DNA of 64,000 bases from a virus: IMG/VR virus record IMGVR_UViG_3300048592_000418, positions 1 to 64,000 of that record. The stretch is one strand, 5' to 3'. The position numbers were made by a program, and so were the translations under genes. Shown piece after piece: positions 1 through 64,000 of the stretch; the first letter of the stretch is position 1, and each line of letters starts with the position of its first letter. The notes under the pieces are model-generated. The model did no database searches and had not been told where the DNA came from. It saw nothing but the letters and a program-made list of their open reading frames with translations.

Positions 1-117
1 GGCAGCGGCGGCACTTACACCGCCGGCCGAATCTACTTCACGGATTCAGTTTACCTCTACGAAAGCGCTGGCGTGCTCTACCTGAATGACGGCAACGGAG
101 ACCGTGCTTTGACGTAG
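1..117 (+). CDS. C-terminal end of a virion (tail-region) protein, partial
   Basis: The window opens inside an open frame that ends at TAG 115-117 after 38 residues. The visible part is rich in Gly, Tyr and Thr and ends in ...DGNGDRALT, a composition typical of beta-rich phage tail or collar proteins. The following genes are fibre-like, which supports a structural role. The start lies outside the window, so the family cannot be named. Confidence 0.6.
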   Translation, partial: GSGGTYTAGRIYFTDSVYLYESAGVLYLNDGNGDRALT

Positions 118-165
118 CGGTTTCGGGTTGAAGTTCCTGCGCTCCGGAGTCAGAACCGGATCGGA

Positions 166-633
166 ATGTCACAGATCAAGGCAGGACTTGTGTCCGTCAC
201 AAACGGTTCCGCGACTGTCGTCGGGAACGCGGATGCCGATTGGTCTGATGTCGTCGGCGGCGAAATCTTCACGATCCAAGGGTCCGGCGTTTGGTTCGAC
301 GTGCTATCCGCCGCGTTTGTCACGGATCACTGGGAACTGACGCTTGCAACGCCGTATTCCGGCGCAACGGCCGCGGGGCAAGCCTACGCGATCACGACAT
401 CGTTCACGCCAGAACTCAGCATCCCGTATCCTGATCGCGGCGACGTGGAAACCGCTTCGATCATGAAACGGGCGATGCTGACCGTTGACAGCAAGATCAC
501 GACGATTTCGCCGGGTTCGTTTGTCGCGCTGTTCGGCGAAGATTCCCAGTCGGCGACGTTCACGTTCGGGGACAATTTCACAATCGTTGAGGGCGCCAGT
601 CCCTATCCTCACGCAGAAATCACGCTCAACTAA
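166..633 (+). CDS. Putative virion structural protein (155 aa)
   Basis: ATG at 166 opens a 155-residue frame closing 8 bases before the tail fibre gene. The protein begins MSQIKAGLVSVTNGSATVVG and alternates short hydrophobic strands with Gly/Ser/Thr turns, a beta-sandwich-like pattern seen in small phage tail or base-plate proteins. It has no signal peptide or membrane segment. Residues near 85-115 (DVETASIMKRAMLTVDSKI) form the only clear helical stretch. The tail role is inferred mainly from position between a truncated tail gene and the fibre; I recognise no specific family. Confidence 0.55.
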   Translation: MSQIKAGLVSVTNGSATVVGNADADWSDVVGGEIFTIQGSGVWFDVLSAAFVTDHWELTLATPYSGATAAGQAYAITTSFTPELSIPYPDRGDVETASIMKRAMLTVDSKITTISPGSFVALFGEDSQSATFTFGDNFTIVEGASPYPHAEITLN

Positions 634-641
634 TTCCCGCC

Positions 642-3047
642 ATGGCAACCACTGTCACACTCGTTAAGCTCTCCGCACTGACGCAGATTCAAACCGATCT
701 GACGAACGCCGTTGCCGCGAGCGCTTCGGCCGCAGCCGCGTCGGCAACGCTCGCGTCGGAATGGGCAAGCAAGACTTCCGCGGCCGTCGCTGGCGGCGAG
801 TTCAGTGCGAAGGAATATGCGCAGGGCGCGCAAGCGGCGACGGGCGGAAGCTCGAAGAACTGGGCACAGCAAACCGGCGCGGACGTGACGGGCGCGGCGG
901 CAAACTCCCGCTCGGCGAAAAGCTGGGCACAGGAAGCGATCAAGGGCGCGACGTTGGGCGGCTCGGCGAAGGACTGGGCACAGGACACCGCGAGCACGGT
1001 TGACGGGACGAGCTTCAGCGCGAAGGAATACGCGCAGGGAACGCAGGCGGCAACGGGAGGATCCGCAAAGAATTGGGCACAGCAAACGGCCGCTGATGTT
1101 ACCGGAGCGGCGGCGAATTCCCGCTCTGCAAAATCGTGGGCACAGGACAATCTCGCCGGCGCGACGCTCGGCGGCAGCTCGAAGGACTGGGCACAGAGCG
1201 GCAGTTTGCCGGATGGCGTGAACAAGTCCGCGAAAAGCTATGCGCTGGACGCGGGGACGAGCGCGAGCGCTGCGGCAACTTCGGCCGCGCAGGCTGCGGC
1301 GATTGCGGCCGGGCTGAATTACAAGGGGACCGTCGCCGGCGCATCCGTGGCGGCAACTTCAACGGCCGCGGGCGACTGTTACGCGATCACGGCCGCGGGA
1401 ACCTCGCAATCTGTCACGTGGGCCGAAGGCGATCTGGCGATCTACCGCGGCACGTCCGGAAACTGGGACAGGATCCCGGCCGCTGTCGTCATGGGCGTTC
1501 ATGCGGCGCTTCGGAACAATCTCACACCGCGCGGCGGCGCTTACGTTGACGGGACGGGATCGGCTCGAATCGCGTCAACGCTGACCGGGCAGACGATTGA
1601 CGTTGATCCGTTCTCCGTCGTGTTGGTCATTGACGTTCCGCTTGCAAACCCGGCCATCGGCCGCGGGATGTTCGCGATCTCGGAAAACATTGGGGCGCCT
1701 ACGTCGCCGACGCGCGCCTTCATTTCCGAACTTAGCACGAACGGAGATCTGTGGTTCACGATCATCGGGACCGCATCGAATGGCGATTACAACCGTGCAA
1801 CGATCACAGGATTTCGCGCGCTGTATGCCGGGAAGACAGTCATTCTTTCCGTTGTTCGTCCGGCGGCTGGAAACCTACTCGTTTACGCCAACGCCGTTTC
1901 ACTTACGCCGACATATTCGTCTGGCGGAACTCCGCCGGGCTGGCAGACGCAGCTTTCTAGCACGTATTTTTCCGTCGGATACCAGAACACAACGGAAATA
2001 TGGGATGGCGCAATCCGCTCCGCTTCGCTGTATAATCTTCCGCTGACTGCTGCTGATGTCGCTGAAATCAATGAACTGAACGGCGCCGTGCCGTTCCGGT
2101 TTCAGTTCGGGAACATCAACTTTTATTCAAGCAACTTTACCGCAAATGCGGACGCGTGGACTACCGTCGGGGCAACTGCTTCCGGAAACATTGATTCAGT
2201 AAACGGCGTGGATAATACGCTGCGGGTTCATGCAAGCGGTGAAACAGGGCAGCATGTCGGGAGACGAACCGGCGCATACGCAGCGAAAAAGCGATTCAGG
2301 ATCCGTGGATCAATCTATATTCCAGTAGGACAAACGAACCTGAACAGCGTTTATTTAATGTTCAGCGGAAGTAATAACAGCGCAACGACGTGGATACCAA
2401 ACTCAGGTGCCGTATCGTGGACTCCTAACGCAGCGTGGCAAACAATTGAACTGGATGCGACCTTGGCACCCGGTTTCAACGCTTCTAACTTGTCGTTCTA
2501 TATGAACAACGGCGTCACGTTCACCGGCGCCAACTCGCCGACGGACGACGTTTTTTATTTATACGGAGTGAAAGTCGCGCAGCTTGGAGCCATCGTGCAT
2601 CTTCCGATGGACGACGGATGCGGCCGGCAGTTCATGGACAAATCGTCGAACAAGCTGCATGCGATTGCTTCAGCGTCCGGCATTTCGCACATGGTTGAAC
2701 TGGACGAAGCCGCTTACGTCCAAACCGCATTGACGGCAAATGGCGAACTGCTGGACACGGCCGGCGTTCTTCGCACTGATGCCGTTTTGCTGGACGTGAT
2801 CGTGAAGAACACGACGGCGAATCAGGTTTACGGCTTCGGCATCGGAATGTCTTCCGGCGTGCGGGATCTGACCTATGAAACGGACATCCCGGCGAACTCT
2901 GTCGTTGTGCTTCCGATCAAGCGCGCGGATCTCGCCGGGCTGACCGTTGGGACGGCGCCTTTCGGCCGCGCTTATTACTCTGCTGCATCGTGGAATTCCG
3001 GTTCGCTGAACATCAGCATTCGCTATCGCCGCGAGCGAGATCTCTAA
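642..3047 (+). CDS. Tail fibre protein with N-terminal helical repeats and LamG-like binding region
   Basis: The 801-residue product is the main receptor-binding candidate. Residues about 1-210 are Ala/Ser-rich with repeated SAK-x-WAQ and SAKEYAQG motifs, the shaft-like repeats common near the N terminus of phage fibres; two 71-residue copies can be aligned. Residues about 300-490 resemble a LamG/concanavalin-type beta sandwich (an ADVAEINELNG-like end is typical). A second beta domain follows from about residue 495, starting FYSSNFTANADAW. The C-terminal part is Thr/Ser-rich with no peptidase motif. A paralogous C-terminal module lies in the next fibre frame (3349-4641). Start ATG 642 follows the previous stop by eight bases. 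Fibre assignment is strong; the receptor is unknown. Confidence 0.8.
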   Translation: MATTVTLVKLSALTQIQTDLTNAVAASASAAAASATLASEWASKTSAAVAGGEFSAKEYAQGAQAATGGSSKNWAQQTGADVTGAAANSRSAKSWAQEAIKGATLGGSAKDWAQDTASTVDGTSFSAKEYAQGTQAATGGSAKNWAQQTAADVTGAAANSRSAKSWAQDNLAGATLGGSSKDWAQSGSLPDGVNKSAKSYALDAGTSASAAATSAAQAAAIAAGLNYKGTVAGASVAATSTAAGDCYAITAAGTSQSVTWAEGDLAIYRGTSGNWDRIPAAVVMGVHAALRNNLTPRGGAYVDGTGSARIASTLTGQTIDVDPFSVVLVIDVPLANPAIGRGMFAISENIGAPTSPTRAFISELSTNGDLWFTIIGTASNGDYNRATITGFRALYAGKTVILSVVRPAAGNLLVYANAVSLTPTYSSGGTPPGWQTQLSSTYFSVGYQNTTEIWDGAIRSASLYNLPLTAADVAEINELNGAVPFRFQFGNINFYSSNFTANADAWTTVGATASGNIDSVNGVDNTLRVHASGETGQHVGRRTGAYAAKKRFRIRGSIYIPVGQTNLNSVYLMFSGSNNSATTWIPNSGAVSWTPNAAWQTIELDATLAPGFNASNLSFYMNNGVTFTGANSPTDDVFYLYGVKVAQLGAIVHLPMDDGCGRQFMDKSSNKLHAIASASGISHMVELDEAAYVQTALTANGELLDTAGVLRTDAVLLDVIVKNTTANQVYGFGIGMSSGVRDLTYETDIPANSVVVLPIKRADLAGLTVGTAPFGRAYYSAASWNSGSLNISIRYRRERDL
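801..1200 (+). repeat. Tandem 213-bp repeat within the tail fibre gene
   Basis: Two in-frame copies start at about 801 and 1014. Both encode FSAKEYAQG, then QAATGGS, KNWAQQT, ADVTGAAANSRSAKSWAQ and GATLGGS-KDWAQ. The DNA copies have diverged mostly at synonymous positions, so this is an old duplication under protein-level selection. It probably builds a fibre-shaft segment. Confidence 0.75.
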
Positions 3048-3085
3048 AGTCGTTTCGCATTCATAACCTTCAACCCGCGATCATC

Positions 3086-3367
3086 ATGACAATCGTTCCT
3101 CTCCCGTCTCCCTACAACGAAACGACGCACGTGCGGCTTGTCCGCATCGATCTCGAAGTGTCTCCCGGCGTCGTTCACTACAAGCAAGGGCATTTCACGT
3201 GCGAGCCGGAGGAAGTGCCGGCGATGCCGTATTCCGAAGCCGAGCTTCCGGCCGCGTGGGAAGAGCGCGCCGAGCTGAACACCGCCGAGATCCCGCTGGG
3301 GATCACGACGCTCGAACAAGTCCTGATCGCCATCGTCACCGAACTGCTGGGAAATGGGCGCACATAG
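3086..3367 (+). CDS. Small tail-region protein (93 aa), possibly first part of a frameshifted product
   Basis: ATG 3086 opens 93 codons ending at TAG 3365. The protein is acidic (PSPYNETTHVRLVRID... then EPEEVPAMPYSEAELPAAWEERAEL) with a C-terminal helix ending VLIAIVTELLGNGRT. I recognise no family; a small tail or fibre-assembly factor would fit the position. The last codons contain the heptamer G GGA AAT (3349-3355) in the exact phase of a -1 slippery site, and the frame reached by a -1 slip is the long fibre fragment that follows. Whether this is recoding or the scar of a fusion is open. Confidence 0.5.
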   Translation: MTIVPLPSPYNETTHVRLVRIDLEVSPGVVHYKQGHFTCEPEEVPAMPYSEAELPAAWEERAELNTAEIPLGITTLEQVLIAIVTELLGNGRT

Positions 3368-4641
3368 GTTATGTCCGCAGCGGGACAACTTACACGTATT
3401 ATATCAACGGCGTTGCGTCAGGAACCGGAACCGACAGTAGCGATTACAGTGCCGCTTCGTCCAAGATCGGCGCCGCAAGTATTTTGACGGAAATTCCGTT
3501 CGCCGGAATAATCGCACAGCCGGTCATGCTTAACCGGGCATTGTCGCCTACTGAAATGCTTTCGCTTTATGAATCGGGATCTCCGGACACTGACGATTTC
3601 CCGACAAATAAAGCGGGCACATCAATTTATACGTCCGATTTTTCTGCGGGCGTAGATTCATGGCAGACCGGGGCCGGTCGCACCGTTGCGGGAAACGTTG
3701 ACGGCATCAATGGTCAAAACGACTGGCTTTCTGCCACGAACGACTCGAACACCGTCGCTAACGCATATCGTCCTATTACATGGGGCGCGAGGCGAGTCCG
3801 CGTCGCATACCGGGTATTCATCCCGGCCGGTTCTCCAATCACGGCTATTCAAACCCGAACCGATACAGCCGCGGGACTCTCGACGCCTGTCGCTGCAAAT
3901 ACACAGTATGACATAAGCTATGAACTCACCGTCGGAACCGGAACGGTGATTCGCGTTGACGCCGATACTAGCTCCGCGGCTGGAACAGTTTTTTATATTC
4001 GTGGAATGACAATCACTCCGATTGGAGCGGTTTTCGCGCCCGATGCGGTGCAACCCGGCGCGGGATCGACTTGGTATGACATGAGCGCCGTCGCGGCGAA
4101 TCTAACAATTCCGGTCGGCGTGAGTTGGCGGATTTTGAACAAAGGACTTCCCGTCGGCGGACTGATGGATTTGCTGAACGGTCAGATCAAGTTCCCGGCA
4201 ACGCAAAACCCGTCCAGCGACGTGAACACGCTGGACGATTACGAAGAAGGCACGTTCACCGTGACGCTGCTTCCCGGAACGAGCGGAAGCATCACACTGG
4301 ATCCGGCGTATGCGACGGCTCGTTACACGAAGATCGGGCGCGTCGTTTCCATCCAAGGCGTTTGCGTCGTTCAGTCGATTTCATCGCCGGTTGGAACGCT
4401 GAAGATCGGAGGACTGCCGTTCGCGTCAGGAAACGCCGTCGGAAATTACGCAGCAATTGCGCTTCAAGCGTTGAGTTTGGAGACAACGGCGACGATGCCG
4501 GGGCAGGGCGCGATCCTTCCGAATTCGTCCGTGATCGATGTTTTCACGAGGTTTGCGGGCGGAGCTGGCGGGATCACGAGCAACGCGGCGGACATTCGCG
4601 CCGGGACGGAGATCCGTTTCTCCGGCACTTACAGCGTCTAA
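3349..4641 (+). pseudogene. Second tail fibre, C-terminal part without its own start
   Basis: An open frame of about 430 codons begins mid-domain with GKWAHIGYVRSG then YYINGVASG, the second half of a LamG-like fold, so the N-terminal half is missing. Downstream lies a module paralogous to the first fibre: IYTSDFSAGVDSW matches FYSSNFTANADAW there, and VFYIRGMTITPIGA matches VFYLYGVKVAQLGA. The last 130 residues start DYEEGTFTVTLLPG and continue with RYTKIGRVV, a C-terminal domain common in phage fibre-like proteins. No plausible start codon precedes the coding signal. It is either expressed by -1 frameshifting from the 3086 gene, giving about 518 residues, or is a recombination or assembly chimera. 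The half-domain junction favours the latter. Confidence 0.6.
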
Positions 4642-4705
4642 GCTGTTTGACACGCTCCGCCCGTGCGCGCATCACGGGCGGAAAACTCACGAACCGAAAC
4701 CGAAC

Positions 4706-5125
4706 ATGAAATTCAGAAAAATCGAACTGCTGGAACGTCCTGTGATGGACGAAGTGAACGGCAAAGAGATCCAGATCGGGATCTTCAGCTATCGCGCGAT
4801 CCTGCGCGAAATCCTGATGACGGGGCCGGCGCCGGAGCCTGCGCGCGGATTCGCCGGCGGACTGACGACGGACGAGATCGCGCAATCGATCATGACTTAC
4901 GGCCGCGTGAAGGATGCCGTCGCGAAGAACGAAAAATTCGTCCTGCTGGACAAGGAATGTTATGACTACCTGATGCGGCGTCTCGCAACGTTCCGCTGGC
5001 AGAGCGCCAACGAAACGACGCACGAATTTTGCCGTTACATCAAAGCCGTTCCGGAAGAGGAATTCGAGGTAACGCGCAAGCCGGACCCGGTTCCCGCTCC
5101 GGCGCCGACGGCCGCGGCGAATTGA
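4706..5125 (+). CDS. Hypothetical protein (139 aa)
   Basis: ATG 4706 follows the leader cgaaccgaaaccgaac. The product begins MKFRKIELLERPVMDEVNG, is mostly helical and ends in a Pro/Ala-rich tail (PDPVPAPAPTAAAN). The middle (TTDEIAQSIMTYGRVKDAV, then DKECYDYLMRRLATFRW) looks like a compact helical domain, and residues about 119-127 are EEEFEVTRK. A phage tail-assembly chaperone is possible from position and size but no motif proves it. An upstream ATG at 4538 would lie inside the fibre gene and is less likely. Confidence 0.6.
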   Translation: MKFRKIELLERPVMDEVNGKEIQIGIFSYRAILREILMTGPAPEPARGFAGGLTTDEIAQSIMTYGRVKDAVAKNEKFVLLDKECYDYLMRRLATFRWQSANETTHEFCRYIKAVPEEEFEVTRKPDPVPAPAPTAAAN

Positions 5126-5165
5126 GTTGCGCACGGAGCGCGGAGCGTGCGACAACATCCGCGCT

Positions 5166-5615
5166 ATGAAGACGATCACCCGATTCGGCTTGTTTGCCGT
5201 GGCGCTGCTTTTTGCGGCCGTCGCGTTCGTTGGCGGTTCCCCCAGCAGGGGGAAGGTTCCCGCGCTCTCGGAACTCGCGTTCGGCATCGCCGACGTGGGC
5301 ATGGTCGCGGATCTGGCGTATGACGTGAACGAGTTCCCGCAGCTCGCGAGCGCGGACGTTTCCCCGGCGAACACCGCCGCGGCGTCCGTGCAAGCCGCGA
5401 CGCTCGGCGATCAGTTACTCGTGACGAACCTCGCCGGCGCGGAGCATTACGCGCGAGAACCCCAGCGAATGACACTCGCGGCCGTCTGGCGAAATTCGAC
5501 GCACATCAAACAGCCGCCGGCGATCAGCGTGTTCGCGATCCCTGAACCGGGCGGACGAGCGTCCGACGTGCTCGCGCAGCTCACGAGTTGCAATCCCGAC
5601 TTCAGGCGAACGTAA
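5166..5615 (+). CDS. Exported or membrane-anchored hypothetical protein (149 aa)
   Basis: The product starts MKTITRFGLFAVALLFAAVA, a basic N terminus followed by a hydrophobic run that reads as a signal peptide or single membrane anchor. The rest is Ala/Val-rich and has no recognised domain. I use ATG 5166 instead of the upstream in-frame 5127 start because it places the signal sequence at the N terminus. A rho-independent terminator follows 24 bases after the stop, so this gene ends the tail-side transcript. Confidence 0.6.
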   Translation: MKTITRFGLFAVALLFAAVAFVGGSPSRGKVPALSELAFGIADVGMVADLAYDVNEFPQLASADVSPANTAAASVQAATLGDQLLVTNLAGAEHYAREPQRMTLAAVWRNSTHIKQPPAISVFAIPEPGGRASDVLAQLTSCNPDFRRT

Positions 5616-5639
5616 AGCCGCCGGCCGCAGAATTTGGAA

Positions 5640-5669
5640 CCCGCCGATCCCTTGGTCGGCGGGTTTTTT
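5640..5669 (+). terminator. Rho-independent terminator
   Basis: A perfect 8-bp stem CCCGCCGA / TCGGCGGG with an 8-base loop is followed by six T residues (5664-5669). It lies just after the stop at 5615 and before the 5714 start, closing the tail-fibre transcript. Confidence 0.9.
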
Positions 5670-5713
5670 GTTGTTGGCGTTCGCGGGTCAATCGGGTTAT
5701 TCCCGGATTGCCC

Positions 5714-6301
5714 ATGAAGAAACACCCGGCGCGTTCAATCGGTGGTTTCGCGTTGGCTGCGCTCGCGCTGCTGATGCTGTTCGCTTCGTGTTCCCGTCAA
5801 TCGGGGAAAGTCGCTTCGGGCGTCGCACTGGATCGCGGCGCCGTAGTGCTCACGCTGTTACAGGAAGGCGTTTCGCCGCTGGGGATTCAGCTTTCGTCAT
5901 CGGCTTATGCCGAAGTGAACGAATCGGCAATCCCCGCGCTGGTGGAGGAATTCCGCGCGGATCTCTCGAAGAAGGGGATCCCCGTCTCTGACATCAGCGG
6001 CCGGACGGGTTACGATGCGCGGTTCCAATGCACGGCGTTCGCGGACTTCTTCGCGGGAAGCACGGCCGCGCGCATGATGGGCGAACTCTGGCACTCGCCG
6101 TTGAACGTGAACCGTCCGACGATCTTCGTCGTTTGGTATGTTCAGGACAATGCGCCGCGCGACGCGGACGGGAATCCCATCGGGCACGCGATCAACCTGA
6201 TGATCGTGAATGGCCGGCGCTGCGTCTGGATCGAACCGCAGACCGGGCGCCGGCTGGCGTTATCGGCCGCGGAGAAACTGACGGCACGCGTTCGAGCATG
6301 A
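5714..6301 (+). CDS. Putative lipoprotein with Cys...GHA-x-N...EPQTG papain-like pattern
   Basis: The 195-residue product starts MKKHPARSIGGFALAALALL and continues to a lipobox-like LFASC, suggesting a lipid-anchored export signal (the -3 residue, F, is unusual). The mature part has a Cys in RFQCTAFADFF, then GHAINLMIVNG and WIEPQTGRRL. This Cys - GHA-x-N - EPQT order resembles phage proteins often called MOA-lectin-related, with a papain-like fold, so an enzymatic or cell-wall role is possible but unproven. ATG 5714 fits the signal peptide; the stop overlaps the next start (ATGA). I see no muramidase or amidase signature, so I do not call it the endolysin. Confidence 0.55.
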   Translation: MKKHPARSIGGFALAALALLMLFASCSRQSGKVASGVALDRGAVVLTLLQEGVSPLGIQLSSSAYAEVNESAIPALVEEFRADLSKKGIPVSDISGRTGYDARFQCTAFADFFAGSTAARMMGELWHSPLNVNRPTIFVVWYVQDNAPRDADGNPIGHAINLMIVNGRRCVWIEPQTGRRLALSAAEKLTARVRA

Positions 6302-6975
6302 AACGCATTTACACCGGATTTCTTCACGGCCGGAACGATCCGCTCGTGATCGCCGACGAAACTTTCGCCGGAACGCCGAAGCCGTCCGGCGAAGACAATC
6401 ACGCGCACACGCCGGAACGGCTGGATCGTCCGATTGTTTACCTGAATTGCACGTTCATCGCGAACGGCGCGAGTGAGGCGCTGAAGTTCTCGCGGCATTG
6501 GCATATCACCGTTCAGGGTGGCGAGATCATCGGCGGCGTTGAAGACGGGCTGGACATCGTGCGCGGCGGCGATCTCGTGTTCAACGAAGTCCGCTTCAAC
6601 TGCGCGAAATCGAAGCAGGACGTGACATGCAAGGGCGGCGCGCGGGACATTCGTTTTTATCGCTGTCCGGGGCTGCGGCGGATCGTGCTCGGCGACTTCA
6701 CGAAATATGACACCTTCGCGATCATGCCGGACGGCCGCGAACGCCGTCTGTCGCTGTTTGGCGCGTTGCCGCGTCCGCCCGTGCGCAATGTCTTCGTGCG
6801 CGCCGAATCGCCTGTGCGGGTCACGCGCTGGCACGCAGAGCGCACGGACGGCGACGCTGATGATCGGAGCCTTCGCTTGCTCGTGAAGCCTTACTTTTGG
6901 GCGCGCGGGAAGTTCTTCCGCGAGACGAAGCCGGCGCCGCGCGCCGAGCACATTCTGGATCCTCGCGAACTATGA
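6298..6975 (+). CDS. Hypothetical protein, possible beta-helix (225 aa)
   Basis: The start overlaps the previous stop by four bases. The chain shows successive short strands with regularly placed Gly, Asn and aliphatic residues (IVYLNCTFIANG, HITVQGGEIIGGVEDGLDIV, DLVFNEVRFNCAKS, DIRFYRCPGLRRIVLGD), the look of a right-handed parallel beta-helix as in pectate-lyase-like phage proteins. No catalytic motif is evident. The last 50 residues are basic. Function unknown. Confidence 0.55.
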   Translation: MKRIYTGFLHGRNDPLVIADETFAGTPKPSGEDNHAHTPERLDRPIVYLNCTFIANGASEALKFSRHWHITVQGGEIIGGVEDGLDIVRGGDLVFNEVRFNCAKSKQDVTCKGGARDIRFYRCPGLRRIVLGDFTKYDTFAIMPDGRERRLSLFGALPRPPVRNVFVRAESPVRVTRWHAERTDGDADDRSLRLLVKPYFWARGKFFRETKPAPRAEHILDPREL

Positions 6976-8114
6976 AATTGCGCATCGCATATTTGATCGG
7001 GCAAATCGTGTTCTTCGCCGTCGCGGCGGTTTTTTTGGGCGGAACTTTGTCCGGCTGTTGGCTGACCGGCGGGACGAAGAAGCCGGAAGATCCGCGGACC
7101 GTCGTTGCTCCCGTCGGAGGCGAGGCGAAGAAGCTCGGCGAACAGGTGAAGACGGAGATTCCCGCGGCCGTGCTCGAACAGCAGGCACAGCAGCGCAGGG
7201 CCGCGAGCAAGGCCGTCGCGCAGTTCGAGGCGATCACGCACTCCGCCGGCACGATCACGACGCCGGAGGAACAGAACGCGCGCACGGCGATCACCGAATC
7301 GGCCGAACAGGGGAAGCGCGAACTCGGCGGCGAATCGACGCCGGAGGATCGCGCGGCAGCGCTCGCGGCGGCGAATGCCTTTCTCGCCGGCGAAATCGAA
7401 CGCGGGAAGGTACTGATCGCGAACGCGCGGGCGGAAGCCGACGAAGCGAAGAAGGCGCGTGACGCGGCAAACGAAGCCGTGCGCGTCGCGCTCGAAAACG
7501 CGAAGCGGCAGGCGGACGCGGCGGAAGCGGAAGCGAAGCGGATTGCCGCGGATAATCAGAAGCGTTTCGACGAACTGGCGCGCCGCGTGACGGCCGCGGA
7601 GGAACGAGCGAAGAACGCCGAAGACGAAGCTCGGAAGAAAGCGCTCGGATGGCTGTCATGGGTGGAACTGGGTTTGGGCGCCGTGTTCGTGCTCGTCGGC
7701 GCCGCGACTGCGTATCTGACGCAGGGCCGGGAATGGCTGCGCGCTCTGATCGCGGCCGGCGCCGGCGGGTTCTGTTTTTCGTGCTACTGGGCACAACATC
7801 AGCCGTGGTTCAAATGGTTCGTGATCGGCGGAATCGTGCTCGGCGTCGTTGCGCTCGGCGTCTGGATCTGGCGGGAGTTCGCGGACGCGAAGGACGTGAC
7901 GACGAAACAGCAGGCGCTTGCCGAACTCGAACGCGTGCGAAATGCCGGCCGCAAGGTTGTCGCCGAGCTGGACGAGTGGAAATCGGAAGCCGGCGAATCC
8001 GTGAAGCCGCTACTCGAACGCCTTTCGCGCCGGATGAACGATGACGAAAAGATCGCCATTCATGATTTGCGGCGCGAGTCCGCCGTTGCGGTCAAAGCGA
8101 AAGGCAAAACATGA
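6972..8114 (+). CDS. Lipoprotein-like coiled-coil protein with C-terminal membrane segments (380 aa)
   Basis: The N terminus MKLRIAYLIGQIVFFAVAAV continues to LSGC, a good lipobox. Residues about 45-230 are a long Ala/Glu/Lys/Arg coiled coil (repeated EAKKARDAANEAVRVALENAK-like heptads). Residues about 232-300 hold three hydrophobic stretches (LSWVELGLGAVFVLVGAATA, ALIAAGAGGFCFSCYW, WFVIGGIVLGVVALGVWIW). A cytoplasmic basic helical tail follows. Together with the next single-membrane-segment coiled-coil gene it forms a possible lysis or envelope-spanning pair, but no holin or spanin family is recognised. ATGA overlaps join it on both sides. Confidence 0.6.
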   Translation: MKLRIAYLIGQIVFFAVAAVFLGGTLSGCWLTGGTKKPEDPRTVVAPVGGEAKKLGEQVKTEIPAAVLEQQAQQRRAASKAVAQFEAITHSAGTITTPEEQNARTAITESAEQGKRELGGESTPEDRAAALAAANAFLAGEIERGKVLIANARAEADEAKKARDAANEAVRVALENAKRQADAAEAEAKRIAADNQKRFDELARRVTAAEERAKNAEDEARKKALGWLSWVELGLGAVFVLVGAATAYLTQGREWLRALIAAGAGGFCFSCYWAQHQPWFKWFVIGGIVLGVVALGVWIWREFADAKDVTTKQQALAELERVRNAGRKVVAELDEWKSEAGESVKPLLERLSRRMNDDEKIAIHDLRRESAVAVKAKGKT

Positions 8115-8650
8115 ACGCAGAAGCGATCCATCCGTCGAATTCCAGTGTCGGCACCGGGGAAAGCACTAATCCGTTCCCCCGCAAATCGACTGGACAGGTT
8201 TTCAGAGAAATTCGACAACATGGCATGTCAATAAAACGCGCATCGGAGCTGTTTGCTTCCGCGTCACCTTTGATTGTCGGGATCTGGCGCGTTGCCGTGA
8301 TCCTGTGCCTTGCTGGACTGTTCTTCCTGAAGACAGTTTTCCCGACAAAGGATGAAGTGACGACGCTTTACGGGAAGCTCCCGGCTGCGGTGGAGAAGCT
8401 GACGGAGATCGCCGCGCAGCAGCAGCGGATCAACGAAGACGGCGCGCGCGTGAACGCACCGAACCGGCTGGCGAATCTGGAACGCATTGCGGAGGAAAAT
8501 CGCGCCGTGAACAACGCGCAGCAAACGCAGTTGAATGCGACGGATCGTCAGCTCGCAGTGATCACCGAACAACTGAAGAGCATCGGTGACAAAGTTGACG
8601 CCGGAAACCGCCGTCTCGAAAAGATAGCGGACAGGATCGGATCTCCGTAG
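8111..8650 (+). CDS. Single-membrane-segment coiled-coil protein (179 aa)
   Basis: Start ATG 8111 overlaps the previous stop. An N-terminal soluble part of about 55 residues is followed by one transmembrane helix (LIVGIWRVAVILCLAGLFFL, then K) and a C-terminal coiled coil of Gln/Asn/Glu heptads (EKLTEIAAQQQRINEDG, RLANLERIAEENRAVNN, ITEQLKSIGDKVDAGNRRLE). The layout fits a membrane-tethered rod, for example a spanin- or holin-accessory-like protein. A terminator follows nine bases after the stop, so it closes the 5714-8650 operon. Confidence 0.6.
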   Translation: MNAEAIHPSNSSVGTGESTNPFPRKSTGQVFREIRQHGMSIKRASELFASASPLIVGIWRVAVILCLAGLFFLKTVFPTKDEVTTLYGKLPAAVEKLTEIAAQQQRINEDGARVNAPNRLANLERIAEENRAVNNAQQTQLNATDRQLAVITEQLKSIGDKVDAGNRRLEKIADRIGSP

Positions 8651-8658
8651 TCGGAAAA

Positions 8659-8691
8659 TTTCCCCGGTAGTTCATCGGGGAAAACATTTTT
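8659..8691 (+). terminator. Rho-independent terminator
   Basis: A perfect 8-bp stem TTTCCCCG / CGGGGAAA with a 9-base loop is followed by ACA and five T residues. It separates the envelope-protein operon from the ERF promoter region. Confidence 0.75.
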
Positions 8692-8712
8692 CGCTTGCGC
8701 TTGTGCGCATCG

Positions 8713-8745
8713 TGAACCAAACACGGTTCCGGGCGCTGGGAACCA
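8713..8745 (+). promoter_or_regulatory. Operator variant upstream of the ERF gene
   Basis: TGAACC-AAACAC-GGTTCC (8713-8730) matches the dispersed phage palindrome with one arm mismatch. A second half-site GGGAACCA lies at 8738-8745. CTTGCG at 8694-8699 resembles the CTTGCA upstream element seen at other copies. The ERF start is 48 bases downstream of the palindrome. Confidence 0.6.
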
Positions 8746-8778
8746 TTTTCGGCGCGACGAAAACGAAACGAATTCATC

Positions 8779-9648
8779 ATGGATACACCGACAACGGCGG
8801 CGGAAACTACGGGAGCCAAAAGAGGTTCCCTTGCGACGAAACTCGCGATGGTTCTGACGAAGATCAATCGCGTCCCGAAGAACGGCGAAAACAAGTTTCA
8901 CAATTACAAGTTCGTCACCGAATCGGATCTGTCCGATGCAGTGCGGGCCCACCTTGGCGAAGTTGGCGTGTTCATCTTCACCGATCAGGCGGAAGTGACG
9001 CGCACCGAATGGAAAAAGACGAGCCGTGGGGAAGAGCAATGGATGACGCGCGTGAAGCTCACGCACACGTTCGTTGACGGCGACACGGGCGAGACGTTCA
9101 GTGTCACGAGTTACGGCGAGGGAATCGACGGTGGGGACAAAGGACTTTACAAATCGATCACCGGCGCGACGAAATACTTCCTTTACAAGAATTTTCTGAT
9201 CTCCACTGGCGACGATCCGGAGCGCGAAAACGACAACGAACGCCGGCAGGATCGCGAGGAAGCAGGCAGCGACGGACGCTACGCGCGCCGCGAGCGCGTT
9301 AATCCCGACGGCGACGGCGGACGCTCCCGCCAGCAGCAGAGCACGGGCGCCGCGGCCGGAACGGCGCAGCAGGAAAAGAAGGCGCCGGAAGTCCCGCGGG
9401 ATCCGGAAGTGAAGCTGGGGGACATGCTCCCGAATGGCGAGAAATGGGAAAACGTCGTCATTCACTTCGGGAAGAAATACAAGTCGAAGAAGCTCGGCGA
9501 ACTGACGCCGGAGCAGATCAACGCATGGGCGGACGAGTGGAATCCGTTCGCTGACGCCGAGGGAAACCGGCGCGAGGCGTCAGACGAAGACAAACACCTT
9601 CGGATCGCGCTGAACGCTTACAAGCGCGAGCGCGACGCGAAGCAGTAA
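8779..9648 (+). CDS. erf: ERF-family single-strand annealing protein
   Basis: The 289-residue product belongs to the ERF superfamily of phage recombinases, which anneal complementary ssDNA during recombination-dependent replication and genome circularisation. Residues about 15-140 form the core, including FHNYKFVTESDL and the diagnostic DKGLYKSITGATKYFLYKNF (120-139). Residues about 145-210 are a charged, Gln/Arg/Glu-rich linker, and the last 80 residues are a small extra domain (ELTPEQINAWADEWNPFAD) as in longer ERF proteins. It is the first gene of the recombination block, behind an operator copy. Partners should include the SSB (42824) and the RecU-like resolvase (19739). Confidence 0.9.
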   Translation: MDTPTTAAETTGAKRGSLATKLAMVLTKINRVPKNGENKFHNYKFVTESDLSDAVRAHLGEVGVFIFTDQAEVTRTEWKKTSRGEEQWMTRVKLTHTFVDGDTGETFSVTSYGEGIDGGDKGLYKSITGATKYFLYKNFLISTGDDPERENDNERRQDREEAGSDGRYARRERVNPDGDGGRSRQQQSTGAAAGTAQQEKKAPEVPRDPEVKLGDMLPNGEKWENVVIHFGKKYKSKKLGELTPEQINAWADEWNPFADAEGNRREASDEDKHLRIALNAYKRERDAKQ

Positions 9649-9691
9649 ACTCCCGCAGCGCGCATCCCGCGCTTTTCCTCCCTCGCTTTAG

Positions 9692-9713
9692 GAATGTTCC
9701 ACGTGGAACATTC
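9692..9713. promoter_or_regulatory. parS: 22-bp perfect palindrome containing a parS-like ParB site
   Basis: The 22 bases from 9692 to 9713 are a perfect palindrome whose 16-bp core, TGTTCCACGTGGAACA (9695-9710), fits the chromosomal parS consensus TGTTnCACGTGnAACA bound by ParB proteins. It lies 29 bases before the Rad50-like gene in a 94-base intergenic gap. ParB binding is inferred from sequence alone; it could instead be an operator for the downstream gene. Confidence 0.65.
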
Positions 9714-9742
9714 ACGCTTTCACCTATCCGCACGAAACGATC

Positions 9743-12112
9743 ATGAAATTAGAACGCATCATTGCCCGTGGTATCATGGGCTTAAACATAGACGAGAAAC
9801 TAGACGCGGCGAACGTGTTCGTCGCTCCGAATTGGCTGAAGGGAAAGACGGCGCGCGCGCATGCGATCACCGTCCTTTTGCTCGGCTATCTTCCGAAGCT
9901 CGGCAAACGCAATCAGGACACCGCGCGGCTGATGTCGGCGCGCGAAATGCATTTGGAAGGGCATTTTACCGGCGGGATCGTCCTGTCCCGGACGTTCACG
10001 ATGAAGGGCGGATCCGTGAAGTGCGAAGCGAAGATCCCGCCGCAGCTCGGCAACGCGGACGAACTGGCGATCATGCTGAACTTCGGCGAATACGCTGCGC
10101 AGACGGAACAGGCGCGCCGGGATTACGTGTTCGGACTGCTGAACCTGTCCGCGATGACGGAGTTCAGCGAATCAGCCATGGTGGGCGAAGTCCGTGCGGC
10201 CGTTGCGAAGGCGTGCGGCGAAGACGACGCGACGCGCAAGGCCGTTGACGCGCTGACCGCGAAGATCGCCGATTGCGTGAAGGAACAGGCGCCGGAGCTG
10301 ACGCGGGGCTGTGCATATTCTCCCGGCGAGGATCCGGAGCTGTCCCCGCAGCAATGGCTAGGCGTCGCACTCGAAGCCGCGGCCGAATTCACGAAGTCCG
10401 CGAAGGAATACGCCGCGCGGATGGAAAAGACGGTTCAGGGCATCACGACATTGAAACTTCAGGACACGGCGCCGGCCGTGAACCTCGCGGCCGTTGAAGC
10501 CGAGCGGGAGCGCGTCACGCGCGAGCGGGAAGCCATCGTTGCGCGCCGGGAAGAGCTGAACGCGCAGAAGAAGCAGATCGACGAAGCTCGCCGGCGCCGG
10601 AACCTGATCACGGAAACGCTGCGCGAACTTCAGCCGAAGATCGAAGCGCTCGCGGCACTGAAGGCGAAGCTCGCGGCGAACACGTCGAACAGCGAAGCGG
10701 CGGCGAAGGAAATGTTCGCGCTCGTGAAGACGCGGCACGATCTGGACACGCAGCTTCGCGAAATCGACGCCGCGGGGATCCGCCGGCGGGAAATCAATCA
10801 CCGGCTTCCGGCGTTGAAGCGCGCGAAGGACAAGGCGCAAGCGTGCCGCGATCACATGGAAGAGCTGGACAAGCGTTTCAGCTTCGAGCGGCTGACGACT
10901 GCGGGGCAGGCAGTGGCAACGGCGGAGGAAGCCGCGCGGTTCAATGCGAACGAGCAAACGCGGATCGGGCGCGATCTGCTGGACTACCGGCGCACGCTGG
11001 AAGGCCGGGAAACGGCGCTGGCGAGCATCGGAGCCGCGACGCAATGCCCGACATGCCATGCGGCCGGCGAAGGCTGGAAAGCGCTGCGAACGGCCGAACT
11101 GAACACGGAGATTCAGGAACTCACCGGCAAGATCGCGGCGCTGTCCGACGAATTGGAAGAACTGCGCGTGACGGCGGCGGAAGCAAGCGCGGCCGTGATG
11201 AAGGCGAAGAATGCGCACGCGGAGCTGATGCAGTTCGGACGCGAGCGCGATTCGCTCGAACGCGAGATCAAAGACTACGCGCGAGACGCGGAGGAAGCGG
11301 ACAAGCTCGAAGCCGAGCTGACCGCGCTCCCGCAGCCGAACGCGGAGCTGACCGCACAGTTCGGCACGGCGAACGCGCGATGGTCGGAGCTGGCGAAGGC
11401 GGCAGACGAGCGGCGCGCGCTCGAAGCGGACATTGCGAAGGCGGAAGCCGCGGCCGGCGACGTGCAACGGCTGAACGCCGAGCTGACCGCGCTGACGCCG
11501 GACGATCCGCAGATCGAAGCGGCGATTCAGGCGAAGGTTTCGGAATACAACGCGAATCTGACGCGCGCGAACGAGCTGGATCAGCAACGCCGGCTTGCGG
11601 AGAAACGCCAGAACGACGCGCAGCGCGCGGCCGAAGCGGAAACGCAGCGGACGGAAGCGCTCGCGGAAGTTGCCGTGTCGAAACAGGCGGCGGCAACGCT
11701 GAAGGAAATTCAGGAACGCTTTGTTCGCGCTGCATTCGATCCCGTGCTGAAGTCGGCGAACGCGCACTTCGGCGCCATCCTGCAAACGCCGCTCGCATAC
11801 AACGACGGCGAGATCGGCACGTGGCGAAACGGAACATGGGTTTCGCACAAGACATTCAGCGGCGCCGAAGAACGGCTTGCCTACTGCGCGATCAGCATCG
11901 CACTCGCCGCGCGCTCGAAGCTGAAGATCGCGATCATTGACGAACTCGGCACGGTGGACGACGGCAACGCCGCGAAGCTGATCGATGCCGTAGGCGCCGC
12001 GCTCGAAAGCGGATTCATCACGCAGTTCGTCGGAATCGACGCCGGCCGCGCGAAGCTCTATCGCGATCACGCCGCGTTCACAAATTACGTGTTGAACGTT
12101 CGCGAACTTTGA
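9743..12112 (+). CDS. Rad50/SbcC/SMC-like ATPase with zinc hook
   Basis: The 789-residue chain has the SMC/Rad50 plan: an N-terminal ATPase half, long coiled coils (about 240-430 and 445-660), a central hook QCPTC with Cys435 and Cys438, and a C-terminal ATPase half with signature TFSGAEERLAYC (from Thr704) and Walker B IAIIDELGTVD near 730. The P-loop is aberrant: APNWLKGKT near residues 28-36 in place of the usual GPNGxGKT, with one extra residue. ATP use is therefore uncertain. No Mre11/SbcD nuclease is adjacent; the next gene is a UvrD-like helicase. DNA end processing or genome organisation is likely, and the parS-like palindrome just upstream makes the latter worth considering. Confidence 0.8.
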   Translation: MKLERIIARGIMGLNIDEKLDAANVFVAPNWLKGKTARAHAITVLLLGYLPKLGKRNQDTARLMSAREMHLEGHFTGGIVLSRTFTMKGGSVKCEAKIPPQLGNADELAIMLNFGEYAAQTEQARRDYVFGLLNLSAMTEFSESAMVGEVRAAVAKACGEDDATRKAVDALTAKIADCVKEQAPELTRGCAYSPGEDPELSPQQWLGVALEAAAEFTKSAKEYAARMEKTVQGITTLKLQDTAPAVNLAAVEAERERVTREREAIVARREELNAQKKQIDEARRRRNLITETLRELQPKIEALAALKAKLAANTSNSEAAAKEMFALVKTRHDLDTQLREIDAAGIRRREINHRLPALKRAKDKAQACRDHMEELDKRFSFERLTTAGQAVATAEEAARFNANEQTRIGRDLLDYRRTLEGRETALASIGAATQCPTCHAAGEGWKALRTAELNTEIQELTGKIAALSDELEELRVTAAEASAAVMKAKNAHAELMQFGRERDSLEREIKDYARDAEEADKLEAELTALPQPNAELTAQFGTANARWSELAKAADERRALEADIAKAEAAAGDVQRLNAELTALTPDDPQIEAAIQAKVSEYNANLTRANELDQQRRLAEKRQNDAQRAAEAETQRTEALAEVAVSKQAAATLKEIQERFVRAAFDPVLKSANAHFGAILQTPLAYNDGEIGTWRNGTWVSHKTFSGAEERLAYCAISIALAARSKLKIAIIDELGTVDDGNAAKLIDAVGAALESGFITQFVGIDAGRAKLYRDHAAFTNYVLNVREL

Positions 12113-12141
12113 TTCACAAACGCGGTTCACGAAACGAAACC

Positions 12142-13845
12142 ATGACGAAGACACGCACGGCCGCGCAGACGGCCGCAATCGAATCCGACGCGAACGAGAT
12201 CGTTCTGTTGGCGGGACCGGGTTCCGGAAAAACAACGACGCTGATCGCGCGCATCCTGCATCGCGTCACGTTCGGCACGGCGCCGAAGAAGATCGCATGC
12301 ATCACGTTCACGAACGCCGCGGCGGACGAAATGGCCGCGCGCTTGCCGTCTGATGTTGTGCTCGGCTACGTCGGCACGCTTCACGGCTTCGCGCTCCGCT
12401 ATCTTCAGCGCTTCGGCCGACAAGTCGGCTACGGCGAGCGCGTTTCGCTGATCGGCGAAGACGAAGGCCGCGATCTGATGGAATCCATCGCGCGCGAGCT
12501 GAAGGTGAATCAGTCGCTTGATCGCCTGTGGGAAATGAAGAAGCAGGGCCGTCCGACGCAGCCGCGGCTTTCTCGCGATCACCTTGTCGTCGCCGAGTAT
12601 TTTGATCGGCTGAAGCGGGAGAGCGCGGCGGATTTCGACGTTCTGTTGACGGAGTTTCGCGATCTGCTTATGTCCGGCGCCGGCCGCGCGCTCGGCGACG
12701 ATTTCGCGGAGCTATACGTTGACGAGTTTCAGGACTCCGGAACCGTGGATTTTCAGATTTACGAACTGCTTCCTGTCGCGCGGAAGTTTTATGTCGGCGA
12801 TCCCGATCAATCGATCTACGGGTTCCGCGGCGCGGACGTGAACGGCATCCTGAAGAAAGCGCGCGGCGCCGGCGTTACCGCGATCAAGCTGGAAGAGAAT
12901 TTCCGTTCGCTCCCGGCGATCTGCGAAGCCGCGCAACGGCTGATCGAAAACAATCCGATCCGCGCGGCGAAGCGGACGATCAGCGCGTCTTCCGATCAAT
13001 GGGCCGATGACGCGGTGACATCGCTTCCCGCGTGCGATAACGAGCGCGAGGAAATTGGCCGCGTGATCGGAATCCTTCGGGACGAGCGCGCGGACATGGA
13101 TTCCGAGCGCATGCGGCCGGACTGGCACGACATTGCGATCCTGACGCGGACGAACGCGCTCGCCTACTCCTTCCGCGACGCGATCCGCGCGGCAGGGATC
13201 CCGGTTCACGAGCCGAAGAAGCGAACGGACCCGATGGCGTTTAGCATGCTGATCACGACGCTGAACTTCCTGATCGATCCGGAAAACAACCTCGCCGCGG
13301 AACAATACGTTCGCGCGCGGATGGGGAAGGAAATTGCGGCCGATCAGCGGCGGCAGGCAGCGGCGCGCCAGTGTTCGATCAACGCGCTTGCGATGCGTTA
13401 TCCGCAGAACATTCCCGCGCTGGACGCGCCGAAATGGCTGCGCGAAATCGGCATGGACGGCGAAGCGGTCATGTTCGTCTCGGAAAAGCTCCGCGCGATG
13501 CACGCGACGGCTGACACGACGATGGCGGATCTCGCGCTGCGCGTCATGATGCGCGAAGACGCGGACGACGATGACAGCGGCGGCGTTCACGTGATGACGG
13601 TTCACGCCGCGAAGGGCCGCGAATGGGATGTCGTCATTCTTCCCGCGTTCGAGGAAGAAGTGACGCCGAGCACGCGCATGGGCGCGAACATTCCGGAGGA
13701 ACGCCGGCTTGCCTACGTTGCCGCTACACGCGCGCGGCATCGGCTTTACATCACGACGGCGCGCGAGCGCGTCGCGAAATGGGGCGGATCACGCGTGCAT
13801 CGGCCGTCGCGCTTTTTGCGTGAACTGCTGGGGAATAACTCGTGA
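12142..13845 (+). CDS. UvrD/Rep-type superfamily I DNA helicase
   Basis: The product (567 aa from ATG 12142) carries the SF1A motif series: Walker A LLAGPGSGKTTT (residues 23-34), motif Ia TFTNAAADEM, Walker B VDEFQD (193-198), motif III VGDPDQSIYGFRG (218 onward), motif IV KLEENFRS, motif V HVMTVHAAKGREWDVV and motif VI LAYVAATRARHRLYI. These motifs indicate a 3'-5' DNA translocase acting in repair, recombination or replication restart. At about 570 residues it lacks the long 2B insertion of full UvrD. A TTG at 12109 overlapping the previous stop is possible, but the ACGAAACGAAACC leader before ATG 12142 favours the latter. Confidence 0.9.
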   Translation: MTKTRTAAQTAAIESDANEIVLLAGPGSGKTTTLIARILHRVTFGTAPKKIACITFTNAAADEMAARLPSDVVLGYVGTLHGFALRYLQRFGRQVGYGERVSLIGEDEGRDLMESIARELKVNQSLDRLWEMKKQGRPTQPRLSRDHLVVAEYFDRLKRESAADFDVLLTEFRDLLMSGAGRALGDDFAELYVDEFQDSGTVDFQIYELLPVARKFYVGDPDQSIYGFRGADVNGILKKARGAGVTAIKLEENFRSLPAICEAAQRLIENNPIRAAKRTISASSDQWADDAVTSLPACDNEREEIGRVIGILRDERADMDSERMRPDWHDIAILTRTNALAYSFRDAIRAAGIPVHEPKKRTDPMAFSMLITTLNFLIDPENNLAAEQYVRARMGKEIAADQRRQAAARQCSINALAMRYPQNIPALDAPKWLREIGMDGEAVMFVSEKLRAMHATADTTMADLALRVMMREDADDDDSGGVHVMTVHAAKGREWDVVILPAFEEEVTPSTRMGANIPEERRLAYVAATRARHRLYITTARERVAKWGGSRVHRPSRFLRELLGNNS

Positions 13846-14043
13846 ACCGTTTCAGCTTTACCCTGAACTGATTTTCGGGATTTCTCCCATTCCTTCCTGA
13901 TTCAACGAAAACAAAACCCGCCGGGCGTTGGAAGCGCTCCGGCGGGTAAAACTAACAAACGTGATGGCGAACAATGATCATGGGGTCGCACCTGTCAAGG
14001 TCAGCTTCCCCGGAATATCCTGTCAGAAAGCGGAGGGCCGCGC
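13846..14043. other. 198-base intergenic region before the replication initiator
   Basis: One of the longest gene-free gaps in the window. It holds a GC-rich hairpin (13916-13947), two CCTGTCA repeats (in cacctgtcaagg and atatcctgtcag) and a clear Shine-Dalgarno GGAGG about ten bases before ATG 14044. No operator palindrome is present. It may be a control region or replication origin for the following operon; I see no iteron array. Confidence 0.45.
13916..13947. terminator. GC-rich hairpin, possible terminator
   Basis: ACCCGCCGG pairs with CCGGCGGGT (9 bp) and extends by GCG/CGC across one bulged T. On the + strand there is no T-tract after it; on the minus strand it is followed by TTTTGTTTT, so it would read better as a minus-strand or bidirectional terminator. 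It separates the helicase gene from the replication operon. Confidence 0.45.
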
Positions 14044-14811
14044 ATGACGCCGAAAACGCACTCGTTCGACGTGGAATGCGCCAAAGTGATCGGCGTGGAC
14101 TGCGCAATCGTTCTGGCGTCAATCGCTTGGTGGGTAGGTCACAATAAAGCGAACCGGCGAAATTTCCGGAACGGCCGGCATTGGACCTATAATTCCGCGA
14201 AAGCATGGTCCGAGCTGCTTCCCTATTTCACGCCGAAGCAGATCCGCAGGATTCTCGAAGAACTGGAATCCGCCGGGCTGATCCTGAAGGACAACTTCAA
14301 TGAAAACACCTATGATCGCACGCTTTGGTATTCACTGACCGAAAAGGGCGAAAGCATTTGCCTTTCCGGGAAAATGGAAGGGCCGGTTGCGGAAGATGGA
14401 GATCCCGATCCGGTCCTTTCAATAGACAGTTCAATACCAGTTCAGAACCAAACGAAGGCAGCGGCGGGAGGAAAACCGGATTCAGAAATAGTGTTTCCCC
14501 CGATTCTCTGCACTCCCGCGTTCGGCATGAAGTGGAAGGAATGGCTCGAATATCGGCGGAAGGTTAAGCGCGATCCAGTAAAGCCGGCGACGCAGCGCAG
14601 GCAGCTCGAACGGCTCGCTGCGATTGGCGAAGCGAAGGCGCGCGCATGCATCGATCAGAGCATGGATAATCAATGGTCCGGGCTTTTCCCGGAGAAATTC
14701 GCGGCTGGCGGAGCGAAGTTCCAAGGCAAGACGGGCGGCACGTTTTCGGAATCGCAGTATGGCGAAAACCCATTCGGGGACACCGCCGGCGGAGAAAGGC
14801 AAGCGTCATGA
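14044..14811 (+). CDS. Replication initiator-like protein (winged helix, phage O/DnaD-like)
   Basis: The 255-residue product begins with a winged-helix-like domain (residues about 5-100: ...AKAWSELLPYFTPKQIRRILEELESAGLI, then YDRTLWYSLTEKGES). A Ser/Gln-rich linker leads to a C-terminal domain (about 155-225) with WKEWLEYRRKVKR, QLERLAAIGEAKA and SMDNQWSGLFPEKF, the pattern of primosome proteins that bind DNA and recruit the loader. It directly precedes the DnaC-like gene with an ATGA overlap, as O/P-type initiator and loader genes do. It likely recognises the phage origin and directs loading of a host DnaB-type helicase. Confidence 0.7.
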   Translation: MTPKTHSFDVECAKVIGVDCAIVLASIAWWVGHNKANRRNFRNGRHWTYNSAKAWSELLPYFTPKQIRRILEELESAGLILKDNFNENTYDRTLWYSLTEKGESICLSGKMEGPVAEDGDPDPVLSIDSSIPVQNQTKAAAGGKPDSEIVFPPILCTPAFGMKWKEWLEYRRKVKRDPVKPATQRRQLERLAAIGEAKARACIDQSMDNQWSGLFPEKFAAGGAKFQGKTGGTFSESQYGENPFGDTAGGERQAS

Positions 14812-15575
14812 GCGCAGACGCACCGAAGGGACCGCCGAAGCGGCAGATTACGGCCGCGTGCTGCAAATGCGGAACCGCGTTTCAGCTCGAACAGACGCAC
14901 GTCGCGGGCAATTGGTGGCCGACTGAAGGCATTTGCGACGCGTGCGACGAAGAGCACGTGAAGAAGGCGCGCGGCGCACAGCCGAAGGCGGAAAAGCCGA
15001 TCTGGCAGCGGCGCACGGACGAGTTCACGCCGGAAGATTTCCGCGTTCTGATTCGCGCGAAACTCCCGATGGCGATTACGTCCTATCGCGAGCCGGCGAG
15101 TTCGCACGAAACGGCGATGAAATGGACGACGGCCGCGGGCCGGAGTCTGCTGCTGGTGGGGGACACCGGATTAGGGAAAACGCGCACGATGTTCGCGCTC
15201 GCGGCGGAGCTGATGCGCGCGAACCCGCTGCTGAACGTGCTGAAGTTCGACTGCATCAGCTTCGGCGAGGAATCGAAGGCGCGCCGGTTTACAGGCAAGG
15301 GCGCCGAGTGGTTCCGATACATGGCGCGGATCGATCTCGTGATCTTCGATGACTTGTTCCGCGGCGTGCTGGACGAACAGGTTCAAGAGGAACTTTTCGC
15401 GCTGATCTCCACCCGCTGCGACGCGAAGAAGCCGATCATCGCAACGACGCAGTTCACCGGGGACACGATGGCGCAAGTTCTGAAGGCGCATCACGTCGCC
15501 GCACTCTCCCGACGCTTTAGGGATTACTTCCAAGTCGTCCCATTCCTGAAACCGCAACCATCATTGAAGAAGTGA
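14808..15575 (+). CDS. DnaC-like helicase loader (AAA+ ATPase)
   Basis: The 255-residue protein has an N-terminal zinc-binding module (CCKCG near residue 20, CDAC near 45) and an AAA+ core: Walker A GDTGLGKT (118-125), Walker B VIFDDLF (Asp181, Asp182), a sensor segment KPIIATTQFTG and an Arg-rich end (LSRRFRDYF). This is the DnaC/IstB-type arrangement of proteins that load DnaB onto ssDNA. No phage DnaB is seen in the window, so it probably acts on the host helicase. Start ATG 14808 overlaps the initiator stop. Confidence 0.85.
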   Translation: MSADAPKGPPKRQITAACCKCGTAFQLEQTHVAGNWWPTEGICDACDEEHVKKARGAQPKAEKPIWQRRTDEFTPEDFRVLIRAKLPMAITSYREPASSHETAMKWTTAAGRSLLLVGDTGLGKTRTMFALAAELMRANPLLNVLKFDCISFGEESKARRFTGKGAEWFRYMARIDLVIFDDLFRGVLDEQVQEELFALISTRCDAKKPIIATTQFTGDTMAQVLKAHHVAALSRRFRDYFQVVPFLKPQPSLKK

Positions 15576-16273
15576 GCGAAAACCAAAGTAACGAAATGAG
15601 CACGAAAAACACCGTGAAGATCGGGGATCGTGAATACGATCTTTCCGAAGTCGCCGACGTGGCGCAATTGCAAGCGACGCTTGTCCCGGACAATTGGCCG
15701 GGGAACAAGGCCGATTGCGTCCGCCTGTTCCTGCAAACGCGGGAACTGCTGGCGTTCCAGTTCAGCCGGCATCTCGCGCACAATTGGCTGAAGCTGTGCA
15801 AGACCGCGCAGGAAACGAAGGAAGACGGCGATCCCGCGAAGGTGAAGGCCGGATTTGCGTTCGAGCTGGATCAGTCGGCGCCGCTTGTCGCCGCGATTAC
15901 GAAATGCAAAATGTCCTTCAGCGCGACGCATTCGACGGAATCGAAGCCGATCACGAAGGACATCACGCAAGGCGAATTTCTCGGCGATGACATGAGCGTC
16001 ATTCTCGACACGTCTTCGCTGGACAAGGAAATGCAGGAATCGGAAAAGCCGGCCGCGGGCGAGGGCGGAGAGAACGGCGCCGGCGAGCCGGGCGAACCCG
16101 GCGAAGGTGGGGAGCGCGCGCCGGCCGATGCGAACGGCGCGGACGCCGGCGGAGAAAATCCGCCTGATCCGGAGAACCCGCCGGCCGCGGAACCGGGCGC
16201 CGAGCCGGAGAAATCCGGGAAGAAAAAGCGCAGCCGGAAGAAGAAGGAAGCGACCGCAGCCGCGGCGGGATAA
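15572..16273 (+). CDS. Hypothetical protein with low-complexity acidic linker and basic tail
   Basis: GTG 15572 overlaps the loader stop; ATG 15596 is an equally plausible start. Residues about 10-150 form the conserved-looking part (REYDLSEVADVAQLQATLVP, LLAFQFSRHLAHNWLKLCKT, KMSFSATHSTESKPITKDIT). Residues about 160-215 are a Gly/Glu/Pro/Ala-rich linker, and the end is a basic patch KKKRSRKKK. Operon position after the loader suggests a DNA-associated role; no family recognised. Confidence 0.6.
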   Translation: MSENQSNEMSTKNTVKIGDREYDLSEVADVAQLQATLVPDNWPGNKADCVRLFLQTRELLAFQFSRHLAHNWLKLCKTAQETKEDGDPAKVKAGFAFELDQSAPLVAAITKCKMSFSATHSTESKPITKDITQGEFLGDDMSVILDTSSLDKEMQESEKPAAGEGGENGAGEPGEPGEGGERAPADANGADAGGENPPDPENPPAAEPGAEPEKSGKKKRSRKKKEATAAAAG

Positions 16274-16292
16274 CGCGCGCGCACTCGCACGG

Positions 16293-16327
16293 ACCGCCGG
16301 GCGCGGGATTCGTCCCCGCTCGGCGGT
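16293..16327 (+). other. Long GC-rich hairpin between operon genes
   Basis: ACCGCCG (16293-16299) pairs with CGGCGGT (16321-16327), and an inner GCGGG / CCCGC stem extends it. There is no T-tract. It sits in the 98-base gap before the KH-motif gene and could act as an attenuator or RNA-stability element. Confidence 0.4.
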
Positions 16328-16371
16328 TCATGCCGATTGACAACACGACGATCACGACTGAGAAAACGACT

Positions 16372-16956
16372 ATGACGAGAACACGAACCGAGTTGGCGAA
16401 GGATGGGAAACGAATGCTCGAAATGCTGATCGCGTCCTTCACGGATCACCGCGAAGCGATCACTGTCACGATGCGGGAGCTTCAGTTTTCCGTCGCTTAC
16501 ACGATCCGCGTTCACGACGAAGATCAGGGCAAGGTGATCGGCAAAGGCGGGCTGCATATCCGCGCGATCAAGCACATCATGACGAAGGCCGGCGCCAGTG
16601 TTGGGCTCGCTGTTCGCGTCACGCTGTTGACGGACGAAGAACGCCGCAACGTCGGCGCACCGTTCTGGAACAATCCCGATTACGATCCGAAGCCGGCCGT
16701 CGAACTGCTGAAGGGTTTCGTCGGCGCGCTTGTGCAATATCCGGCCGTCGTCACCGCGGAGAAAGCGGACGAAGCGATCTATTTTCAGATCGCGCTCGGC
16801 TCGCAATCGGACTTCACGAATTTTCACACGCCAGACGAGACGGGACTGACAACGAAGGCGGCGCTCGAAGCTCTTTGGAAGGCTTACGGGAACAAGGAAG
16901 GCGCCGTTTTCTACGTTGACGCTGTTCAGCTCGCCACGGCCGGAAAGCGTGCGTGA
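16372..16956 (+). CDS. KH-motif (GxxG) putative RNA/ssDNA-binding protein
   Basis: The product (194 aa from ATG 16372; 208 from ATG 16330) contains QGKVIGKGGLHIRAIKHIM near residues 50-70. This fits the GxxG loop and helices of a type II KH domain as in KhpA-like proteins, preceded by strands MRELQFSVAYTIRV. KH domains bind single-stranded RNA or DNA. The C-terminal half (AVVTAEKADEAIYFQIALG, then ALEALWKAYGNKEGAVFYVD) has no recognised family. The start is uncertain because the first 14 codons of the longer form look like untranslated leader. It follows the replication operon; a role in RNA control or replication is inference. Confidence 0.55.
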   Translation: MTRTRTELAKDGKRMLEMLIASFTDHREAITVTMRELQFSVAYTIRVHDEDQGKVIGKGGLHIRAIKHIMTKAGASVGLAVRVTLLTDEERRNVGAPFWNNPDYDPKPAVELLKGFVGALVQYPAVVTAEKADEAIYFQIALGSQSDFTNFHTPDETGLTTKAALEALWKAYGNKEGAVFYVDAVQLATAGKRA

Positions 16957-17399
16957 GCTGTAAACAGCTCGATCACCTGACGGCGCGGATGTTCGATCAT
17001 CCGCTGCGCTATCACGTCGAAAGCGCGAGCCGGCCGCACGTCACGCACCTTTGCGAGCTGAACCTGTATCGCGGAAACGGAAAATGTTCGTGCGAATACT
17101 TCGATTTTACCCTGTCCGGAATTCTCGCGCAGGGCATCACGCCGGCGGATGCCGTTGCGCGCGGAATCGTGAAGCTGGAACGCAAAGACGGCCGTCCGAA
17201 GAAAGACACCCGCGACGCGCTGCGTTGCGATCACCTGATTGAAGCTCGGCGCCAATTCGCCGAAGACATGATCCATGCAATACACTCGAATGAAAAGACG
17301 CACCGGGTTGAAGCGAAGCGGATTTCTAAAGCGGACTTGCTCGCTGCGCGCGAAGAAGTCCGGCACGACATCCGCGAAGCGCATGCCGCGCATTACTGA
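16953..17399 (+). CDS. Hypothetical protein with SWIM-like CxC segment (148 aa)
   Basis: GTG 16953 overlaps the upstream stop by four bases. Residues about 25-50 read HVTHLCELNLYRGNGKCSC, then EYF, resembling a SWIM-type zinc-binding strand pair. The remainder is charged and helical. The last about 35 codons overlap the start of the HNH gene in another frame, so its natural C terminus is uncertain. Confidence 0.5.
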   Translation: MSCKQLDHLTARMFDHPLRYHVESASRPHVTHLCELNLYRGNGKCSCEYFDFTLSGILAQGITPADAVARGIVKLERKDGRPKKDTRDALRCDHLIEARRQFAEDMIHAIHSNEKTHRVEAKRISKADLLAAREEVRHDIREAHAAHY

Positions 17400-17829
17400 A
17401 CAGCGCGCGGCCGAACGGCGCGAATACGCGGAGCTGCGCGAGCGTTACCTTCGCGATCATCCGGTTTGTCAGTTCTGGATCGCCGAGCGCGGACTGGACG
17501 AACAGATCGTTCTTCAGCAGCTCGGCGGAAATCTCCGGCCGGGCGATCTATGGTGGAGCGGCGAGCGCGTGCCGTTCTCGAATCAGATCCATCACCGGAA
17601 CAAATGTCGCCGTGCGCGGCTGACGGATGAACGATGGATCATGGCCGTCTCGCAGCGCGGACATGATGGCATCGAAGGCCGGAAGACATGGGCGCGGGAA
17701 CGCGGCTACCTGCTTCCGATTCAGGCGGACGCGGAAGGTCGCTGGGGCGCCGGGAATCAGGCGTTGACGACGCCGGAACTGATGGCGTCGCGTGTCACGG
17801 TCGCGCCGGCGGAGAAAGTGACGTTTTGA
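17290..17829 (+). CDS. HNH-type nuclease (small, basic)
   Basis: Starting at ATG 17290, the N terminus is strongly basic (MKRRTGLKRSGFLKRTC), typical of phage HNH and NinG-like nucleases. It continues with LRERYLRDHPVCQFWIAERG and the core NQIHHRNKCRRARLTDERW followed by RGHDGIEG, giving a His-His ... His set for metal-dependent DNA cleavage. A start at ATG 17275 is also possible. It overlaps about 110 bases of the preceding gene. It may trim recombination intermediates or cut DNA during packaging; it lacks the NUMOD modules of the homing-type enzymes elsewhere here. Confidence 0.65.
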   Translation: MKRRTGLKRSGFLKRTCSLRAKKSGTTSAKRMPRITEQRAAERREYAELRERYLRDHPVCQFWIAERGLDEQIVLQQLGGNLRPGDLWWSGERVPFSNQIHHRNKCRRARLTDERWIMAVSQRGHDGIEGRKTWARERGYLLPIQADAEGRWGAGNQALTTPELMASRVTVAPAEKVTF

Positions 17830-17832
17830 ATC

Positions 17833-18048
17833 ATGAAACCGAAGAAGCCGAATCGTGACATCGGGACGGATGATCTGACGATTACGTTCGGACCGATCAC
17901 CGTGCAGCGAATCGGGTTCATGGGGAAACGTGGGAAGAAAAATGGGCCGGCTTTGATCACGGTTAAACCTGACGGTCGCATAATTGGTCCGAATGGGCGG
18001 CAACTTCGGGGCAAAGTGACGGTGACAATCACGAGGGAATTCCGATGA
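17833..18048 (+). CDS. Small basic hypothetical protein (71 aa)
   Basis: The frame runs from ATG 17833, three bases after the previous stop, to 18048, where it overlaps the next start. The protein is basic with beta-rich stretches (LTITFGPITVQRIGF, GPALITVKPDGRII, KVTVTITREF). No family recognised. The tight gene packing supports it being real. Confidence 0.5.
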   Translation: MKPKKPNRDIGTDDLTITFGPITVQRIGFMGKRGKKNGPALITVKPDGRIIGPNGRQLRGKVTVTITREFR

Positions 18049-18590
18049 CGCCGGCTGAATACCTCACGCTGAAACAAGCGATCATCGCGCTCGGATACAG
18101 CGAAATGATCGAATGGTCCGAGTCATTGAAGCCGGTCAGTGATCCGGATACGTTTTGGGAGGAATACGCGTGGGTTGTCCTGAACTCCGGCATGAAGGAA
18201 CAGATCGCGCGGCAGATTTGGAACAAGGTTCGTCCGGCCGTGCGCGAAGGTCGCGGCGCCGGATCCGTGTTCGGATACAAGGCGAAAGCGCGCGGGATCG
18301 ATCTCGTTTACGCCGGCCGGCTGAAGCTGCTGCGCACGTATCAGCAAACGCCTGATGCGGAAAAAATGACATGGCTTCGCGGTCTGCCGTTCATCGGGCC
18401 GATCACCGTTTACCATTTGGCGAAGAACTACGGCTTCGATTGCGCGAAGCCGGATCGTCACCTTGTCCGCATCGCCGGATCGGCGGAAGCGGCGCACGCA
18501 CTTTGCGCGCATATCGCGCGCGTCACTGGCGACAGGATTGCGACCGTTGACGTTGTGATCTGGCGCGCCGCAAACCTGAAACTCGCATGA
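18045..18590 (+). CDS. HhH-GPD-type DNA glycosylase-like protein
   Basis: The 181-residue product carries a helix-hairpin-helix LRGLPFIGPITVYHLAKNYG near residues 105-125, followed by KPDRHLVRIAG, whose Asp sits where the catalytic Asp of HhH-GPD base-excision glycosylases lies. The whole chain is helical, and it is shorter than AlkA or MutY/Nth enzymes. There is no iron-sulfur cysteine cluster. It may remove damaged or modified bases from phage or host DNA; the substrate cannot be read from sequence. ATGA-type overlaps on both sides place it in the same operon. Confidence 0.65.
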   Translation: MTPAEYLTLKQAIIALGYSEMIEWSESLKPVSDPDTFWEEYAWVVLNSGMKEQIARQIWNKVRPAVREGRGAGSVFGYKAKARGIDLVYAGRLKLLRTYQQTPDAEKMTWLRGLPFIGPITVYHLAKNYGFDCAKPDRHLVRIAGSAEAAHALCAHIARVTGDRIATVDVVIWRAANLKLA

Positions 18591-18943
18591 ACACGAAAAC
18601 AACGATCACGATTGAGGCATATCGCGAACAATGGAGCGGCGCTGTTGTTCTGATGGCATGGAGAACTGACCCGGACGGAAAGAGTTTCTCCGGCGAAGTG
18701 AAATGGGAGGAAGTGCCGGCCGGAGTTATGCCGCGGCCGATGCTGAAGATTCCACGCGAAGGATCGGAGGACTCAGCGGGGCTTCAGGTTCTCGCCGACT
18801 CGCTTTTTCAGTGCGGAATCCGGCCGTCGCAAACGCTCGGCACGGCCGGCGAAAAGCAGGCGATGGCCGCGCACCTGTCCGACATGCGCACGCTCGCCGC
18901 GCACGCGCTGAAGGTTCAACTTCCGAACACAAAAACATCATGA
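18587..18943 (+). CDS. Hypothetical protein (118 aa)
   Basis: ATG 18587 overlaps the glycosylase stop. The N-terminal half is beta-rich (TTITIEAYREQWSGAVVLMA); the C-terminal half is helical (LQVLADSLFQCGIRPSQTLG, then AAHLSDMRTLAAHALKV). No recognised family. The stop overlaps the next start by four bases. Confidence 0.5.
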   Translation: MNTKTTITIEAYREQWSGAVVLMAWRTDPDGKSFSGEVKWEEVPAGVMPRPMLKIPREGSEDSAGLQVLADSLFQCGIRPSQTLGTAGEKQAMAAHLSDMRTLAAHALKVQLPNTKTS

Positions 18944-19287
18944 CGCCGCAGCAACTTCGCACCGAAGGGTTTTTTCAAATGGTCCGGGAAAACGTGATCG
19001 TGAACACGCCGTTCGAGTTCACGCTGATCCTGAAGGACGAGTTCGGCCGGATCTCCGGCAAATACACGCTGAAGCGCACGCCGGCCGGGAGCTATGACGC
19101 GCAGGCGTCGGATTCACTCGGACCCGGCGGAACGGAACGCGTGCTTGTCGCGGAAACCGCCGTGACATCGCTCCCGCTTCTGCTGAAGCGCAATCCGCAG
19201 ATCCTTCGCGCGCTCGCCATCGCGAAAACCGCTGGCGTGCCGCTGAAGCTGATCGGCATCGAACCGCAAATGTTGAAGCTGTCGTGA
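18940..19287 (+). CDS. Hypothetical protein (115 aa)
   Basis: ATG 18940 overlaps the previous stop. The protein has a beta-rich N-terminal part (FEFTLILKDEFGRISGKYTL) and a helical C-terminal part (SLPLLLKRNPQILRALAIAK). No catalytic or metal-binding motif is visible. It is co-operonic with the GNAT gene, whose GTG start overlaps its stop. Confidence 0.5.
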   Translation: MTPQQLRTEGFFQMVRENVIVNTPFEFTLILKDEFGRISGKYTLKRTPAGSYDAQASDSLGPGGTERVLVAETAVTSLPLLLKRNPQILRALAIAKTAGVPLKLIGIEPQMLKLS

Positions 19288-19742
19288 GCACGATCATTCA
19301 GCGGTTCGACAGCGAAGTTGACGGCTGCAAGCTGATTCACCTGACGGCGCTCGTTCGCATCGGATTGGATCCGACGCGCTCCCCGCAGGAAGTCGGCGTG
19401 CTCGTTACCGTCGGGACCGTGACGCTTTCTCCGCAAGACTGGCACTTCAAACAGTTCTTCGTTGAAAAGGAATTTCGCGCGCAAGGCATCGGCTCCGCCA
19501 TGCTCGCGGCGATGATCGAAATCGCGGACCGGAACGCCGCGTTCAGTATTTCATGCGCCGTTGATCCGAAGAACAACGACGCGCGGAATTGGTATCTCGC
19601 GCGCGGCTTCGTGCCGGTTTATCGCTTCGGCGACGGTGATACGCTGATGGCGCGCGTGCTGGACGCGGGAACTGTAATCGCGGCGGAGCGGTTGAAGGTG
19701 ACGACGGAAAAGCACGGCGCGCCGAAATTTGAATGGTCATGA
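19284..19742 (+). CDS. GNAT-family N-acetyltransferase
   Basis: The 152-residue product has GNAT motif A in the acetyl-CoA-binding position: FFVEKEFRAQGIGSAMLAAM (RAQGIGSA fits R-x-x-G-x-G/A) and motif B NNDARNWYLARGFVPVYRF. GTG 19284 overlaps the preceding stop. These enzymes transfer an acetyl group to an amine; the target here is unknown. A role in modifying host protein or DNA-associated substrates would be speculation. Confidence 0.75.
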   Translation: MSTIIQRFDSEVDGCKLIHLTALVRIGLDPTRSPQEVGVLVTVGTVTLSPQDWHFKQFFVEKEFRAQGIGSAMLAAMIEIADRNAAFSISCAVDPKNNDARNWYLARGFVPVYRFGDGDTLMARVLDAGTVIAAERLKVTTEKHGAPKFEWS

Positions 19743-20302
19743 GCACGTTTCACCTTGATCGAAAAAACGCGTCGAACGACGGACTCGGCTTCGAGCACGA
19801 AATGGAATTCACGTTCGCGGCATACGCTCGCGCGCGCGTCGCGACGGCGCGGAAGGTTTCGCCACCCGCACGGATCGTCGGGAGCTTTTCCGCTCGGAAG
19901 GTGATCTTCATGCCGAACCCATTTCTCGACTTTGCCGGCGCATGGACGAAGCACGCCGGCCGCGCGCTGTTTCTCGAAGCGAAAAGCACCGGCAACGGCC
20001 GCTTGCCGTTCCAGCGCGACGCCGGGATCAAGGTCAGTCAGCTCGAAGCGCTTCTTCAGTGGGCGGACGCCGGCGCGGCCGTCGGCGTGATCTGGCACCG
20101 GACGGACATCAGGAAAACGGCGATGCTGACGCTGTTCGAGCTGTGTCGCGCGAAAGGACAGGACGCCGCAAGCGTCCCGTGGGAAGACGCGCGGCCGGTT
20201 CCGCAGGGCCGCGGCGGCGTGATTCATGACGTGCTCGCCGTGCTGGAAGCCGAATACTATCCGCCGGCGCCGTCCGGCCGTGTCACACTCGTTCCAGCAT
20301 GA
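19739..20302 (+). CDS. RecU-like Holliday junction resolvase
   Basis: The 187-residue product matches the RecU layout: NDGLGFEHEMEFTFAAYARA, then KVSPPARIVGSFS, NPFLDFAGAW, GRALFLEAKSTGNGRLPF and KVSQLEALLQWADAGAAVGV. The Asp of LDF and the Glu-x-Lys of LEAKST form the PD-(D/E)XK metal site that cleaves Holliday junctions. It probably resolves recombination intermediates made by the ERF protein before packaging. ATG 19739 overlaps the GNAT stop. Confidence 0.75.
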   Translation: MSTFHLDRKNASNDGLGFEHEMEFTFAAYARARVATARKVSPPARIVGSFSARKVIFMPNPFLDFAGAWTKHAGRALFLEAKSTGNGRLPFQRDAGIKVSQLEALLQWADAGAAVGVIWHRTDIRKTAMLTLFELCRAKGQDAASVPWEDARPVPQGRGGVIHDVLAVLEAEYYPPAPSGRVTLVPA

Positions 20303-20550
20303 GCCGCTTTCCCCGCAGCGATCCCGCGTCCGGGTGGGCGCACGTTGACGTTCGCCTGAACGCGAACGGGACGTTCGACATCCTGACATCCTTCACGCTT
20401 TGCCCGCTGGGGAATCTTCAGGGTGAAAAGGTGAAGAACCTGAAGCGGACCGGCATCACGGACAAGGGGGAAGCGCTCCGGAACGCCGAAACGCTGGACG
20501 CCTATCTTGAAATGCAGGAAAACCGAGGAACCAAAAAAGGCGAAAAATAA
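20299..20550 (+). CDS. Small hypothetical protein (83 aa), last gene before an operator-promoter
   Basis: ATG 20299 overlaps the RecU-like stop. The product has strands WAHVDVRLNANGTFDILTS and a charged helical end (NAETLDAYLEMQENRGTKKG). Its last codons contain GGAACCAAAAAAGGCG (20527-20542), an imperfect relative of the dispersed operator. No family recognised. Confidence 0.5.
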   Translation: MSRFPRSDPASGWAHVDVRLNANGTFDILTSFTLCPLGNLQGEKVKNLKRTGITDKGEALRNAETLDAYLEMQENRGTKKGEK

Positions 20551-20563
20551 TCGAAAATAGGTC

Positions 20564-20594
20564 TTGCAATGGAACCAAACATGGTTCCTAGTGT
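20564..20594 (+). promoter_or_regulatory. Operator-promoter: TTGCAA + 18-bp palindrome + TAGTGT
   Basis: TTGCAA (20564-20569) is followed after one base by GGAACC-AAACAT-GGTTCC (20571-20588), then TAGTGT (20589-20594). A binding protein would sit between the -35- and -10-like hexamers. The downstream leader contains ACGAAACGAAC before ATG 20622. Confidence 0.7.
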
Positions 20595-20621
20595 CGGCAC
20601 GATAACGAAACGAACACGAAA

Positions 20622-20759
20622 ATGAGCCGCACCGCACAAATCAAATTCAACGGGATTTGCCTGATTCGTCAGCTTATCCGCCGCAACGGCAGCAAAGCCG
20701 TTTTTCACTTCCGCGGGATCATCCGGGCGATCAGCAACGTCAATCTCGCCGCGTCATGA
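20622..20759 (+). CDS. Very small basic protein (45 aa) directly behind an operator-promoter
   Basis: ATG 20622 opens MSRTAQIKFNGICLIRQLIR, then RNGSKAVFHFRGIIRAISN..., 45 residues, ending at TGA 20757-20759, which overlaps ATG 20756 of the next gene. The position behind a promoter, the leader ACGAAACGAACACGAAA and the ATGA overlap support translation. The protein is basic and amphipathic; function unknown. Confidence 0.55.
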   Translation: MSRTAQIKFNGICLIRQLIRRNGSKAVFHFRGIIRAISNVNLAAS

Positions 20760-21766
20760 AACGGAACCCGCTGAAGCACGAAATCGAAGCCGCGAAGCGC
20801 GCGCTCGAAAAAGCGGTCAGTGCGCACAAAGCCGCGATCCGCGACTTGGCGCCGAAGCTCCCGGACACCGGCGGAATGATCGTCCGCATCACGGATCCCG
20901 TCCTGCTGGCGTTCAATGACGTGATTTACACCCACCCGAACGCGGCACAGGTTGCCGGCTACGTCCGCCGCGTCGAAAAGCTCGCGAAGCTCGTTCCCGC
21001 GGTCGCCGCGGCCGGCGCCGCACAGCTCGCGGCCGTCGTTGCGGCCGGAGAAAAGATCGCCGAGCTGAAGAAGCAGAACGACGAAGAAGGCGCGCAGATG
21101 GTGGATGCCGCAGCGCAGGACGAAGCGAATCCGGACCGCAAGGCGGCGCGCGAAATGGGATTCACGGAAGCGACGCTGGCGTTCGTCACGGCCGCGCTGA
21201 AGCCGACGGAAGAGCACCTGAAGGCGGCATATTACGCCGCGAACGTGAAGAATTATCGCGCGGTGATCGCTTCGCTCGAAGCGGCCGGCTGGGACATGGA
21301 AAAGGCGTTCCCGCATCCGCACGGCAGCATGAGCCGCGCGCAGTATCGGAGCGCGGACGCGGCGCGGAAGAATGCGCAGCGATTCACCGAATGGGATCAC
21401 GCGAAGCGCACGCTCGGATCGAATCGTTTCGGCGGGCCGGAGCCGGTGAAACTGAAGCGCACGGAATCCGAACAGCTCGCGAAGCTGATGGAAGACGCCG
21501 CGCGTGACGCGAAGCTGGCGCTTCAAAGCTACTGCTGGAAGCTCGCCGGAAAGATCACTTCCGAACTCGCCGACGGTGACACCGTGACGGCCGCGACGTA
21601 TGCCGGCGGATCGAACGTTTGGGGATGGAGCTTCGTCAACGTGACGACGGCCGCGGGTTCGCAGAGCTGGAAGACGAAGATGATCGTGAACTTCAGCGTT
21701 TACGGGAAGGCGTTCAATCAGTGGCCGACAACGCTCGAATGGAGCAAGGGAGGGAAGTCTTCGTGA
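20756..21766 (+). CDS. Hypothetical protein with N-terminal coiled coil (336 aa)
   Basis: ATG 20756 overlaps the 45-residue ORF. Residues 1-35 (KHEIEAAKRALEKAVSAHKA) and about 90-130 are helical coiled-coil-like. The middle part contains AGWDMEKAFPHPHGSMSRAQ and the C-terminal part is beta-rich with WGWSFVNVTTAAGSQSWKT. No recognised family. Its stop overlaps the GTG start of the GIY-YIG gene. Confidence 0.6.
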   Translation: MKRNPLKHEIEAAKRALEKAVSAHKAAIRDLAPKLPDTGGMIVRITDPVLLAFNDVIYTHPNAAQVAGYVRRVEKLAKLVPAVAAAGAAQLAAVVAAGEKIAELKKQNDEEGAQMVDAAAQDEANPDRKAAREMGFTEATLAFVTAALKPTEEHLKAAYYAANVKNYRAVIASLEAAGWDMEKAFPHPHGSMSRAQYRSADAARKNAQRFTEWDHAKRTLGSNRFGGPEPVKLKRTESEQLAKLMEDAARDAKLALQSYCWKLAGKITSELADGDTVTAATYAGGSNVWGWSFVNVTTAAGSQSWKTKMIVNFSVYGKAFNQWPTTLEWSKGGKSS

Positions 21767-22344
21767 TTGGGATCTATCAGATCCTTTGCGTTTCCTCCGG
21801 CCGGTTTTACATCGGTTCCGGAAGGAACATGCCGGAGCGTTGGAAGCAGCATCGGCGTGATCTTGTCGCCGGCAGGCACTTCAACCCGTTTCTGCAAAAC
21901 GCGTGGAATAAGCACGGCCGCGACGCATTCCGGTTCGTCGTTCTCGAAGTTGTCGCCGACGTGGCGAACCTACTGGAACGCGAGCGCGAGCACATTCTGA
22001 CGCTGAAGCCGGCGTTCAATCTCACGGACACGCCGCAAGGCGGGCCGGTGCGTATCGGCATGAAGAACACGCCGGAGCAAAACGCAAAAATCGCGCGGGC
22101 GCATTTGGGAAAGAAGCATACGCCGGAGACGCTGCGGAAAATGAGTGAGGCGAAGAAGGGCCGTGTTCCATGGAACAAGGGCAAGACTTGCGGTCCGTCA
22201 TGGAACAAGGGCCGCGGCTGGACGCCGGCACAGCGCGAAAAACTGATGAAGGTTCACGCCGAACGCGGTTCGCTGTCACCTGAACATCGCCGAAGCATCG
22301 GCGAGGGTTTGCGCCGCGCGTGGCAAGAGGGACGCAGAACATGA
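21763..22344 (+). CDS. GIY-YIG endonuclease with NUMOD3 repeats (homing-type)
   Basis: Translation from GTG 21763 (GTGA overlap) gives 193 residues starting IGIYQILCVSSGRFYIGSGR, the GIY-YIG catalytic core, with the helix RWKQHRRDL and a Glu near residue 73 (LEREREHILTLKP). The C-terminal half has NUMOD3-type DNA-binding repeats (LGKKHTPETLRKMSEAKKG and MKNTPEQNAKIARAHLG). This is the architecture of segment/homing endonucleases in phages, which cleave related phage DNA and spread. It sits within an operon without disrupting neighbours. The minus-strand HNH protein (29881-30534) shares the LGKKHTPET motif. Confidence 0.88.
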   Translation: MIGIYQILCVSSGRFYIGSGRNMPERWKQHRRDLVAGRHFNPFLQNAWNKHGRDAFRFVVLEVVADVANLLEREREHILTLKPAFNLTDTPQGGPVRIGMKNTPEQNAKIARAHLGKKHTPETLRKMSEAKKGRVPWNKGKTCGPSWNKGRGWTPAQREKLMKVHAERGSLSPEHRRSIGEGLRRAWQEGRRT

Positions 22345-23171
22345 CGACGGACACGCTGAAAATCTATCTCGCGCCGAAGACGGCGAGCGAAGCGGAATAT
22401 CGGCTCGGCGTGATTCTGGATCGCACGAACCGGGAACTCCGCGCGGACAACGTGACACGCGCCGAACTCGAAGCGGCAGCGCGCGCGCTCGCCACCCGCC
22501 GGGCCGGTGAGCACGAATTCGGCCGCGCGGTCTGGAAGCTGATCGCCGATGAACTCGCTTGGGCGGATCACTACGGCGCCGCGGACCGCATTCGCGCGCT
22601 GCTGAAGGGGAAGCCGATCCCGGAGCGCGCACGCGTGCGACCGGCGCCGGGGAATCAGCGCACGAAGCTCTGGACGAACGTTTCCCGGTTCCCGGACGCG
22701 CTAGTTCGCGCGATGATCACGTTCATTCTCGAAGGCGGACGACTGCCGAAGGACTGCCGGATCAAGATCGGGCAGACTCCGCGCGGCTGGGGCAGCGGCC
22801 GGGGCTGGGGCGCGACGGTCAGCAGCGGCTTCAGCGGCCGGCGCACCGTGTCCGGCGGCAAGGCATACGTCCGCGCGCCGGGGCCGGAAACGGATCGCCG
22901 GGTTCTGCGGAACCCCGGACATGGCGGCTACCTTCCGCGCGTTTACTTCGGCGGCGAGGAACGATTTTTTGCCGTGCTCGCGCACGAACTGCGGCACGTG
23001 TTCCAGCCGACGCAATCGAAGTTCCGCGAATGCCGGAACGTGCGGCGGCATCAGCTCGGCACGAACGGCAAACTCTGCGAGGTTGACGCGTGCCTGTTCG
23101 AGATCCGTGCTCTGCGTCGCTTCCGTCGCGAGTTCCCGCGGCCGGCGCCGGCGATCCTTCCTCTCCCATGA
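22341..23171 (+). CDS. Putative zinc metallopeptidase-like protein (HELRH)
   Basis: The 276-residue product has VLAHELRHVFQP near residue 220, a zincin HExxH motif, and EVDACLFEIRALRRFR downstream that could supply the third zinc ligand. The centre is Gly-rich (GWGSGRGWGATVSSGFSGRR). A helical N-terminal domain (KTASEAEYRLGVILDRTNRE) precedes it. Metal binding is likely; the substrate is unknown. ATG 22341 overlaps the GIY-YIG stop. Confidence 0.6.
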   Translation: MTTDTLKIYLAPKTASEAEYRLGVILDRTNRELRADNVTRAELEAAARALATRRAGEHEFGRAVWKLIADELAWADHYGAADRIRALLKGKPIPERARVRPAPGNQRTKLWTNVSRFPDALVRAMITFILEGGRLPKDCRIKIGQTPRGWGSGRGWGATVSSGFSGRRTVSGGKAYVRAPGPETDRRVLRNPGHGGYLPRVYFGGEERFFAVLAHELRHVFQPTQSKFRECRNVRRHQLGTNGKLCEVDACLFEIRALRRFRREFPRPAPAILPLP

Positions 23172-23680
23172 AAACGAAAACGATCAAACCCCGTCCCGGC
23201 TTCAGCGTTTGCGAACTCTCCGGCGGCATGATGCGCGGCGGCGGGACACCGGACGAAGTTCGGCTGGAAATTCGCGATCCAGTCAGCGGCGTTCAATTTC
23301 TCGAACTGCGGATCGATCCCGGCGAAATGATGCGCGCGCTGACAGGCGCGACGGTCAACGCCGAGTTCGAGCTGTCCGCCGTTCACCTGATCGGCATGAA
23401 GCACGAACGGAAAACGGAGCTGATTCCGTTTGACTGCTTCGATCCGAAATCGAAGCGACTCGGCGACGGCTCGCGCATTCAGGAATCGCACCATCAACGC
23501 ACGAACGCCATGCGCAAAGCGCTGGAACCGTTCGAGCGTGACGGCTGGATCGGCGACGGTTCTGATCTGCTGAACATGCACAATCGGATCGGCGGGCGGC
23601 AGGGCGAAAAAATCCCGAAGCAGAAAGTCGGCTTCACGCGCTACGTCCACCCGCAGACCGGCGAGCCGGTCAAAATCTGA
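23168..23680 (+). CDS. Hypothetical protein (170 aa)
   Basis: ATG 23168 overlaps the upstream stop. The first 85 residues are a beta-rich domain (PDEVRLEIRDPVSGVQFLEL, ELSAVHLIGMKHERKTELIP); residues about 100-170 are basic (HHQRTNAMRKALEPFERDGW, GGRQGEKIPKQKVGFTRYVH). No family recognised. Confidence 0.55.
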   Translation: MKTKTIKPRPGFSVCELSGGMMRGGGTPDEVRLEIRDPVSGVQFLELRIDPGEMMRALTGATVNAEFELSAVHLIGMKHERKTELIPFDCFDPKSKRLGDGSRIQESHHQRTNAMRKALEPFERDGWIGDGSDLLNMHNRIGGRQGEKIPKQKVGFTRYVHPQTGEPVKI

Positions 23681-23684
23681 CGCC

Positions 23685-23894
23685 ATGCTGAAGCACGCAC
23701 TTTCCGAAGCGGCGATCACGGCCGCGAAGCTCCGGGCGATGGGATACGCCGATCCGGATCCGAATTCCGCGGCCGGAGTGTTTCGCGCGGCCGAACTCTG
23801 GCATCGCGTCGCGCGCATTCAGCGCAGGCTCGGACGCCGGATGAAGGATTCCGATTGGACACGCGTCCCGCAGTGCTGCGGCGTAGGCGCTTGA
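23685..23894 (+). CDS. Small hypothetical protein (69 aa)
   Basis: ATG 23685 lies five bases after the previous stop. The product is helical and basic (SEAAITAAKLRAMGYADPD, ELWHRVARIQRRLGRRMKD), ending in CCGVGA. No family recognised. Confidence 0.45.
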   Translation: MLKHALSEAAITAAKLRAMGYADPDPNSAAGVFRAAELWHRVARIQRRLGRRMKDSDWTRVPQCCGVGA

Positions 23895-23927
23895 TCCTGT
23901 TTCCGCGCACAGCGAACATTTTTCACC

Positions 23928-24236
23928 ATGGATCCAAAACGACAAGACACACTGAACATCATTGCCGAAGCGCAGGCTGCATGCGCTTTGCCCGTAAAGC
24001 CGCACGCACTGGAAGCGGTCGGAGAAGTTGATCTGAAACGCATGGTTCACGCGCTCGCTGAAAAAGTGCTGATCGAACGTCGGCACGTCGCCGCGCTAAT
24101 GCCGGCCGCGGAAACGTTGCTGCATCACAAGCGCGAGATCGGAAAACAGTTCATCGAATTCCAGTCCGCCGTGGATGGCGTGAAGGCGCAGCAAAAACTT
24201 GTTCGCGCTGCGCGTCGCGACGCCGGGATCGGCTGA
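23928..24236 (+). CDS. Small helical hypothetical protein (102 aa)
   Basis: ATG 23928 begins MDPKRQDTLNIIAEAQAACA. The rest is helical with coiled-coil tendency (EVDLKRMVHALAEKVLIERR, FQSAVDGVKAQQKLVRAARR). The 33-base gap before it contains no operator. Function unknown. Confidence 0.5.
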   Translation: MDPKRQDTLNIIAEAQAACALPVKPHALEAVGEVDLKRMVHALAEKVLIERRHVAALMPAAETLLHHKREIGKQFIEFQSAVDGVKAQQKLVRAARRDAGIG

Positions 24237-24286
24237 TTCATTCACACTGCGCACAGGTTATTCACCGAAGCACGAAAACGACTCAC

Positions 24287-24664
24287 ATGAAGCTGACACC
24301 CGAAAGCACGCGCGTCCTTTACGCGAACAGCGAAGGCGGAACCGTCGTCCTGATCGTCAATCACGTAACGGCCGCGCGTCGCTGGGAGGTTTACGAGCGC
24401 GGGAAAACTTCGAGCCGGGCGGCGTCGCTGAAGGAACGCCAGCAGTTCGAGCACGCGACGAATCCGCGGCGCGGACATATCACGACGCGCGAGGAATGGA
24501 TCGCGCGCCATCCCGGCGACTTCATCGATCCGAGTCTCACGCATCGCGCAGCGCACGGCGAAGCCGGAGGGCCGATGTTCTGGCAATGGCACAAGAGCGA
24601 AGCCGATGCGCGCGAATGGCTGATTTCCGCCGGCGCCGCGATTGACGAAAATTCCGAAAAATAG
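24287..24664 (+). CDS. Hypothetical protein (125 aa)
   Basis: ATG 24287 follows ACGAAAACGACTCAC. The product has a short beta-rich N terminus (TRVLYANSEGGTVVLIVNHV) and a Trp-rich C-terminal part (MFWQWHKSEADAREWLISAG). Its stop (TAG 24662-24664) lies just before the -35-like element of the next operator-promoter. No family recognised. Confidence 0.5.
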   Translation: MKLTPESTRVLYANSEGGTVVLIVNHVTAARRWEVYERGKTSSRAASLKERQQFEHATNPRRGHITTREEWIARHPGDFIDPSLTHRAAHGEAGGPMFWQWHKSEADAREWLISAGAAIDENSEK

Positions 24665-24667
24665 TGC

Positions 24668-24699
24668 TTGCACACGGAACCAAACTTGGTTCCATTGTG
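24668..24699 (+). promoter_or_regulatory. Operator-promoter: TTGCAC + 18-bp palindrome + ATTGTG
   Basis: TTGCAC (24668-24673), then GGAACC-AAACTT-GGTTCC (24676-24693) and ATTGTG. The central bases differ from the commonest copy in one position. ATG 24706 starts 12 bases after the element, so the leader is very short. Confidence 0.65.
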
Positions 24700-24705
24700 G
24701 GCACG

Positions 24706-24993
24706 ATGACGAACACGAAACGAAACAGCCGGATCCGGAACTGGGAGCCGTGCGCATATACCGCTCCCGCCAAGTCCGCCGAGCGCATCAAAGCGTTTCT
24801 TCGCGCCGGCGGGCGCGCCGAAGTCAGGACTTACCTGACGGTCACGACGATTGACGGCCGGACACTCTTGCGCTTCGAGTCCGTCGGCGCTTACCTGCTG
24901 CGCGACGAAGGCGAAGGCTACCGGATGCAGCGCGGGAACTCGTCCGTTTATCTGATGCCCGGTCAGCTCAAAATCTCGGCGCCGCTCGCATGA
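24706..24993 (+). CDS. Small hypothetical protein (95 aa)
   Basis: ATG 24706 is preferred over the in-frame 24664 start because the latter would translate the promoter-operator. The product begins MTNTKRNSRIRNWEPCAYTA, and the rest is a small alpha/beta fold (ERIKAFLRAGGRAEVRTYLT, TIDGRTLLRFESVGAYLLRD). No family recognised. The stop overlaps the next ATG. Confidence 0.5.
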   Translation: MTNTKRNSRIRNWEPCAYTAPAKSAERIKAFLRAGGRAEVRTYLTVTTIDGRTLLRFESVGAYLLRDEGEGYRMQRGNSSVYLMPGQLKISAPLA

Positions 24994-25220
24994 ACACCGC
25001 GACGAAAATTCACGTCAGCGCGAAGGCTGCAACGGTCGGCTGGACTGCGGCCGGCGTTCAGATCTGCGCAGGAAAAAGCCGCGTCAACTGGAAGGCGTGG
25101 GAAGTCAATTCGCTCGGACAGCCGACGAACACACGCAATTTCGGCGGGAAGCCGGAGCTGATTGCGTATCTCGAAACGGTGATCGATGCGGATGCGACGG
25201 CCGCGCGGAAATGGTGGTGA
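24990..25220 (+). CDS. Small hypothetical protein (76 aa)
   Basis: ATG 24990 overlaps the previous stop. The product alternates short strands (TKIHVSAKAATVGWTAAGVQ, KSRVNWKAWEVNSLGQ) and ends in a helix KPELIAYLETVIDADA then TAARKWW. No recognised motif. Confidence 0.45.
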   Translation: MNTATKIHVSAKAATVGWTAAGVQICAGKSRVNWKAWEVNSLGQPTNTRNFGGKPELIAYLETVIDADATAARKWW

Positions 25221-25224
25221 TGCC

Positions 25225-27171
25225 GTGAACAAGCTCTTCAAATACAGCATCGGGACGAGTCCCTACCCGGAACTTTCCGTGACGCTATGGGGCGAGGATC
25301 GCGGGAAGTTCCCGGATCTCGAATCCGCGCTTCACGGCTTGTTCCTCGGACATCCGTTCCCCGTCGCACTGACGGGCCGATGGCAGGATCGCTTTTTCCC
25401 CGGAATATCGCTCGCCGGCGTGCCGGCCGAAGAAGTCGTTCAGGTTTGGACGACGGATCCGGAAGTCGTGAAGCGCTTCGAGAAAGCGCTGAAGGCGCAG
25501 ACGAAGACGGACAAGCCGGAATCCCACCACGAAGGATTCGTTCCACACGATGGCACCGGCGAGCGCATGGGGATCGCGTGCGAAATCCACGTCGGAATGA
25601 TTCATCGGTTTCAGATGCCGAAGATCGCCGGGCTGCTGACGGATGGCACGATTCCGAAAGGCGCGACATCGCCGGCCGGCGCGCGCATGCTGTCGTTCAC
25701 GCCGAACGCACGGAGCGCGCTGCAACTGAAGATTTTTCAGGCACAGCTCGCCGGCATCAGCGGCCGGCATGATCTGGACGGACTGCGCGAGCAAATGAAG
25801 GGACAGCTCGCGAACATGAACGAGGGGATCCGGATGCTGAACGCCTATTGCAACGGCACGGAATCGCTTCAGCACTTGCATCGCGGGGACCGCGCACCGG
25901 GCGCCGATCCTTACTGCCTGTTTCAGTCGCGCGTCTATTTGGACGAAGAACTAGGGCTGATCGCGAACCTTGTGGAAATGGACTTTTCCGACGTTCCGCA
26001 GGCTGACAAATGGCTTTTCGCTTCGGACCGATGGAAGAAGCTGCTTCCGCTTCCGAAGTGCATTCTCGTCACGCGCATTCGCCGCGACGAAAAGGACTAT
26101 GGGCCGGGCGCCGGCATGGTCGCGGCTTACTGGAACGCGCTGAACATGGCGCATCTTGTCTGGATCCGCGACGGGGAAAACGTCTGGCGCTTCGGGACTG
26201 ACGTGAAGTTTGAAGAGCGGATTTTTCCCGCGGCCGATGACGCGTCCGAACTCGTGTCCCGGATTCAGGAAATGATCTGGCGCACGCACTACGCGCCGAA
26301 GAAAGAGCGCGAAGATCCGTTCCCGGAGCAGAAGCTAAAGCCGGCCGCTCCGTGGGAATCGAAAAACCCGGTTTCGGTGAAGTGGGAAGATGACGTGAAG
26401 TTTCCGACGCTCGAATCATGGCTTTCGAGTGATCGCTACACGCCGGAGCTGAACCTTTCGATCCATCGCCGCGCGTCCGACGCGCTGCGCGCGCACGCTC
26501 GCGCGAGCATGCCGTTCGCGTTGCTGCTTCAGGGAATCATTGATTTGAAAGGCATCCTGAACATTCCGGCCGGGTCAGATCTTTTCGATTCGCAGACGCA
26601 GGCGCGCTTCATTCGCCTGATCTCGGACTTCAGCGGCGGCATCGCCGATTCACGGCTGACGAAGCAGTTCGAGCGGCACGTGAACGGCTGCGCGCTGAAA
26701 CCCGGTGATCGGATCGTCGGCTGGCGCTGGGGCGTTTACACGGATTCGGATCGATGGGCCGGGGAAGTGAAATGGAACAAGGGGAAGAAGGCGCATGGAC
26801 TGTTTGTCTTCACCGTGCATCACGTGAACGAAAGCGATCCGAAGAAGGATTGGAGCGGGAAGAACTTCGAGATCTTCGCCCACCATCCTGAGCCGAAGAA
26901 ACGCGCTTACGTGAACCGCTACGGCAGCGGCGAGCCGTTCAATCAGAAGATGGCGCCGAATGGCGCGCCGATCTGCGGCGAGTTCCTACCGCTGGATCTC
27001 CCGGAATCACTCGCCGAAAAGCTGTTGGATGATCGAAACTGGAAGCGCGCAAACGCGTGGGCGGTTCCGCTGCTGGCGCAATGGCACGATCTGCGGAAGC
27101 AGTTCGCGGCCGTGCCGGACGAAAAGCCGTTCTCGCTGAAGATGCGGAAGAAGGCGGAGGAAATCGAATGA
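25225..27171 (+). CDS. Large hypothetical protein (648 aa)
   Basis: GTG 25225 starts VNKLFKYSIGTSPYPELSVT; an in-frame ATG at 25186 would overlap the previous gene by 35 bases. This is the largest unrecognised gene in the region. It contains an acidic-aromatic N-terminal half, AYWNALNMAHLVWIRDGENV near residue 300, and KPAAPWESKNPVSVKWEDDV near residue 375, which could start a second domain. The C-terminal part has DRIVGWRWGVYTDSDRWAG and GLFVFTVHHVNESDPKKDW. No nucleotide-binding or nuclease motif is seen. Its length and clean frame argue that it is a major expressed product. Confidence 0.6.
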   Translation: MNKLFKYSIGTSPYPELSVTLWGEDRGKFPDLESALHGLFLGHPFPVALTGRWQDRFFPGISLAGVPAEEVVQVWTTDPEVVKRFEKALKAQTKTDKPESHHEGFVPHDGTGERMGIACEIHVGMIHRFQMPKIAGLLTDGTIPKGATSPAGARMLSFTPNARSALQLKIFQAQLAGISGRHDLDGLREQMKGQLANMNEGIRMLNAYCNGTESLQHLHRGDRAPGADPYCLFQSRVYLDEELGLIANLVEMDFSDVPQADKWLFASDRWKKLLPLPKCILVTRIRRDEKDYGPGAGMVAAYWNALNMAHLVWIRDGENVWRFGTDVKFEERIFPAADDASELVSRIQEMIWRTHYAPKKEREDPFPEQKLKPAAPWESKNPVSVKWEDDVKFPTLESWLSSDRYTPELNLSIHRRASDALRAHARASMPFALLLQGIIDLKGILNIPAGSDLFDSQTQARFIRLISDFSGGIADSRLTKQFERHVNGCALKPGDRIVGWRWGVYTDSDRWAGEVKWNKGKKAHGLFVFTVHHVNESDPKKDWSGKNFEIFAHHPEPKKRAYVNRYGSGEPFNQKMAPNGAPICGEFLPLDLPESLAEKLLDDRNWKRANAWAVPLLAQWHDLRKQFAAVPDEKPFSLKMRKKAEEIE

Positions 27172-27935
27172 ACACCGAAAATTCAGTTGTCCCGCGGAAT
27201 AGTGCGTTCGCGCTGGATCAGTGCATCGAAGCCGCGTTCCGGCCGCTCGACATTCCGACGGACTGGGACGCCGTGATTGCGAACGCCGGCGAGCTAGACG
27301 CCGAAGCGATGACGGCCGAATTGAAGTCCGGCGAGCCGTGGCCGAATAACGAGCTGAACCGGCTGCGCGTGTTCCGGCTGCAAACGAAGATCCTGATCGC
27401 GCTGCGGCATGCTCGCGGCTTGCCGCAATATGCCGAGCACATTTGCCCGGACTGCGGAACGCGGAAGTGCTACGCCGTGCGCATGGGCTGGCGTTCCTAC
27501 TGCCTTCCGTGCTGTGAAGCTCCGCTGCTGATCCCATGCTCGAACCGCTATCGGACGAGCACGCGGCCGGCGTTCGACACGACAACGAACCGCTGGGGGA
27601 TCTCTTACATCCGCGACGGCGGAAGCAGTGACGGCGGTTACACCGGCGCGATCATCGCGTCCGGTTTCGAGAACCGCGAAGAAGCGATGATCGCGGACGC
27701 GGCGCCGCATCGGTTCTGGCAGCTCTTCAATCGTGTTGTGCCGGCCGGGCATCAATGCGACTGGGGGACGGTTTTCCCCGTCGGCGATCTGTTCCGTCAG
27801 CGCTTGCCGATGACGCCGGAGGAATGGCGCGCATGGCTCGAAGGGAACATGCGACAGGCACAGGCGGAAGAGTCCGAGCCGTTCGAGGGAGTGATCCGCG
27901 ACGTGGCGAAGGCATACTTCCGGGAAGAGCGTTGA
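27168..27935 (+). CDS. Hypothetical zinc-ribbon-containing protein (255 aa)
   Basis: ATG 27168 overlaps the preceding stop. Residues about 90-115 hold HICPDCGTRKC and SYCLPCC, two CxxC pairs likely to bind zinc. The N-terminal 80 residues are helical; the C-terminal half includes PMTPEEWRAWLEGNMRQAQA. A promoter-like element follows the stop. Confidence 0.5.
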   Translation: MNTENSVVPRNSAFALDQCIEAAFRPLDIPTDWDAVIANAGELDAEAMTAELKSGEPWPNNELNRLRVFRLQTKILIALRHARGLPQYAEHICPDCGTRKCYAVRMGWRSYCLPCCEAPLLIPCSNRYRTSTRPAFDTTTNRWGISYIRDGGSSDGGYTGAIIASGFENREEAMIADAAPHRFWQLFNRVVPAGHQCDWGTVFPVGDLFRQRLPMTPEEWRAWLEGNMRQAQAEESEPFEGVIRDVAKAYFREER

Positions 27936-27946
27936 AAAATCGGGGC

Positions 27947-27980
27947 TTTACTTTCCAACACGAAGGAACCAAAAAAGGCG
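27947..27980 (+). promoter_or_regulatory. Promoter-like element with degenerate operator half-site
   Basis: TTTACT (27947-27952) corresponds to the CTTTAC -35-like variant seen at two other operator sites. GGAACC (27965-27970) begins GGAACCAAAAAAGGCG, which lacks the matching GGTTCC arm. The same 16 bases occur at 20527-20542. Confidence 0.45.
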
Positions 27981-27987
27981 CACGAAG

Positions 27988-28308
27988 ATGAAACGACAAA
28001 TCACACTCGCAGTTCTGAACGCAGCGATTTCGCTGATGCTCCGCATCGAAGCGCGGGCGCGAGTGTGGCGCGCGAATCTCGAAGCGTGCAAGACGCGCCG
28101 CATCGGCGGGCACTGCATCGAAGTGACTCCGGGTCTGATGGAAGTCCGCGGAAGCGTCCGCGGCACGTTCATTCCCGCTGGCGGCGAACTGCCTGCCGGC
28201 TTCTACGGCCGCGGGCCGGTGGGTCCGGATCGCTCGAAGAACTTCCGCGAGCTGATGCCGGATCCGCTCGAACATTTCCAGCGCTCGAACAACTCGAAAC
28301 GCACATGA
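27988..28308 (+). CDS. Hypothetical protein (106 aa)
   Basis: ATG 27988 is eight bases after the GGAACC half-site element. The product begins MKRQITLAVLNAAISLMLRI, a hydrophobic start that could be a membrane anchor, followed by LEACKTRRIGGHCIEVTPG and a Gly-rich middle. No family recognised. The stop overlaps the next start. Confidence 0.45.
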   Translation: MKRQITLAVLNAAISLMLRIEARARVWRANLEACKTRRIGGHCIEVTPGLMEVRGSVRGTFIPAGGELPAGFYGRGPVGPDRSKNFRELMPDPLEHFQRSNNSKRT

Positions 28309-28625
28309 ATCAGAAGACGACACCGAACACCGAAATCGACAAGGGCAAGGAACTGACGCGCCGGGCGCTCGCCAAAGTTGAAAAATACTTGGACAAGACG
28401 CCGGGCAGCGTGAAGCGACTCGCCGAATTCCTGACGAAGCGGACCGGCCGCGAAGTCGCGCGTCAGCGCGTCACGCGCTGGTTTGCTTCCGATCTGGCCG
28501 CACGGCCGGAACCGCTTTTCAGCACGGGCTTGCTTATGCTGGAATGGTGGAAGCTCGAACAGAAACGCGCCGAGCGGGAAAAGCAGAAGAGCGAAACCGC
28601 TCCGGCTACGGCTCCGGCGGAGTGA
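28305..28625 (+). CDS. Small helix-turn-helix-like DNA-binding protein (106 aa)
   Basis: ATG 28305 overlaps the previous stop. Residues about 20-65 form several short helices with a helix-turn-helix-like segment (SVKRLAEFLTKRTGREVARQ, then RVTRWFASDLA), resembling Cro-type or YdaS-type phage regulators. The C-terminal part is Glu/Lys-rich. It is a candidate for the protein that binds the dispersed GGAACC-N6-GGTTCC sites, but nothing in the sequence proves this. Confidence 0.45.
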   Translation: MNQKTTPNTEIDKGKELTRRALAKVEKYLDKTPGSVKRLAEFLTKRTGREVARQRVTRWFASDLAARPEPLFSTGLLMLEWWKLEQKRAEREKQKSETAPATAPAE

Positions 28626-28825
28626 CGCAGGCAATCGAATTCGTTGACGGACCGGCGGACGGCGGGCGGCTCGAACTGCTGCTTGCGGCTCCGATGATCC
28701 CGGACCGGATCAACGTTCGGCAGACACCGCACGATCCGAATTCGATTTACCGTTTCAGCCATCAGCGCGAAGCCGACGGCGCCGCGATCTACGTTTACGA
28801 AAACCCGCAACCCGCTCCCGCATGA
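28622..28825 (+). CDS. Small hypothetical protein (67 aa)
   Basis: GTG 28622 overlaps the preceding stop (GTGA). The product starts VTQAIEFVDGPADGGRLELL and is beta-rich with a conserved-looking DPNSIYRFSHQREADGAAIY. Phages often carry such short proteins in early regions; function unknown. Confidence 0.45.
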   Translation: MTQAIEFVDGPADGGRLELLLAAPMIPDRINVRQTPHDPNSIYRFSHQREADGAAIYVYENPQPAPA

Positions 28826-29289
28826 AATACTCGAAGAAGTGCGAATGCTGCGGACACGTCGTCACGGCCTACACGCTTCCGCTAAACGAAGGCATGGTTC
28901 GCGCGTTCATTCTGTTTGCGCGAAAATACATTCAGGCCGTGACGGACAAGTCACGAAAAGATCACATGCTGAAGAAGGGCGAGATCGGGCTGACGAATAC
29001 TCAGTATTCCAATTTCCAAAACCTCAGACACTACGGGCTGATCTGGCAGCGCGAGCGGGGCGGGGCATGGATGCTGACGAAGCTCGGATCGGAATTCTAC
29101 TTCGGAACCGCGACGATTCTGACACCGGCCGCGCACATGGGCGGGAACACGCTCCCGCCGGATCATCCCGCGTGGAACACCCACCCGCAGCCGCGGCGCA
29201 CGATTTCGATCCGCGACGTGCTCCCGGAGGAATACAAACAACGGCCGGAGTTTCAGGCGGAGAAATCGGGGCAACTGACGTTCGCATGA
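28822..29289 (+). CDS. Zinc-finger / winged-helix-like hypothetical protein (155 aa)
   Basis: ATG 28822 overlaps the previous stop. The N terminus has a CECC motif (KKCECCGHVV). Residues about 50-95 (GEIGLTNTQYSNFQNLRHYG, then LIWQRERGGAWMLTKLGSEF) look like a winged helix. A DNA-binding or regulatory role is possible. The C-terminal 50 residues are less structured. Confidence 0.5.
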   Translation: MKYSKKCECCGHVVTAYTLPLNEGMVRAFILFARKYIQAVTDKSRKDHMLKKGEIGLTNTQYSNFQNLRHYGLIWQRERGGAWMLTKLGSEFYFGTATILTPAAHMGGNTLPPDHPAWNTHPQPRRTISIRDVLPEEYKQRPEFQAEKSGQLTFA

Positions 29290-29909
29290 CAACGCACACG
29301 GAGGATCCGAAGTTCAAAGTAGTTGCCGGAGAAATTGCGCAGCGCATCGCCGGCGTCATGACGGGACTCGAACAAGTCCAGCAGGCGACGCAGCGCGCAA
29401 CGAACGCCGCGCACGCGCTGAACGGTTACATCGAACGCGCGCAGTCAATCTTCGCGATTGCATTCGTCAGGAAGGCGATTGACCGCGAGCACTTCGCGCA
29501 CGCGTCGCCGAAGACGCGCCGGCGCTGGATCGAACGGCTCGAAGCCAAGGTGACGACGGACATCAGGGAAGCCATGAGCTGCGAAGAAGTGTGCTTCATG
29601 CTGAACGCGACTTGCACCGTTCACCTTTTTCCCGCATCAGACGAGACTCGCGCGCATTGGAACGCCGTTGCGAGCGCGCGAATCAAACAACTCGAAACGA
29701 ACATGAACGACAAACGAACTGACAAGGAACGAGCCGAATTCGTCGTGAAGCTGAAAGACGCGGAAGTGATTTTGAGCATGCGCTCGCTTCGCTTCGTTGA
29801 AGCGATCCTTCCGCTCTGCCGTAACATCGCCGGCGGCGCCGGGGAATTCACTGCATCGCAGCGCGAAAGCATCGACATGCTTATGACTCAGCACGGGGGG
29901 AGCGTCTGA
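29286..29909 (+). CDS. Helical hypothetical protein (207 aa)
   Basis: ATG 29286 overlaps the preceding stop. The protein is mostly helical (LEQVQQATQRATNAAHALNG, IERLEAKVTTDIREAMSCEE, RIKQLETNMNDKRTDKERAE), suggesting a coiled-coil or helical bundle. Its last 29 bases overlap the 3' end of the convergent minus-strand HNH gene. No family recognised. Confidence 0.55.
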   Translation: MTTHTEDPKFKVVAGEIAQRIAGVMTGLEQVQQATQRATNAAHALNGYIERAQSIFAIAFVRKAIDREHFAHASPKTRRRWIERLEAKVTTDIREAMSCEEVCFMLNATCTVHLFPASDETRAHWNAVASARIKQLETNMNDKRTDKERAEFVVKLKDAEVILSMRSLRFVEAILPLCRNIAGGAGEFTASQRESIDMLMTQHGGSV

Positions 29910-30534
29910 TCCGATGCTCCGCTTTGTGACAGTCTTCGCAGAGTGTCAGGCCGTTACTGACTTCAAATCGAAGTTCAGGAAATTGGGCGAATGGCTTTAC
30001 GTGATGCGCGTGCAATTTTGGGCGATCATCGCACGGGCATCGCACGCACTTGTAACCGTCGCGCCGAAGAACTGCGCGACGCCAGCGGCGACTTTCAGGC
30101 GTCCAACGGGCACGGATCTTTTTCTGAGACTGACCCGCGCTGAAGAGATAATGATTTTCACCGCGCGGCGTTCGCTCGCTCGTCAATTGGGAGATCAACG
30201 CGCGAGTTTCTGGCGTATGCTTTTTTCCGAGGCGATTGGATGGTTTTCCTTTTCTGGATTCGCTCATTTTTGCACGAGATTCGAGCGTGTGCTTCATACC
30301 TTTGAACGGGCTTGGTCCGTAAACGCGCGGCTTCTTCGGACGGCGCGGATGAAGTTTGCAGCATCGTTTTATTCCGTCGTAACGCGAGCGATCTACGGTG
30401 AATGCATCGCGAGGACGCCAGTCGTTGCACTTATTACACCACGCGAATGCAGCGAGCTTTTCACGGAGCTGTTCAAGTGTCATGCCGTGACGCTTCGCTT
30501 CAATCTTCAGCGCGCCTTCGCGTGTTTGTGCCAT
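29881..30534 (-). CDS. HNH homing-type endonuclease with NUMOD3 repeats (only minus-strand gene)
   Basis: Read on the minus strand, 217 residues begin MAQTREGALKIEAKRHGM and include a zinc-ribbon-like CNKCNDWRPRDAF. NUMOD3-like repeats follow (KGMKHTLESRAKMSESRKGK and LGKKHTPETRALISQLT). The C-terminal HNH core is RRDGYKCVRCP...AHHVKPF...NGLTLCEDCHKAEH, with two CxxC pairs and catalytic His residues. It is the only clear gene on this strand, is less GC-rich than its neighbours and overlaps the 3' end of the converging gene, which suggests a mobile insertion. It shares the LGKKHTPET motif with the GIY-YIG gene. Confidence 0.88.
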   Translation of the reverse strand: MAQTREGALKIEAKRHGMTLEQLREKLAAFAWCNKCNDWRPRDAFTVDRSRYDGIKRCCKLHPRRPKKPRVYGPSPFKGMKHTLESRAKMSESRKGKPSNRLGKKHTPETRALISQLTSERTPRGENHYLFSAGQSQKKIRARWTPESRRWRRAVLRRDGYKCVRCPCDDRPKLHAHHVKPFAQFPELRFEVSNGLTLCEDCHKAEHRIRRSPRAES

Positions 30535-30570
30535 TCCTGAAATTCAGACAAATTCGCAACATTTTTCAAT

Positions 30571-31749
30571 ATGGGACTGAACACGAAAATTTCATGGGCA
30601 CATCACACGCAAAATTTCTGGTGGGGCTGCACTGAAGTCAGCGAGGCGTGTGATTTCTGCTATGCGCGGATCTTCGCGGAGCGGAAGAACGTTGAAGGAT
30701 CACACATCCGCGTAAAGTGGGGGAAGGACGAGCCGCGGTTTCACACGAGCGAACACAATTGGAACGAGCTGTTCCGCTATAATCGCAAGGCGCGCGAGCT
30801 GGGATCGCGTCAGCTCGTTTTCTGTTCGAGCATGGCGGATATTTTCGATCCGGAAGTTCCGTTGGAATGGTTCGCGGAAGCGTTTGATCGCATGCTGCGC
30901 TGTCAGGATCTCGACATTCTCGCGCTGACGAAACGGCCGCAGATCATCCGCGCGCGCATCGCCGCGGCGCTCCCGGATCACGCGGGGACGAAGCTGGACG
31001 CGCTCGCCGCATTCGGTCGCGAGTTCATTCACGAGGGGAAGCCGTTTCCGAACATCCGATTCGGAACGACGATTGAACTTCAGAAATACATGCCGCGGCT
31101 GCTGTCACTTTGCGACATCCCGGCGCATTTGCTGTTCGTCAGCGCGGAACCGATGGTGGGGCCGCTCAACTTCCGCAAAGCCTGCATGACGGCCGGCGGA
31201 TGGGTGGATTTTCTCGAAGGCAAACGCTACGTCACGGACCCGCGCAAGCCGGGCACGATGGACGGCGTGATCCGCGTCGAAAAGCTGAAGAACCGCGTCG
31301 GACAGGTGATCGCCGGCGGGGAGAGCGGAGAGCATTCGCTGAAGATCCGGCCGATGCATCCGCTTTGGCCGCTGTCCATCATGCAGCAATGCCGCGGCGC
31401 GAACTCCGCGTTTTTCTTCAAACAGTGGGGCGAATGGATTCCGCGCGCGTTCGCCGATCAGCTCGGAATCAGCATCGCGAACGACGTGATCGATCAATGG
31501 CGCTTTACGGACGGGACGGAGATCGTCCGCGTGTCATTCGGCAAGCGCGGGAAAATCGACGACATGCTGATCGAACAGAAGCCGGACGGCGGGCGGATCG
31601 CGAAACGTTATCACGAGGTTCCCGGCTACTCGCCGATTGAGACGGACAAAGGGCCGAAGCTCGTCAGTCATGGCATGCAGTCGTTCGAGAATTTTTTCCC
31701 CAGCCGAAACCAACAATCCCGATCACCATGTCCGAACAACGCACGATGA
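30571..31749 (+). CDS. DUF5131 (phage Gp37/Gp68) family protein
   Basis: The 392-residue product starts MGLNTKISWAHHTQNFWWGC and has the three-Cys motif C-x6-C-x2-C (CTEVSEACDFCYARIFAE), then LVFCSSMADIFDPEVPLEW, LDILALTKRPQ, LFVSAEPMVGPLN and VIAGGESGEHSLKIRPMHPL. These are hallmarks of the Gp37/Gp68 family, whose Cys cluster resembles radical-SAM enzymes. The molecular reaction is not established. No TcmP-type partner is adjacent. The gene begins a new run after the minus-strand HNH gene. Confidence 0.85.
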   Translation: MGLNTKISWAHHTQNFWWGCTEVSEACDFCYARIFAERKNVEGSHIRVKWGKDEPRFHTSEHNWNELFRYNRKARELGSRQLVFCSSMADIFDPEVPLEWFAEAFDRMLRCQDLDILALTKRPQIIRARIAAALPDHAGTKLDALAAFGREFIHEGKPFPNIRFGTTIELQKYMPRLLSLCDIPAHLLFVSAEPMVGPLNFRKACMTAGGWVDFLEGKRYVTDPRKPGTMDGVIRVEKLKNRVGQVIAGGESGEHSLKIRPMHPLWPLSIMQQCRGANSAFFFKQWGEWIPRAFADQLGISIANDVIDQWRFTDGTEIVRVSFGKRGKIDDMLIEQKPDGGRIAKRYHEVPGYSPIETDKGPKLVSHGMQSFENFFPSRNQQSRSPCPNNAR

Positions 31750-32261
31750 AACGTCTTTTCTGGCGCCTGTGGTTCGCGAATCAGCGCGATTTTCAGGAAC
31801 CCGGAATTTACCTCACGCAATCACACACGGCGACGCTGAAGCGCATTCACGACGACATCGAAGCCGTCAGTGAAGACGACTTGGAAGGCGTCGCAAAGAT
31901 CAACGCGCTTGTCGCCGAGCGGAACCGGCTGAAGTTCAATCACCGGATCTTTCCGCTCTGGCAGAGCACGCCGCGCGCGGAGCTGGTCGAATTTCCGGAA
32001 GTCACGGTGATTATCGCGAAGGATCAGCCGCAATATCGGCCGCTTCCGGCGCATCGCGTGCCGGGAGATCCGCAGGGCCGGATCGTGTTCTGCTGGAAGC
32101 TGAACTTTCTCGCGCGGCTGCGCGTGCTCTTCACGGGCGAACTCTGGCATCAGGTTTTGACGTTCAATCACCCGCTGCAACCGCAGCAATTGGACGCGGT
32201 GAAGCCGGACATGGCGCCGGCGCCGGTTCCGCAGGCTGAACCCGTTCCCGCTTCGCCGTGA
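31728..32261 (+). CDS. Hypothetical protein (177 aa), conserved phage C-terminal segment
   Basis: ATG 31728 overlaps the DUF5131 gene by 22 bases. The product has a helical start (TATLKRIHDDIEAVSEDDLE) and a Trp/Leu-rich segment FLARLRVLFTGELWHQVLTF followed by NHPLQPQQL, which looks like a short amphipathic or membrane-associated motif. The last 15 residues are Pro/Ala-rich. It is joined by GTGA to the HerA-like gene. No function known. Confidence 0.55.
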   Translation: MSEQRTMKRLFWRLWFANQRDFQEPGIYLTQSHTATLKRIHDDIEAVSEDDLEGVAKINALVAERNRLKFNHRIFPLWQSTPRAELVEFPEVTVIIAKDQPQYRPLPAHRVPGDPQGRIVFCWKLNFLARLRVLFTGELWHQVLTFNHPLQPQQLDAVKPDMAPAPVPQAEPVPASP

Positions 32262-34072
32262 CTGCGCTGAACATCGGCACGGCGCGCGACGGCCGCGCGT
32301 TTACTCTCCCGCTCGAAGTCGTGACGACATCGCTCGCGATTCTCGCGAAGAAGCGCGTCGGGAAGAGTTACACCGCGGCCGTGATCGCGGAAGAGCTGAT
32401 GACGGCCGGTCAGCCGGTTGTCATCGTGGACATCACGGGCGCGCACTGGGGACTGAAGTCCAGCGCGAACGGCTCGAAGGCTATGTTCCCCGTTGTCATC
32501 TTCGGCGGGCGTCACGCGGACGTTCCGCTTGAAGAAAACGCCGGTAAGGTGATCGCCGCGGCCGTCGTTGAAAAACGGTTCTCCGCGATTCTCGACTTTT
32601 CGATCATGTCGAAAGCCGGGATGAAGCGCTTCCTGCTGGCGTTCATGGAAGAGCTTTACCGCATCAATCAGGAACCGATTCACCTGATTTGCGACGAAGC
32701 GGACCGCTACGCTCCACAGAAGCCGGACGGGGATGACGCGAAGCTGATCGCCGCGATGGACGACATCGTTTCCCGCGGCGGGATCAAGGGCATCGGCGTT
32801 TCGCTGATCACGCAGCGCTCGGCGAAGCTGAACAAAAACATCCTGACGCAATGCGAGCTTCTGATCGCGCTGCGCATCGTGCATCCGCTGGACGCGAAAA
32901 GCGTGATGGAATGGATCGAAATGCACGCGACGGAATCGGAGGCGAAGGAAATGCTCGAATCGCTCCCGACGCTTCCCATCGGCACCGGCTGGTTTTGGTG
33001 GCCGAACGAAGGCGAGCGGGACATTTTCGAGCGCGTGCGCGTCCGGCCGCGGCGGACGTTCGACAGCGGCGCGACGCCGAAAGCCGGCGTGAAAGTCGAA
33101 CAGCCGCGTCAGCTCGCATCCGTTGACGTGGCACAGCTCGGCGCGGACATCGCGTCATGCGTCCAGCGCGCGAAGGACAACGATCCCGCGGCGCTCCGGG
33201 CGGAGATCGCGCGGCTGAAAGGCGAGGTTCAGCGCGCGACGCGCGCGCAGCTCGCGGCCGAACTCGCAACGCCGAAGATGCCGGAACGCGTGTTCATCCT
33301 GTCGGACGAGCAAACGCGCTTGCTGAATCAGGTTCGCGACGCGCTGACGCAAGCCGAGCGCGGCGTGACGGAGCGGACGAAGGTGATCGAATTCGCCACC
33401 CTGACGCTTCAGAGCATCAATTCTGCGGTGAACGCGATTCACGGGAAGGATGCAACGGCGCCGGCGCCGCTCGTCATTCCGGGATGCGCGACGCGCGAGC
33501 AAGCCGTTCGGGCCGGGCGGTCCGTTGGCGTCGTTTGGCCGGATGCAGCTCCGAACCGGCCGGAAGTGACGGTTTCAAAGAACGGCGTTCGCTGGCGCGA
33601 ATCCGATTCGCTGTCTTCACCGCAACGGAAGTTGCTGACGATCCTCGCGCAGAACCCGGAAGGATGCCGGATCGAAAAGCTCGCGCTTTTGGGTGGATAC
33701 CGGATCGGCGGCGGATTCCGGAACCTGTTTTCGCAGATGCGCACGGCCGGCTGGATTGACGGCGAGAACACGGGGACGATGACGATCACGAAGTCCGGCC
33801 GCGAAGCGCTCGGCGACTTCGATCCGCTTCCGACGGGATCGGCGTTGGGCCGTTATTGGCTCGAAAGCGGCCGGCTGGGTGGGCCGGAAAAGCGGATCCT
33901 GCAAATGCTGCTGGACGATCCGAACGGCTTCACGATGGAACAGATCGCCGGACATTTGGACTACCGGATCGGCGGAGGCTTCCGGAACCTGTTCAGCAAA
34001 CTTCGCACGGCCGGGCTGATCGTCGGCTCGAACACGGAGCGCATGCGCGCGCATCCCGAACTTTTCGACTGA
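32258..34072 (+). CDS. HerA-like ATPase / DNA translocase with duplicated C-terminal winged helix
   Basis: GTG 32258 begins a 604-residue protein. Residues about 10-250 form a HerA/FtsK-type RecA-fold ATPase: Walker A AKKRVGKS (30-37), Walker B LICDEAD (Asp146, Glu147) and SLITQRSAKLNKNILTQCEL. Residues about 440-600 contain two winged-helix-like repeats sharing YRIGGGFRNLFS (about 486 and 569). HerA ATPases form hexameric rings and usually drive an end-processing nuclease. The next gene is a PD-(D/E)XK-like protein with a 1-base overlap, so the two may work as a pair. Both a DNA-processing and an interference role fit. Confidence 0.8.
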   Translation: MTALNIGTARDGRAFTLPLEVVTTSLAILAKKRVGKSYTAAVIAEELMTAGQPVVIVDITGAHWGLKSSANGSKAMFPVVIFGGRHADVPLEENAGKVIAAAVVEKRFSAILDFSIMSKAGMKRFLLAFMEELYRINQEPIHLICDEADRYAPQKPDGDDAKLIAAMDDIVSRGGIKGIGVSLITQRSAKLNKNILTQCELLIALRIVHPLDAKSVMEWIEMHATESEAKEMLESLPTLPIGTGWFWWPNEGERDIFERVRVRPRRTFDSGATPKAGVKVEQPRQLASVDVAQLGADIASCVQRAKDNDPAALRAEIARLKGEVQRATRAQLAAELATPKMPERVFILSDEQTRLLNQVRDALTQAERGVTERTKVIEFATLTLQSINSAVNAIHGKDATAPAPLVIPGCATREQAVRAGRSVGVVWPDAAPNRPEVTVSKNGVRWRESDSLSSPQRKLLTILAQNPEGCRIEKLALLGGYRIGGGFRNLFSQMRTAGWIDGENTGTMTITKSGREALGDFDPLPTGSALGRYWLESGRLGGPEKRILQMLLDDPNGFTMEQIAGHLDYRIGGGFRNLFSKLRTAGLIVGSNTERMRAHPELFD

Positions 34073-34539
34073 TGAACGTTTCGCTCGAACTTCAGCGCGG
34101 AAAGGCCGGCGAACATTTTGTGTGCTGCGATCTGATTCGCCAAGGATTCAGCGCGTTCCTTGCCGATCAGGGATTGCCCTATGACGTGCTCGTTGACACT
34201 GGCACAAAGATTTTCCGCATGCAGGTAAAGACAACCGGCGGACTCGTGAGCTTGCCGCGGGCGCCGAACATTTACCGATTCGGAACACGGAGAGCAAAAG
34301 GCGGGATTTCGGTTCCGTCTCAATCGTCCGCAGATTTTTGGGCTTTCGTCGCTTTGGATATTTACGCCGTCGCATACATCCCGGCGTCTCAAATGCTCGC
34401 GAGAAGCGGATCGATGAAGCAGACAGTCGATTTCAAAAGCCGGCTGATTACATACACCGGCCGCGTATATTCAAACGGCGCCGTGCGAACGCCGGCGTGG
34501 GGAAAGCACCTTCAGGATTTTGGAAAATTCCAGCCATGA
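34072..34539 (+). CDS. PD-(D/E)XK-like nuclease-fold protein (155 aa)
   Basis: ATG 34072 overlaps the HerA-like stop (TGATG). The N terminus reads GKAGEHFVCCDLIRQGFSAF, then LPYDVLVDTG and IFRMQVKTTGG, giving the G-x-GE ... D ... Q-x-K order of PD-(D/E)XK domains. The gene is less GC-rich than its neighbours. Being adjacent to HerA suggests a nuclease partner (NurA-like by role, not by sequence). Catalysis is inferred from the Glu, Asp and Lys positions only. Confidence 0.6.
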   Translation: MNVSLELQRGKAGEHFVCCDLIRQGFSAFLADQGLPYDVLVDTGTKIFRMQVKTTGGLVSLPRAPNIYRFGTRRAKGGISVPSQSSADFWAFVALDIYAVAYIPASQMLARSGSMKQTVDFKSRLITYTGRVYSNGAVRTPAWGKHLQDFGKFQP

Positions 34540-35078
34540 AAAAATTCAACGTTGTGCTGGCAGATCCAGCATGGACCTACCGCGATAAGGCGAACGCCGG
34601 GAAGCGCGGGGCATCGCACAAATATGGCGTGATGACGCTCGAACAAATTTGTGCGCTTCCGGTGCAATCCATTGCAGCCGAAAACTGCGTTTTGTTTCTT
34701 TGGGCAGTTCCGCCGATGCTTCCTGACGCGTTCAGAGTGATCGAATCATGGGGTTTCAAATACAAGACAATCGGCTTTTGGTGGGCGAAGCGTAACAAAA
34801 AAGCGAACACGCCGTTTTTCGGCATGGGGCATTGGACGCGCGCGAACGGAGAACCGTGCTTGCTCGCGATTCGCGGGAAGCCGAAGCGAGTGAACGCCGG
34901 CGTCAGTCAATTCATTTGGCACCGGATTGCGCGGCATAGTCAGAAGCCGGACGAGACGCGCCGGCGGATTGTTCGACTGATGGGTGACGTTCCGCGCGTG
35001 GAACTTTTCGCGCGCGAGAACCCGCCGGGCTGGGACGTTTGGGGCAATCAGTGCGAAGCGACGGTCAAACTGACGTGA
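34536..35078 (+). CDS. MT-A70-family DNA adenine methyltransferase-like protein
   Basis: The 180-residue product opens MKKFNVVLADPAWTYRDKAN. DPAW (residues 10-13) replaces the usual DPPW catalytic motif of MT-A70 methyltransferases. Downstream are VLFLWAVPPMLPDAFRVIES, KTIGFWWAKRN, GMGHWTRANGEPCLLAIRGK and RRIVRLMGDVPRVELFARE, all normal for this family. Phage members methylate adenine, often to resist restriction. The Pro-to-Ala change in the motif is notable and may alter activity. Confidence 0.82.
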   Translation: MKKFNVVLADPAWTYRDKANAGKRGASHKYGVMTLEQICALPVQSIAAENCVLFLWAVPPMLPDAFRVIESWGFKYKTIGFWWAKRNKKANTPFFGMGHWTRANGEPCLLAIRGKPKRVNAGVSQFIWHRIARHSQKPDETRRRIVRLMGDVPRVELFARENPPGWDVWGNQCEATVKLT

Positions 35079-35386
35079 GCGCTCTAAGCTGGGAATGCAT
35101 CGGGCACGATCCGACGCGTTGGGCGCTCGGAACGCTCGTGATGCGGCAGCAGCGTTCGACGCTTCAGAATCCGGTCGCTGATGTTTCACGGCGAGCTGAT
35201 GGCCGTTGGACTTGGCGCCGGCTGGATCGTGCCGATTGCGAGGGAATCGAACCCTCACGCGAAACCGCGATGACGGCCGCGGAAAAGGTTGACGCGAACG
35301 CGCCCACCCGTGACGGATCATCGCGTGACGACGAAACTAGACGAGCCGCGCGCGCAAGTGTGGACGCATCGCGCATTGATCGATGA
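35075..35386 (+). CDS. Small hypothetical protein (103 aa), 3' end overlapping the MmcB-like gene
   Basis: GTG 35075 overlaps the methyltransferase stop. The product begins VSALSWECIGHDPTRWALGT and contains RRADGRWTWRRLDRADCEG, like short phage DNA-associated proteins of unknown role. The final about 20 codons overlap the next gene and may be incidental. Confidence 0.45.
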   Translation: MSALSWECIGHDPTRWALGTLVMRQQRSTLQNPVADVSRRADGRWTWRRLDRADCEGIEPSRETAMTAAEKVDANAPTRDGSSRDDETRRAARASVDASRIDR

Positions 35387-36170
35387 TCTCGCGGCGACTC
35401 GTCAGGACTGCATTTGCTTCGCGGAAGTCGGGATCGGTTCGCGATGGCTTCAGGGCGGGAAGATCCCGATCCCGGACTTGCTGACGCTTCAGCGCAGTTA
35501 TACGAAACCGGCGCCGACGATCTACGAATGCAAGGTGAGCAAACAGGACTTTGCCGGCGACGTGCGCACGGGCAAATGGATGAAGTATCTCCCGCTCTGC
35601 TGTCGCTTTTATTTCGCGCTCCCGGAAGGCATCGTGAAGAAGACGGAGATCCCGGAAGAAGCCGGGCTGATCGTGCGCGGCGTTACCGAATGGCGCGTTG
35701 TGAAGGCGCCGAAGTTTCACGTCCCGACGGAATGGGATCTCGTGAACGTGCAATCGCTTTTGCTCGCCGGCGCATGGACGCAGGAACGAGCGCGGAACCT
35801 GCGCGAGCGCTTGGTTTGGGCGGACAACGGGAAGATCGCGGAGAGCGCGAAGGCGCTCGGCTGGAACATTCGCGAGGCAATCGCGCGGCTGCGCACCGGG
35901 GAAGCGGCGTCTGCCGGCGGGCACGTGATGAACGCCGTTGCGGAAGTGCTCGGCGTCAGCGTCCCGGAGTTGGTTGGAATGTCCGAGTCATCGATCAAGC
36001 TCGCGCTCGCGAACAAGGAAAAGACGGATCTCGCGCTCGAAGCGCTGTCCGAGCTGGCGAGCGCGATCCGCTGGGGGAACACGGAAAATCTGGCGAAGTT
36101 GCTCGCGCAATTTAAGCCGCGTTATGAAATCACGAAAACGAAACGAAAAAATGGAACAGCAATCCTTTGA
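35325..36170 (+). CDS. MmcB-like PD-(D/E)XK DNA repair endonuclease
   Basis: From GTG 35325 (281 aa; GTG 35310 and TTG 35289 are alternatives), the N-terminal half matches MmcB (PF06319): CFAEVGIGSRW, KIPIPDLLTLQRS, APTIYECKVSKQDFAGDVRT, GKWMKYLPLCCRFYFALPEG and EIPEEAGLIVR. The Glu, PD and E-x-K residues form the PD-(D/E)XK active site. MmcB is a putative repair endonuclease in alphaproteobacteria. The C-terminal half is helical (LALEALSELASAIRWGNTEN). Neighbouring MT-A70 and HerA genes suggest joint DNA processing. Confidence 0.75.
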   Translation: MTTKLDEPRAQVWTHRALIDDLAATRQDCICFAEVGIGSRWLQGGKIPIPDLLTLQRSYTKPAPTIYECKVSKQDFAGDVRTGKWMKYLPLCCRFYFALPEGIVKKTEIPEEAGLIVRGVTEWRVVKAPKFHVPTEWDLVNVQSLLLAGAWTQERARNLRERLVWADNGKIAESAKALGWNIREAIARLRTGEAASAGGHVMNAVAEVLGVSVPELVGMSESSIKLALANKEKTDLALEALSELASAIRWGNTENLAKLLAQFKPRYEITKTKRKNGTAIL

Positions 36171-36768
36171 TCAACTGCTTCAGGGCGCGCGCGAAATGAA
36201 GGCGATCCGCGCCGGGGAAATGGCGCCGGCGCGCGTCACCGTCATTCCGGACGATTTCACGGTGATGACGTGCGTGACGCTCTGGCAACCGTGGGCAAGT
36301 GCGCTGTTCGTGCCGCGGCTGGACGGATCCGGGCTGATGCTGAAGGTTCACGAAACGCGCGGGTGGGCGCCGAGCGCGAAGCAACTGAAGCCGGGGGACA
36401 GGCTGGCGATCAGTGCGGCGAAGACGCAGCGGGACACGGAGTCCGGCGAATACCTCGCGGATTGGTGGAACGAGCGCGTTCGGCTGACCGCGTATCGCGC
36501 CGCGTTCGCGGCCGTCGGCTGGCGCGACTGGGACGATCTTCCGTTCGGCGCGATCATCGGCTTCGGGACATTTGTAGGAGCGACGCAGACGGAAAGGCTG
36601 TTCGGGAAAATCGATCAGCATGATCGGCACTGGGGGAACTTCGGGCCGCATCGCTACGGCTGGGAGCTGCGCGACGTGAAGCGATTTCCGGCGCCGATCC
36701 CGTGCCGCGGGATGCAAACCCTGTTCCCGGTCCGGATCCCGAATGCAGCGCTCGCGGCGGCGACATGA
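36151..36768 (+). CDS. ASCH-domain protein (PUA-like)
   Basis: ATG 36151 follows ACGAAAACGAAACGAAAAA and overlaps the previous gene by 20 bases. Residues about 35-200 contain VTLWQPWASALFVPR, KVHETRGWAPSAKQLKPGDR, LAISAAKTQRD, FGAIIGFGTFVGA and YGWELRDVKRFPAPIPCRG, the pattern of phage ASCH proteins. This RNA/modified-base-binding fold is sometimes an amidase on N4-acetylcytidine; whether this one binds RNA or modified DNA is unknown. Confidence 0.75.
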   Translation: MEQQSFDQLLQGAREMKAIRAGEMAPARVTVIPDDFTVMTCVTLWQPWASALFVPRLDGSGLMLKVHETRGWAPSAKQLKPGDRLAISAAKTQRDTESGEYLADWWNERVRLTAYRAAFAAVGWRDWDDLPFGAIIGFGTFVGATQTERLFGKIDQHDRHWGNFGPHRYGWELRDVKRFPAPIPCRGMQTLFPVRIPNAALAAAT

Positions 36769-37313
36769 GCTTCGAGGCGTTCGACGGCCGGGACGGCGTG
36801 ATCGTGCTCTGTCCGGCGTGCTCGTGTCCGCCGCTGATGGAAGTGCGGCCGTCATGGGGTTTCGCTCGGCACACGAGCGCGCGGGAAGGCCGGCGCTTTT
36901 GGATTTGGTCGGCGGCGTGCGCACACTCCGCGGCCGTGGATCCTAAGCAGGTGATCCCGGATGACGGTCGCGCGGCCGTTGAAGCGCGCTGGACAGCGGA
37001 AACGCTGAAGGCGTTCGGCACCTACACGGCGAACTGGAAGCCGGAACACCGTGAGGCATGGCGCGAAAAATTTCCTGAAAATAGTGCTTTACAGGAAGCG
37101 AAAAAGGAACCAAACATGGTTCCCGACGATACGAAACCAAACGAAACGAAGCACGGAAATGAACACTCGCACACTGACCCCGGAACAGCTCGAACGGACC
37201 GCGAAAGCGATGCAGCTTCACGCGAAGCTGGCAGCGGTGGACATCACGGAGATCCCGACGCTGACGCTGGATCGTTGCATCAGCCGGAAGGATCAGGCGA
37301 AGCTCGCACGTGA
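36765..37313 (+). CDS. Hypothetical zinc-binding protein whose frame runs through the next promoter
   Basis: ATG 36765 overlaps the ASCH stop. The first about 105 residues look natural (VIVLCPACSCPPLMEVRPSW, FWIWSAACAHSAAVDPKQ, RWTAETLKAFGTYTANWKP). The frame then reads through the operator palindrome (37106-37123, translated as EPNMVP) and 155 bases of the next gene before stopping at 37313. The downstream part has a low-complexity Gly/Asp/His/Ser composition. Either it ends naturally this far or the true stop near 37090 has been lost. Confidence 0.45.
   Translation: MSFEAFDGRDGVIVLCPACSCPPLMEVRPSWGFARHTSAREGRRFWIWSAACAHSAAVDPKQVIPDDGRAAVEARWTAETLKAFGTYTANWKPEHREAWREKFPENSALQEAKKEPNMVPDDTKPNETKHGNEHSHTDPGTARTDRESDAASREAGSGGHHGDPDADAGSLHQPEGSGEART
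37088..37123 (+). promoter_or_regulatory. Operator copy GGAACC-AAACAT-GGTTCC with upstream TTTACA
   Basis: TTTACA (37088-37093) is followed 12 bases later by the palindrome at 37106-37123, which would cover the -10 region. The sequence is identical to the copies at 20571, 57361 and 58014. ATG 37159 starts 35 bases downstream after an ACGAAACGAAGC leader. Confidence 0.6.
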
Positions 37314-37587
37314 GCTTTTCCGCAAGCTGGGGCTGAAGGGGATCAGCGTCACGGCGCCGAATTATTCGATGGCAAGCACGGTGGACGTTTCGCTTCCGAA
37401 GCGCTGCGATCACGATATGGAGATCGTCGAACGCGACGGCAATCACGGCCGGGATCCGGCGCATCAGGCGAATTGCGCGGCCGGACGGCGCATCGAAGCG
37501 ATTTTGCTCGCGGCGTTCCCGCAGCACGATGATCGGAGCGACTACGGCGCCGACTACTCGGATCGTTGCTGGTCGGTGAATTCATGA
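37159..37587 (+). CDS. Hypothetical protein, LPD29-like segment (142 aa)
   Basis: ATG 37159. The core KDQAKLARELFRKLGLKGIS, then VTAPNYSMASTVDVSLPKR, resembles the LPD29-type domain found in large polyvalent and phage proteins (paired helix, then IS-V and V-V-L-P strands). The C-terminal half is His/Asp-rich (DRSDYGADYSDRCW). Expressed from an operator-controlled promoter. The family assignment is tentative. Confidence 0.5.
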   Translation: MNTRTLTPEQLERTAKAMQLHAKLAAVDITEIPTLTLDRCISRKDQAKLARELFRKLGLKGISVTAPNYSMASTVDVSLPKRCDHDMEIVERDGNHGRDPAHQANCAAGRRIEAILLAAFPQHDDRSDYGADYSDRCWSVNS

Positions 37588-37781
37588 AACCGCCGACCGG
37601 AACGCGCTGCGAAGTGCTTTGGCACTTCTACGATCCGAAGCTGAAAAAGCACGTTGAACGCTGGCTTCCCGGCGTGCTGTATCAGCGGAACCCGCACGAT
37701 GGGCGTTGCTGGGTTCGCACTGACTGCGGGAAGGAAGCGGCCGAAGCGGCGCCGGAGTGCGTCCGCGATCCTCAGTCATGA
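37584..37781 (+). CDS. Small hypothetical protein (65 aa)
   Basis: ATG 37584 overlaps the previous stop. The product is a beta-rich small domain (CEVLWHFYDPKLKKHVERWL, then PGVLYQRN...GRCWVRTD) with Trp and charged residues. No recognised motif. The stop overlaps the next ATG. Confidence 0.45.
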   Translation: MKPPTGTRCEVLWHFYDPKLKKHVERWLPGVLYQRNPHDGRCWVRTDCGKEAAEAAPECVRDPQS

Positions 37782-38422
37782 ACCTGTCATTTCAACCCCG
37801 TGAAGCTCCGGCCGCAGTCGCGGCGAAGCTCGCCGAAGCGATTCCGTCGCTGAAGGTGAAACAGAAAAAGGTTTGGGGCTGGGAGCTTCAGCTAGAACTT
37901 CCGAACAAGATCACCGTTTCGATCCATTCGTCGCGCGTGCGCAGTGGGTGGGGATCGCGCGGATCTGAAAACGGCGTTCTGGAAAAGATCACCGTCGTTT
38001 ACGATTCTGATTATTACAACGGTTACAAAAGCCGGGACACGTTCCGGCGCTCCGTCCAGTTCAAGCACAACGGCACGCACAACGCTTACGAGGCGACGGA
38101 AGTGAAGATCGATGTCGCAGCGCTGCGCGAAAAACTTTCCGAAGTCATGACATTCGCCGAGCACAACGAAGCGCGGCTGGCGCAACGGCGCGAGACGCTG
38201 ACGGCCGCGGAGCATCACGCGAAAGAGCGCGCGCGGAATTTCAAAGACCGGCTGATCGCGGAAGGCTTGGAAAAATTCCCGGTCAGTCCGTCTGATCTGT
38301 GCATAGAACTGGATCACGACGCGAAGAAGGACATGGATCGGCCGGTGAAAATCGCGCTGCGCATGGACGACGATGACGCGATTCAGGTGATCGCGCTTGT
38401 GAATAAACTGCTGAAAAAATAG
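37778..38422 (+). CDS. Hypothetical protein (214 aa)
   Basis: ATG 37778 overlaps the preceding stop. The N-terminal half is beta-rich (LQLELPNKITVSIHSSRVR, VLEKITVVYDSDYYN); the middle is a charged helix (FAEHNEARLAQRRETLTAAE). Its C-terminal IALRMDDDDAIQVIALVNKL is beta-alpha. The stop lies just before a TTGCAC operator-promoter. No family known. Confidence 0.55.
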   Translation: MNLSFQPREAPAAVAAKLAEAIPSLKVKQKKVWGWELQLELPNKITVSIHSSRVRSGWGSRGSENGVLEKITVVYDSDYYNGYKSRDTFRRSVQFKHNGTHNAYEATEVKIDVAALREKLSEVMTFAEHNEARLAQRRETLTAAEHHAKERARNFKDRLIAEGLEKFPVSPSDLCIELDHDAKKDMDRPVKIALRMDDDDAIQVIALVNKLLKK

Positions 38423-38424
38423 GC

Positions 38425-38459
38425 TTGCACGCGTCGCGGCGGGAACCATGAATGGTTCC
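38425..38459 (+). promoter_or_regulatory. Operator-promoter upstream of the SNF2 gene
   Basis: TTGCAC (38425-38430), then GGAACC-ATGAAT-GGTTCC (38442-38459). The palindrome is the exact reverse complement of the copy at 42350-42367. ATG 38502 starts 42 bases further on. Confidence 0.65.
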
Positions 38460-38501
38460 GCGACACGAAAAAATCGAATTCAGCGGAGAACCCGCTAACC
38501 C

Positions 38502-40655
38502 ATGACGACGAACTTAGACGATAAATTCAACCGGCCGGATCCTGTCTTCCGCGCTCCCATTGCGACGGCGCCAGTCTCGAAGGACAAAAACCCGCCGGTC
38601 TGGCCGGAGAAATTCCGCGCCGTGCTGTCCGTGCTGAAGTGGGACGAAGAAGATCTGGAAGTCCCGACGAAATACGGTCCGCGGCTGCTGCGGAAGGCAT
38701 TCCCGACACCGCAGTTTTACGAGCTTTGGCGCGACGAAAAGCCGGCGCTGAAAGAGCTGGGGATCTCGCTCGGACGCAATCCGCGAACGGACGAGTGGGA
38801 AGTTTGCCTGTGGCGCGAACTCCCGAAGGAACGCACTGCCGAGCGCGAAGCGGCGAAGGCGGCAAGCCGCGCGACGGATGCCGTGATCGATGTTCCGAAG
38901 CCGGACGGGCTGGAATATCTCGGCTATCAGCGCGCGGGGATCGCGTTTGGCATGCACCGGCCGGCGACGCTGATCGGCGATGAAATGGGACTGGGGAAGA
39001 CGATTCAGGCAATCGGCATCATGAATGTCGACACGGCCGCGAAGCGGATTCTCGTCCTTTGCCCGGCGTCGCTGAAGCTGAACTGGCACCGCGAGCTGAC
39101 GAAATGGCTCGTTCGGAAGCGCATCATTTTCGTCGGCGACTCGAAGGTTTGCCCGGATCTCGCCGACGGGATCGTGATCATCAATTACGACGTGCTGCAC
39201 AAGCACGCGGACTTCCTGCATTCCGTCGTTTGGGACATCGTTGTTGCGGACGAAGCGCACTACCTGAAGAACCGGAAGGCGCGCCGCTCGGAAATGGTTT
39301 TCGGTTACAAGCCGACGAAGAAGGAAGCGTTCAACGGCGCCGTCGAAAAGCCGGCGATTCAGGCGAAGCGGAAGATCTTCCTGACGGGAACGCCGATTGC
39401 GAACCGCACCGCGGAGCTGTTTCCGATCATTCACTATCTGGATCCGGTTTCATGGCCGACCTTCTTCGGCTACGCGCGGCGCTATTGCGCGGCGACGCAG
39501 GGCGCGCACGGCTGGGACTTTTCCGGCGCGTCGAATCTGGAAGAGCTTCAGGACAAACTTCGGCAAACGATCATGGTTCGCCGGCTGAAAAAAGACGTGC
39601 TGAAGGAACTCCCGCCGAAGCGGCGCCAGATCATCGAAATCCCCGCGGAAAAAGACATGGTTGCGGACATTCGCGCGGAAATGGACGCGTATGATCGCGC
39701 CATGAGCGGCGAGGGGATCGAACAGCTCGAAGTTGAAGCCGAGCTGGCGAAGGCGTCCGACGATCCGGAGGTTTACAAGCGGGCCGTTGAAAAGCTGAAG
39801 AAGGCCGGACAGGCGGCGTTCACGATGATCAGCGCGGTCCGCGCGGCGACGGCGGAGCGCAAGATCCGGATGCAGGCTGTCCGCGATCATCTCGAAGAAG
39901 CCGTTGAGAACAGCGGGAAGGTGATCATTTTCGCGCATCACAAAACCGTCGTTGCCGCGATTCTGGAACAGTTCGGCAACGCGGCCGTGGCAATCGTCGG
40001 CGACACGCCGATGAAGGATCGGCAAGACAACGTTGACCGCTTTCAAAAGGATCCGACGTGCAAGGTGATCGTCGGCTCGTTCGGCGCGATGGGAGTCGGG
40101 CACACGCTGACGGCTTCGAGTCACGTGATCATGGTGGAACTCGACTGGGTTCCCGGCAACGTGACGCAGGCGGAGGATCGCGCGCACCGTATCGGGCAAC
40201 TGGAAAACGTGCTCGTGCAACACTTGGTTCTCGAAGGTTCGCTGGACGCGCGGATCGCGAACAAGATCGTCGAAAAGCAGGACATCATTGATCGCGCGCT
40301 GGACAAAATCACGCTCGCCGCGGCGCCGATCAGCGTTCGGCCGAAGCGGAAGAGCGATGACGCAGCGACGGCCGGCGCGACGCCGGACAAGCTCGCCGAA
40401 GTCGGCGCGAAGCTGACGAACGACCAGATCGCCATGATTCACGAAGGGCTGAAGCGGCTCGCCGGAGTCTGCAACGGCGCCGTGGACTGGGACGGGATGG
40501 GTTTCAGCAAAATCGACACGATGATCGGAAAGTCGCTCGCGTTCTCTGCGTTCCTGTCCCGGAAACAGGCGGCGCTCGGAATGCGCCTGTGCATCAAATA
40601 CCGCGGGCAGCTCGGCGACGGCATGATCGCGCGCATCAAAGGGGACATGGTATGA
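38502..40655 (+). CDS. SNF2-family DNA helicase / ATPase
   Basis: The 717-residue product carries the SF2/SNF2 motifs: LIGDEMGLGKTIQAI (motif I, Lys166 in GKT), LVLCPASLKLNWHRELTKWL (Ia), VVADEAHYLKN (DEAH 250-253), LTGTPIANRTAELFPII (III), IIFAHHKTVVAAIL (IV), VGSFGAMGVGHTLTASSHVI (V) and QAEDRAHRIGQ (VI, HRIGQ 562-566). The size and motif order resemble compact SMARCAL1-type proteins, which remodel or anneal forked DNA. It is a DNA-dependent ATPase likely acting in phage replication or fork repair. An operator-promoter precedes it. Confidence 0.92.
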   Translation: MTTNLDDKFNRPDPVFRAPIATAPVSKDKNPPVWPEKFRAVLSVLKWDEEDLEVPTKYGPRLLRKAFPTPQFYELWRDEKPALKELGISLGRNPRTDEWEVCLWRELPKERTAEREAAKAASRATDAVIDVPKPDGLEYLGYQRAGIAFGMHRPATLIGDEMGLGKTIQAIGIMNVDTAAKRILVLCPASLKLNWHRELTKWLVRKRIIFVGDSKVCPDLADGIVIINYDVLHKHADFLHSVVWDIVVADEAHYLKNRKARRSEMVFGYKPTKKEAFNGAVEKPAIQAKRKIFLTGTPIANRTAELFPIIHYLDPVSWPTFFGYARRYCAATQGAHGWDFSGASNLEELQDKLRQTIMVRRLKKDVLKELPPKRRQIIEIPAEKDMVADIRAEMDAYDRAMSGEGIEQLEVEAELAKASDDPEVYKRAVEKLKKAGQAAFTMISAVRAATAERKIRMQAVRDHLEEAVENSGKVIIFAHHKTVVAAILEQFGNAAVAIVGDTPMKDRQDNVDRFQKDPTCKVIVGSFGAMGVGHTLTASSHVIMVELDWVPGNVTQAEDRAHRIGQLENVLVQHLVLEGSLDARIANKIVEKQDIIDRALDKITLAAAPISVRPKRKSDDAATAGATPDKLAEVGAKLTNDQIAMIHEGLKRLAGVCNGAVDWDGMGFSKIDTMIGKSLAFSAFLSRKQAALGMRLCIKYRGQLGDGMIARIKGDMV

Positions 40656-41062
40656 CGATCACGGCGGAAATGCAGCGCGCAATTGAACGCGCTCGGCACA
40701 ACGGCGGAAAGCTGAAGCGGCTTGTCGGCGGCTACTGGATCGGCGTGAACGATTCGGTTTCCGGCGGACACTTCAGCACGCGCACCGTTGAAGCGCTCGT
40801 GTCTCGCGGAGTCATGATCTACTCGGCGAAGCGCAGCGGCCGGAACGGCGAGTTCCCCGTTGAAGCTACGCTGAAGGAAATCGCGCAGAAGGTGGGCGCC
40901 GAGCCGGTGATCGGAACGCGGCGGGCCGGCGCGGCACGGTTCAGCAAGGGCGCGCGGGAAGCCATTGCCGACTTGCGCGGCGTCACGGACGAGACGCCGG
41001 CGCGAAGCATCGAACGCGAGCCGAAGCGAATCGGGGATTTGCTTCCCGGACTGGACGCATGA
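40652..41062 (+). CDS. Hypothetical protein (136 aa)
   Basis: ATG 40652 overlaps the SNF2 stop. The product has a beta-rich N-terminal domain (KRLVGGYWIGVNDSVSGGHF, TRTVEALVSRGVMIYSAKRS) resembling a small winged or PUA-like module. The end, PKRIGDLLPGLDA, recurs as PKRIGDVL in the 53304 gene, so may be a shared interaction motif. Function unknown. Confidence 0.5.
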   Translation: MTITAEMQRAIERARHNGGKLKRLVGGYWIGVNDSVSGGHFSTRTVEALVSRGVMIYSAKRSGRNGEFPVEATLKEIAQKVGAEPVIGTRRAGAARFSKGAREAIADLRGVTDETPARSIEREPKRIGDLLPGLDA

Positions 41063-41523
41063 GCAAGCCGCGAATGAACGAGCAAACGTCTCGGCTTTCC
41101 GAGACGCTGCTTCACATGGCACCGGGCGAATGCGGAGTGTGCAAGCGCACGGCGAGCGATCCGGACGTGAAGCGCATGGAACTTTGGCAGGAACACGATC
41201 ACAACGATAAGCCGGAACAGCGGTTCGTTTGGTTGTGCGACACGTGCGCAGGACATATTATCGATCCGCATCCGCGGCTTTACGCGCGACTGGATCCGAA
41301 CGCGCCGGCGCCGGGCGCAATGGAGATTTGCCGGAAGTGCGTCCATCGCCGCGGCTGGAAATGCACGCAGACAAAGGCGAGCGGCGGGCCGGGGATCGTC
41401 GTGAACGCAACGAAGGGGATGACGGTTCACATTGACGGCACGAAGAACGGGAAGCGATTCGGATTCTGGCACACGACATTTCCCGCTCCGCCGAGCGGAT
41501 GCACCGGACGAAAGGAACGATGA
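41059..41523 (+). CDS. Hypothetical zinc-binding protein (154 aa)
   Basis: ATG 41059 overlaps the previous stop. Cys pairs occur as CGVCK, CDTC and CRKC plus CTQT, suggesting one or two zinc ribbons. The rest is Gly/Thr-rich (ATKGMTVHIDGTKNGKRFGF). Such small Cys-rich proteins are frequent in phage early regions; no specific family recognised. Confidence 0.5.
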   Translation: MSKPRMNEQTSRLSETLLHMAPGECGVCKRTASDPDVKRMELWQEHDHNDKPEQRFVWLCDTCAGHIIDPHPRLYARLDPNAPAPGAMEICRKCVHRRGWKCTQTKASGGPGIVVNATKGMTVHIDGTKNGKRFGFWHTTFPAPPSGCTGRKER

Positions 41524-41885
41524 AAACGATCAGCGATCATTTTGACAAAGCGCTTCAGGGCTGGGGCGGGACGCCGGTGGCAACGTGTCAATGCGGCCGG
41601 ATTCACTTCGCGGAGAGCGGCGAAAACATGGATCCCGGCGAGCTGGACGCGCTGAAGGCGAAGCGCAAGGCGGACCCGAGCAAATACATCACAGCGGAAG
41701 GCGATGGCGTCGGCGTGATCACCTTCAACGGCGTCACGCACGTCTGGAATTGTCCGTGCGAATCGCTCGCGCGGATCGAAGAATGGATTTGGGCGCATCG
41801 CGAGACGATCACGCGTTACCTGCGCGCGCGACTGGACGCCGAAGCGAAGGCGGCAACGGAACAGGCGGAGCGGCTGAAGCTATGA
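41520..41885 (+). CDS. Hypothetical protein with Cys motifs (121 aa)
   Basis: ATG 41520 overlaps the previous stop. CQCGRIHFAE near residue 25 and HVWNCPCESL near 75 form a possible split zinc site; the C-terminal part is an amphipathic helix (RARLDAEAKAATEQAERLKL). A DNA-associated role is plausible but no family is recognised. Confidence 0.5.
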   Translation: MKTISDHFDKALQGWGGTPVATCQCGRIHFAESGENMDPGELDALKAKRKADPSKYITAEGDGVGVITFNGVTHVWNCPCESLARIEEWIWAHRETITRYLRARLDAEAKAATEQAERLKL

Positions 41886-42226
41886 TTCCCGACGCCGATT
41901 CATTCCTGAAGCTGATTTCAAATCGCGAGCAAGTGATCGCCGCGATCCTCGCGGACATGGATTCATGCGCGAAGAACGCCGAAGCGTTCGCGAAGCTGTG
42001 CGAGCTGTTCGACGCGGGAAAGGAAGTCAGCACGGAAAAGGCGTTGAAGGCGGCGGCGAAGTCGCTGCGGCACTCGAACGAGGTAAACCGGCGCATGATG
42101 TTTCTGCTGCTGGTTTACGTCAGCGGAAGTCACTTCACCGGCGACGCGGCCGGCATCATGGTAAAGCTCGGACGCGGGGAAGAAGCGCTGAAGGCCGTTT
42201 TCGACCAAAAGCTGAAGGGCCGCTGA
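41882..42226 (+). CDS. Helical hypothetical protein (114 aa)
   Basis: ATG 41882 overlaps the previous stop. The chain is helical (SNREQVIAAILADMDSCAKN, ALKAAAKSLRHSNEVNRRMM, LLLVYVSGSHFTGDAAGIMV) with no recognised domain. The last residues end in KLKGR. Function unknown. Confidence 0.5.
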   Translation: MIPDADSFLKLISNREQVIAAILADMDSCAKNAEAFAKLCELFDAGKEVSTEKALKAAAKSLRHSNEVNRRMMFLLLVYVSGSHFTGDAAGIMVKLGRGEEALKAVFDQKLKGR

Positions 42227-42387
42227 TGGTCGCGATTCGTGAACAGTTCAGTCCGCCGAGCGAAACGCGCCGAGCATGGCGCCGGTTCGTGCAAGCGCTC
42301 GCGCGTTTGTGTTGGCGCCTGAAATTAGGGCTTTACTTGTGCTCACGCTGGAACCATTCATGGTTCCGAATTACGAAACGAAAATGA
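42226..42387 (+). CDS. Very small basic protein (53 aa) overlapping an operator
   Basis: ATG 42226 (TGATG overlap) starts 53 residues: Arg/Trp-rich, continuing as RRAWRRFVQALARLCWRLKL. The frame reads across the operator at 42350-42367 and stops at TGA 42385-42387, overlapping ATG 42384. The two overlaps argue for translation, but the sequence is unusual and could be a coincidental open frame. Confidence 0.4.
   Translation: MVAIREQFSPPSETRRAWRRFVQALARLCWRLKLGLYLCSRWNHSWFRITKRK
42332..42367 (+). promoter_or_regulatory. Operator-promoter: TTTACT + GGAACC-ATTCAT-GGTTCC
   Basis: TTTACT (42332-42337), then the palindrome at 42350-42367. It is the exact reverse complement of the copy at 38442. 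It sits 16 bases before ATG 42384 and probably drives the SSB block. Confidence 0.6.
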
Positions 42388-44483
42388 AAACGACACCGAT
42401 TATCGCTCAAGTTTGGGCGACAGCGTTCGCCGGCGCGCCGTCAGAATGGCCGGAATGGTTCGCGCTTTGGTATGACACGAACACGCCGATTCCGCGTTGC
42501 ACGGAGCCGAGCGCGAACATTCTCGAATCACTCGCGGAAGAATTCCGCGAAGGCGATGAAGCGGCCGGCGAGGTTCGCGCGACATGCCTGAACTGGCAGC
42601 GCGATCCGTGCTTCGATCTGACGGAATATGATCACGTCGCGAAATGGATCGGTTCGCGTGCGTGGACTGCCGTTCATCAGTGGGAAGACGCTTGGCAAAC
42701 CTACTGGCAGCAAAAGAAGGCTCGCGGCGAGGAAGTCGCTCGCGAAATGTTTTTTCACTGGCGCGAGACATTCGCCAACGAAGCCGTCGCGCGCTTCCTC
42801 AAAAACGCAAAGCATCCGTCATCATGGCATCATTCGACAAAACGATCCTCATCGGGAATCTCGTCCGGGATCCCGAACTCCGCGTCACGCCGAAAGGCAC
42901 CCCGATCTGTCAGTTCGGGATCGCCATCAATCACACGTATCAGCTCGAAAGTGGAGAAAAGCGCGAAGAAGTCGTCTTTCTCGACTGCGAATGCTGGGGA
43001 AAGCGTGGCGAGACAATCGCGAAATACTTCACGAAAGGAAAACCGATCCTTGTCGAGGGCCGGCACAAGCTCGAACAGTGGGAAGACAAAAACACGAAGC
43101 AAAAGCGCAGCCGGATCAAAATCGTCGTTGAACAGTTCCGCTTCGTTGACTCCGCTCGTTCACGCGAAGACGGCGACGGCGGCGGCGACGAAGACGACGA
43201 TCACCGGACGCCGGCGCGCAGTTCTGGCGGGAGCGCTCCCGGCCGCGGATCAGGCGCGTCTAGACCCGCAAGCAACGAAAATCTCGACGAAGACGTTCCC
43301 TTCTGATCATGGATCCAAACGCAACGACGGTGGAGATCGAAGCGGCGCGCCTGTCGCGGGAACAGTCGCTTCAGATCGGGACGACTCACGACGCGCTGAC
43401 GCGAGTCATGCGGGTTCTGGATTGCACGCCGGCGACGGCCGCGGGACTTCTGCGGCAAGCCTTCCTTCGGGACATGGCGAAACCGCCGGCGCAACGGGAA
43501 GGGCTGGCGAACTCGCTCGCGGCCGTGATGGCAGCGCGGTTCCCGCTGCTGATGCGGGACAAAAACGGCCGGCTGACGCTGGCGCGCTGATCCATGAACC
43601 CGGAAGCATGGAAACCGATAAACCCGGAGCCGCCGGGCGAGCCGATGATCGTTCACAAGGGCCGGAGCACGGGGAAAAGCGTGCTGATGGTGGGCGCGAA
43701 CTTCGGCAAATCGGAAACGCTGCGGCAGCAAGTCGCGGCGCTGCTGGCAGCGGATCACCGGCTGTTCGTGGTTCCGCAGAACCCGCCGGCGGAAGTGCTC
43801 GAAGCGCTGCGGGCGGAGCGCGCGAGGGAAGCGGAGCACTGGATCTTCCGGGACGAGCTGAAGACGCCGGCGGAAATCCGGGCGCTGCTGGGTCGCGAAG
43901 TGGTGATCGTGGCGCACGAAGCAAACCCGATGATCACGGCGGAAAGCATCCTCGCGGCGAAAGAAAAACTGATGCAGGAACCGCCGGCGTTTCAAAAGAT
44001 CGTCGCGGAGCGGATCCCGATCAGCGCGGACACAAACGCAACCGAACCTTGGCCGGAGCCGTCGGACAAGCCGGCGAAACGGCCGCGGGGATTCGCGAAG
44101 GCGAAGGGCTGGAAGGCAAAGCAGCGGGCGAAGCGAAAGGCGCAACGTCGGGCAAGGCAGCGCGCGCGCGGCTGAAGTGGGAATTCGAGGCGCCGCTTTA
44201 CACCGGCGACGAACGAGCGCGGGGCGCATGCATCAAAGCGACGGACGCGGCCGGGAAGCTCGTTCACTGGATCCCGCTCGGCGCCTATCCGTCGGACTCG
44301 CATCAGGCGAGCGCGCGCGAAATGGTCCGGCTGCTGAACGACGCGGAAGACATGCGGGCGCCGGTTCCGGAGCTGGAAGGCTCGTTTCCGCTCGTCCTTT
44401 ACTTCGGCAGTCAGGCGGACGCGGACGAGTTCACGCGCATCGCGCAGGCGGCACAACCCGGATTGACGGCGAAGCAGCTATGA
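42384..44483 (+). CDS. Conserved N-terminal gene whose frame runs on through three other genes (apparent stop loss)
   Basis: ATG 42384 opens MKTTPIIAQVWATAFAGAPS, then about 148 natural-looking residues (EWPEWFALWYD, RCTEPSANILESLAEEFREG, WTAVHQWEDAWQTYWQQKK, REMFFHWRETFANEAVARFL). The stop expected at the SSB start (42824) is missing because the bases read ATGG instead of ATGA. The frame then continues in shadow of SSB and two more genes as low-complexity Ser/Gly/Arg/Asp residues. It re-enters real coding at 44172. The likely functional protein ends near 42827. A frameshift or sequence error could also explain it. Confidence 0.45.
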   Translation: MKTTPIIAQVWATAFAGAPSEWPEWFALWYDTNTPIPRCTEPSANILESLAEEFREGDEAAGEVRATCLNWQRDPCFDLTEYDHVAKWIGSRAWTAVHQWEDAWQTYWQQKKARGEEVAREMFFHWRETFANEAVARFLKNAKHPSSWHHSTKRSSSGISSGIPNSASRRKAPRSVSSGSPSITRISSKVEKSAKKSSFSTANAGESVARQSRNTSRKENRSLSRAGTSSNSGKTKTRSKSAAGSKSSLNSSASLTPLVHAKTATAAATKTTITGRRRAVLAGALPAADQARLDPQATKISTKTFPSDHGSKRNDGGDRSGAPVAGTVASDRDDSRRADASHAGSGLHAGDGRGTSAASLPSGHGETAGATGRAGELARGRDGSAVPAADAGQKRPADAGALIHEPGSMETDKPGAAGRADDRSQGPEHGEKRADGGRELRQIGNAAAASRGAAGSGSPAVRGSAEPAGGSARSAAGGAREGSGALDLPGRAEDAGGNPGAAGSRSGDRGARSKPDDHGGKHPRGERKTDAGTAGVSKDRRGADPDQRGHKRNRTLAGAVGQAGETAAGIREGEGLEGKAAGEAKGATSGKAARARLKWEFEAPLYTGDERARGACIKATDAAGKLVHWIPLGAYPSDSHQASAREMVRLLNDAEDMRAPVPELEGSFPLVLYFGSQADADEFTRIAQAAQPGLTAKQL
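42824..43306 (+). CDS. ssb: Single-stranded DNA-binding protein
   Basis: ATG 42824 opens a 160-residue SSB: residues about 1-110 are the OB-fold (SFDKTILIGNLVRDPELRVT, CQFGIAINHTYQL, EEVVFLDCECWGKRGETIAK, YFTKGKPILVEGRHKLEQW). A Gly/Ser/Arg/Asp-rich linker follows, and the acidic C terminus LDEDVPF resembles the partner-binding tip of bacterial SSBs. It should protect ssDNA and recruit recombination or replication proteins, here including ERF and RecU-like products. It starts with an ATGG that removes the overlapping stop of the upstream frame. Confidence 0.92.
   Translation: MASFDKTILIGNLVRDPELRVTPKGTPICQFGIAINHTYQLESGEKREEVVFLDCECWGKRGETIAKYFTKGKPILVEGRHKLEQWEDKNTKQKRSRIKIVVEQFRFVDSARSREDGDGGGDEDDDHRTPARSSGGSAPGRGSGASRPASNENLDEDVPF
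43309..43590 (+). CDS. Small hypothetical protein (93 aa)
   Basis: ATG 43309 is two bases after the SSB stop. The product is helical (LSREQSLQIGTTHDALTRVM, then CTPATAAGLLRQAFLRDMA), with a C-terminal FPLLMRDKNGRLTLAR. No recognised family. Location behind SSB suggests a DNA-binding or SSB-associated role, but this is inference. Confidence 0.5.
   Translation: MDPNATTVEIEAARLSREQSLQIGTTHDALTRVMRVLDCTPATAAGLLRQAFLRDMAKPPAQREGLANSLAAVMAARFPLLMRDKNGRLTLAR
43594..44175 (+). CDS. Hypothetical basic-tailed protein (193 aa)
   Basis: ATG 43594 follows by three bases. The N-terminal 25 residues are Pro-rich, then HKGRSTGKSVLMVGANFGKS, which looks P-loop-like but does not match GxxxxGK[ST] exactly. 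The middle contains VPQNPPAEVLEALRAERARE and EVVIVAHEANPMITAESIL. The last 35 residues are strongly basic (KAKGWKAKQRAKRKAQRRAR), suggesting nucleic acid binding. Function unknown. Confidence 0.5.
   Translation: MNPEAWKPINPEPPGEPMIVHKGRSTGKSVLMVGANFGKSETLRQQVAALLAADHRLFVVPQNPPAEVLEALRAERAREAEHWIFRDELKTPAEIRALLGREVVIVAHEANPMITAESILAAKEKLMQEPPAFQKIVAERIPISADTNATEPWPEPSDKPAKRPRGFAKAKGWKAKQRAKRKAQRRARQRARG
44172..44483 (+). CDS. Hypothetical protein (103 aa), start unclear (CTG or reinitiation)
   Basis: The coding signal LKWEFEAPLYTGDERARGAC, then HWIPLGAYPSDSHQASAREM and VLYFGSQADADEFTRIAQAA, is in the frame that has been open since 42384, and no ATG/GTG/TTG is near. CTG 44172 overlaps the previous stop as CTGA, matching the local ATGA/GTGA habit, so I propose it as the start. 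It ends at 44483, overlapping ATG 44480. The product looks like a small alpha/beta phage protein. Confidence 0.45.
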   Translation: MKWEFEAPLYTGDERARGACIKATDAAGKLVHWIPLGAYPSDSHQASAREMVRLLNDAEDMRAPVPELEGSFPLVLYFGSQADADEFTRIAQAAQPGLTAKQL

Positions 44484-44725
44484 CGGAAGCCGAACCTGTC
44501 CTTCGCATGCCGGAACACCGGGCGCGCGTCCATCGCTACCGGCGCGCCGGCGGAACGCGTCAGGAATGGCGCTGTGCGGCCGGCTGCGGCTTTCACGCGG
44601 CCGGAAGCACGGAAGGCGATGCACTGTTTAACATGCGCCAGCATTTCGACGGGAAAACGTGCTGCGCTCTCACAACGGGCATGAAGGCGACGGGCCGATT
44701 TATGCCACCCGCGAGCTTCCAATGA
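44480..44725 (+). CDS. Small Cys/His-containing protein (81 aa)
   Basis: ATG 44480 overlaps the previous stop. WRCAAGCGFHAAGS and HFDGKTCC supply Cys and His residues that could bind a metal. Basic N-terminal residues (RARVHRYRRAGG). No family recognised. Confidence 0.45.
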   Translation: MTEAEPVLRMPEHRARVHRYRRAGGTRQEWRCAAGCGFHAAGSTEGDALFNMRQHFDGKTCCALTTGMKATGRFMPPASFQ

Positions 44726-45228
44726 AGAACGAGTGCGTTTTTTCACCGTGCCGCGGCTGGCGTTACACGCTCGAACACGTGATCGAAGAAGCTCCGCCGC
44801 TGATCGCCGCTCGGCGCATGCAATGGATCGGGCTGAATCCGAGCACGGCGGACGAGAACGAGCTGGACAACACGCTTCGTCGCGTCCGCGCGTTCTCACT
44901 CGCGGCCGGATTCGGCGGGTTCATCATGACGAACGTGTTCGCATGGCGCGCGACGAAGCCGGCGGACATGAAGAAGCAGCCGGATCCCATCGGGCCGGAG
45001 AACGACGCTTGGCTGATGCGCGTCGCCGAGCGCTGCGAAGCTCACGTTGCATGCTGGGGAGGCATCGCGAATTTCCCGCGCGCTCTCCGGCCGCGGGCGG
45101 CGACTGTGCGGCTGATGTTCTCGCGCGCGAATCGGCCGTTGCTGTGCCTGAAGATTGCCGCGGACGGATCGCCGTGGCATCCGCTTTACGTTGACGGCGA
45201 CACGCCGCTTAAACCCTACGTGATATGA
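44722..45228 (+). CDS. DUF1643 family protein
   Basis: ATG 44722 overlaps the previous stop. The product has the DUF1643 pattern: CRGWRYTLEHVI, MQWIGLNPSTADENELDNTL, GFGGFIMTNVFAWRATKPAD and VACWGGIANFPRALRP with a C-terminal HPLYVDGDTPLKPY. Members are common in phages and plasmids and of unknown function. Confidence 0.82.
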   Translation: MKNECVFSPCRGWRYTLEHVIEEAPPLIAARRMQWIGLNPSTADENELDNTLRRVRAFSLAAGFGGFIMTNVFAWRATKPADMKKQPDPIGPENDAWLMRVAERCEAHVACWGGIANFPRALRPRAATVRLMFSRANRPLLCLKIAADGSPWHPLYVDGDTPLKPYVI

Positions 45229-45473
45229 AAACGGTGAAGATCCTTTCGTCTCGAAGCACGATGGACGGCGAAGAACGTCGCGCGCTCGCACTCGCCGAAG
45301 CGCTCGGCGTCGTTGCGACGAAGGCGAGGAAAAAGGCGCGCGACATAATTCCGATTGCGTGCGTTGAAGTCGCGAAGCGCTTCCCGGCCGGGACTGATTT
45401 CAGGAAGGATCTCACGTCGCGAGCTGAAGCGCGTCAGCTTGTCGAACAGCTTCAACGCGCGACAAAATCATGA
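45225..45473 (+). CDS. Small hypothetical protein (82 aa)
   Basis: ATG 45225 overlaps the previous stop. The product is helical and basic (GEERRALALAEALGVVATKA, RKKARDIIPIACVEVAKRFP), with a C-terminal helix SRAEARQLVEQLQRATKS. No motif recognised. Confidence 0.45.
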   Translation: MKTVKILSSRSTMDGEERRALALAEALGVVATKARKKARDIIPIACVEVAKRFPAGTDFRKDLTSRAEARQLVEQLQRATKS

Positions 45474-46003
45474 TGAACGAAAACGAACACTTGCTGACCG
45501 TGCTCGGCGAAGAAGGCGGCGAAGTCGCCAAAGAATGCGCGAAGGCGCTGCGCTTCGGCATTGCCGACAAGCTGACGCTGGATCCGGAAGGGCCGCGCGG
45601 GACGGAAGGTCCGACGAACGCGGAAAAGATCGTTGCCGAGCTGAACGACTTGCTCGGCGTCGCGCGCATGCTTGTTTCCCGCGGCGTCATCCCGGCGGGC
45701 TGGGAAAGCGAGGCGCGCCAGCAGCGGAAGATCCGGCGCGTGATCCAATACATGAATTACGCTGTCAGGGTGGACGCGCTCCGCGATTTTACGGTTCGCG
45801 ACGCAATCGAAGTTGAAGCGCTTCCCATCGCGCCGGGCGCGTTGACGACGCGGACCGGCGACAAGATCACGCACGTCGGAATGGACGTGCTCGGCATTCA
45901 TGCCGGCGAAGACGATTGCGCATGCATCGCGGACACGAACGGCACGCACTGGGCAACGGGCGACAAAGACGGCCGCAAGGTCCGCGTGCGCGTTCAGAAC
46001 TGA
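45470..46003 (+). CDS. MazG-like NTP pyrophosphohydrolase-type protein (177 aa)
   Basis: ATG 45470 overlaps the previous stop. Residues about 8-30 read LTVLGEEGGEVAKECAKALR, and residues about 60-75 ELNDLLGVARMLV. These E-E-x-x-E and E-x-x-D metal-binding helices mark the MazG-like fold, whose members hydrolyse nucleotides or, in phages, may affect host stress signals. The C-terminal part (DKITHVGMDVLGIHAGEDDC, then ACIADTNG) is a separate small beta region. Catalysis is inferred. Confidence 0.65.
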   Translation: MMNENEHLLTVLGEEGGEVAKECAKALRFGIADKLTLDPEGPRGTEGPTNAEKIVAELNDLLGVARMLVSRGVIPAGWESEARQQRKIRRVIQYMNYAVRVDALRDFTVRDAIEVEALPIAPGALTTRTGDKITHVGMDVLGIHAGEDDCACIADTNGTHWATGDKDGRKVRVRVQN

Positions 46004-46013
46004 GTTTTTCACC

Positions 46014-46232
46014 ATGAACACAATCGCAAAGCAGCTTGTCGCGGACATGGGCGCCGCGTTGATCGGCCGTGAGATTCACACGATTCCGTTCGGCGCATAT
46101 CCCGGCGGAGTCGCGAAGGTGACGGAGCTGACGCCGGATCCGCAGGCGCCGGAAATCGTCATGCAAGTCGAACACCCGACGTTCGGATCCATCGGCGTGT
46201 TCGAGGACGAACCCGTTGAACTCGCTTCATGA
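46014..46232 (+). CDS. Small hypothetical protein (72 aa)
   Basis: ATG 46014 is ten bases after the preceding stop. The product is small and hydrophobic/acidic (MNTIAKQLVADMGAALIGRE, PEIVMQVEHPTFGSIGVFED). No recognised motif. The stop overlaps the next start. Confidence 0.45.
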   Translation: MNTIAKQLVADMGAALIGREIHTIPFGAYPGGVAKVTELTPDPQAPEIVMQVEHPTFGSIGVFEDEPVELAS

Positions 46233-47146
46233 AGTCTGAAACGGGCGGGAAGAAGGTCGCGGAATTCGTTTTCGCATACAAGGGACCGGAGACGCAGCGC
46301 GCGCCGGAAGGCGAGCACGCGGAACCCGATGAAGACAGGAAGCCGCTTCCGCTCGTCCGCGATCAGAAATGCCGGATCGCCGTTTACGTCGTCTCGAAGC
46401 TGAAGGAAACGGATTCGCCACCCCATGAAACCGGCGAGTCATATTTCCGTCTGGAATGCGACGCGCCGAAGATGCGGCTCGAAGGAACGGACATCGAACT
46501 TTTGAGGAAGGAAGCGTTCGGCCGGTGCAATGAGCATTACGCGACGAAATGGGAACCCTACTTCATCGTTGAAGTTCGGCGCATCGGATTCTCGAACGGC
46601 TACGGGACGGATCTGGATTTTTGCTATCGCGAATGCTGGAAGGGAACCGCGCATGACGGGACGCTTTTACTGAAGGATCGCCACTGGGGAGAGCGTGACG
46701 AAAAGATCAGCGCATGGCCGGGCGAATTCCGGGACCGCGAAGGCAAGGTGATCGCGTGCATCCCGAAGACGCCGGCGAACAAGGTCGCGCTGGAACAGTT
46801 CACCGCGAAGATTGATCAGATTCGCGGCGCGCTCGCCGACATGCTGCGGCCGGAACTGATCATGCATACGCTTTTGAATCAGAATCAGCTCGCGCTTCGC
46901 GCGCCGAAGACGGCGCCGGCCGAATACGTGACGCACGCGCCAGTTCCGAACGAGATCACGGAGGAAATGATCGCACAGGTGACGGAGGCGATCCGCACTT
47001 CGGGGAAGGCGCACATTCACACGGCATTCGTTCAGCGGCGTTTGAAAATCGGATGGCTGCGCGGTCAGCGCGTGATTGAAGAGCTGAAGAAGCGATCCAT
47101 TCTCGGCGACGAAACAGCGGCCGGTTTTATTATTCTTGCATCATGA
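46229..47146 (+). CDS. Hypothetical protein with C-terminal FtsK-gamma-like winged helix (305 aa)
   Basis: ATG 46229 overlaps the previous stop. The last about 70 residues (MIAQVTEAIRTSGKAHIHTA, then FVQRRLKIGWLRGQRVIEEL and KKRSILGDETAAG) match the FtsK gamma-type winged helix, a DNA-sequence-reading module, in the order of helix, wing and recognition helix. The N-terminal part has FIVEVRRIGFSNGYGTDLDF. A DNA-recognition role is likely for the C terminus; the remainder is unknown. Confidence 0.6.
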   Translation: MKSETGGKKVAEFVFAYKGPETQRAPEGEHAEPDEDRKPLPLVRDQKCRIAVYVVSKLKETDSPPHETGESYFRLECDAPKMRLEGTDIELLRKEAFGRCNEHYATKWEPYFIVEVRRIGFSNGYGTDLDFCYRECWKGTAHDGTLLLKDRHWGERDEKISAWPGEFRDREGKVIACIPKTPANKVALEQFTAKIDQIRGALADMLRPELIMHTLLNQNQLALRAPKTAPAEYVTHAPVPNEITEEMIAQVTEAIRTSGKAHIHTAFVQRRLKIGWLRGQRVIEELKKRSILGDETAAGFIILAS

Positions 47147-47418
47147 AGACGAAAAAACATCCCGAACCCGTCGTTGATCTTCGCGATTGTCCGCTGTGCG
47201 GCGCCGGCAATGCCGACGGCGAAAACAACGTGCGATTTAGCGCGCAGGTTTTCGGCACGATTCACAGCCGGCCGACGCATTCGGACATTGATCCGCCGAA
47301 TCACTTCTTCCAAGCCTGTCAAATGGTCCGGTGCAACGTCTGCGGAATCACGCTGATCGATACGCGTGATGCGAAGAAGGAATGGAACGAAGGGCGCGGC
47401 CGTTACTCGCGAAAATGA
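47143..47418 (+). CDS. Zinc-ribbon protein, Lar-like (91 aa)
   Basis: ATG 47143 overlaps the previous stop. CPLCG and VRCNVCGITLID plus the ending KKEWNEGRGRYSRK resemble Lar-type zinc-ribbon proteins (CP-x-CG ... C-x-x-CG ... WN). Lar-like proteins alleviate type I restriction in some phages, but others of this shape are unrelated, so the role is tentative. Confidence 0.55.
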   Translation: MKTKKHPEPVVDLRDCPLCGAGNADGENNVRFSAQVFGTIHSRPTHSDIDPPNHFFQACQMVRCNVCGITLIDTRDAKKEWNEGRGRYSRK

Positions 47419-47705
47419 AGCGCGTGACACTTCACGAAGCCGAACGCCAGATCGTCGCCGGCACGATTGACCGGCTGACGCAGTGCATGGGAAACCCGGA
47501 TGGGTGGACGCCGGGCGATCAGGCGTTGCTCGAATCAGCGCTGGAAATCCTTGGCGTTCGGCCGCGCGGATTCGGCGGCAAGGCAACCCCGGAGGAAATG
47601 ATCGGATCGGGGAAACCGCCGGCGGCTCCGGAGGAATTCAAAACCGGATGGGCGCCGGAAAACGATGCGGACGATGAAGACGAAATGGACGATCCTTCCC
47701 ACTGA
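47415..47705 (+). CDS. Small acidic hypothetical protein (96 aa)
   Basis: ATG 47415 overlaps the previous stop. The N terminus is helical (VTLHEAERQIVAGTIDRLTQ); the C terminus is strongly acidic (ENDADDEDEMDDPSH). It overlaps the next gene by about 40 bases. No family recognised. Confidence 0.45.
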   Translation: MKRVTLHEAERQIVAGTIDRLTQCMGNPDGWTPGDQALLESALEILGVRPRGFGGKATPEEMIGSGKPPAAPEEFKTGWAPENDADDEDEMDDPSH

Positions 47706-48186
47706 TCGCTTTCTCGAAATCCACGAAGCGGAGCTGAACGCGAAGACGGCCGCGGAGCTGAAGCGGGACGCATGGGCCGGCGACGCGCTGCTTCGCGCGG
47801 CCGTCACGATTATCGTGATCGCGCTCGAACCGAAGGACGCGCAGCGGCGGAACTGGATCGTTTGCCAAGCCGTGAGCAATGAACACATGGCGATTTGTTG
47901 CCGCTCGTTCATGCCGCGCTCGCCGGCGGGACTGAAGCAGAGCACGGCGTAAAACCGCTATCGCGAAGACGTTCACCGACACGGGACGCGGCTCGAAGCG
48001 GCTGTGCTTTACGAATACCGGCGCCGCGGCGGGGCGGAACACGGCGGCATCACGGCCGCGATTGAGATTGCGCGATTCCTGATCTCGAAGACGTGCTTTG
48101 CCCGGACGAACGAAGCGGTAACTGTCCCGATTGACAACACGGCTTTGGCTGCTCTGACTGCCGTGCATGACGCCGAAACGAGCTGA
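47665..48186 (+). pseudogene. RNase III-like gene interrupted by one in-frame TAA
   Basis: ATG 47674 (or 47665) starts a frame reading ELKRDAWAGDALLRAAVT and AVSNEHMAICCRSF, then TAA at 47950-47952. Without leaving the frame it continues NRYREDVHRHGTRLEAAVL, then YEYRRRGGAEHGG and AIEIARFLISK, to 48186. GDALL matches the RNase III signature, SNEHMA the S-N-x-x-L/M-A segment, and TRLEAAVLYEYRRRGG the E-A-x-x-G/Y-x-x-Y-x-x-x-GG end. Several catalytic acids are replaced. The gene is either broken, read through, or misread at one base. The downstream part overlaps the ParB-like start by 20 bases. Confidence 0.5.
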
Positions 48187-48805
48187 CGGAATTCCAGTCC
48201 ACTGCGCGCACTCGAAGCTGGTTGAGATCGGCACGTTAAAGCCGCATCCGAAGAATCCCAACACACATCCCGAGCGGCAAGTGAAGTTGCTCGCGAAGGT
48301 GATCAAGCTGAACGGATGGCGTCGCGCCATCGTCGTGTCAGACCGGAGCGGATACATCGTGAAGGGACACGGCACGCTGATGGCCGCGCAGCTCGCGAAG
48401 CTGAAGGAAGTCCCCGTTGACGTTCAGCACTACGAAGACGACGAAGCGGAGATCCGCGATCTGATCGCCGACAACCGGATCCCGGAATTGTCCTATCGTG
48501 AAAACCGCAGTGTCGTCGCGCTGCTTCAGCAGCTCGAAGCGAAGGGACAGGACATCGAATCGGCCGGCTACGCGAACGACGAACTTCAGGCATTGATCGC
48601 GACGCTCGAAGCGAACGTGACGGACGGCGCGCAACGCGCGGGCCGGCGCACGCACAACGAAGCGGACACGATGCTAGTTCTCGGACCGTATCGCGTGAAG
48701 ATCCCGCGGGCGGATTTCGCGAGCTGGCACGAAAAGATCCGTCAGCAAGTCGGCTTCAAAGCTGAAGACGTTCACGCGGAAATCCGGCGCCGGCTGTCCC
48801 TCTGA
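48167..48805 (+). CDS. ParB/sulfiredoxin-fold nuclease-like protein (212 aa)
   Basis: ATG 48167. The first about 110 residues match the ParB N-terminal/sulfiredoxin fold: VEIGTLKPHPKNPNTHPERQ, LLAKVIKLNGWRRAIVVSDR and IVKGHGTLMAAQLAKLKEVP, with GHG in place of the GHxR of chromosomal ParB. The C-terminal part lacks a clear helix-turn-helix or methyltransferase domain. Phage proteins with this fold often bind nucleotides or accompany DNA methyltransferases. It cannot be assumed to bind the parS-like palindrome at 9692. Confidence 0.68.
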   Translation: MTPKRADGIPVHCAHSKLVEIGTLKPHPKNPNTHPERQVKLLAKVIKLNGWRRAIVVSDRSGYIVKGHGTLMAAQLAKLKEVPVDVQHYEDDEAEIRDLIADNRIPELSYRENRSVVALLQQLEAKGQDIESAGYANDELQALIATLEANVTDGAQRAGRRTHNEADTMLVLGPYRVKIPRADFASWHEKIRQQVGFKAEDVHAEIRRRLSL

Positions 48806-50331
48806 TGAAGCTCGTTCCCGTCAAACTGCTGACGCCGGCGGCATACAATCCGCGCGTCGTTGATCCCGAACGGCTGGCAATGGTCCGGCTGTCGCTGCGG
48901 AAGCTGGGCTGGCTTCTTCCCGTGTTCGCGACGGAGGAAGGCGAGATCCTGAGTGGGCATCAGCGCACGCACGAAGCCGCGGCGCTCGGATACACGCAAG
49001 TTCCCGTTCGGCCGCTCCCACCCATGGCGACGGGGAAGCTGAAGGCGCTGAACATCCTGTTCAATCGTTCCACGAACGACATGGACATTGACGCCGTTCC
49101 GGCGGAGCTGAAGGCGCGCATTTCCGCGGAGGACGTGCGCAAGCTCGCCGCGGCGCTCCCGGATCACCCGATCAGCTCGTTCCCGTGCATGCACGCAAAC
49201 CGGGTGGAGATCGGGCCGCTCGTGAAGGCGAACGCCGGCCGCTGGATTCCCTACGCATACACGGTCGCGAAGTCGCTCGCCGCGCAGGGGATCACGATGC
49301 CGTTGATCGTGGGGCCGGATGACGTGGTGATCAACGGCATCGGCCGGTTGCAAATGCTCGCCGAGCGGAAGGAAGAAACGGCGGAAGCGATTTACCTGCG
49401 CGCGGAGCAAGCGGAGTTCGCGCGGCTGATGCTGAACTTCCTTTCGATGGATTTCGACCTGAAGGCGAAATATGCGGATCTTCTGCGTTACGGCAGTTTT
49501 CGCCGGCTGCGGCGGCAGCGCACCGAACTGGGACGCGGCTTCGTCTTCGCGATCACCGGGAACCGGGCCGCGCGTCATTTCGACATCACGGACGCGGCAT
49601 CGCGCGAGCGCTGGATCGCCGAGCACGGCCGCAACGTGCTGGACTTCGGCGCCGGACACCTGACGGAAACGAACCTGCTTCGCGCCGTTGGCGTGGAATG
49701 CACGCCGTTCGAGCCGTATCGCGTGAACCCGGACCGGGAGGAAATCGACAAGGCGGAATCGCTGCGCGTCGTCCGCGAATTCCTCGCCGCAGTGGAGAGC
49801 AAGCGCGAGTTCAGCAGCATCTTCATCAGCTCCGTCCTGAACTCCGTTCCGTTCGAGGAAGATCGGCGCGCCATCGTGACGATTCTGCGCGCATGCGCCG
49901 GCCGGCGGACGAAGGTTTACGCCGTCGCCAGCAGCGATCAGCAACGCGGGTTGAAAAACATGGGGAAGAAGTTCCTGAATCAGCGTTCGGAGCAATACGG
50001 CTTCATGCTCGCGGGTTACGAACCGAACGTGATCGTCGGCGAGCTGGCGACGAAGCCGAAAGCGCAGAAATACCACACGCCGGACGAGTTCCACGCGCTG
50101 TTCCGGACCGGATTCGGCCGCGTGTCCGTGAAGTATGACGGGGAAGGCGGCGCGAACATCAGCGCGATTGCCTGCGACCCGATGCCGTTCCGCTCGAAGG
50201 CCGATTTCGCGCAGCTCGCCGCGGCGCTGGCGTTCGAGTTTGATCTTCCATACCCGGACGGCTCGCGCATGGGCATGGCGGAGGAAGCGAAGGCGGCGTT
50301 CGGCGAACGGCTGGGGCAGATCATCGCATGA
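48805..50331 (+). CDS. ParB-like N-terminal domain fused to a methyltransferase-like region (508 aa)
   Basis: ATG 48805 overlaps the previous stop by one base. Residues about 5-75 are ParB/Srx-like (KLLTPAAYNPRVVDPERLAM, ILSGHQRTHEAAALGY). The middle (ADLLRYGSFRRLRRQRTELG) leads to VLDFGAGHLTETNLLRAVG near residue 280, a SAM-binding-like motif I, followed by FSSIFISSVLNSVPFEEDRR. This is a domain pairing seen in phage DNA-modification proteins. The MTase core lacks a clear N-P-P-Y-type catalytic motif. The pair with the upstream ParB-like gene may form one complex. Confidence 0.68.
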   Translation: MKLVPVKLLTPAAYNPRVVDPERLAMVRLSLRKLGWLLPVFATEEGEILSGHQRTHEAAALGYTQVPVRPLPPMATGKLKALNILFNRSTNDMDIDAVPAELKARISAEDVRKLAAALPDHPISSFPCMHANRVEIGPLVKANAGRWIPYAYTVAKSLAAQGITMPLIVGPDDVVINGIGRLQMLAERKEETAEAIYLRAEQAEFARLMLNFLSMDFDLKAKYADLLRYGSFRRLRRQRTELGRGFVFAITGNRAARHFDITDAASRERWIAEHGRNVLDFGAGHLTETNLLRAVGVECTPFEPYRVNPDREEIDKAESLRVVREFLAAVESKREFSSIFISSVLNSVPFEEDRRAIVTILRACAGRRTKVYAVASSDQQRGLKNMGKKFLNQRSEQYGFMLAGYEPNVIVGELATKPKAQKYHTPDEFHALFRTGFGRVSVKYDGEGGANISAIACDPMPFRSKADFAQLAAALAFEFDLPYPDGSRMGMAEEAKAAFGERLGQIIA

Positions 50332-50483
50332 ACACGAGCTTCCGCATTCCCGGATGGAGTTTTCACGTTCCGATCCCAGTGGGAACGCGCGCAAGCGTCT
50401 GCATCGTCCGCACGAAGAAGCAGAAGCCGAAAATCTATCTGGACGGGAAGCCGGTGAAGGCGCGCGTCCGGCGCACGACATGA
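50328..50483 (+). CDS. Small basic protein (51 aa)
   Basis: ATG 50328 overlaps the preceding stop. The sequence MNTSFRIPGWSFHVPIPVGT, then RASVCIVRTKK and IYLDGKPVKARVRRT, ends at TGA 50481-50483, overlapping ATG 50480. It is shorter than usual gene-calling limits but has clean overlaps on both sides. Basic and beta-rich; function unknown. Confidence 0.5.
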   Translation: MNTSFRIPGWSFHVPIPVGTRASVCIVRTKKQKPKIYLDGKPVKARVRRTT

Positions 50484-50707
50484 CCCCGGCCGCAACGCAT
50501 TTCTGGCGATGGAAGACGCGGCTCCCGGAGCGCAAGGGAACCGGCTGCATCATGCTCGCGCGGGGCCGGCTGAATTCATGCCTGATCCAGTTCGTCGCCG
50601 ACGGCTGGAAGGTGATCACGTCACGCAATGCCGTTCGCAAAGTCGTCGACACGGACAAGCGAAAACAGAACAACGACTTGCACGCCAAAACATCCGCAAA
50701 ACTGTGA
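50480..50707 (+). CDS. Small basic protein (75 aa)
   Basis: ATG 50480 overlaps the previous stop. The product begins MTPAATHFWRWKTRLPERKG and is basic to the end (RKVVDTDKRKQNNDLHAKTS). The next GTG overlaps its stop. No family recognised. Confidence 0.45.
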   Translation: MTPAATHFWRWKTRLPERKGTGCIMLARGRLNSCLIQFVADGWKVITSRNAVRKVVDTDKRKQNNDLHAKTSAKL

Positions 50708-51432
50708 ATTCGTCGACACCCGAAGCCGAAACAGGCGTTCCCGCTCCGCGCGGGCGCTGGGAATTCAACACAGCCGTCGCCGAAAAGTTCGACGAACACG
50801 TTCGGAAGAGCGTTCCGGATTACGAGGCGATCCAGTTCACGGCCGCGGCGCTGTGCGATTGGTTCGCACCGGCCGGCGGAACCGTCATGGACTTTGGATG
50901 CGCGACGGGGCAGACGTTGGGCATGATCGCCGGCACGAATGCCGGGAAATCGCTCCGGCTGGTGGGTTACGATGGCAGCGAAGCCATGATCACGAAGGCG
51001 CAGAACATGCGCGCGAAGGGCATCACGTGGCAACAGGGCTGGCTTCCCGGCTGTCTCGAAATCGGCCGCGATCAGCCGATCAACTTCGCGCTGTTCCTTT
51101 ACACGCTGCAATTCCTGACGCCGGAGGACAGGGCGCGCACGCTGAAAGCGGCGGCGGACCGGCTGGCGCCGGGCGGCGCTCTGTTCGTGGTGGAAAAGGT
51201 CTTCGGCAGCACGCCAGCGTTCCACGATCTGACGAGTCAGCTATACGCGGAAATGAAGCTGACGAACGGGCTGACGCCGGATGAAGTGCAGGCGAAGGCG
51301 CGCAGCCTGCGCGGCGTGATGCATCCGCTGACCGTGGCGGAGAACGAGGCAGCATTCCGCGCGGCCGGGCTGACCCGGCACGAACTGATTTACCGGCGGC
51401 TGTCGTTCGCCGGATGGATCGTGACGAAATAA
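50704..51432 (+). CDS. CmoA-like class I SAM-dependent methyltransferase (242 aa)
   Basis: GTG 50704 overlaps the previous stop. Motif I is TVMDFGCATGQTLGMIAGTN, followed by LRLVGYDGSEAMITKAQNM, NFALFLYTLQFLTPEDRART and LAPGGALFVVEKVFG. WEFNTAVAEKFDEHVRKSVP near the N terminus is typical of CmoA-type enzymes, which convert SAM to carboxy-SAM for tRNA wobble modification. The phage copy may modify a tRNA, a protein or a small molecule; this cannot be decided from sequence. Confidence 0.7.
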   Translation: MNSSTPEAETGVPAPRGRWEFNTAVAEKFDEHVRKSVPDYEAIQFTAAALCDWFAPAGGTVMDFGCATGQTLGMIAGTNAGKSLRLVGYDGSEAMITKAQNMRAKGITWQQGWLPGCLEIGRDQPINFALFLYTLQFLTPEDRARTLKAAADRLAPGGALFVVEKVFGSTPAFHDLTSQLYAEMKLTNGLTPDEVQAKARSLRGVMHPLTVAENEAAFRAAGLTRHELIYRRLSFAGWIVTK

Positions 51433-51444
51433 CCCCCGCACCGC

Positions 51445-51729
51445 ATGAAAGACGAAAATCCACCCTCCGAACCGCCGAAGCCGGCGGCGCCGATCACCAT
51501 GCTCGAACTCGAAGAATACCTGTTCGCGCAAACCGCGTCCGACTTCGCGAAACGTTCGAGCGCGGAGCACGCACACGCGCACATCCGGGAATCCTTCCGG
51601 ATGCACCGCTTCTTCGTCTTCACGTGGCTGATGCAGAACGGCGTCTCCATCCCCGTGCATCTCGTCGCGGACGGCGCGCATCCGCCGGTGGGACAGCAGG
51701 CGCCGGACAAACCCGTTTCCCCGTCATGA
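51445..51729 (+). CDS. Small helical hypothetical protein (94 aa)
   Basis: ATG 51445 follows 12 bases after the methyltransferase stop. The product begins Pro-rich (MKDENPPSEPPKPAAPITML), then helical (EEYLFAQTASDFAKRSSAEH). No recognised family. The stop overlaps the next ATG. Confidence 0.45.
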   Translation: MKDENPPSEPPKPAAPITMLELEEYLFAQTASDFAKRSSAEHAHAHIRESFRMHRFFVFTWLMQNGVSIPVHLVADGAHPPVGQQAPDKPVSPS

Positions 51730-52157
51730 GCGAATTCCGAAACAATTTGCGAAAGGGTGATCGCGTCGTTCACGCGGACACGAAGCGGCCGGGAAGCGTG
51801 GCATTCACGCCAAAGGGCCGGCAGACGGCCGTCACGTGGCAGGGAACGAAGGTTCCCAGTTATTGCGACGTGATGACGCTGCGGCTCGTTCTGGACGATA
51901 AAGGCACGCTGGACGACGTTCCACCCGTTGACGGGGAACCGCCGGCGCTGGAAGGCACGGCCGCGAAGCGCGGGCACGCCGGAAGCATCCCGAAGGCTCC
52001 CGCGGCGCCGGCGAGCGCGCTGGACGCGCTGAAAGCCGAGCGCGACGGCATCGCCGCACGGATGCGAGCGCTCGAAGACGAGTTCCGCGGGCTGAAGCAG
52101 CGGCGCGAAAAGCTGGATCAGGCGATCACCGTCCTGACGGCGCCGGCGGGTGGGTGA
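51726..52157 (+). CDS. Hypothetical protein with C-terminal coiled coil (143 aa)
   Basis: ATG 51726 overlaps the previous stop. Residues about 1-55 are a small beta domain (RKGDRVVHADTKRPGSVAFT, then YCDVMTLRLVL), possibly an SH3-like fold. The C-terminal 45 residues form a coiled coil (LDALKAERDGIAARMRALED, RGLKQRREKLDQ). Function unknown. Confidence 0.5.
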   Translation: MSEFRNNLRKGDRVVHADTKRPGSVAFTPKGRQTAVTWQGTKVPSYCDVMTLRLVLDDKGTLDDVPPVDGEPPALEGTAAKRGHAGSIPKAPAAPASALDALKAERDGIAARMRALEDEFRGLKQRREKLDQAITVLTAPAGG

Positions 52158-52160
52158 ACC

Positions 52161-52856
52161 ATGGCCGAAGAAGCGACAGTAAAACCGCCGATTGAACTGA
52201 CGGCCGCGCAGGCGCGCACCGTCCTGAAGGCGAATCGCGCCAACATCCCGAAGCACACGGCCGCGCTGCTGTCCAAGGTCGCGCGGAACAAACCCCTGAC
52301 GGACCGCGAGCGCGGACTGTTGGAAGGCGTTATTGTGAACGCAGAACGGAAACGGCGCGAGGGACAAAACGGGACAAAACGGCGCGCAGGCGCGGACAGA
52401 ATGGGCCGGACGGAGCGGGATTTTGCCGTCGCTGTGCGTCGCCGGCGCGTTCTCGAATGCCGGATGCGCATGCTTCCCGTCCGGGACATCGCCGCAGAGC
52501 TGGGAATCGACAAAAAGACCGTCTGCGCGGATCTGAAGGCGCTGGAAAAGGAGTTCGCAGCGTTCGCGCCGACGGAGAACCGGGCGTTGCTCGCACAGCA
52601 GATCGCGCAAATGGACATCCTGATCGGCGAAAACACGGCGATGGCCGCGAAGTTCACGGCGCCGTCGGCGAAGGCGGCGTTCCTGCGCAACGCAGCGCAG
52701 GCGATGCAGGACAAGACGCGGCTGCTGGAAAACGTCGGCGTGATCAAAGTCGTCCCGAAGGTGATTCACGCGGCCGGGCCGAACGACGGGCCGATCCCCA
52801 TCGAAACGACGGCGAAGATCGTGCTTCTGCCGGCGCTGGAAGAAGGGAAGCAGTGA
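52161..52856 (+). CDS. Putative terminase small subunit / HTH DNA-binding protein (231 aa)
   Basis: ATG 52161. Residues about 85-130 hold a helix-turn-helix VLECRMRMLPVRDIAAELGI, then DKKTVCADLKALEK, and residues about 130-190 are helical (LAQQIAQMDILIGENTAMAA). This HTH plus helical oligomerisation core fits phage small-terminase-type proteins, which recognise the packaging site. The large terminase lies 6 kb downstream, so the pairing is not tight. A transcription factor is the main alternative. Confidence 0.5.
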   Translation: MAEEATVKPPIELTAAQARTVLKANRANIPKHTAALLSKVARNKPLTDRERGLLEGVIVNAERKRREGQNGTKRRAGADRMGRTERDFAVAVRRRRVLECRMRMLPVRDIAAELGIDKKTVCADLKALEKEFAAFAPTENRALLAQQIAQMDILIGENTAMAAKFTAPSAKAAFLRNAAQAMQDKTRLLENVGVIKVVPKVIHAAGPNDGPIPIETTAKIVLLPALEEGKQ

Positions 52857-53128
52857 GCGGGATCAACGCCATGATTGACCGGGCGTGCGGCGTGACGCCG
52901 GAAATGCGGTCGCAATGGGCGCGCGACGCTGCGGCGCCGAAAATCGTGCTCGCGTGCCAGCGTTGCGGCGCGGAGAAATCGACGACACGGGATCCGGTTT
53001 GGCCGAAGTCTGCGGCGTTCTGTTTGTTCCCGTGCTCGGACTGCATTACGCGCGAGGAACGGCGGAATCTGATTCTGGCGCCGCTGGAATTTTTCGACGC
53101 GCTCGGCGTGCGGATCCCGTTTCCATGA
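52853..53128 (+). CDS. Zinc-finger-like small protein (91 aa)
   Basis: GTG 52853 overlaps the previous stop (GTGA). The product contains CQRCGAEKSTTRD and LFPCSDCITRE, two CxxC pairs that probably bind zinc, then a helical C terminus. Its last codons overlap the start of the 60-residue membrane protein. Function unknown. Confidence 0.5.
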   Translation: MSGINAMIDRACGVTPEMRSQWARDAAAPKIVLACQRCGAEKSTTRDPVWPKSAAFCLFPCSDCITREERRNLILAPLEFFDALGVRIPFP

Positions 53129-53307
53129 ACCAAAAACGGTTCAACCCGATGCGGTTTGCCGTTGCATGCGCGGCGCTTGGCGCTTTGCTGGCGCTCGTCT
53201 TCTTCACTTGCTGCGGCGAACGCCTGTGCGCATGGCTGACCGATTGGATCGATCTGCGCATTGATCGCGTTGGCCGATGGCTGAACAACGAACCCAAACG
53301 AAAATGA
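53125..53307 (+). CDS. Single-pass membrane protein (60 aa)
   Basis: ATG 53125 gives a short protein with one hydrophobic helix (FAVACAALGALLALVFFTCC) after a basic N terminus. The start codon itself lies in a variant operator palindrome (53126-53143). The size and topology resemble small phage holin-like or host-interaction proteins; the function is not determinable. Confidence 0.55.
   Translation: MNQKRFNPMRFAVACAALGALLALVFFTCCGERLCAWLTDWIDLRIDRVGRWLNNEPKRK
53126..53143. promoter_or_regulatory. Operator variant TGAACC-AAAAAC-GGTTCA overlapping a start codon
   Basis: The arms TGAACC and GGTTCA are perfectly complementary and follow the dispersed operator pattern with T/A at the outermost position. 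It lies immediately at the start of the 60-residue membrane protein, so it would act on translation or transcription start if it is functional. No upstream TTGCA element is seen, which lowers confidence. Confidence 0.4.
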
Positions 53308-55049
53308 ACGGAATGCACATCGACACGAGGCGCGAGGGATTTCAGATGACGCGCGAACGCCGGCGCTCGAACGCGGAATGGCCGGCATGGCTGAACGCAG
53401 CATGGAACACCCCGATTGACGAACCGGGCGCGGTTTACCCGGACCCGAATGATCCGGATCGCTCGAACGGGCGCGTTTGCGTCAATGTCCACCCGGACGG
53501 CTGTTCGCGGCAGATAGTCGAATGGAACGAATGGATCATTCGCGAGGCTGACGGCCGGCTGTGGGTGACGGACAGCAGCGATCCGACGATTGCGAACATC
53601 GAAATCGCGGCCGGTCAGGAGCTGAAGCAAGAGCGGCGCGCATACATCGCCGAGAAATTGCTTCAAACGGCGCCGGAATTGGCCGCTGAACTGGACACGC
53701 TCCGCGCCGAGTTGGCCGAAGCAAAATCGAATTACATCGGCGCATGCCAGACAATCGCGGCGATGCATGCCGCGGCCGTGGGTGGAATTCGGGGACCGAA
53801 CCGCGGCGTCGTTGAAGACGTGGCAGACGTTGCCGAGCGGCTTCGCTTGCTCGAACTCTCGCGCACCGATCCCGAAAAAAGTCTCGCCGCGCACGCGATC
53901 CAGTTGAACGCGACGCTGCGCAAGACGCAGGAAGAACTTCAGACCGCGAACGCGCTGCTGGACGGGCTGAAACGGCCGAACCCGGCGGCAATCGATCAAG
54001 TCGTGGAACGGCTTTGGGGGAAGGCTGGCACGAACACGCCGGACACATTCCGGGATGAAGCGCGGCGGATCCTGCGCGAGCACTTCGGCGAGTTCGGCAC
54101 GAATGATCGCGCCGAGCTGGAAAAGCTCCGCGGCTACTATCGCCAGATCGGCGCGACGCTCGGCGATGACGCAGTGATCAGCCGAGTCCGGGCACAGGCG
54201 GACACGATCAACCGGCTGCGCATGGAGCTTTCCGCGCTCGAAACGCTGAAGACGGACACTGAAGCGCACGCGGACAGGCTGGCGTCTGCGCTCGGATGGC
54301 TCGCGAGCACGTGCGGGACGCAGGTTCCGGCCGTGGTGGACGCGCTGCGAGCGCACGCCATGCGACGCGGCGCCGATTTTCAGGACGCCGGGCCGATCCA
54401 GTCGCCGGCGCTGATTCCCGCGCGAAAGCTCCCGGAGGGAACGGCGTTGCTGTATCCGGGCGTTCATCAGGTTCGCGGCGTTATCTGCGCGCGTGACGTG
54501 ATCGTGACGCCGGCGAAGATTCCGGACCGGACGAAGCTCGTGATCTTCGATGGCGTGCTTTTCCACGTCTGGCAGGCGTTCGCGACGGACGCCGGGACTG
54601 TGCTGCTCGCGGCGCCGGATTCTGCCGTGATGGAAACGGACGACGAAGCGGACGCAGCGGAGGCAATGCGGCTCGCGGGAATGGCTGCGACGGATGAACA
54701 CGTGATCGCGCGGCTGCGCGCGTTCCCGCGTCCGCGGCACGTCGGCATTCAGCCGAAGCCGCTCCCGACGCATCCGGTTGACGCGATGAAGGCGATCGGC
54801 ATTCCCATGGATCCGGACGTGGAACGCGATCTTCGTGCGCACTGCGACGCACCTGTTGACGTTTCGGCGATGGACGGCGGGCCGAAGCGAATCGGCGACG
54901 TGCTCGAACAGTGCGGCCGGGAACACGCGGAGGCGATGCAGCGGATTGAAATTCAGCGCGCGCAGTTGAACCCGAACCCGCCGGCGGAACTGGCTCGGCA
55001 GGCGATGGCGAAAGCGCGCGATATAGTCAGCGAAGGGAATCACCCATGA
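53304..55049 (+). CDS. Large coiled-coil hypothetical protein (581 aa)
   Basis: ATG 53304 overlaps the preceding stop. Residues about 105-330 are a long coiled coil (ELDTLRAELAEAKSNYIGAC, LAAHAIQLNATLRKTQEELQ, RVRAQADTINRLRMELSALE). Residues about 355-435 form a compact domain (IPARKLPEGTALLYPGVHQV, LVIFDGVLFHVWQAFATDAG). The C-terminal part includes PKRIGDVLEQCGREHAEAM, a motif like that in the 40652 gene. It may be a scaffold or host-interaction protein; no family recognised. Confidence 0.55.
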   Translation: MNGMHIDTRREGFQMTRERRRSNAEWPAWLNAAWNTPIDEPGAVYPDPNDPDRSNGRVCVNVHPDGCSRQIVEWNEWIIREADGRLWVTDSSDPTIANIEIAAGQELKQERRAYIAEKLLQTAPELAAELDTLRAELAEAKSNYIGACQTIAAMHAAAVGGIRGPNRGVVEDVADVAERLRLLELSRTDPEKSLAAHAIQLNATLRKTQEELQTANALLDGLKRPNPAAIDQVVERLWGKAGTNTPDTFRDEARRILREHFGEFGTNDRAELEKLRGYYRQIGATLGDDAVISRVRAQADTINRLRMELSALETLKTDTEAHADRLASALGWLASTCGTQVPAVVDALRAHAMRRGADFQDAGPIQSPALIPARKLPEGTALLYPGVHQVRGVICARDVIVTPAKIPDRTKLVIFDGVLFHVWQAFATDAGTVLLAAPDSAVMETDDEADAAEAMRLAGMAATDEHVIARLRAFPRPRHVGIQPKPLPTHPVDAMKAIGIPMDPDVERDLRAHCDAPVDVSAMDGGPKRIGDVLEQCGREHAEAMQRIEIQRAQLNPNPPAELARQAMAKARDIVSEGNHP

Positions 55050-55867
55050 TCGCACTCACATTCACTCGCACCGAATGGGCGGCGTTCGGCATGGGCGCCG
55101 GCGTCGTCATTCTTCTGTTCCTGATCGCGGCCGGTCTGCTGTTCTGGCACTGGGGAAGAACGATCCCGCCGGAGTTTCGCGAGAAACCGCCGGGACCGCC
55201 GGAGCATCAGAACTGCCGATGCGTGCCGCGGCCGGAGCTGACGCCGGACGAGCGGGATCGGATGACTCACGGCCGATTTGAGAACACCCCGGATCCGAAA
55301 CGTGACACGCTGGGGCTGATTCTGGCGCGAATGTTCATCTTCGTCCCGACGGAAGGGCCGGCGGCGAACACGCGACGGCTGATCGATGGCGCCGAAGCGC
55401 AGGCGATGGCGCTCGGCGTTTACAAGGAACCGGCGACGGTGATCCGCATGCTCTCGAACCTTCAGCGCGGGGAATGCGCGTGCGTCAGTGTCGCCGGCGG
55501 CATGCTCGAACGGCCGCGCAAGCTCGGCGAGGTTCCGCATCCGACGCCGGGACGGGACAACGTGTCCCCGCTGCGCAATCACCCGGAACTCGCGGAGGAT
55601 CCGCAATACATCCGGCAATGCCTGCGCTCGCGGGACATGGCGGAGGACTACGCAGCGCGCACCGGACGCCGGCCGGAGCTGTTCGGCTTGCGCTCGGCGG
55701 CGGGAAGCGGGATCCTGCTGACGCGCAAGCGGGCCGTGGAATTCGCTGCGAAGCATTATCCGCCGTCCGGCGCCGAAGACATCATTGCCAGTCTCGCGCG
55801 CGGCGCATGCAGTCGCGTTGACGTTGGCAGCGGCACGATCACGAGGTTCGAGCTGACGGCGAGCTGA
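55046..55867 (+). CDS. Membrane-anchored hypothetical protein (273 aa)
   Basis: ATG 55046 overlaps the previous stop. An N-terminal helix GMGAGVVILLFLIAAGLLFW (about 15-34) anchors the protein in a membrane. The rest is soluble, with repeated Arg/Pro-rich patches and RGECACVSVAGGMLERPRKL, and a similar-looking RGACSRVDVGSGTITRFELT at the end, suggesting an internal repeat. No family recognised. Confidence 0.55.
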   Translation: MIALTFTRTEWAAFGMGAGVVILLFLIAAGLLFWHWGRTIPPEFREKPPGPPEHQNCRCVPRPELTPDERDRMTHGRFENTPDPKRDTLGLILARMFIFVPTEGPAANTRRLIDGAEAQAMALGVYKEPATVIRMLSNLQRGECACVSVAGGMLERPRKLGEVPHPTPGRDNVSPLRNHPELAEDPQYIRQCLRSRDMAEDYAARTGRRPELFGLRSAAGSGILLTRKRAVEFAAKHYPPSGAEDIIASLARGACSRVDVGSGTITRFELTAS

Positions 55868-56103
55868 TGCCGCTCGCGCGAATGCATGTCATCCCAGTCG
55901 GCGGAGCGGAGCCGGTTCACGTCGCTTCGCCGAACTGCTGGTGTTATCCCGCGGTGAAGACGCTCGAAAACCCGGCGCCGGCATATCATCCGGACATGAT
56001 TGTTCACAACGCCGACGATAAGCGCGAGCGTTGGGAACAGGTGACAGGACGGCCGCGCGATCCCGGCGCGAAATGGGTGAACGTCTGCGAAGAAGTCCCG
56101 TGA
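55867..56103 (+). CDS. Small Cys-containing protein (78 aa)
   Basis: ATG 55867 overlaps the previous stop by one base. The product has VASPNCWCYPAVKT and ends WVNVCEEVP, with possible metal-binding Cys and His residues. No recognised family; it precedes the HNH gene by an overlap. Confidence 0.45.
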   Translation: MPLARMHVIPVGGAEPVHVASPNCWCYPAVKTLENPAPAYHPDMIVHNADDKRERWEQVTGRPRDPGAKWVNVCEEVP

Positions 56104-56894
56104 GGAACATCCGCCGGCACAATTTGGACGAACCCCGGCCGCGACACGTCGAAAAGGCCGCGCGATCACCCGAAACCGCCGCGCGACGGCCGGAAAAGGT
56201 CGCGCAACCCGTGGAAACGGCACCGCGAACGGCCGCGGAGCCGGTGCGATACCCTCCGGAATTCGTCGGACCGCCGGCGCTCGAAGGCTACGCTCGCGCG
56301 CATTTCACGCGCTGGGGATGGCGCACGGAGATCCCGCGGGACAGGTTCGCGCGGATCGGCAAATGGGGCGAAACCGGGATTCAGGGAATCGGGCCGAACG
56401 GCCGGATCCTGTGCCTGTGCGGCTGCGGCCGGGAAGTTCCCGTGTCGAAACGGCACACGACGAAGTTCCGGCCGGGCTGCTGGGAGGAATGGGCGAAGGT
56501 TCACGACGCGAGCACGGTCCGACGGCACGTCTGGAAGCGGGACAAGGGCGTTTGCGCGGAATGCAGGGTGGACACCGAAGCGCTGAAGCGCGAGACGGCC
56601 GCGAAGCTCGGCGAAGACGTGCGGCGCAACTGGGACGGGAATTTTTACTTCGTCGGCTTCAGCCGCGCGGCGCGCCGGGCCCACCATATCCCGCCGGGAT
56701 TCCCGGACGTTGATCGCGCATGGTGGGAAGCCGATCACCGCGTCCCGGTGATCGAAGGCGGCGGGCTGTGCTCACTCGAAGGCATGCGGACGCTGTGCAT
56801 CCCCTGTCACAAAAAGGCGACGGCCGCGCTTGCTGCTAGACGCGCCGCGGCGCGCGTTCCACCCTCCGCGGAATGCCAGCTTCAACTTTCCTGA
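56100..56894 (+). CDS. HNH endonuclease upstream of the packaging genes (264 aa)
   Basis: GTG 56100 overlaps the previous stop. The N-terminal 55 residues are basic (VRNIRRHNLDEPRPRHVEKA); a Cys site appears as LCLCGCGREVPVSKRHTTKF. The C-terminal HNH core is KGVCAECRVD ... WWEADHRVPVIEGGGLCSLE ... LCIPCHKKATAA, with paired CxxC and the catalytic DH. HNH nucleases often lie beside terminase and help packaging; this gene is 2 kb upstream of the large subunit. It lacks homing-type NUMOD repeats. Confidence 0.8.
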   Translation: MRNIRRHNLDEPRPRHVEKAARSPETAARRPEKVAQPVETAPRTAAEPVRYPPEFVGPPALEGYARAHFTRWGWRTEIPRDRFARIGKWGETGIQGIGPNGRILCLCGCGREVPVSKRHTTKFRPGCWEEWAKVHDASTVRRHVWKRDKGVCAECRVDTEALKRETAAKLGEDVRRNWDGNFYFVGFSRAARRAHHIPPGFPDVDRAWWEADHRVPVIEGGGLCSLEGMRTLCIPCHKKATAALAARRAAARVPPSAECQLQLS

Positions 56895-57325
56895 GATCGC
56901 GCGACTGGCGCGAAAAACTCGGCGGCGTTTCCATCGCCTATTTCTGGAACGAGACGTTCGGCTTCGGCGTTCTGACGTGTTGGCCGATCAACTTCGCGCA
57001 GTTCAAAACGATTGCGCGGCACTACGGCGTTGCGCGAGCTGACATCGCCGCACTGGGAACGACGGAGATCCGGAGCGCGCAGTATTTCTTTTTCCCGGAG
57101 CGCGAAACGCACGTGATCGCGTTCTCGAAGCGGGAAGTCGCGGCGCGTGACGTAGGCGTGATCGCGCATGAGTCGTTCCATTGCGTGCGGAATGCGCTGC
57201 GGCGCCGGGGAATCACGACGGACGGCGGCGACGGCGAGGAAGCGCACGCCTACGCGCTCGGATGGCTGACGAACAAGATCACGGACGCACGCGGGATCGT
57301 GCGTTACCGGGATCCGTCCAAGTAG
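56873..57325 (+). CDS. Zincin-like hypothetical protein (150 aa, HESFH)
   Basis: ATG 56873 overlaps the HNH gene by 22 bases. The protein has VGVIAHESFHCVRNALRRRG near residue 96, an HExxH zinc motif, and DGEEAHAYALGWLTNKITDA about 20 residues later, providing a likely third ligand. This is a known phage small metallopeptidase-like arrangement. The N-terminal 60 residues are aromatic-rich. Substrate unknown; an operator-promoter follows its stop. Confidence 0.65.
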   Translation: MPASTFLRSRDWREKLGGVSIAYFWNETFGFGVLTCWPINFAQFKTIARHYGVARADIAALGTTEIRSAQYFFFPERETHVIAFSKREVAARDVGVIAHESFHCVRNALRRRGITTDGGDGEEAHAYALGWLTNKITDARGIVRYRDPSK

Positions 57326-57353
57326 AATCTAATTGGATTCCCGAAAAAAGTGC

Positions 57354-57384
57354 TTGCAAAGGAACCAAACATGGTTCCTAGTGC
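57354..57384 (+). promoter_or_regulatory. Operator-promoter: TTGCAA + GGAACC-AAACAT-GGTTCC + TAGTGC
   Basis: TTGCAA (57354-57359), the palindrome (57361-57378) and TAGTGC (57379-57384). Spacing is identical to the 20564 copy. ATG 57407 follows after ACGAAACGAACCC. Confidence 0.7.
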
Positions 57385-57406
57385 AGTCCACGAAACGAAC
57401 CCGAAC

Positions 57407-57997
57407 ATGAAAACATTCCAATTCGTCACTGACATCGCGAAGAACAATTCCGTTGATCCGGAGTTCATCGCGTCCGAACTCGGACACGCCGGGCCGAACG
57501 CGGCAAACGGCGCTTTGCTTGCCGTGCGTCGCGTCTGCGATGGCGGCGAAGTTCGCCGCGTGTTCCAGCTCGGCAACGGCCGCAAGGTTCTCCGGGTAGA
57601 GAGCTACGGCCGCACGATCAGCATTTACGAAAACGCGGAAGACATTCCCGCGGCGCCGCAGACGCTTCCCGTCGGCACGGTGATCGCCGGCTTCACGTAT
57701 TCGACGAGCCGGAAGGATGGACTCCCGACGGCGTTCGCGTCGCGCGACTGCGAAACGTCGTTCAAGATCGAAGACGTGCGCGAGTGGCACGTGTCGCGGG
57801 AATACGGCAGCGCGATCTATCGGCTCGGCGCGACGCTCGCCGACGGCCGGCTTGTGTTCGTCGTCCGCTCGCAGCTTCCGAATTACATCGCCGATCCGCT
57901 CGGCAAGATCGCGGAAGCCGTGCGGCGGAACACCGTCCGGCACAGCGGCGGAAGCCGTTCGATCCAGTTCTGGCACGGGCCGGCGCTGAAAACCTGA
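57407..57997 (+). CDS. Hypothetical protein (196 aa), operator-controlled
   Basis: ATG 57407. The product has a helical start (FVTDIAKNNSVDPEFIASEL) and beta-rich middle (RVFQLGNGRKVLRVESYGR, TISIYENAEDI). The C-terminal part is AIYRLGATLADGRLVFVVRS. No recognised family. It is a one-gene unit between two operator-promoters, so it is probably under the phage regulator. Confidence 0.55.
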   Translation: MKTFQFVTDIAKNNSVDPEFIASELGHAGPNAANGALLAVRRVCDGGEVRRVFQLGNGRKVLRVESYGRTISIYENAEDIPAAPQTLPVGTVIAGFTYSTSRKDGLPTAFASRDCETSFKIEDVREWHVSREYGSAIYRLGATLADGRLVFVVRSQLPNYIADPLGKIAEAVRRNTVRHSGGSRSIQFWHGPALKT

Positions 57998-58006
57998 AAA
58001 AATGTC

Positions 58007-58037
58007 TTGCAAAGGAACCAAACATGGTTCCTACTGT
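58007..58037 (+). promoter_or_regulatory. Operator-promoter: TTGCAA + GGAACC-AAACAT-GGTTCC + TACTGT
   Basis: TTGCAA (58007-58012), the palindrome (58014-58031) and TACTGT (58032-58037). ATG 58045 follows after only seven bases, the shortest leader of any copy. Confidence 0.7.
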
Positions 58038-58044
58038 GCGCACG

Positions 58045-58449
58045 ATGAACACGAACACGACGCAGGGAACCCGGATCGCGGAAGCCTTCGTGATTGAAGG
58101 CGATCTTTACGCAGGCGTGAACGGCTGGGGCGAGCCGTTCGAGACGTTCAACGCTCAAGTCGGCGTCACGACGGCGGACGGCCGCAAGCTCGTCCATCGC
58201 GAATTTTGCGCCGTCGGCGTCGTTCACACGGATGAAGGCGATTTCGTCGCTCCGTCTCGCCGTCGCGCTCGCGCTTTCGCGGATCGCGTTGCTGCGGCCG
58301 GCGTGATCGATGAAGCGCGCTGGGAACCGATGGAAGAACCGGAAGCGCTCGAAGTGCGGCTTCATCGTGAATTTCTGCGCGAGGAAGCGGAGCGTCACGG
58401 CACGCAGCCGGCCGGCGCCGCGGCTTATGCTCGCATGCTGGCGCGGTGA
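58045..58449 (+). CDS. Hypothetical protein (134 aa), operator-controlled
   Basis: ATG 58045. The product has beta strands (EAFVIEGDLYAGVNGWGEPF, VGVTTADGRKLVHREFCAVG) and a helical C terminus (EALEVRLHREFLREEAERHG). No family recognised. It overlaps the next small ORF start (TGATG-type). Confidence 0.5.
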   Translation: MNTNTTQGTRIAEAFVIEGDLYAGVNGWGEPFETFNAQVGVTTADGRKLVHREFCAVGVVHTDEGDFVAPSRRRARAFADRVAAAGVIDEARWEPMEEPEALEVRLHREFLREEAERHGTQPAGAAAYARMLAR

Positions 58450-58595
58450 TGACTCGAAGCGAAGTCTCGAAACTGACGCACGCGAAGCGGCGAATCCGCC
58501 GGCATTGGCCGCGGCGCTCGAACCCGCGCGTTCGCGAGTGGATTCGCCGCGACATCGCCGTCATTCGATTTCTGAAAACTGGAAGCTGGGAATGA
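58449..58595 (+). CDS. Very small basic protein (48 aa)
   Basis: ATG 58449 gives MTRSEVSKLTHAKRRIRRHW, then PRRSNPRVREWIRRDIA..., ending at TGA 58593-58595, overlapping ATG 58592. Very Arg-rich, probably nucleic acid-binding if real. Clean overlaps on both sides support it. Confidence 0.45.
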   Translation: MTRSEVSKLTHAKRRIRRHWPRRSNPRVREWIRRDIAVIRFLKTGSWE

Positions 58596-58807
58596 AGCTC
58601 GAACCGAAACAGATCACGCGCATGTCGCGACGGCGGAACCCGCGCGTCAAAGGCGGCGACGTTTTGCTTGCCGAGCACGGCGGGAAATGGGTTCGGATTT
58701 CAACGGCGACGTGGATCCGCGCAATCGAAGCGGGCGTTCCGTGGGATCACACTGGCGAATGGGCCGGCGCTCGCGTTCCCGGAGCGACGGGAGATCCGCC
58801 TAAGTAG
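58592..58807 (+). CDS. Small hypothetical protein (71 aa)
   Basis: ATG 58592 overlaps the previous stop. The basic N terminus is followed by VLLAEHGGKWVRISTATWIR and a Gly/Asp-rich C terminus. No motif recognised. A strong hairpin follows 27 bases after its stop and ends this early-type run before the packaging genes. Confidence 0.45.
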   Translation: MKLEPKQITRMSRRRNPRVKGGDVLLAEHGGKWVRISTATWIRAIEAGVPWDHTGEWAGARVPGATGDPPK

Positions 58808-58834
58808 GCGCACGAAGGTTGACAGGCTCGGCAT

Positions 58835-58871
58835 CCGCCGGCGTTCTCTCACGAGACGCCGGCGGCGTCAT
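58835..58871 (+). terminator. Strong hairpin, probable terminator before the packaging operon
   Basis: CCGCCGGCGT (58835-58844) pairs perfectly with ACGCCGGCGG (58856-58865) over an 11-base loop, followed by CGTCATTT with a weak T-tract. The 10-bp GC stem separates the early-type genes from terminase. Confidence 0.6.
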
Positions 58872-58962
58872 TTATGCGCGGCGCGCGAACCATACATGAC
58901 GAAATGATCACGAGAACCGAAGCGAACGCGTGCGCGTTCGAGTCATCCGCGCATCCTGTCTG

Positions 58963-60345
58963 ATGGTGGCACATGCGCCAATTTCGACGGAGCCGGTGAC
59001 GGTCTGGAAGCCGAACAGCGGTCCGCAATACAAGTTTCTTGCGTGCGCTGCGCGTGAAGTGCTTTACGGCGGAGCCGCCGGCGGCGGGAAAACTGACGGG
59101 CTGCTGATGGGAGCGATCCGCTTCCGCGAGAACCCGAACATGCGGGCAATCGTGTTTCGGAAAACGTTCCCGATGCTGTCAAAGATCATCGACAGATCGA
59201 AGGCGCTTTATCCGCACCTCGGCGCGCGTTACAACGAATCGAAGCACGTCTGGCGCTTCCCGGCCGGCGGATTCGTGCGCTTCGGCAATCTCGACAAACC
59301 CGGCGCGGAAGAGAACTACCAAGGCGAAGACTTCACTTACATCGCGTTTGACGAGCTGACGCAGTGGGCAACGGCGAAGCAATACACGTATCTGCGATCA
59401 CGTCTGCGTTCGAGCGCGGGAAGCGGGATCTCGCACCTGATGATTCGCGGCGCGTGCAATCCCGGCGGGCGCGGGCATGGGTGGGTGAAGTTGCACTTCG
59501 GGATCGATGACGCCGGCAACGCGGCCGATTTCATTGACACCGGCACGCCGGATCAGCCGGGAACCGGATTCCGTCGCGTGTTCATCCCCGCTCGGCTGCG
59601 CGACAATCCGTTTTTGTCCGGCACGGATTACGAGCGCGAGCTGATGGCGCTCCCGCACGATCTGCGCGTCGCGCTGTTAGATGGCCGCTGGGATGTCGTC
59701 GCCGGCGCCGTGTTCGGGCATCACTGGAACCCGCGGCTTTGGGATGACAAAGACACGCCGGGCAACGTCTGCGACGCGTTCGAGATTCCGCAGCACTGGA
59801 AGATCTGGCGCGGAGCTGACGACGGCTTCAATGCGCCGGCGTGCTGTCTATGGTTCGCGCAGAACGATGATCGGATCTTCGTGGTGGATGAACTTTACCG
59901 GGAAGGCATGTCCCCGGAAGCATTCGCGGAAGAAGTCCTGAAGCGGGACAATCAGCTTCGGGCCGGCGGCAGGATCACGGGCGTCATTGATCCGGGCGCG
60001 TTCGCAAAGACGGGCATCACGCACAAGCAAGGGCAGTCCCGCGGGCAAATCATGAACGCGTGCGGCTGTCACTGGGAGGAAGCCGAGAAAGGGCCGCATT
60101 CGCGCGTGAATGACGTTTCGCTTGTCGCAACGTCGCTCTCGAAGGTTTTACCGGACGGCCGGCGGAAAGTGATCGTGTTCCGGCGCTGCAAAAACCTGAT
60201 CCGAACGATTCCGGTTCTCCCGCGTGACGACGTGAACCCGGAAGACGTGGACAGCGATTCGGAAGATCACGCTTATGACGCTTTTCGTTACGGGTTGCAA
60301 TGGCGCCGGCGGGAGATCAAACAGGGGAAGCTCTCCGGTCTGTAA
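58963..60345 (+). CDS. terL: Terminase large subunit
   Basis: From ATG 58963 (460 aa; GTG 58930 is an alternative) the protein has Walker A GGAAGGGKT (36-44), Walker B YIAFDELTQ (Asp130, Glu131) and a C-terminal RNase H-fold nuclease with catalytic Asp candidates at RGADDG (286-287), VIDPG (343) and HAYDAF (439). It packages DNA into proheads and cuts the genome. The order TerL, portal, MuF-like gene downstream is that of many siphovirus-type phages. No closely adjacent small subunit is evident; the 52161 HTH gene is the best candidate. Confidence 0.95.
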   Translation: MVAHAPISTEPVTVWKPNSGPQYKFLACAAREVLYGGAAGGGKTDGLLMGAIRFRENPNMRAIVFRKTFPMLSKIIDRSKALYPHLGARYNESKHVWRFPAGGFVRFGNLDKPGAEENYQGEDFTYIAFDELTQWATAKQYTYLRSRLRSSAGSGISHLMIRGACNPGGRGHGWVKLHFGIDDAGNAADFIDTGTPDQPGTGFRRVFIPARLRDNPFLSGTDYERELMALPHDLRVALLDGRWDVVAGAVFGHHWNPRLWDDKDTPGNVCDAFEIPQHWKIWRGADDGFNAPACCLWFAQNDDRIFVVDELYREGMSPEAFAEEVLKRDNQLRAGGRITGVIDPGAFAKTGITHKQGQSRGQIMNACGCHWEEAEKGPHSRVNDVSLVATSLSKVLPDGRRKVIVFRRCKNLIRTIPVLPRDDVNPEDVDSDSEDHAYDAFRYGLQWRRREIKQGKLSGL

Positions 60346-60359
60346 ACCGCTTCCCGAAA

Positions 60360-62027
60360 ATGCCTGTTTCAACCTTTCATCCGCTATACATGAAGGCCGT
60401 TCCGAAGTGGGAACGGATTCGCACGGTTCTCGAAGGCGAAGACAAAGTGAAGGAAGCCGGCGACAAGTATTTGCCGCGGCTGTCCGCGCAGACTGATGAC
60501 GAATACAACGCTTACAAAATGCGCGCGCAGTTCTTCAATGCGACCGGGCGCACGCATGGCGGTTTGCTGGGGCTGATTTTCGGACAGGATCCGAACGTGA
60601 TCGTCCCGAAGGACATCGAAGAATGGCTGGACGACGTGACGCTGACGGGGATGACGTTCTTCGGATTCTCGAAGCACGTCACCGATCAGATTCTCGGACC
60701 CGGCCGCTTCGGGATCTACGTGGATTTTGATCAGGACGCCGGCCGGTCATACTTGGTCGGATACACGACGGAACAGATCATCAACTGGCGCACGGAGCGG
60801 CGGAAGGGGAAGCAGTTCGTGACGATGGTCGTTCTGAAGGAATCCGTCGAATCGGTTCAGGCGGATCCGTTCGTCGCCGAAGTTCAGGAACGTTATCGCG
60901 TGCTTTTGCTCGAACCCGCGGACGGCGGGAACGGCAAGCCGATCTTCAAAGTGCGGCTGTATCAGAAGCGGCCGAACGCGGCGCCGGGGAAGGAATCGCC
61001 GACGAAGCGGGCGCGCACAGCTCGAACGGCGCGACTCGGCAACGATGACGAGCTGATGAAGGAAGCCGCGGCGGCGGCGAAAAAGCCGTCAGAAGTTCCG
61101 ACGGAAGGCGACTTCGAGATCACGGAGATCGTCCCGGTGATCCGCGGAACACCGCTCGAATTTATTCCGTTCACGTTCGTCGGCGTGACGCGCAACGAAG
61201 CGGATCCGGAGCGTCCACCCTTGGAAGACGTGGCAACGGTGAACCTGTCCCACTATCGGACGAGCGCGGATCTCGAACACGGCCGGCACTTCACCGGACT
61301 GCCGACGGCATGGGTTGCGGGATTTGACACGGACGAAGAGCTTCGGATCGGCAGCGGCACGGCATGGATCAGCAAGGATGCGAGCGCGAAGGCCGGCTTT
61401 CTCGAATTCACCGGGCAAGGGCTGAAGGCGCTCGAAGTCGCGCTGGAACAGAAAGAGAAGCAAATGGCCGTTCTCGGCGCGCGCTTGCTCGAACAGCAGA
61501 AGAAGGAAGCCGAGACGGCCGAAACGCTGAAGCTGCGGCAGGCTGGCGAATCGTCCGTGCTCGCGTCCATCGCAACGACGGTAGGCGAAGCGCTGACAAT
61601 GGCGCTGCGGTTTCTCGACTACTGGCGCACGGGCGGCGCGCTCGAAACCGATCCGCAGAAGATCAGCGCGGAAATGAACACCGAATTCATTGACGCGTCG
61701 CTGACTTCGCAGGAAGTCACCGCGCTCGTTTCGGCGTGGCAGGGCAAAGCGATCTCGCATCTCACCTTGCTTCACAATTTCGCGCGCACCGGAATTCTCC
61801 CGCCGGACATTTCGCCGGAAGACGAGCAAGCTCGGATCGATGACGAAGCTCCGTCGCTTACCGGCGACGCGTTGCCGCTGGATCCCGATGACGGCACTGT
61901 TCCGGCGACGCAGCGCGACGCGCAGACGGCCGCGGCGAAGAAAAAGGCCGCGGACGAAGAAAACGAACGCATGATGCGCGAAAAGGAAATGCAGATGAAG
62001 GCGAAGCCGGGCGCATTCAAAAAGTAG
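60360..62027 (+). CDS. Portal protein (DUF4055 family)
   Basis: ATG 60360 lies 14 bases after the terminase stop. The 555-residue protein has an N-terminal HPLYMKAVPKWERIRTVLEG, then RAQFFNATGRTHGGLLGLIF, GFSKHVTDQILGPGRFGIYV and a central acidic region. The C-terminal third is a helical part with QEVTALVSAWQGKAISHLTL and a Lys/Glu/Met-rich tail. The arrangement fits DUF4055 phage portals, which form the ring at the capsid vertex where DNA enters. Position between terminase and the MuF-like gene supports it. Confidence 0.85.
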   Translation: MPVSTFHPLYMKAVPKWERIRTVLEGEDKVKEAGDKYLPRLSAQTDDEYNAYKMRAQFFNATGRTHGGLLGLIFGQDPNVIVPKDIEEWLDDVTLTGMTFFGFSKHVTDQILGPGRFGIYVDFDQDAGRSYLVGYTTEQIINWRTERRKGKQFVTMVVLKESVESVQADPFVAEVQERYRVLLLEPADGGNGKPIFKVRLYQKRPNAAPGKESPTKRARTARTARLGNDDELMKEAAAAAKKPSEVPTEGDFEITEIVPVIRGTPLEFIPFTFVGVTRNEADPERPPLEDVATVNLSHYRTSADLEHGRHFTGLPTAWVAGFDTDEELRIGSGTAWISKDASAKAGFLEFTGQGLKALEVALEQKEKQMAVLGARLLEQQKKEAETAETLKLRQAGESSVLASIATTVGEALTMALRFLDYWRTGGALETDPQKISAEMNTEFIDASLTSQEVTALVSAWQGKAISHLTLLHNFARTGILPPDISPEDEQARIDDEAPSLTGDALPLDPDDGTVPATQRDAQTAAAKKKAADEENERMMREKEMQMKAKPGAFKK

Positions 62028-62030
62028 CGA

Positions 62031-62049
62031 TTTAGCGTAAAGCGCTAAA
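62031..62049 (+). promoter_or_regulatory. Inverted repeat abutting the MuF-like start codon
   Basis: TTTAGCG-TAAAG-CGCTAAA, 7-bp arms, ends one base before ATG 62050. It replaces a normal ribosome site and could form an RNA hairpin at the start. It is the only A/T-rich inverted repeat in the packaging cluster. Confidence 0.5.
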
Positions 62050-63177
62050 ATGCCGACGAAACGAAACCTTCACGAAAAGCTCGCGGACAAGATCACCGCG
62101 CATCAGATCACGCTCGAACGGCTGAAGGCCGGCGAAAAGCAGAGCGTGATCGCCATGCTGCGCGATCTCGAAAAGTCGCTGATTCTCGAACTCGAAAAGT
62201 TGGACGTTACCGGCGCGGCGTCTCGCTACCATCAGGCGCGGCTCGCGAAGCTGCTTCAGTTCGCGAAGGAAACCATTCGCGGATCGTATCGAGGAATCCG
62301 TGACGATCAGCGGGAAGCGCTGCAAGGGCTGGCGAAGCTGGAAGACAGCTTCGTTCGCCGGGCCGTGAACGGGACAATCGGCGTTGATCTGATGACGGTG
62401 ACGCTTTCGGCCGAAACGCTGAAGACGCTCGCGAGTGATACGCTGATCATGAAGGCGCCGTCTGCCGAATGGTGGAGCCGGCAAGCCGGGGACACGCTTC
62501 AGCGCTTCACGGATAACATGCGCGACGGCGTTTTGCGCGGCGAACCCACCACGGAGCTTGTGCGGCGCGTGCGCGGCCGGCGGGAAAATCAATTTGCCGA
62601 CGGCATCATGCAAACGAGCTATCGGAACGCCGAAGCGCTCGTTCGGACATCCGTTCAGACCGTCGCGAATGAAGCGCGACTGGAAACCTACGCGGCGAAC
62701 GCCGACGTGATCAACGGGACGCAATGGGTTTCGACGCTGGACAGGCGCACAACGAAGATCTGCATCGCACTCGACGGGAAGGTTTGGGATCGCGAGCTGA
62801 AACCCATCGGACACAAGCACAAGTTCCCCGGTCCAACGGCGCACTGGGGATGCCGGAGCACTCAGATCCCCGTGATGAAAACGTTTCAGGAACTCGCCGG
62901 CGCGAAGGAAACGCGTTCGTTGGTGGAGCAAGCGACGGAACAGAGGAAGGACATGCTTCGCGCGTCCATGGACGGACAGGTCGCCGGCGTCCAGACGTTC
63001 GACGAATTCCTGAAGCGGAAGGATGGCAAATATCAGGATCAGCTTTTGGGTCGCGAGCGCGCGAAGCTCTGGCGCGACGGCAAGATCACTGCGGACGATC
63101 TGACGAATCAGGACAATCGGCCGCTGACCGTGAAGCAGCTTCAGAAGCTCGCCGAGCGGAGAACGGGCGGCGGATGA
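62050..63177 (+). CDS. Mu gpF-like (MuF) head morphogenesis protein
   Basis: The 375-residue product is mainly helical in its N-terminal 180 residues. The C-terminal region has RTSVQTVANEARLETYAANA, then INGTQWVSTLDRRTTKICIA, KFPGPTAHWGCRSTQIPVM, the HWGCRS motif of MuF-like minor capsid proteins. It probably attaches to the portal and acts during head assembly or DNA injection. It lacks a toxin or effector domain. It is immediately followed by small genes with overlaps. Confidence 0.9.
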   Translation: MPTKRNLHEKLADKITAHQITLERLKAGEKQSVIAMLRDLEKSLILELEKLDVTGAASRYHQARLAKLLQFAKETIRGSYRGIRDDQREALQGLAKLEDSFVRRAVNGTIGVDLMTVTLSAETLKTLASDTLIMKAPSAEWWSRQAGDTLQRFTDNMRDGVLRGEPTTELVRRVRGRRENQFADGIMQTSYRNAEALVRTSVQTVANEARLETYAANADVINGTQWVSTLDRRTTKICIALDGKVWDRELKPIGHKHKFPGPTAHWGCRSTQIPVMKTFQELAGAKETRSLVEQATEQRKDMLRASMDGQVAGVQTFDEFLKRKDGKYQDQLLGRERAKLWRDGKITADDLTNQDNRPLTVKQLQKLAERRTGGG

Positions 63178-63275
63178 ACGCGAAACGGAAACGGAAGCTC
63201 GAAGCGGCTGGCTGGAAGGTCGGCACTGCGAAAGAATTTTTGCGCAGAGCGCGCAGGAAGCGAAAGGCGAAATGA
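63174..63275 (+). CDS. Tiny basic protein (33 aa) with AAGWKVGTAKEFL motif
   Basis: ATG 63174 overlaps the MuF-like stop. The product MNAKRKRKLEAAGWKVGTAK, then EFLRRARRKRKAK, contains the A-GW-VGT-EFL segment common in very small phage and bacterial proteins of unknown function. Below normal length limits, but the motif and overlaps support it. Confidence 0.55.
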   Translation: MNAKRKRKLEAAGWKVGTAKEFLRRARRKRKAK

Positions 63276-63376
63276 AGGCGCCGGCGTTCGCTGTCCTGCT
63301 TCGCGCCATCGTCGCGGCCGTTATTCCGGCGCGAATCCGGACCGCTTGGCGCGTGCGTTATCTCGGCATCAGGTGA
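63272..63376 (+). CDS. Tiny hydrophobic/basic protein (34 aa)
   Basis: ATG 63272 overlaps the previous stop (ATGA). MKAPAFAVLLRAIVAAVIPA then RIRTAWRVRYLGIR ends at TGA 63374-63376. One short hydrophobic helix; could be membrane-associated. A GCGCCG / CGGCGC hairpin (63380-63395) follows. Confidence 0.4.
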   Translation: MKAPAFAVLLRAIVAAVIPARIRTAWRVRYLGIR

Positions 63377-63439
63377 ATCGCGCCGCGGCCGGCGCAATAG
63401 GGTTGACGACTACTTCGCGGTTCGGGTTTTTTCTGTGTC

Positions 63440-63700
63440 GTGTCCGGCACGAAACGCAGTCGCGAACAGCTCGAAGAAATGATCGCGGAAGCGCAGCGGC
63501 TTCACGCAGCGCGCGGCGGCATCCATGACATGAACGCAGCGCTTCACATCCTGACTTCGCTGCGGTTCCTCTTTGAATGCGGCGAGGAATGGCGCATTCG
63601 CTGGGATCGCGCGGATCGGCTGCTGGCGAACATGCGCGTTTGCTTCGCGACTGGATTTTACCCGAAGCATCTCGCGAGCGCTCAACCTGTTTTCGCATGA
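63440..63700 (+). CDS. Small hypothetical protein (86 aa)
   Basis: GTG 63440 starts SGTKRSREQLEEMIAEAQRL, followed by helical MNAALHILTSLRFLFECGEE. No recognised family. It overlaps the partial last gene by four bases. Confidence 0.45.
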   Translation: MSGTKRSREQLEEMIAEAQRLHAARGGIHDMNAALHILTSLRFLFECGEEWRIRWDRADRLLANMRVCFATGFYPKHLASAQPVFA

Positions 63701-64000
63701 ACCCGGAGCGCTGGAATCGGCCGAAGCAGACAATCTTCACGACGGAAACGACGGATGGCGATTGCTGGCGTTGCTGCATCGCCGCGATCCTGAACGTTCC
63801 CGCGGAGAGCGTCCCGCACTTCGGAGCCGATCCGCACTGTGACGCAGAAACGCAAAAATGGCTGAACGCTCGCGGCTACGTGATGATCCAAGTTGAGGGC
63901 GGCGGATTCTATCCGCCGATCCGTTTCCCGCAGTGGGGCAAGCCGGTTCAGGACAAGACGCCGAACACGGCGGTTTATCCGATCATCGCGTGCGGTCCCA
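63697..64000 (+). CDS. Partial CDS, cysteine-peptidase-like small protein (101 aa visible)
   Basis: ATG 63697 opens MNPERWNRPKQTIFTTETTD, then GDCWRCCIAAILNVPAESVPHF with a conserved Cys, Trp and PHF, and WLNARGYVMIQVEGGGF. The GDCWRCCIAAIL...VPHF pattern occurs in phage proteins often compared with C39-like peptidases or labelled ADP-ribose-phosphatase-related; the function is not established. The gene continues beyond the window. Confidence 0.5.
   Translation, partial: MNPERWNRPKQTIFTTETTDGDCWRCCIAAILNVPAESVPHFGADPHCDAETQKWLNARGYVMIQVEGGGFYPPIRFPQWGKPVQDKTPNTAVYPIIACGP

Follow-up and report, generated by a model that had tools for sequence, protein, structure and literature searches.

A host-type parS palindrome in a tailed phage genome without ParA, and its probable recognition by host ParB

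Introduction

On recognizing the centromere site parS, a ParB dimer forms a CTP-dependent clamp that slides onto neighbouring DNA and engages both ParA and SMC. Plasmid-prophages such as P1 encode their own ParA and ParB and use a different parS; the phage described here resembles them in carrying a centromere on a phage genome, and differs from them in that ParA and canonical ParB are absent from it.

The genome of phage phi29 is reported to be trapped in spores through the host ParB protein, Spo0J (PMC9437464, citing Meijer et al. 2005, EMBO J 24:3647). Like the present phage, phi29 has perfect parS sites and no par genes, and its chromosome is captured by Spo0J. It is a podophage of only 19 kb that infects a spore-former and is subject to Spo0A control and to entrapment in spores, whereas our phage is an unrelated tailed phage of ~102 kb. 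Moreover, phi29 carries four perfect sites and our phage a single one rather than several, and there is no sign of a sporulating host here.

The integrative element SGI1 exploits the ParABS system of another replicon by means of parS mimics, through which it stabilizes itself and displaces its helper (PMC10954446). The strategy proposed below is similar, in that parS would be borrowed from the ParABS system of another replicon. SGI1, however, is not a phage and uses a plasmid-type (IncC) parS, and its binding and stability were demonstrated experimentally (PMC10954446).

The chromosomal parS sites of Bacillus, Pseudomonas and Myxococcus (the M. xanthus consensus being TGTTCCACGTGGAACG; PMC3899335) share a 16-bp core that is identical to that of the phage, and the phage's entire 22-mer is also present in bacterial genomes. 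Unlike chromosomal parS, the phage site is located without an accompanying parA or parB and far from bacterial origins.

Results

We analysed a 64,000-nucleotide stretch of viral DNA (hereafter ‘the window’) drawn from a source record of 102,004 bp. The first and last 127 bases of that record are identical, and we therefore regard the genome as complete. The window contains a perfect 22-bp palindrome, GAATGTTCCACGTGGAACATTC (positions 9692–9713, strand not assigned), which corresponds to a host-type parS with extended arms. Its inner 16 bases, TGTTCCACGTGGAACA (9695–9710, likewise unstranded), fit the 16-bp chromosomal parS consensus TGTTNCACGTGNAACA with no mismatches, and display the usual pyrimidine and purine at the two free positions. 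Exact matches to the core are expected by chance only 0.8e-4 to 2e-4 times per 64 kb (Markov models of order 1–4), and the next longest perfect palindromes within the window measure 14 bp. The consensus matches the window once, even with three mismatches allowed, and the whole 102,004-bp record also contains that single copy, a second site being absent even at three mismatches. A preliminary description of this DNA had reported the palindrome and its chromosomal-type core with exact sequence and coordinates, and had proposed the genome-wide count that yielded this single copy. Judged by its sequence, the palindrome is a genuine, non-random parS of the chromosomal type, and it is very probably a functional site for host ParB.

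Two other features were considered and set aside. An open reading frame that starts inside parS (MFHVEH, at 9694) is an out-of-frame shadow of the downstream gene, and its GC pattern across codon positions is the wrong one. A 14-bp palindrome, TGTTCCATGGAACA (22164–22177), resembles parS minus its central CG but is no parS site: it encodes the peptide VPWNKGK within what looks like a homing endonuclease repeat.

The palindrome is intergenic, in a 94-bp gap that follows the stop codon of the gene for an Erf-family single-strand annealing protein (8779–9648, + strand; PF04404 E 5.6e-14; phrog_155 E 8.9e-28) and runs up to the start codon of an SbcC/Rad50-like ATPase gene (9743–12112, +; phrog_77 E 3e-6 over residues 250–643). 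Inspection of the latter protein by eye revealed a degenerate Walker A motif, one CPTC zinc-hook motif and an IIDE Walker B motif. It is followed by genes for a UvrD-family helicase in the same block (12109–13845, +; PF00580 E 1.3e-43; phrog_1967 E 2.5e-90) and an O-like/DnaD-like replication initiation protein (14044–14811, +; phrog_11233 E 4.1e-35; phrog_678 E 4.3e-17). From this gene order (Erf, parS, Rad50-like, UvrD, O-like initiator) we conclude that parS heads a recombination and replication block. The distance of 29 bases between the palindrome and the ATG at 9743 agrees exactly with the earlier account. That account had also placed parS next to the Rad50-like gene; the adjacency stands, and nothing beyond adjacency was found, the protein having no relatives in IMG/VR or among isolated phages. 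Nor, across phages, did parS prove to be associated with SMC/Rad50 genes: neighbours annotated as ‘DNA sulfur modification’ proteins turned out to be members of the DndB family and not Rad50-like.

A profile search of the whole 102,004-bp record for ParA (PF13614) gave no match, in agreement with the preliminary description. Two adjacent genes, 38 kb from parS, encode ParB-fold proteins. The product of the first (48167–48805, +; phrog_620) yields the only ParB_N match in the genome, below the cut-off (PF02195, 21.3 bits against 26.3), and is similar to the Spo0J structure 1vz0 (E 6e-4). The second (48805–50331, +; phrog_5475 E 1.9e-98) is a ParB-fold/methyltransferase fusion (Methyltransf_23 E 2.2e-5, below cut-off), an arrangement described as typical of phages and prophages (PMC12704722). 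The suggestion that both lack a clear ParB DNA-binding domain was borne out, in that a ParB helix-turn-helix was seen in neither, and on sequence evidence the 48167 protein is not the parS reader. The complete genome thus encodes no ParABS system of its own (ParA together with a helix-turn-helix ParB); it carries parS with ParA and canonical ParB both absent, as a borrowed centromere would be. Because ParA is lacking, and because the ParB-type proteins have no helix-turn-helix and lie 38 kb away, host ParB is the expected reader.

Chromosomal parB is reported from 84% of bacterial orders (PMC12704722), and we assume that the host of this phage has ParB. An attempt to infer that host from the nearest phages gave no clear answer. 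The genome encodes a terminase large subunit, a portal and a head morphogenesis protein, the cultured relatives of which are mostly from phages of Gram-negative bacteria. Searches with the Erf and portal proteins returned distant relatives only; parS was absent from the seven cultured phages that share a distantly related portal protein, and no close relatives were found.

In bacterial genomes, the exact 22-mer GAATGTTCCACGTGGAACATTC is present in at least 120 stretches belonging to many phyla, against ~0.01 expected in 257 billion bases (carriers among the matches listed include Acidobacteria, Sphingomonas, Alcanivorax, Bdellovibrio and Clostridia), and in five other viral contigs. Within IMG/VR, the 18-mer palindrome ATGTTCCACGTGGAACAT was found in at least 120 stretches, as compared to none for its half-site-shuffled counterpart ATTGTCCACGTGGACAAT. 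Among isolated phages, a 32-bp parS query matched 123 records, whereas two shuffled palindromes matched 7 and 0, and a Bacillus-type version of the query matched 256. The site examined here is thus not an isolated oddity, and parS is strongly over-represented in phage collections.

We also scanned IMG/VR with the degenerate pattern TGTTNCACGTGNAACA, in which positions 5 and 12 are free, and removed sites with shared flanks, leaving 127 independent sites. Of these, 120 followed the chromosomal rule, with position 5 occupied by a pyrimidine and position 12 by a purine. This is the strongest internal control in the analysis, since the search pattern left both positions free, and it shows that the parS sites of phages, taken as a class, obey the chromosomal ParB recognition rule. 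The same sites were intergenic in 29% of cases, versus 8% for random positions on the same contigs, and those inside genes encode unrelated peptides in all three frames. In 50 long viral records that contain parS sites, the reversed pattern had no matches; one of these records encodes ParA and three give a ParB_N match, and no record has the two together. Some of the metagenomic contigs classed as ‘viral’ may in fact be of bacterial origin, and neither the isolated phages nor the test of positions 5 and 12 relies on such contigs alone.

Perfect parS sites, one to six per genome, were present in Pseudomonas, Bacillus, Lactobacillus, Arthrobacter and filamentous phages, nearly always with ParA and ParB absent. 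Pseudomonas phage SYP has five, of which two appear to represent a single site lying in repeated ends; Ep020 and XD2 have three each and KoPa-4 two, with one or two near matches apiece in these four genomes. Bacillus phage BcoS-136 carries four within 1 kb, Lactobacillus phage Lpa804 three and Arthrobacter phage Racecar two, and the filamentous inovirus bajarodino virus 6 has six perfect TGTTTCACGTGAAACA sites in a genome of only 5910 bp with no par genes. Among the isolates checked, ParA was not found in any, and a ParB_N match only in Tyrumbra. Phages T4 and 121Q have no parS; their host, E. coli, is not known to have a chromosomal ParABS system, and Escherichia is outside the ten commonest organisms in either isolated-phage search. 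The preliminary description had called the element unusual, which does not fit with the recurrence of parS in so many unrelated phages or with the published reliance of phi29 on host ParB. Its proposal that host ParB is the likely binder fared better, given the exact core, the specificity controls, the lack of par genes and the parS sites of many isolated phages. An open-access literature search for phage-borne host parS sites other than those of phi29 found none.

Several matches were judged to be coincidental. Four metagenomic relatives identified by their portal proteins contain a parS match that corresponds to terL codons for the peptide VPRGT; the match changes along with the peptide, and most relatives do not have it. 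The terminase clade in question encodes VPRGT with bases that spell parS, and because these codons produce the motif we discounted the terL matches; the peptide accounts for most of the motif, and selection at the DNA level might contribute. RaK2-like Klebsiella and Munch-like Salmonella jumbo phages have matches that lie, where annotated, in baseplate-wedge genes (RaK2 itself has one, inside a baseplate gene) and are probably coincidences as well. Some phage parS matches are therefore coding coincidences.

In Pseudomonas phages SYP, Ep020 and KoPa-4, and in one metagenomic virus (G035), a parS-like site is positioned within ~120 bp of a DndB-family gene; it is possible that the DndB-family protein is a phage partner of host ParB. 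A separate virus of 169 kb (G019) carries 12 perfect sites, which are confined to the first 18.2 kb and the final 430 bases of its record. Together with one near match they span ~18.6 kb across the record ends, mostly between small genes, in an arrangement that resembles a chromosomal centromere cluster; ParA and ParB were not found in it.

Discussion

The best overall explanation, to which we assign a probability of roughly one half, is that host ParB binds the palindrome as a genuine parS, and that the main use of the site is the tethering or positioning of phage DNA. From established ParB biology, host ParB would bind the phage site and close on it as a CTP-dependent clamp, and the clamped protein would be expected to slide onto the adjoining recombination and replication genes and coat that block. 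The host's ParA and SMC segregation apparatus could in this way become linked to the phage genome. The benefit may be that phage DNA is tethered or positioned in the cell, and we consider the odds that such tethering is the main use of parS to be about even. The uses named in the preliminary description, namely segregation, anchoring and disturbance of the host, would look alike at the level of sequence. Against our explanation, there is one copy here, as compared to 2–12 in the clear cases, the seven cultured phages with a related portal have no site, and some of the phage matches arise from coding coincidence.

A single copy is also a difficulty for the idea that the site acts as a decoy, in which a replicating phage would multiply parS, divert ParB (and SMC loading along with it) from the host origin and upset host segregation. 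Extra parS copies on SGI1 do destabilize the plasmid whose ParB they capture (PMC10954446), transcription data from P. aeruginosa suggest that an imbalance of ParA, ParB and parS can trigger the SOS response (PMC5521831), and some phages carry 6–12 sites; one site per genome would nonetheless soak up little ParB, and in a lytic infection the host dies before its segregation is of much consequence. We regard a decoy as unlikely, if the least unlikely of the alternatives. A regulatory role, in which ParB bound at parS and sliding outward would repress or insulate the Rad50-like gene and the replication block, is likewise unlikely. It would suit the intergenic position of the site, 29 bp ahead of a start codon, the preference of phage sites for intergenic positions, and the repression by P. 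aeruginosa ParB of promoters beside parS3 and parS4 (PMC5521831). However, we found no sigma-70-like promoter match beside parS, the neighbouring genes vary in other phages, and many phage sites are within genes.

The remaining alternatives dispense with host ParB as the sole reader, or with parS function altogether. That the palindrome is a random one, an RNA hairpin or the site of an unrelated regulator seems quite improbable. Its transcript could form a 9-bp hairpin with a 4-base loop, and coding coincidence does produce some parS matches elsewhere; but the fold z-score is only −1.4, there is no terminator-type T tract beside the site and no Rfam match at it (for which reasons we rejected an RNA element or terminator), only ~2e-4 occurrences of the core would be expected, and fewer of the 22-bp palindrome, and the exact 22-mer recurs across bacterial genomes. 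The least probable reading is that a ParB-fold protein of the phage, the product of the 48167 or the 48805 gene, reads parS by itself or with host ParB. Both proteins do contain a ParB-type domain, and the DndB family, a member of which is encoded near parS in the three Pseudomonas phages and the metagenomic virus noted above, has been described as ParB-like (PMC12704722). Yet neither protein has the ParB helix-turn-helix, their genes are remote from the site, one of them is a methyltransferase fusion, and such proteins are absent from most parS-bearing phages. The identity of the site with chromosomal parS fits host ParB as the reader instead.

Recognition by host ParB would place the site within a known and apparently much broader kind. 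We suggest tentatively, at somewhat less than even odds, that a host centromere carried without Par proteins is a widespread and convergent strategy, by which unrelated tailed and filamentous phages, in lytic or chronic infection, load host ParB and through it ParA and SMC, and that the present phage is a single-site example. If host ParB does load onto such sites, chromosome segregation would be a general handle for phages and not a curiosity of phi29 in spores, and the presence of centromere sites on the genomes of lytic and filamentous phages would be explained. Culturable phages with two to six sites, and laboratory hosts with a deletable parB, make the idea directly testable.

Elsewhere in the same genome, a 305-residue protein (46229–47146, +) ends in a C-terminal winged helix similar to the FtsK gamma domain (PF09397 E 3e-7, just below the curated cut-off). 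The FtsK gamma domain reads the polar sequences that guide FtsK along host chromosomes, and this would be a second segregation-related domain in the phage. The phage also encodes a HerA/DUF87-like ATPase (32258–34072, +) and an SNF2-family helicase (38502–40655, +).
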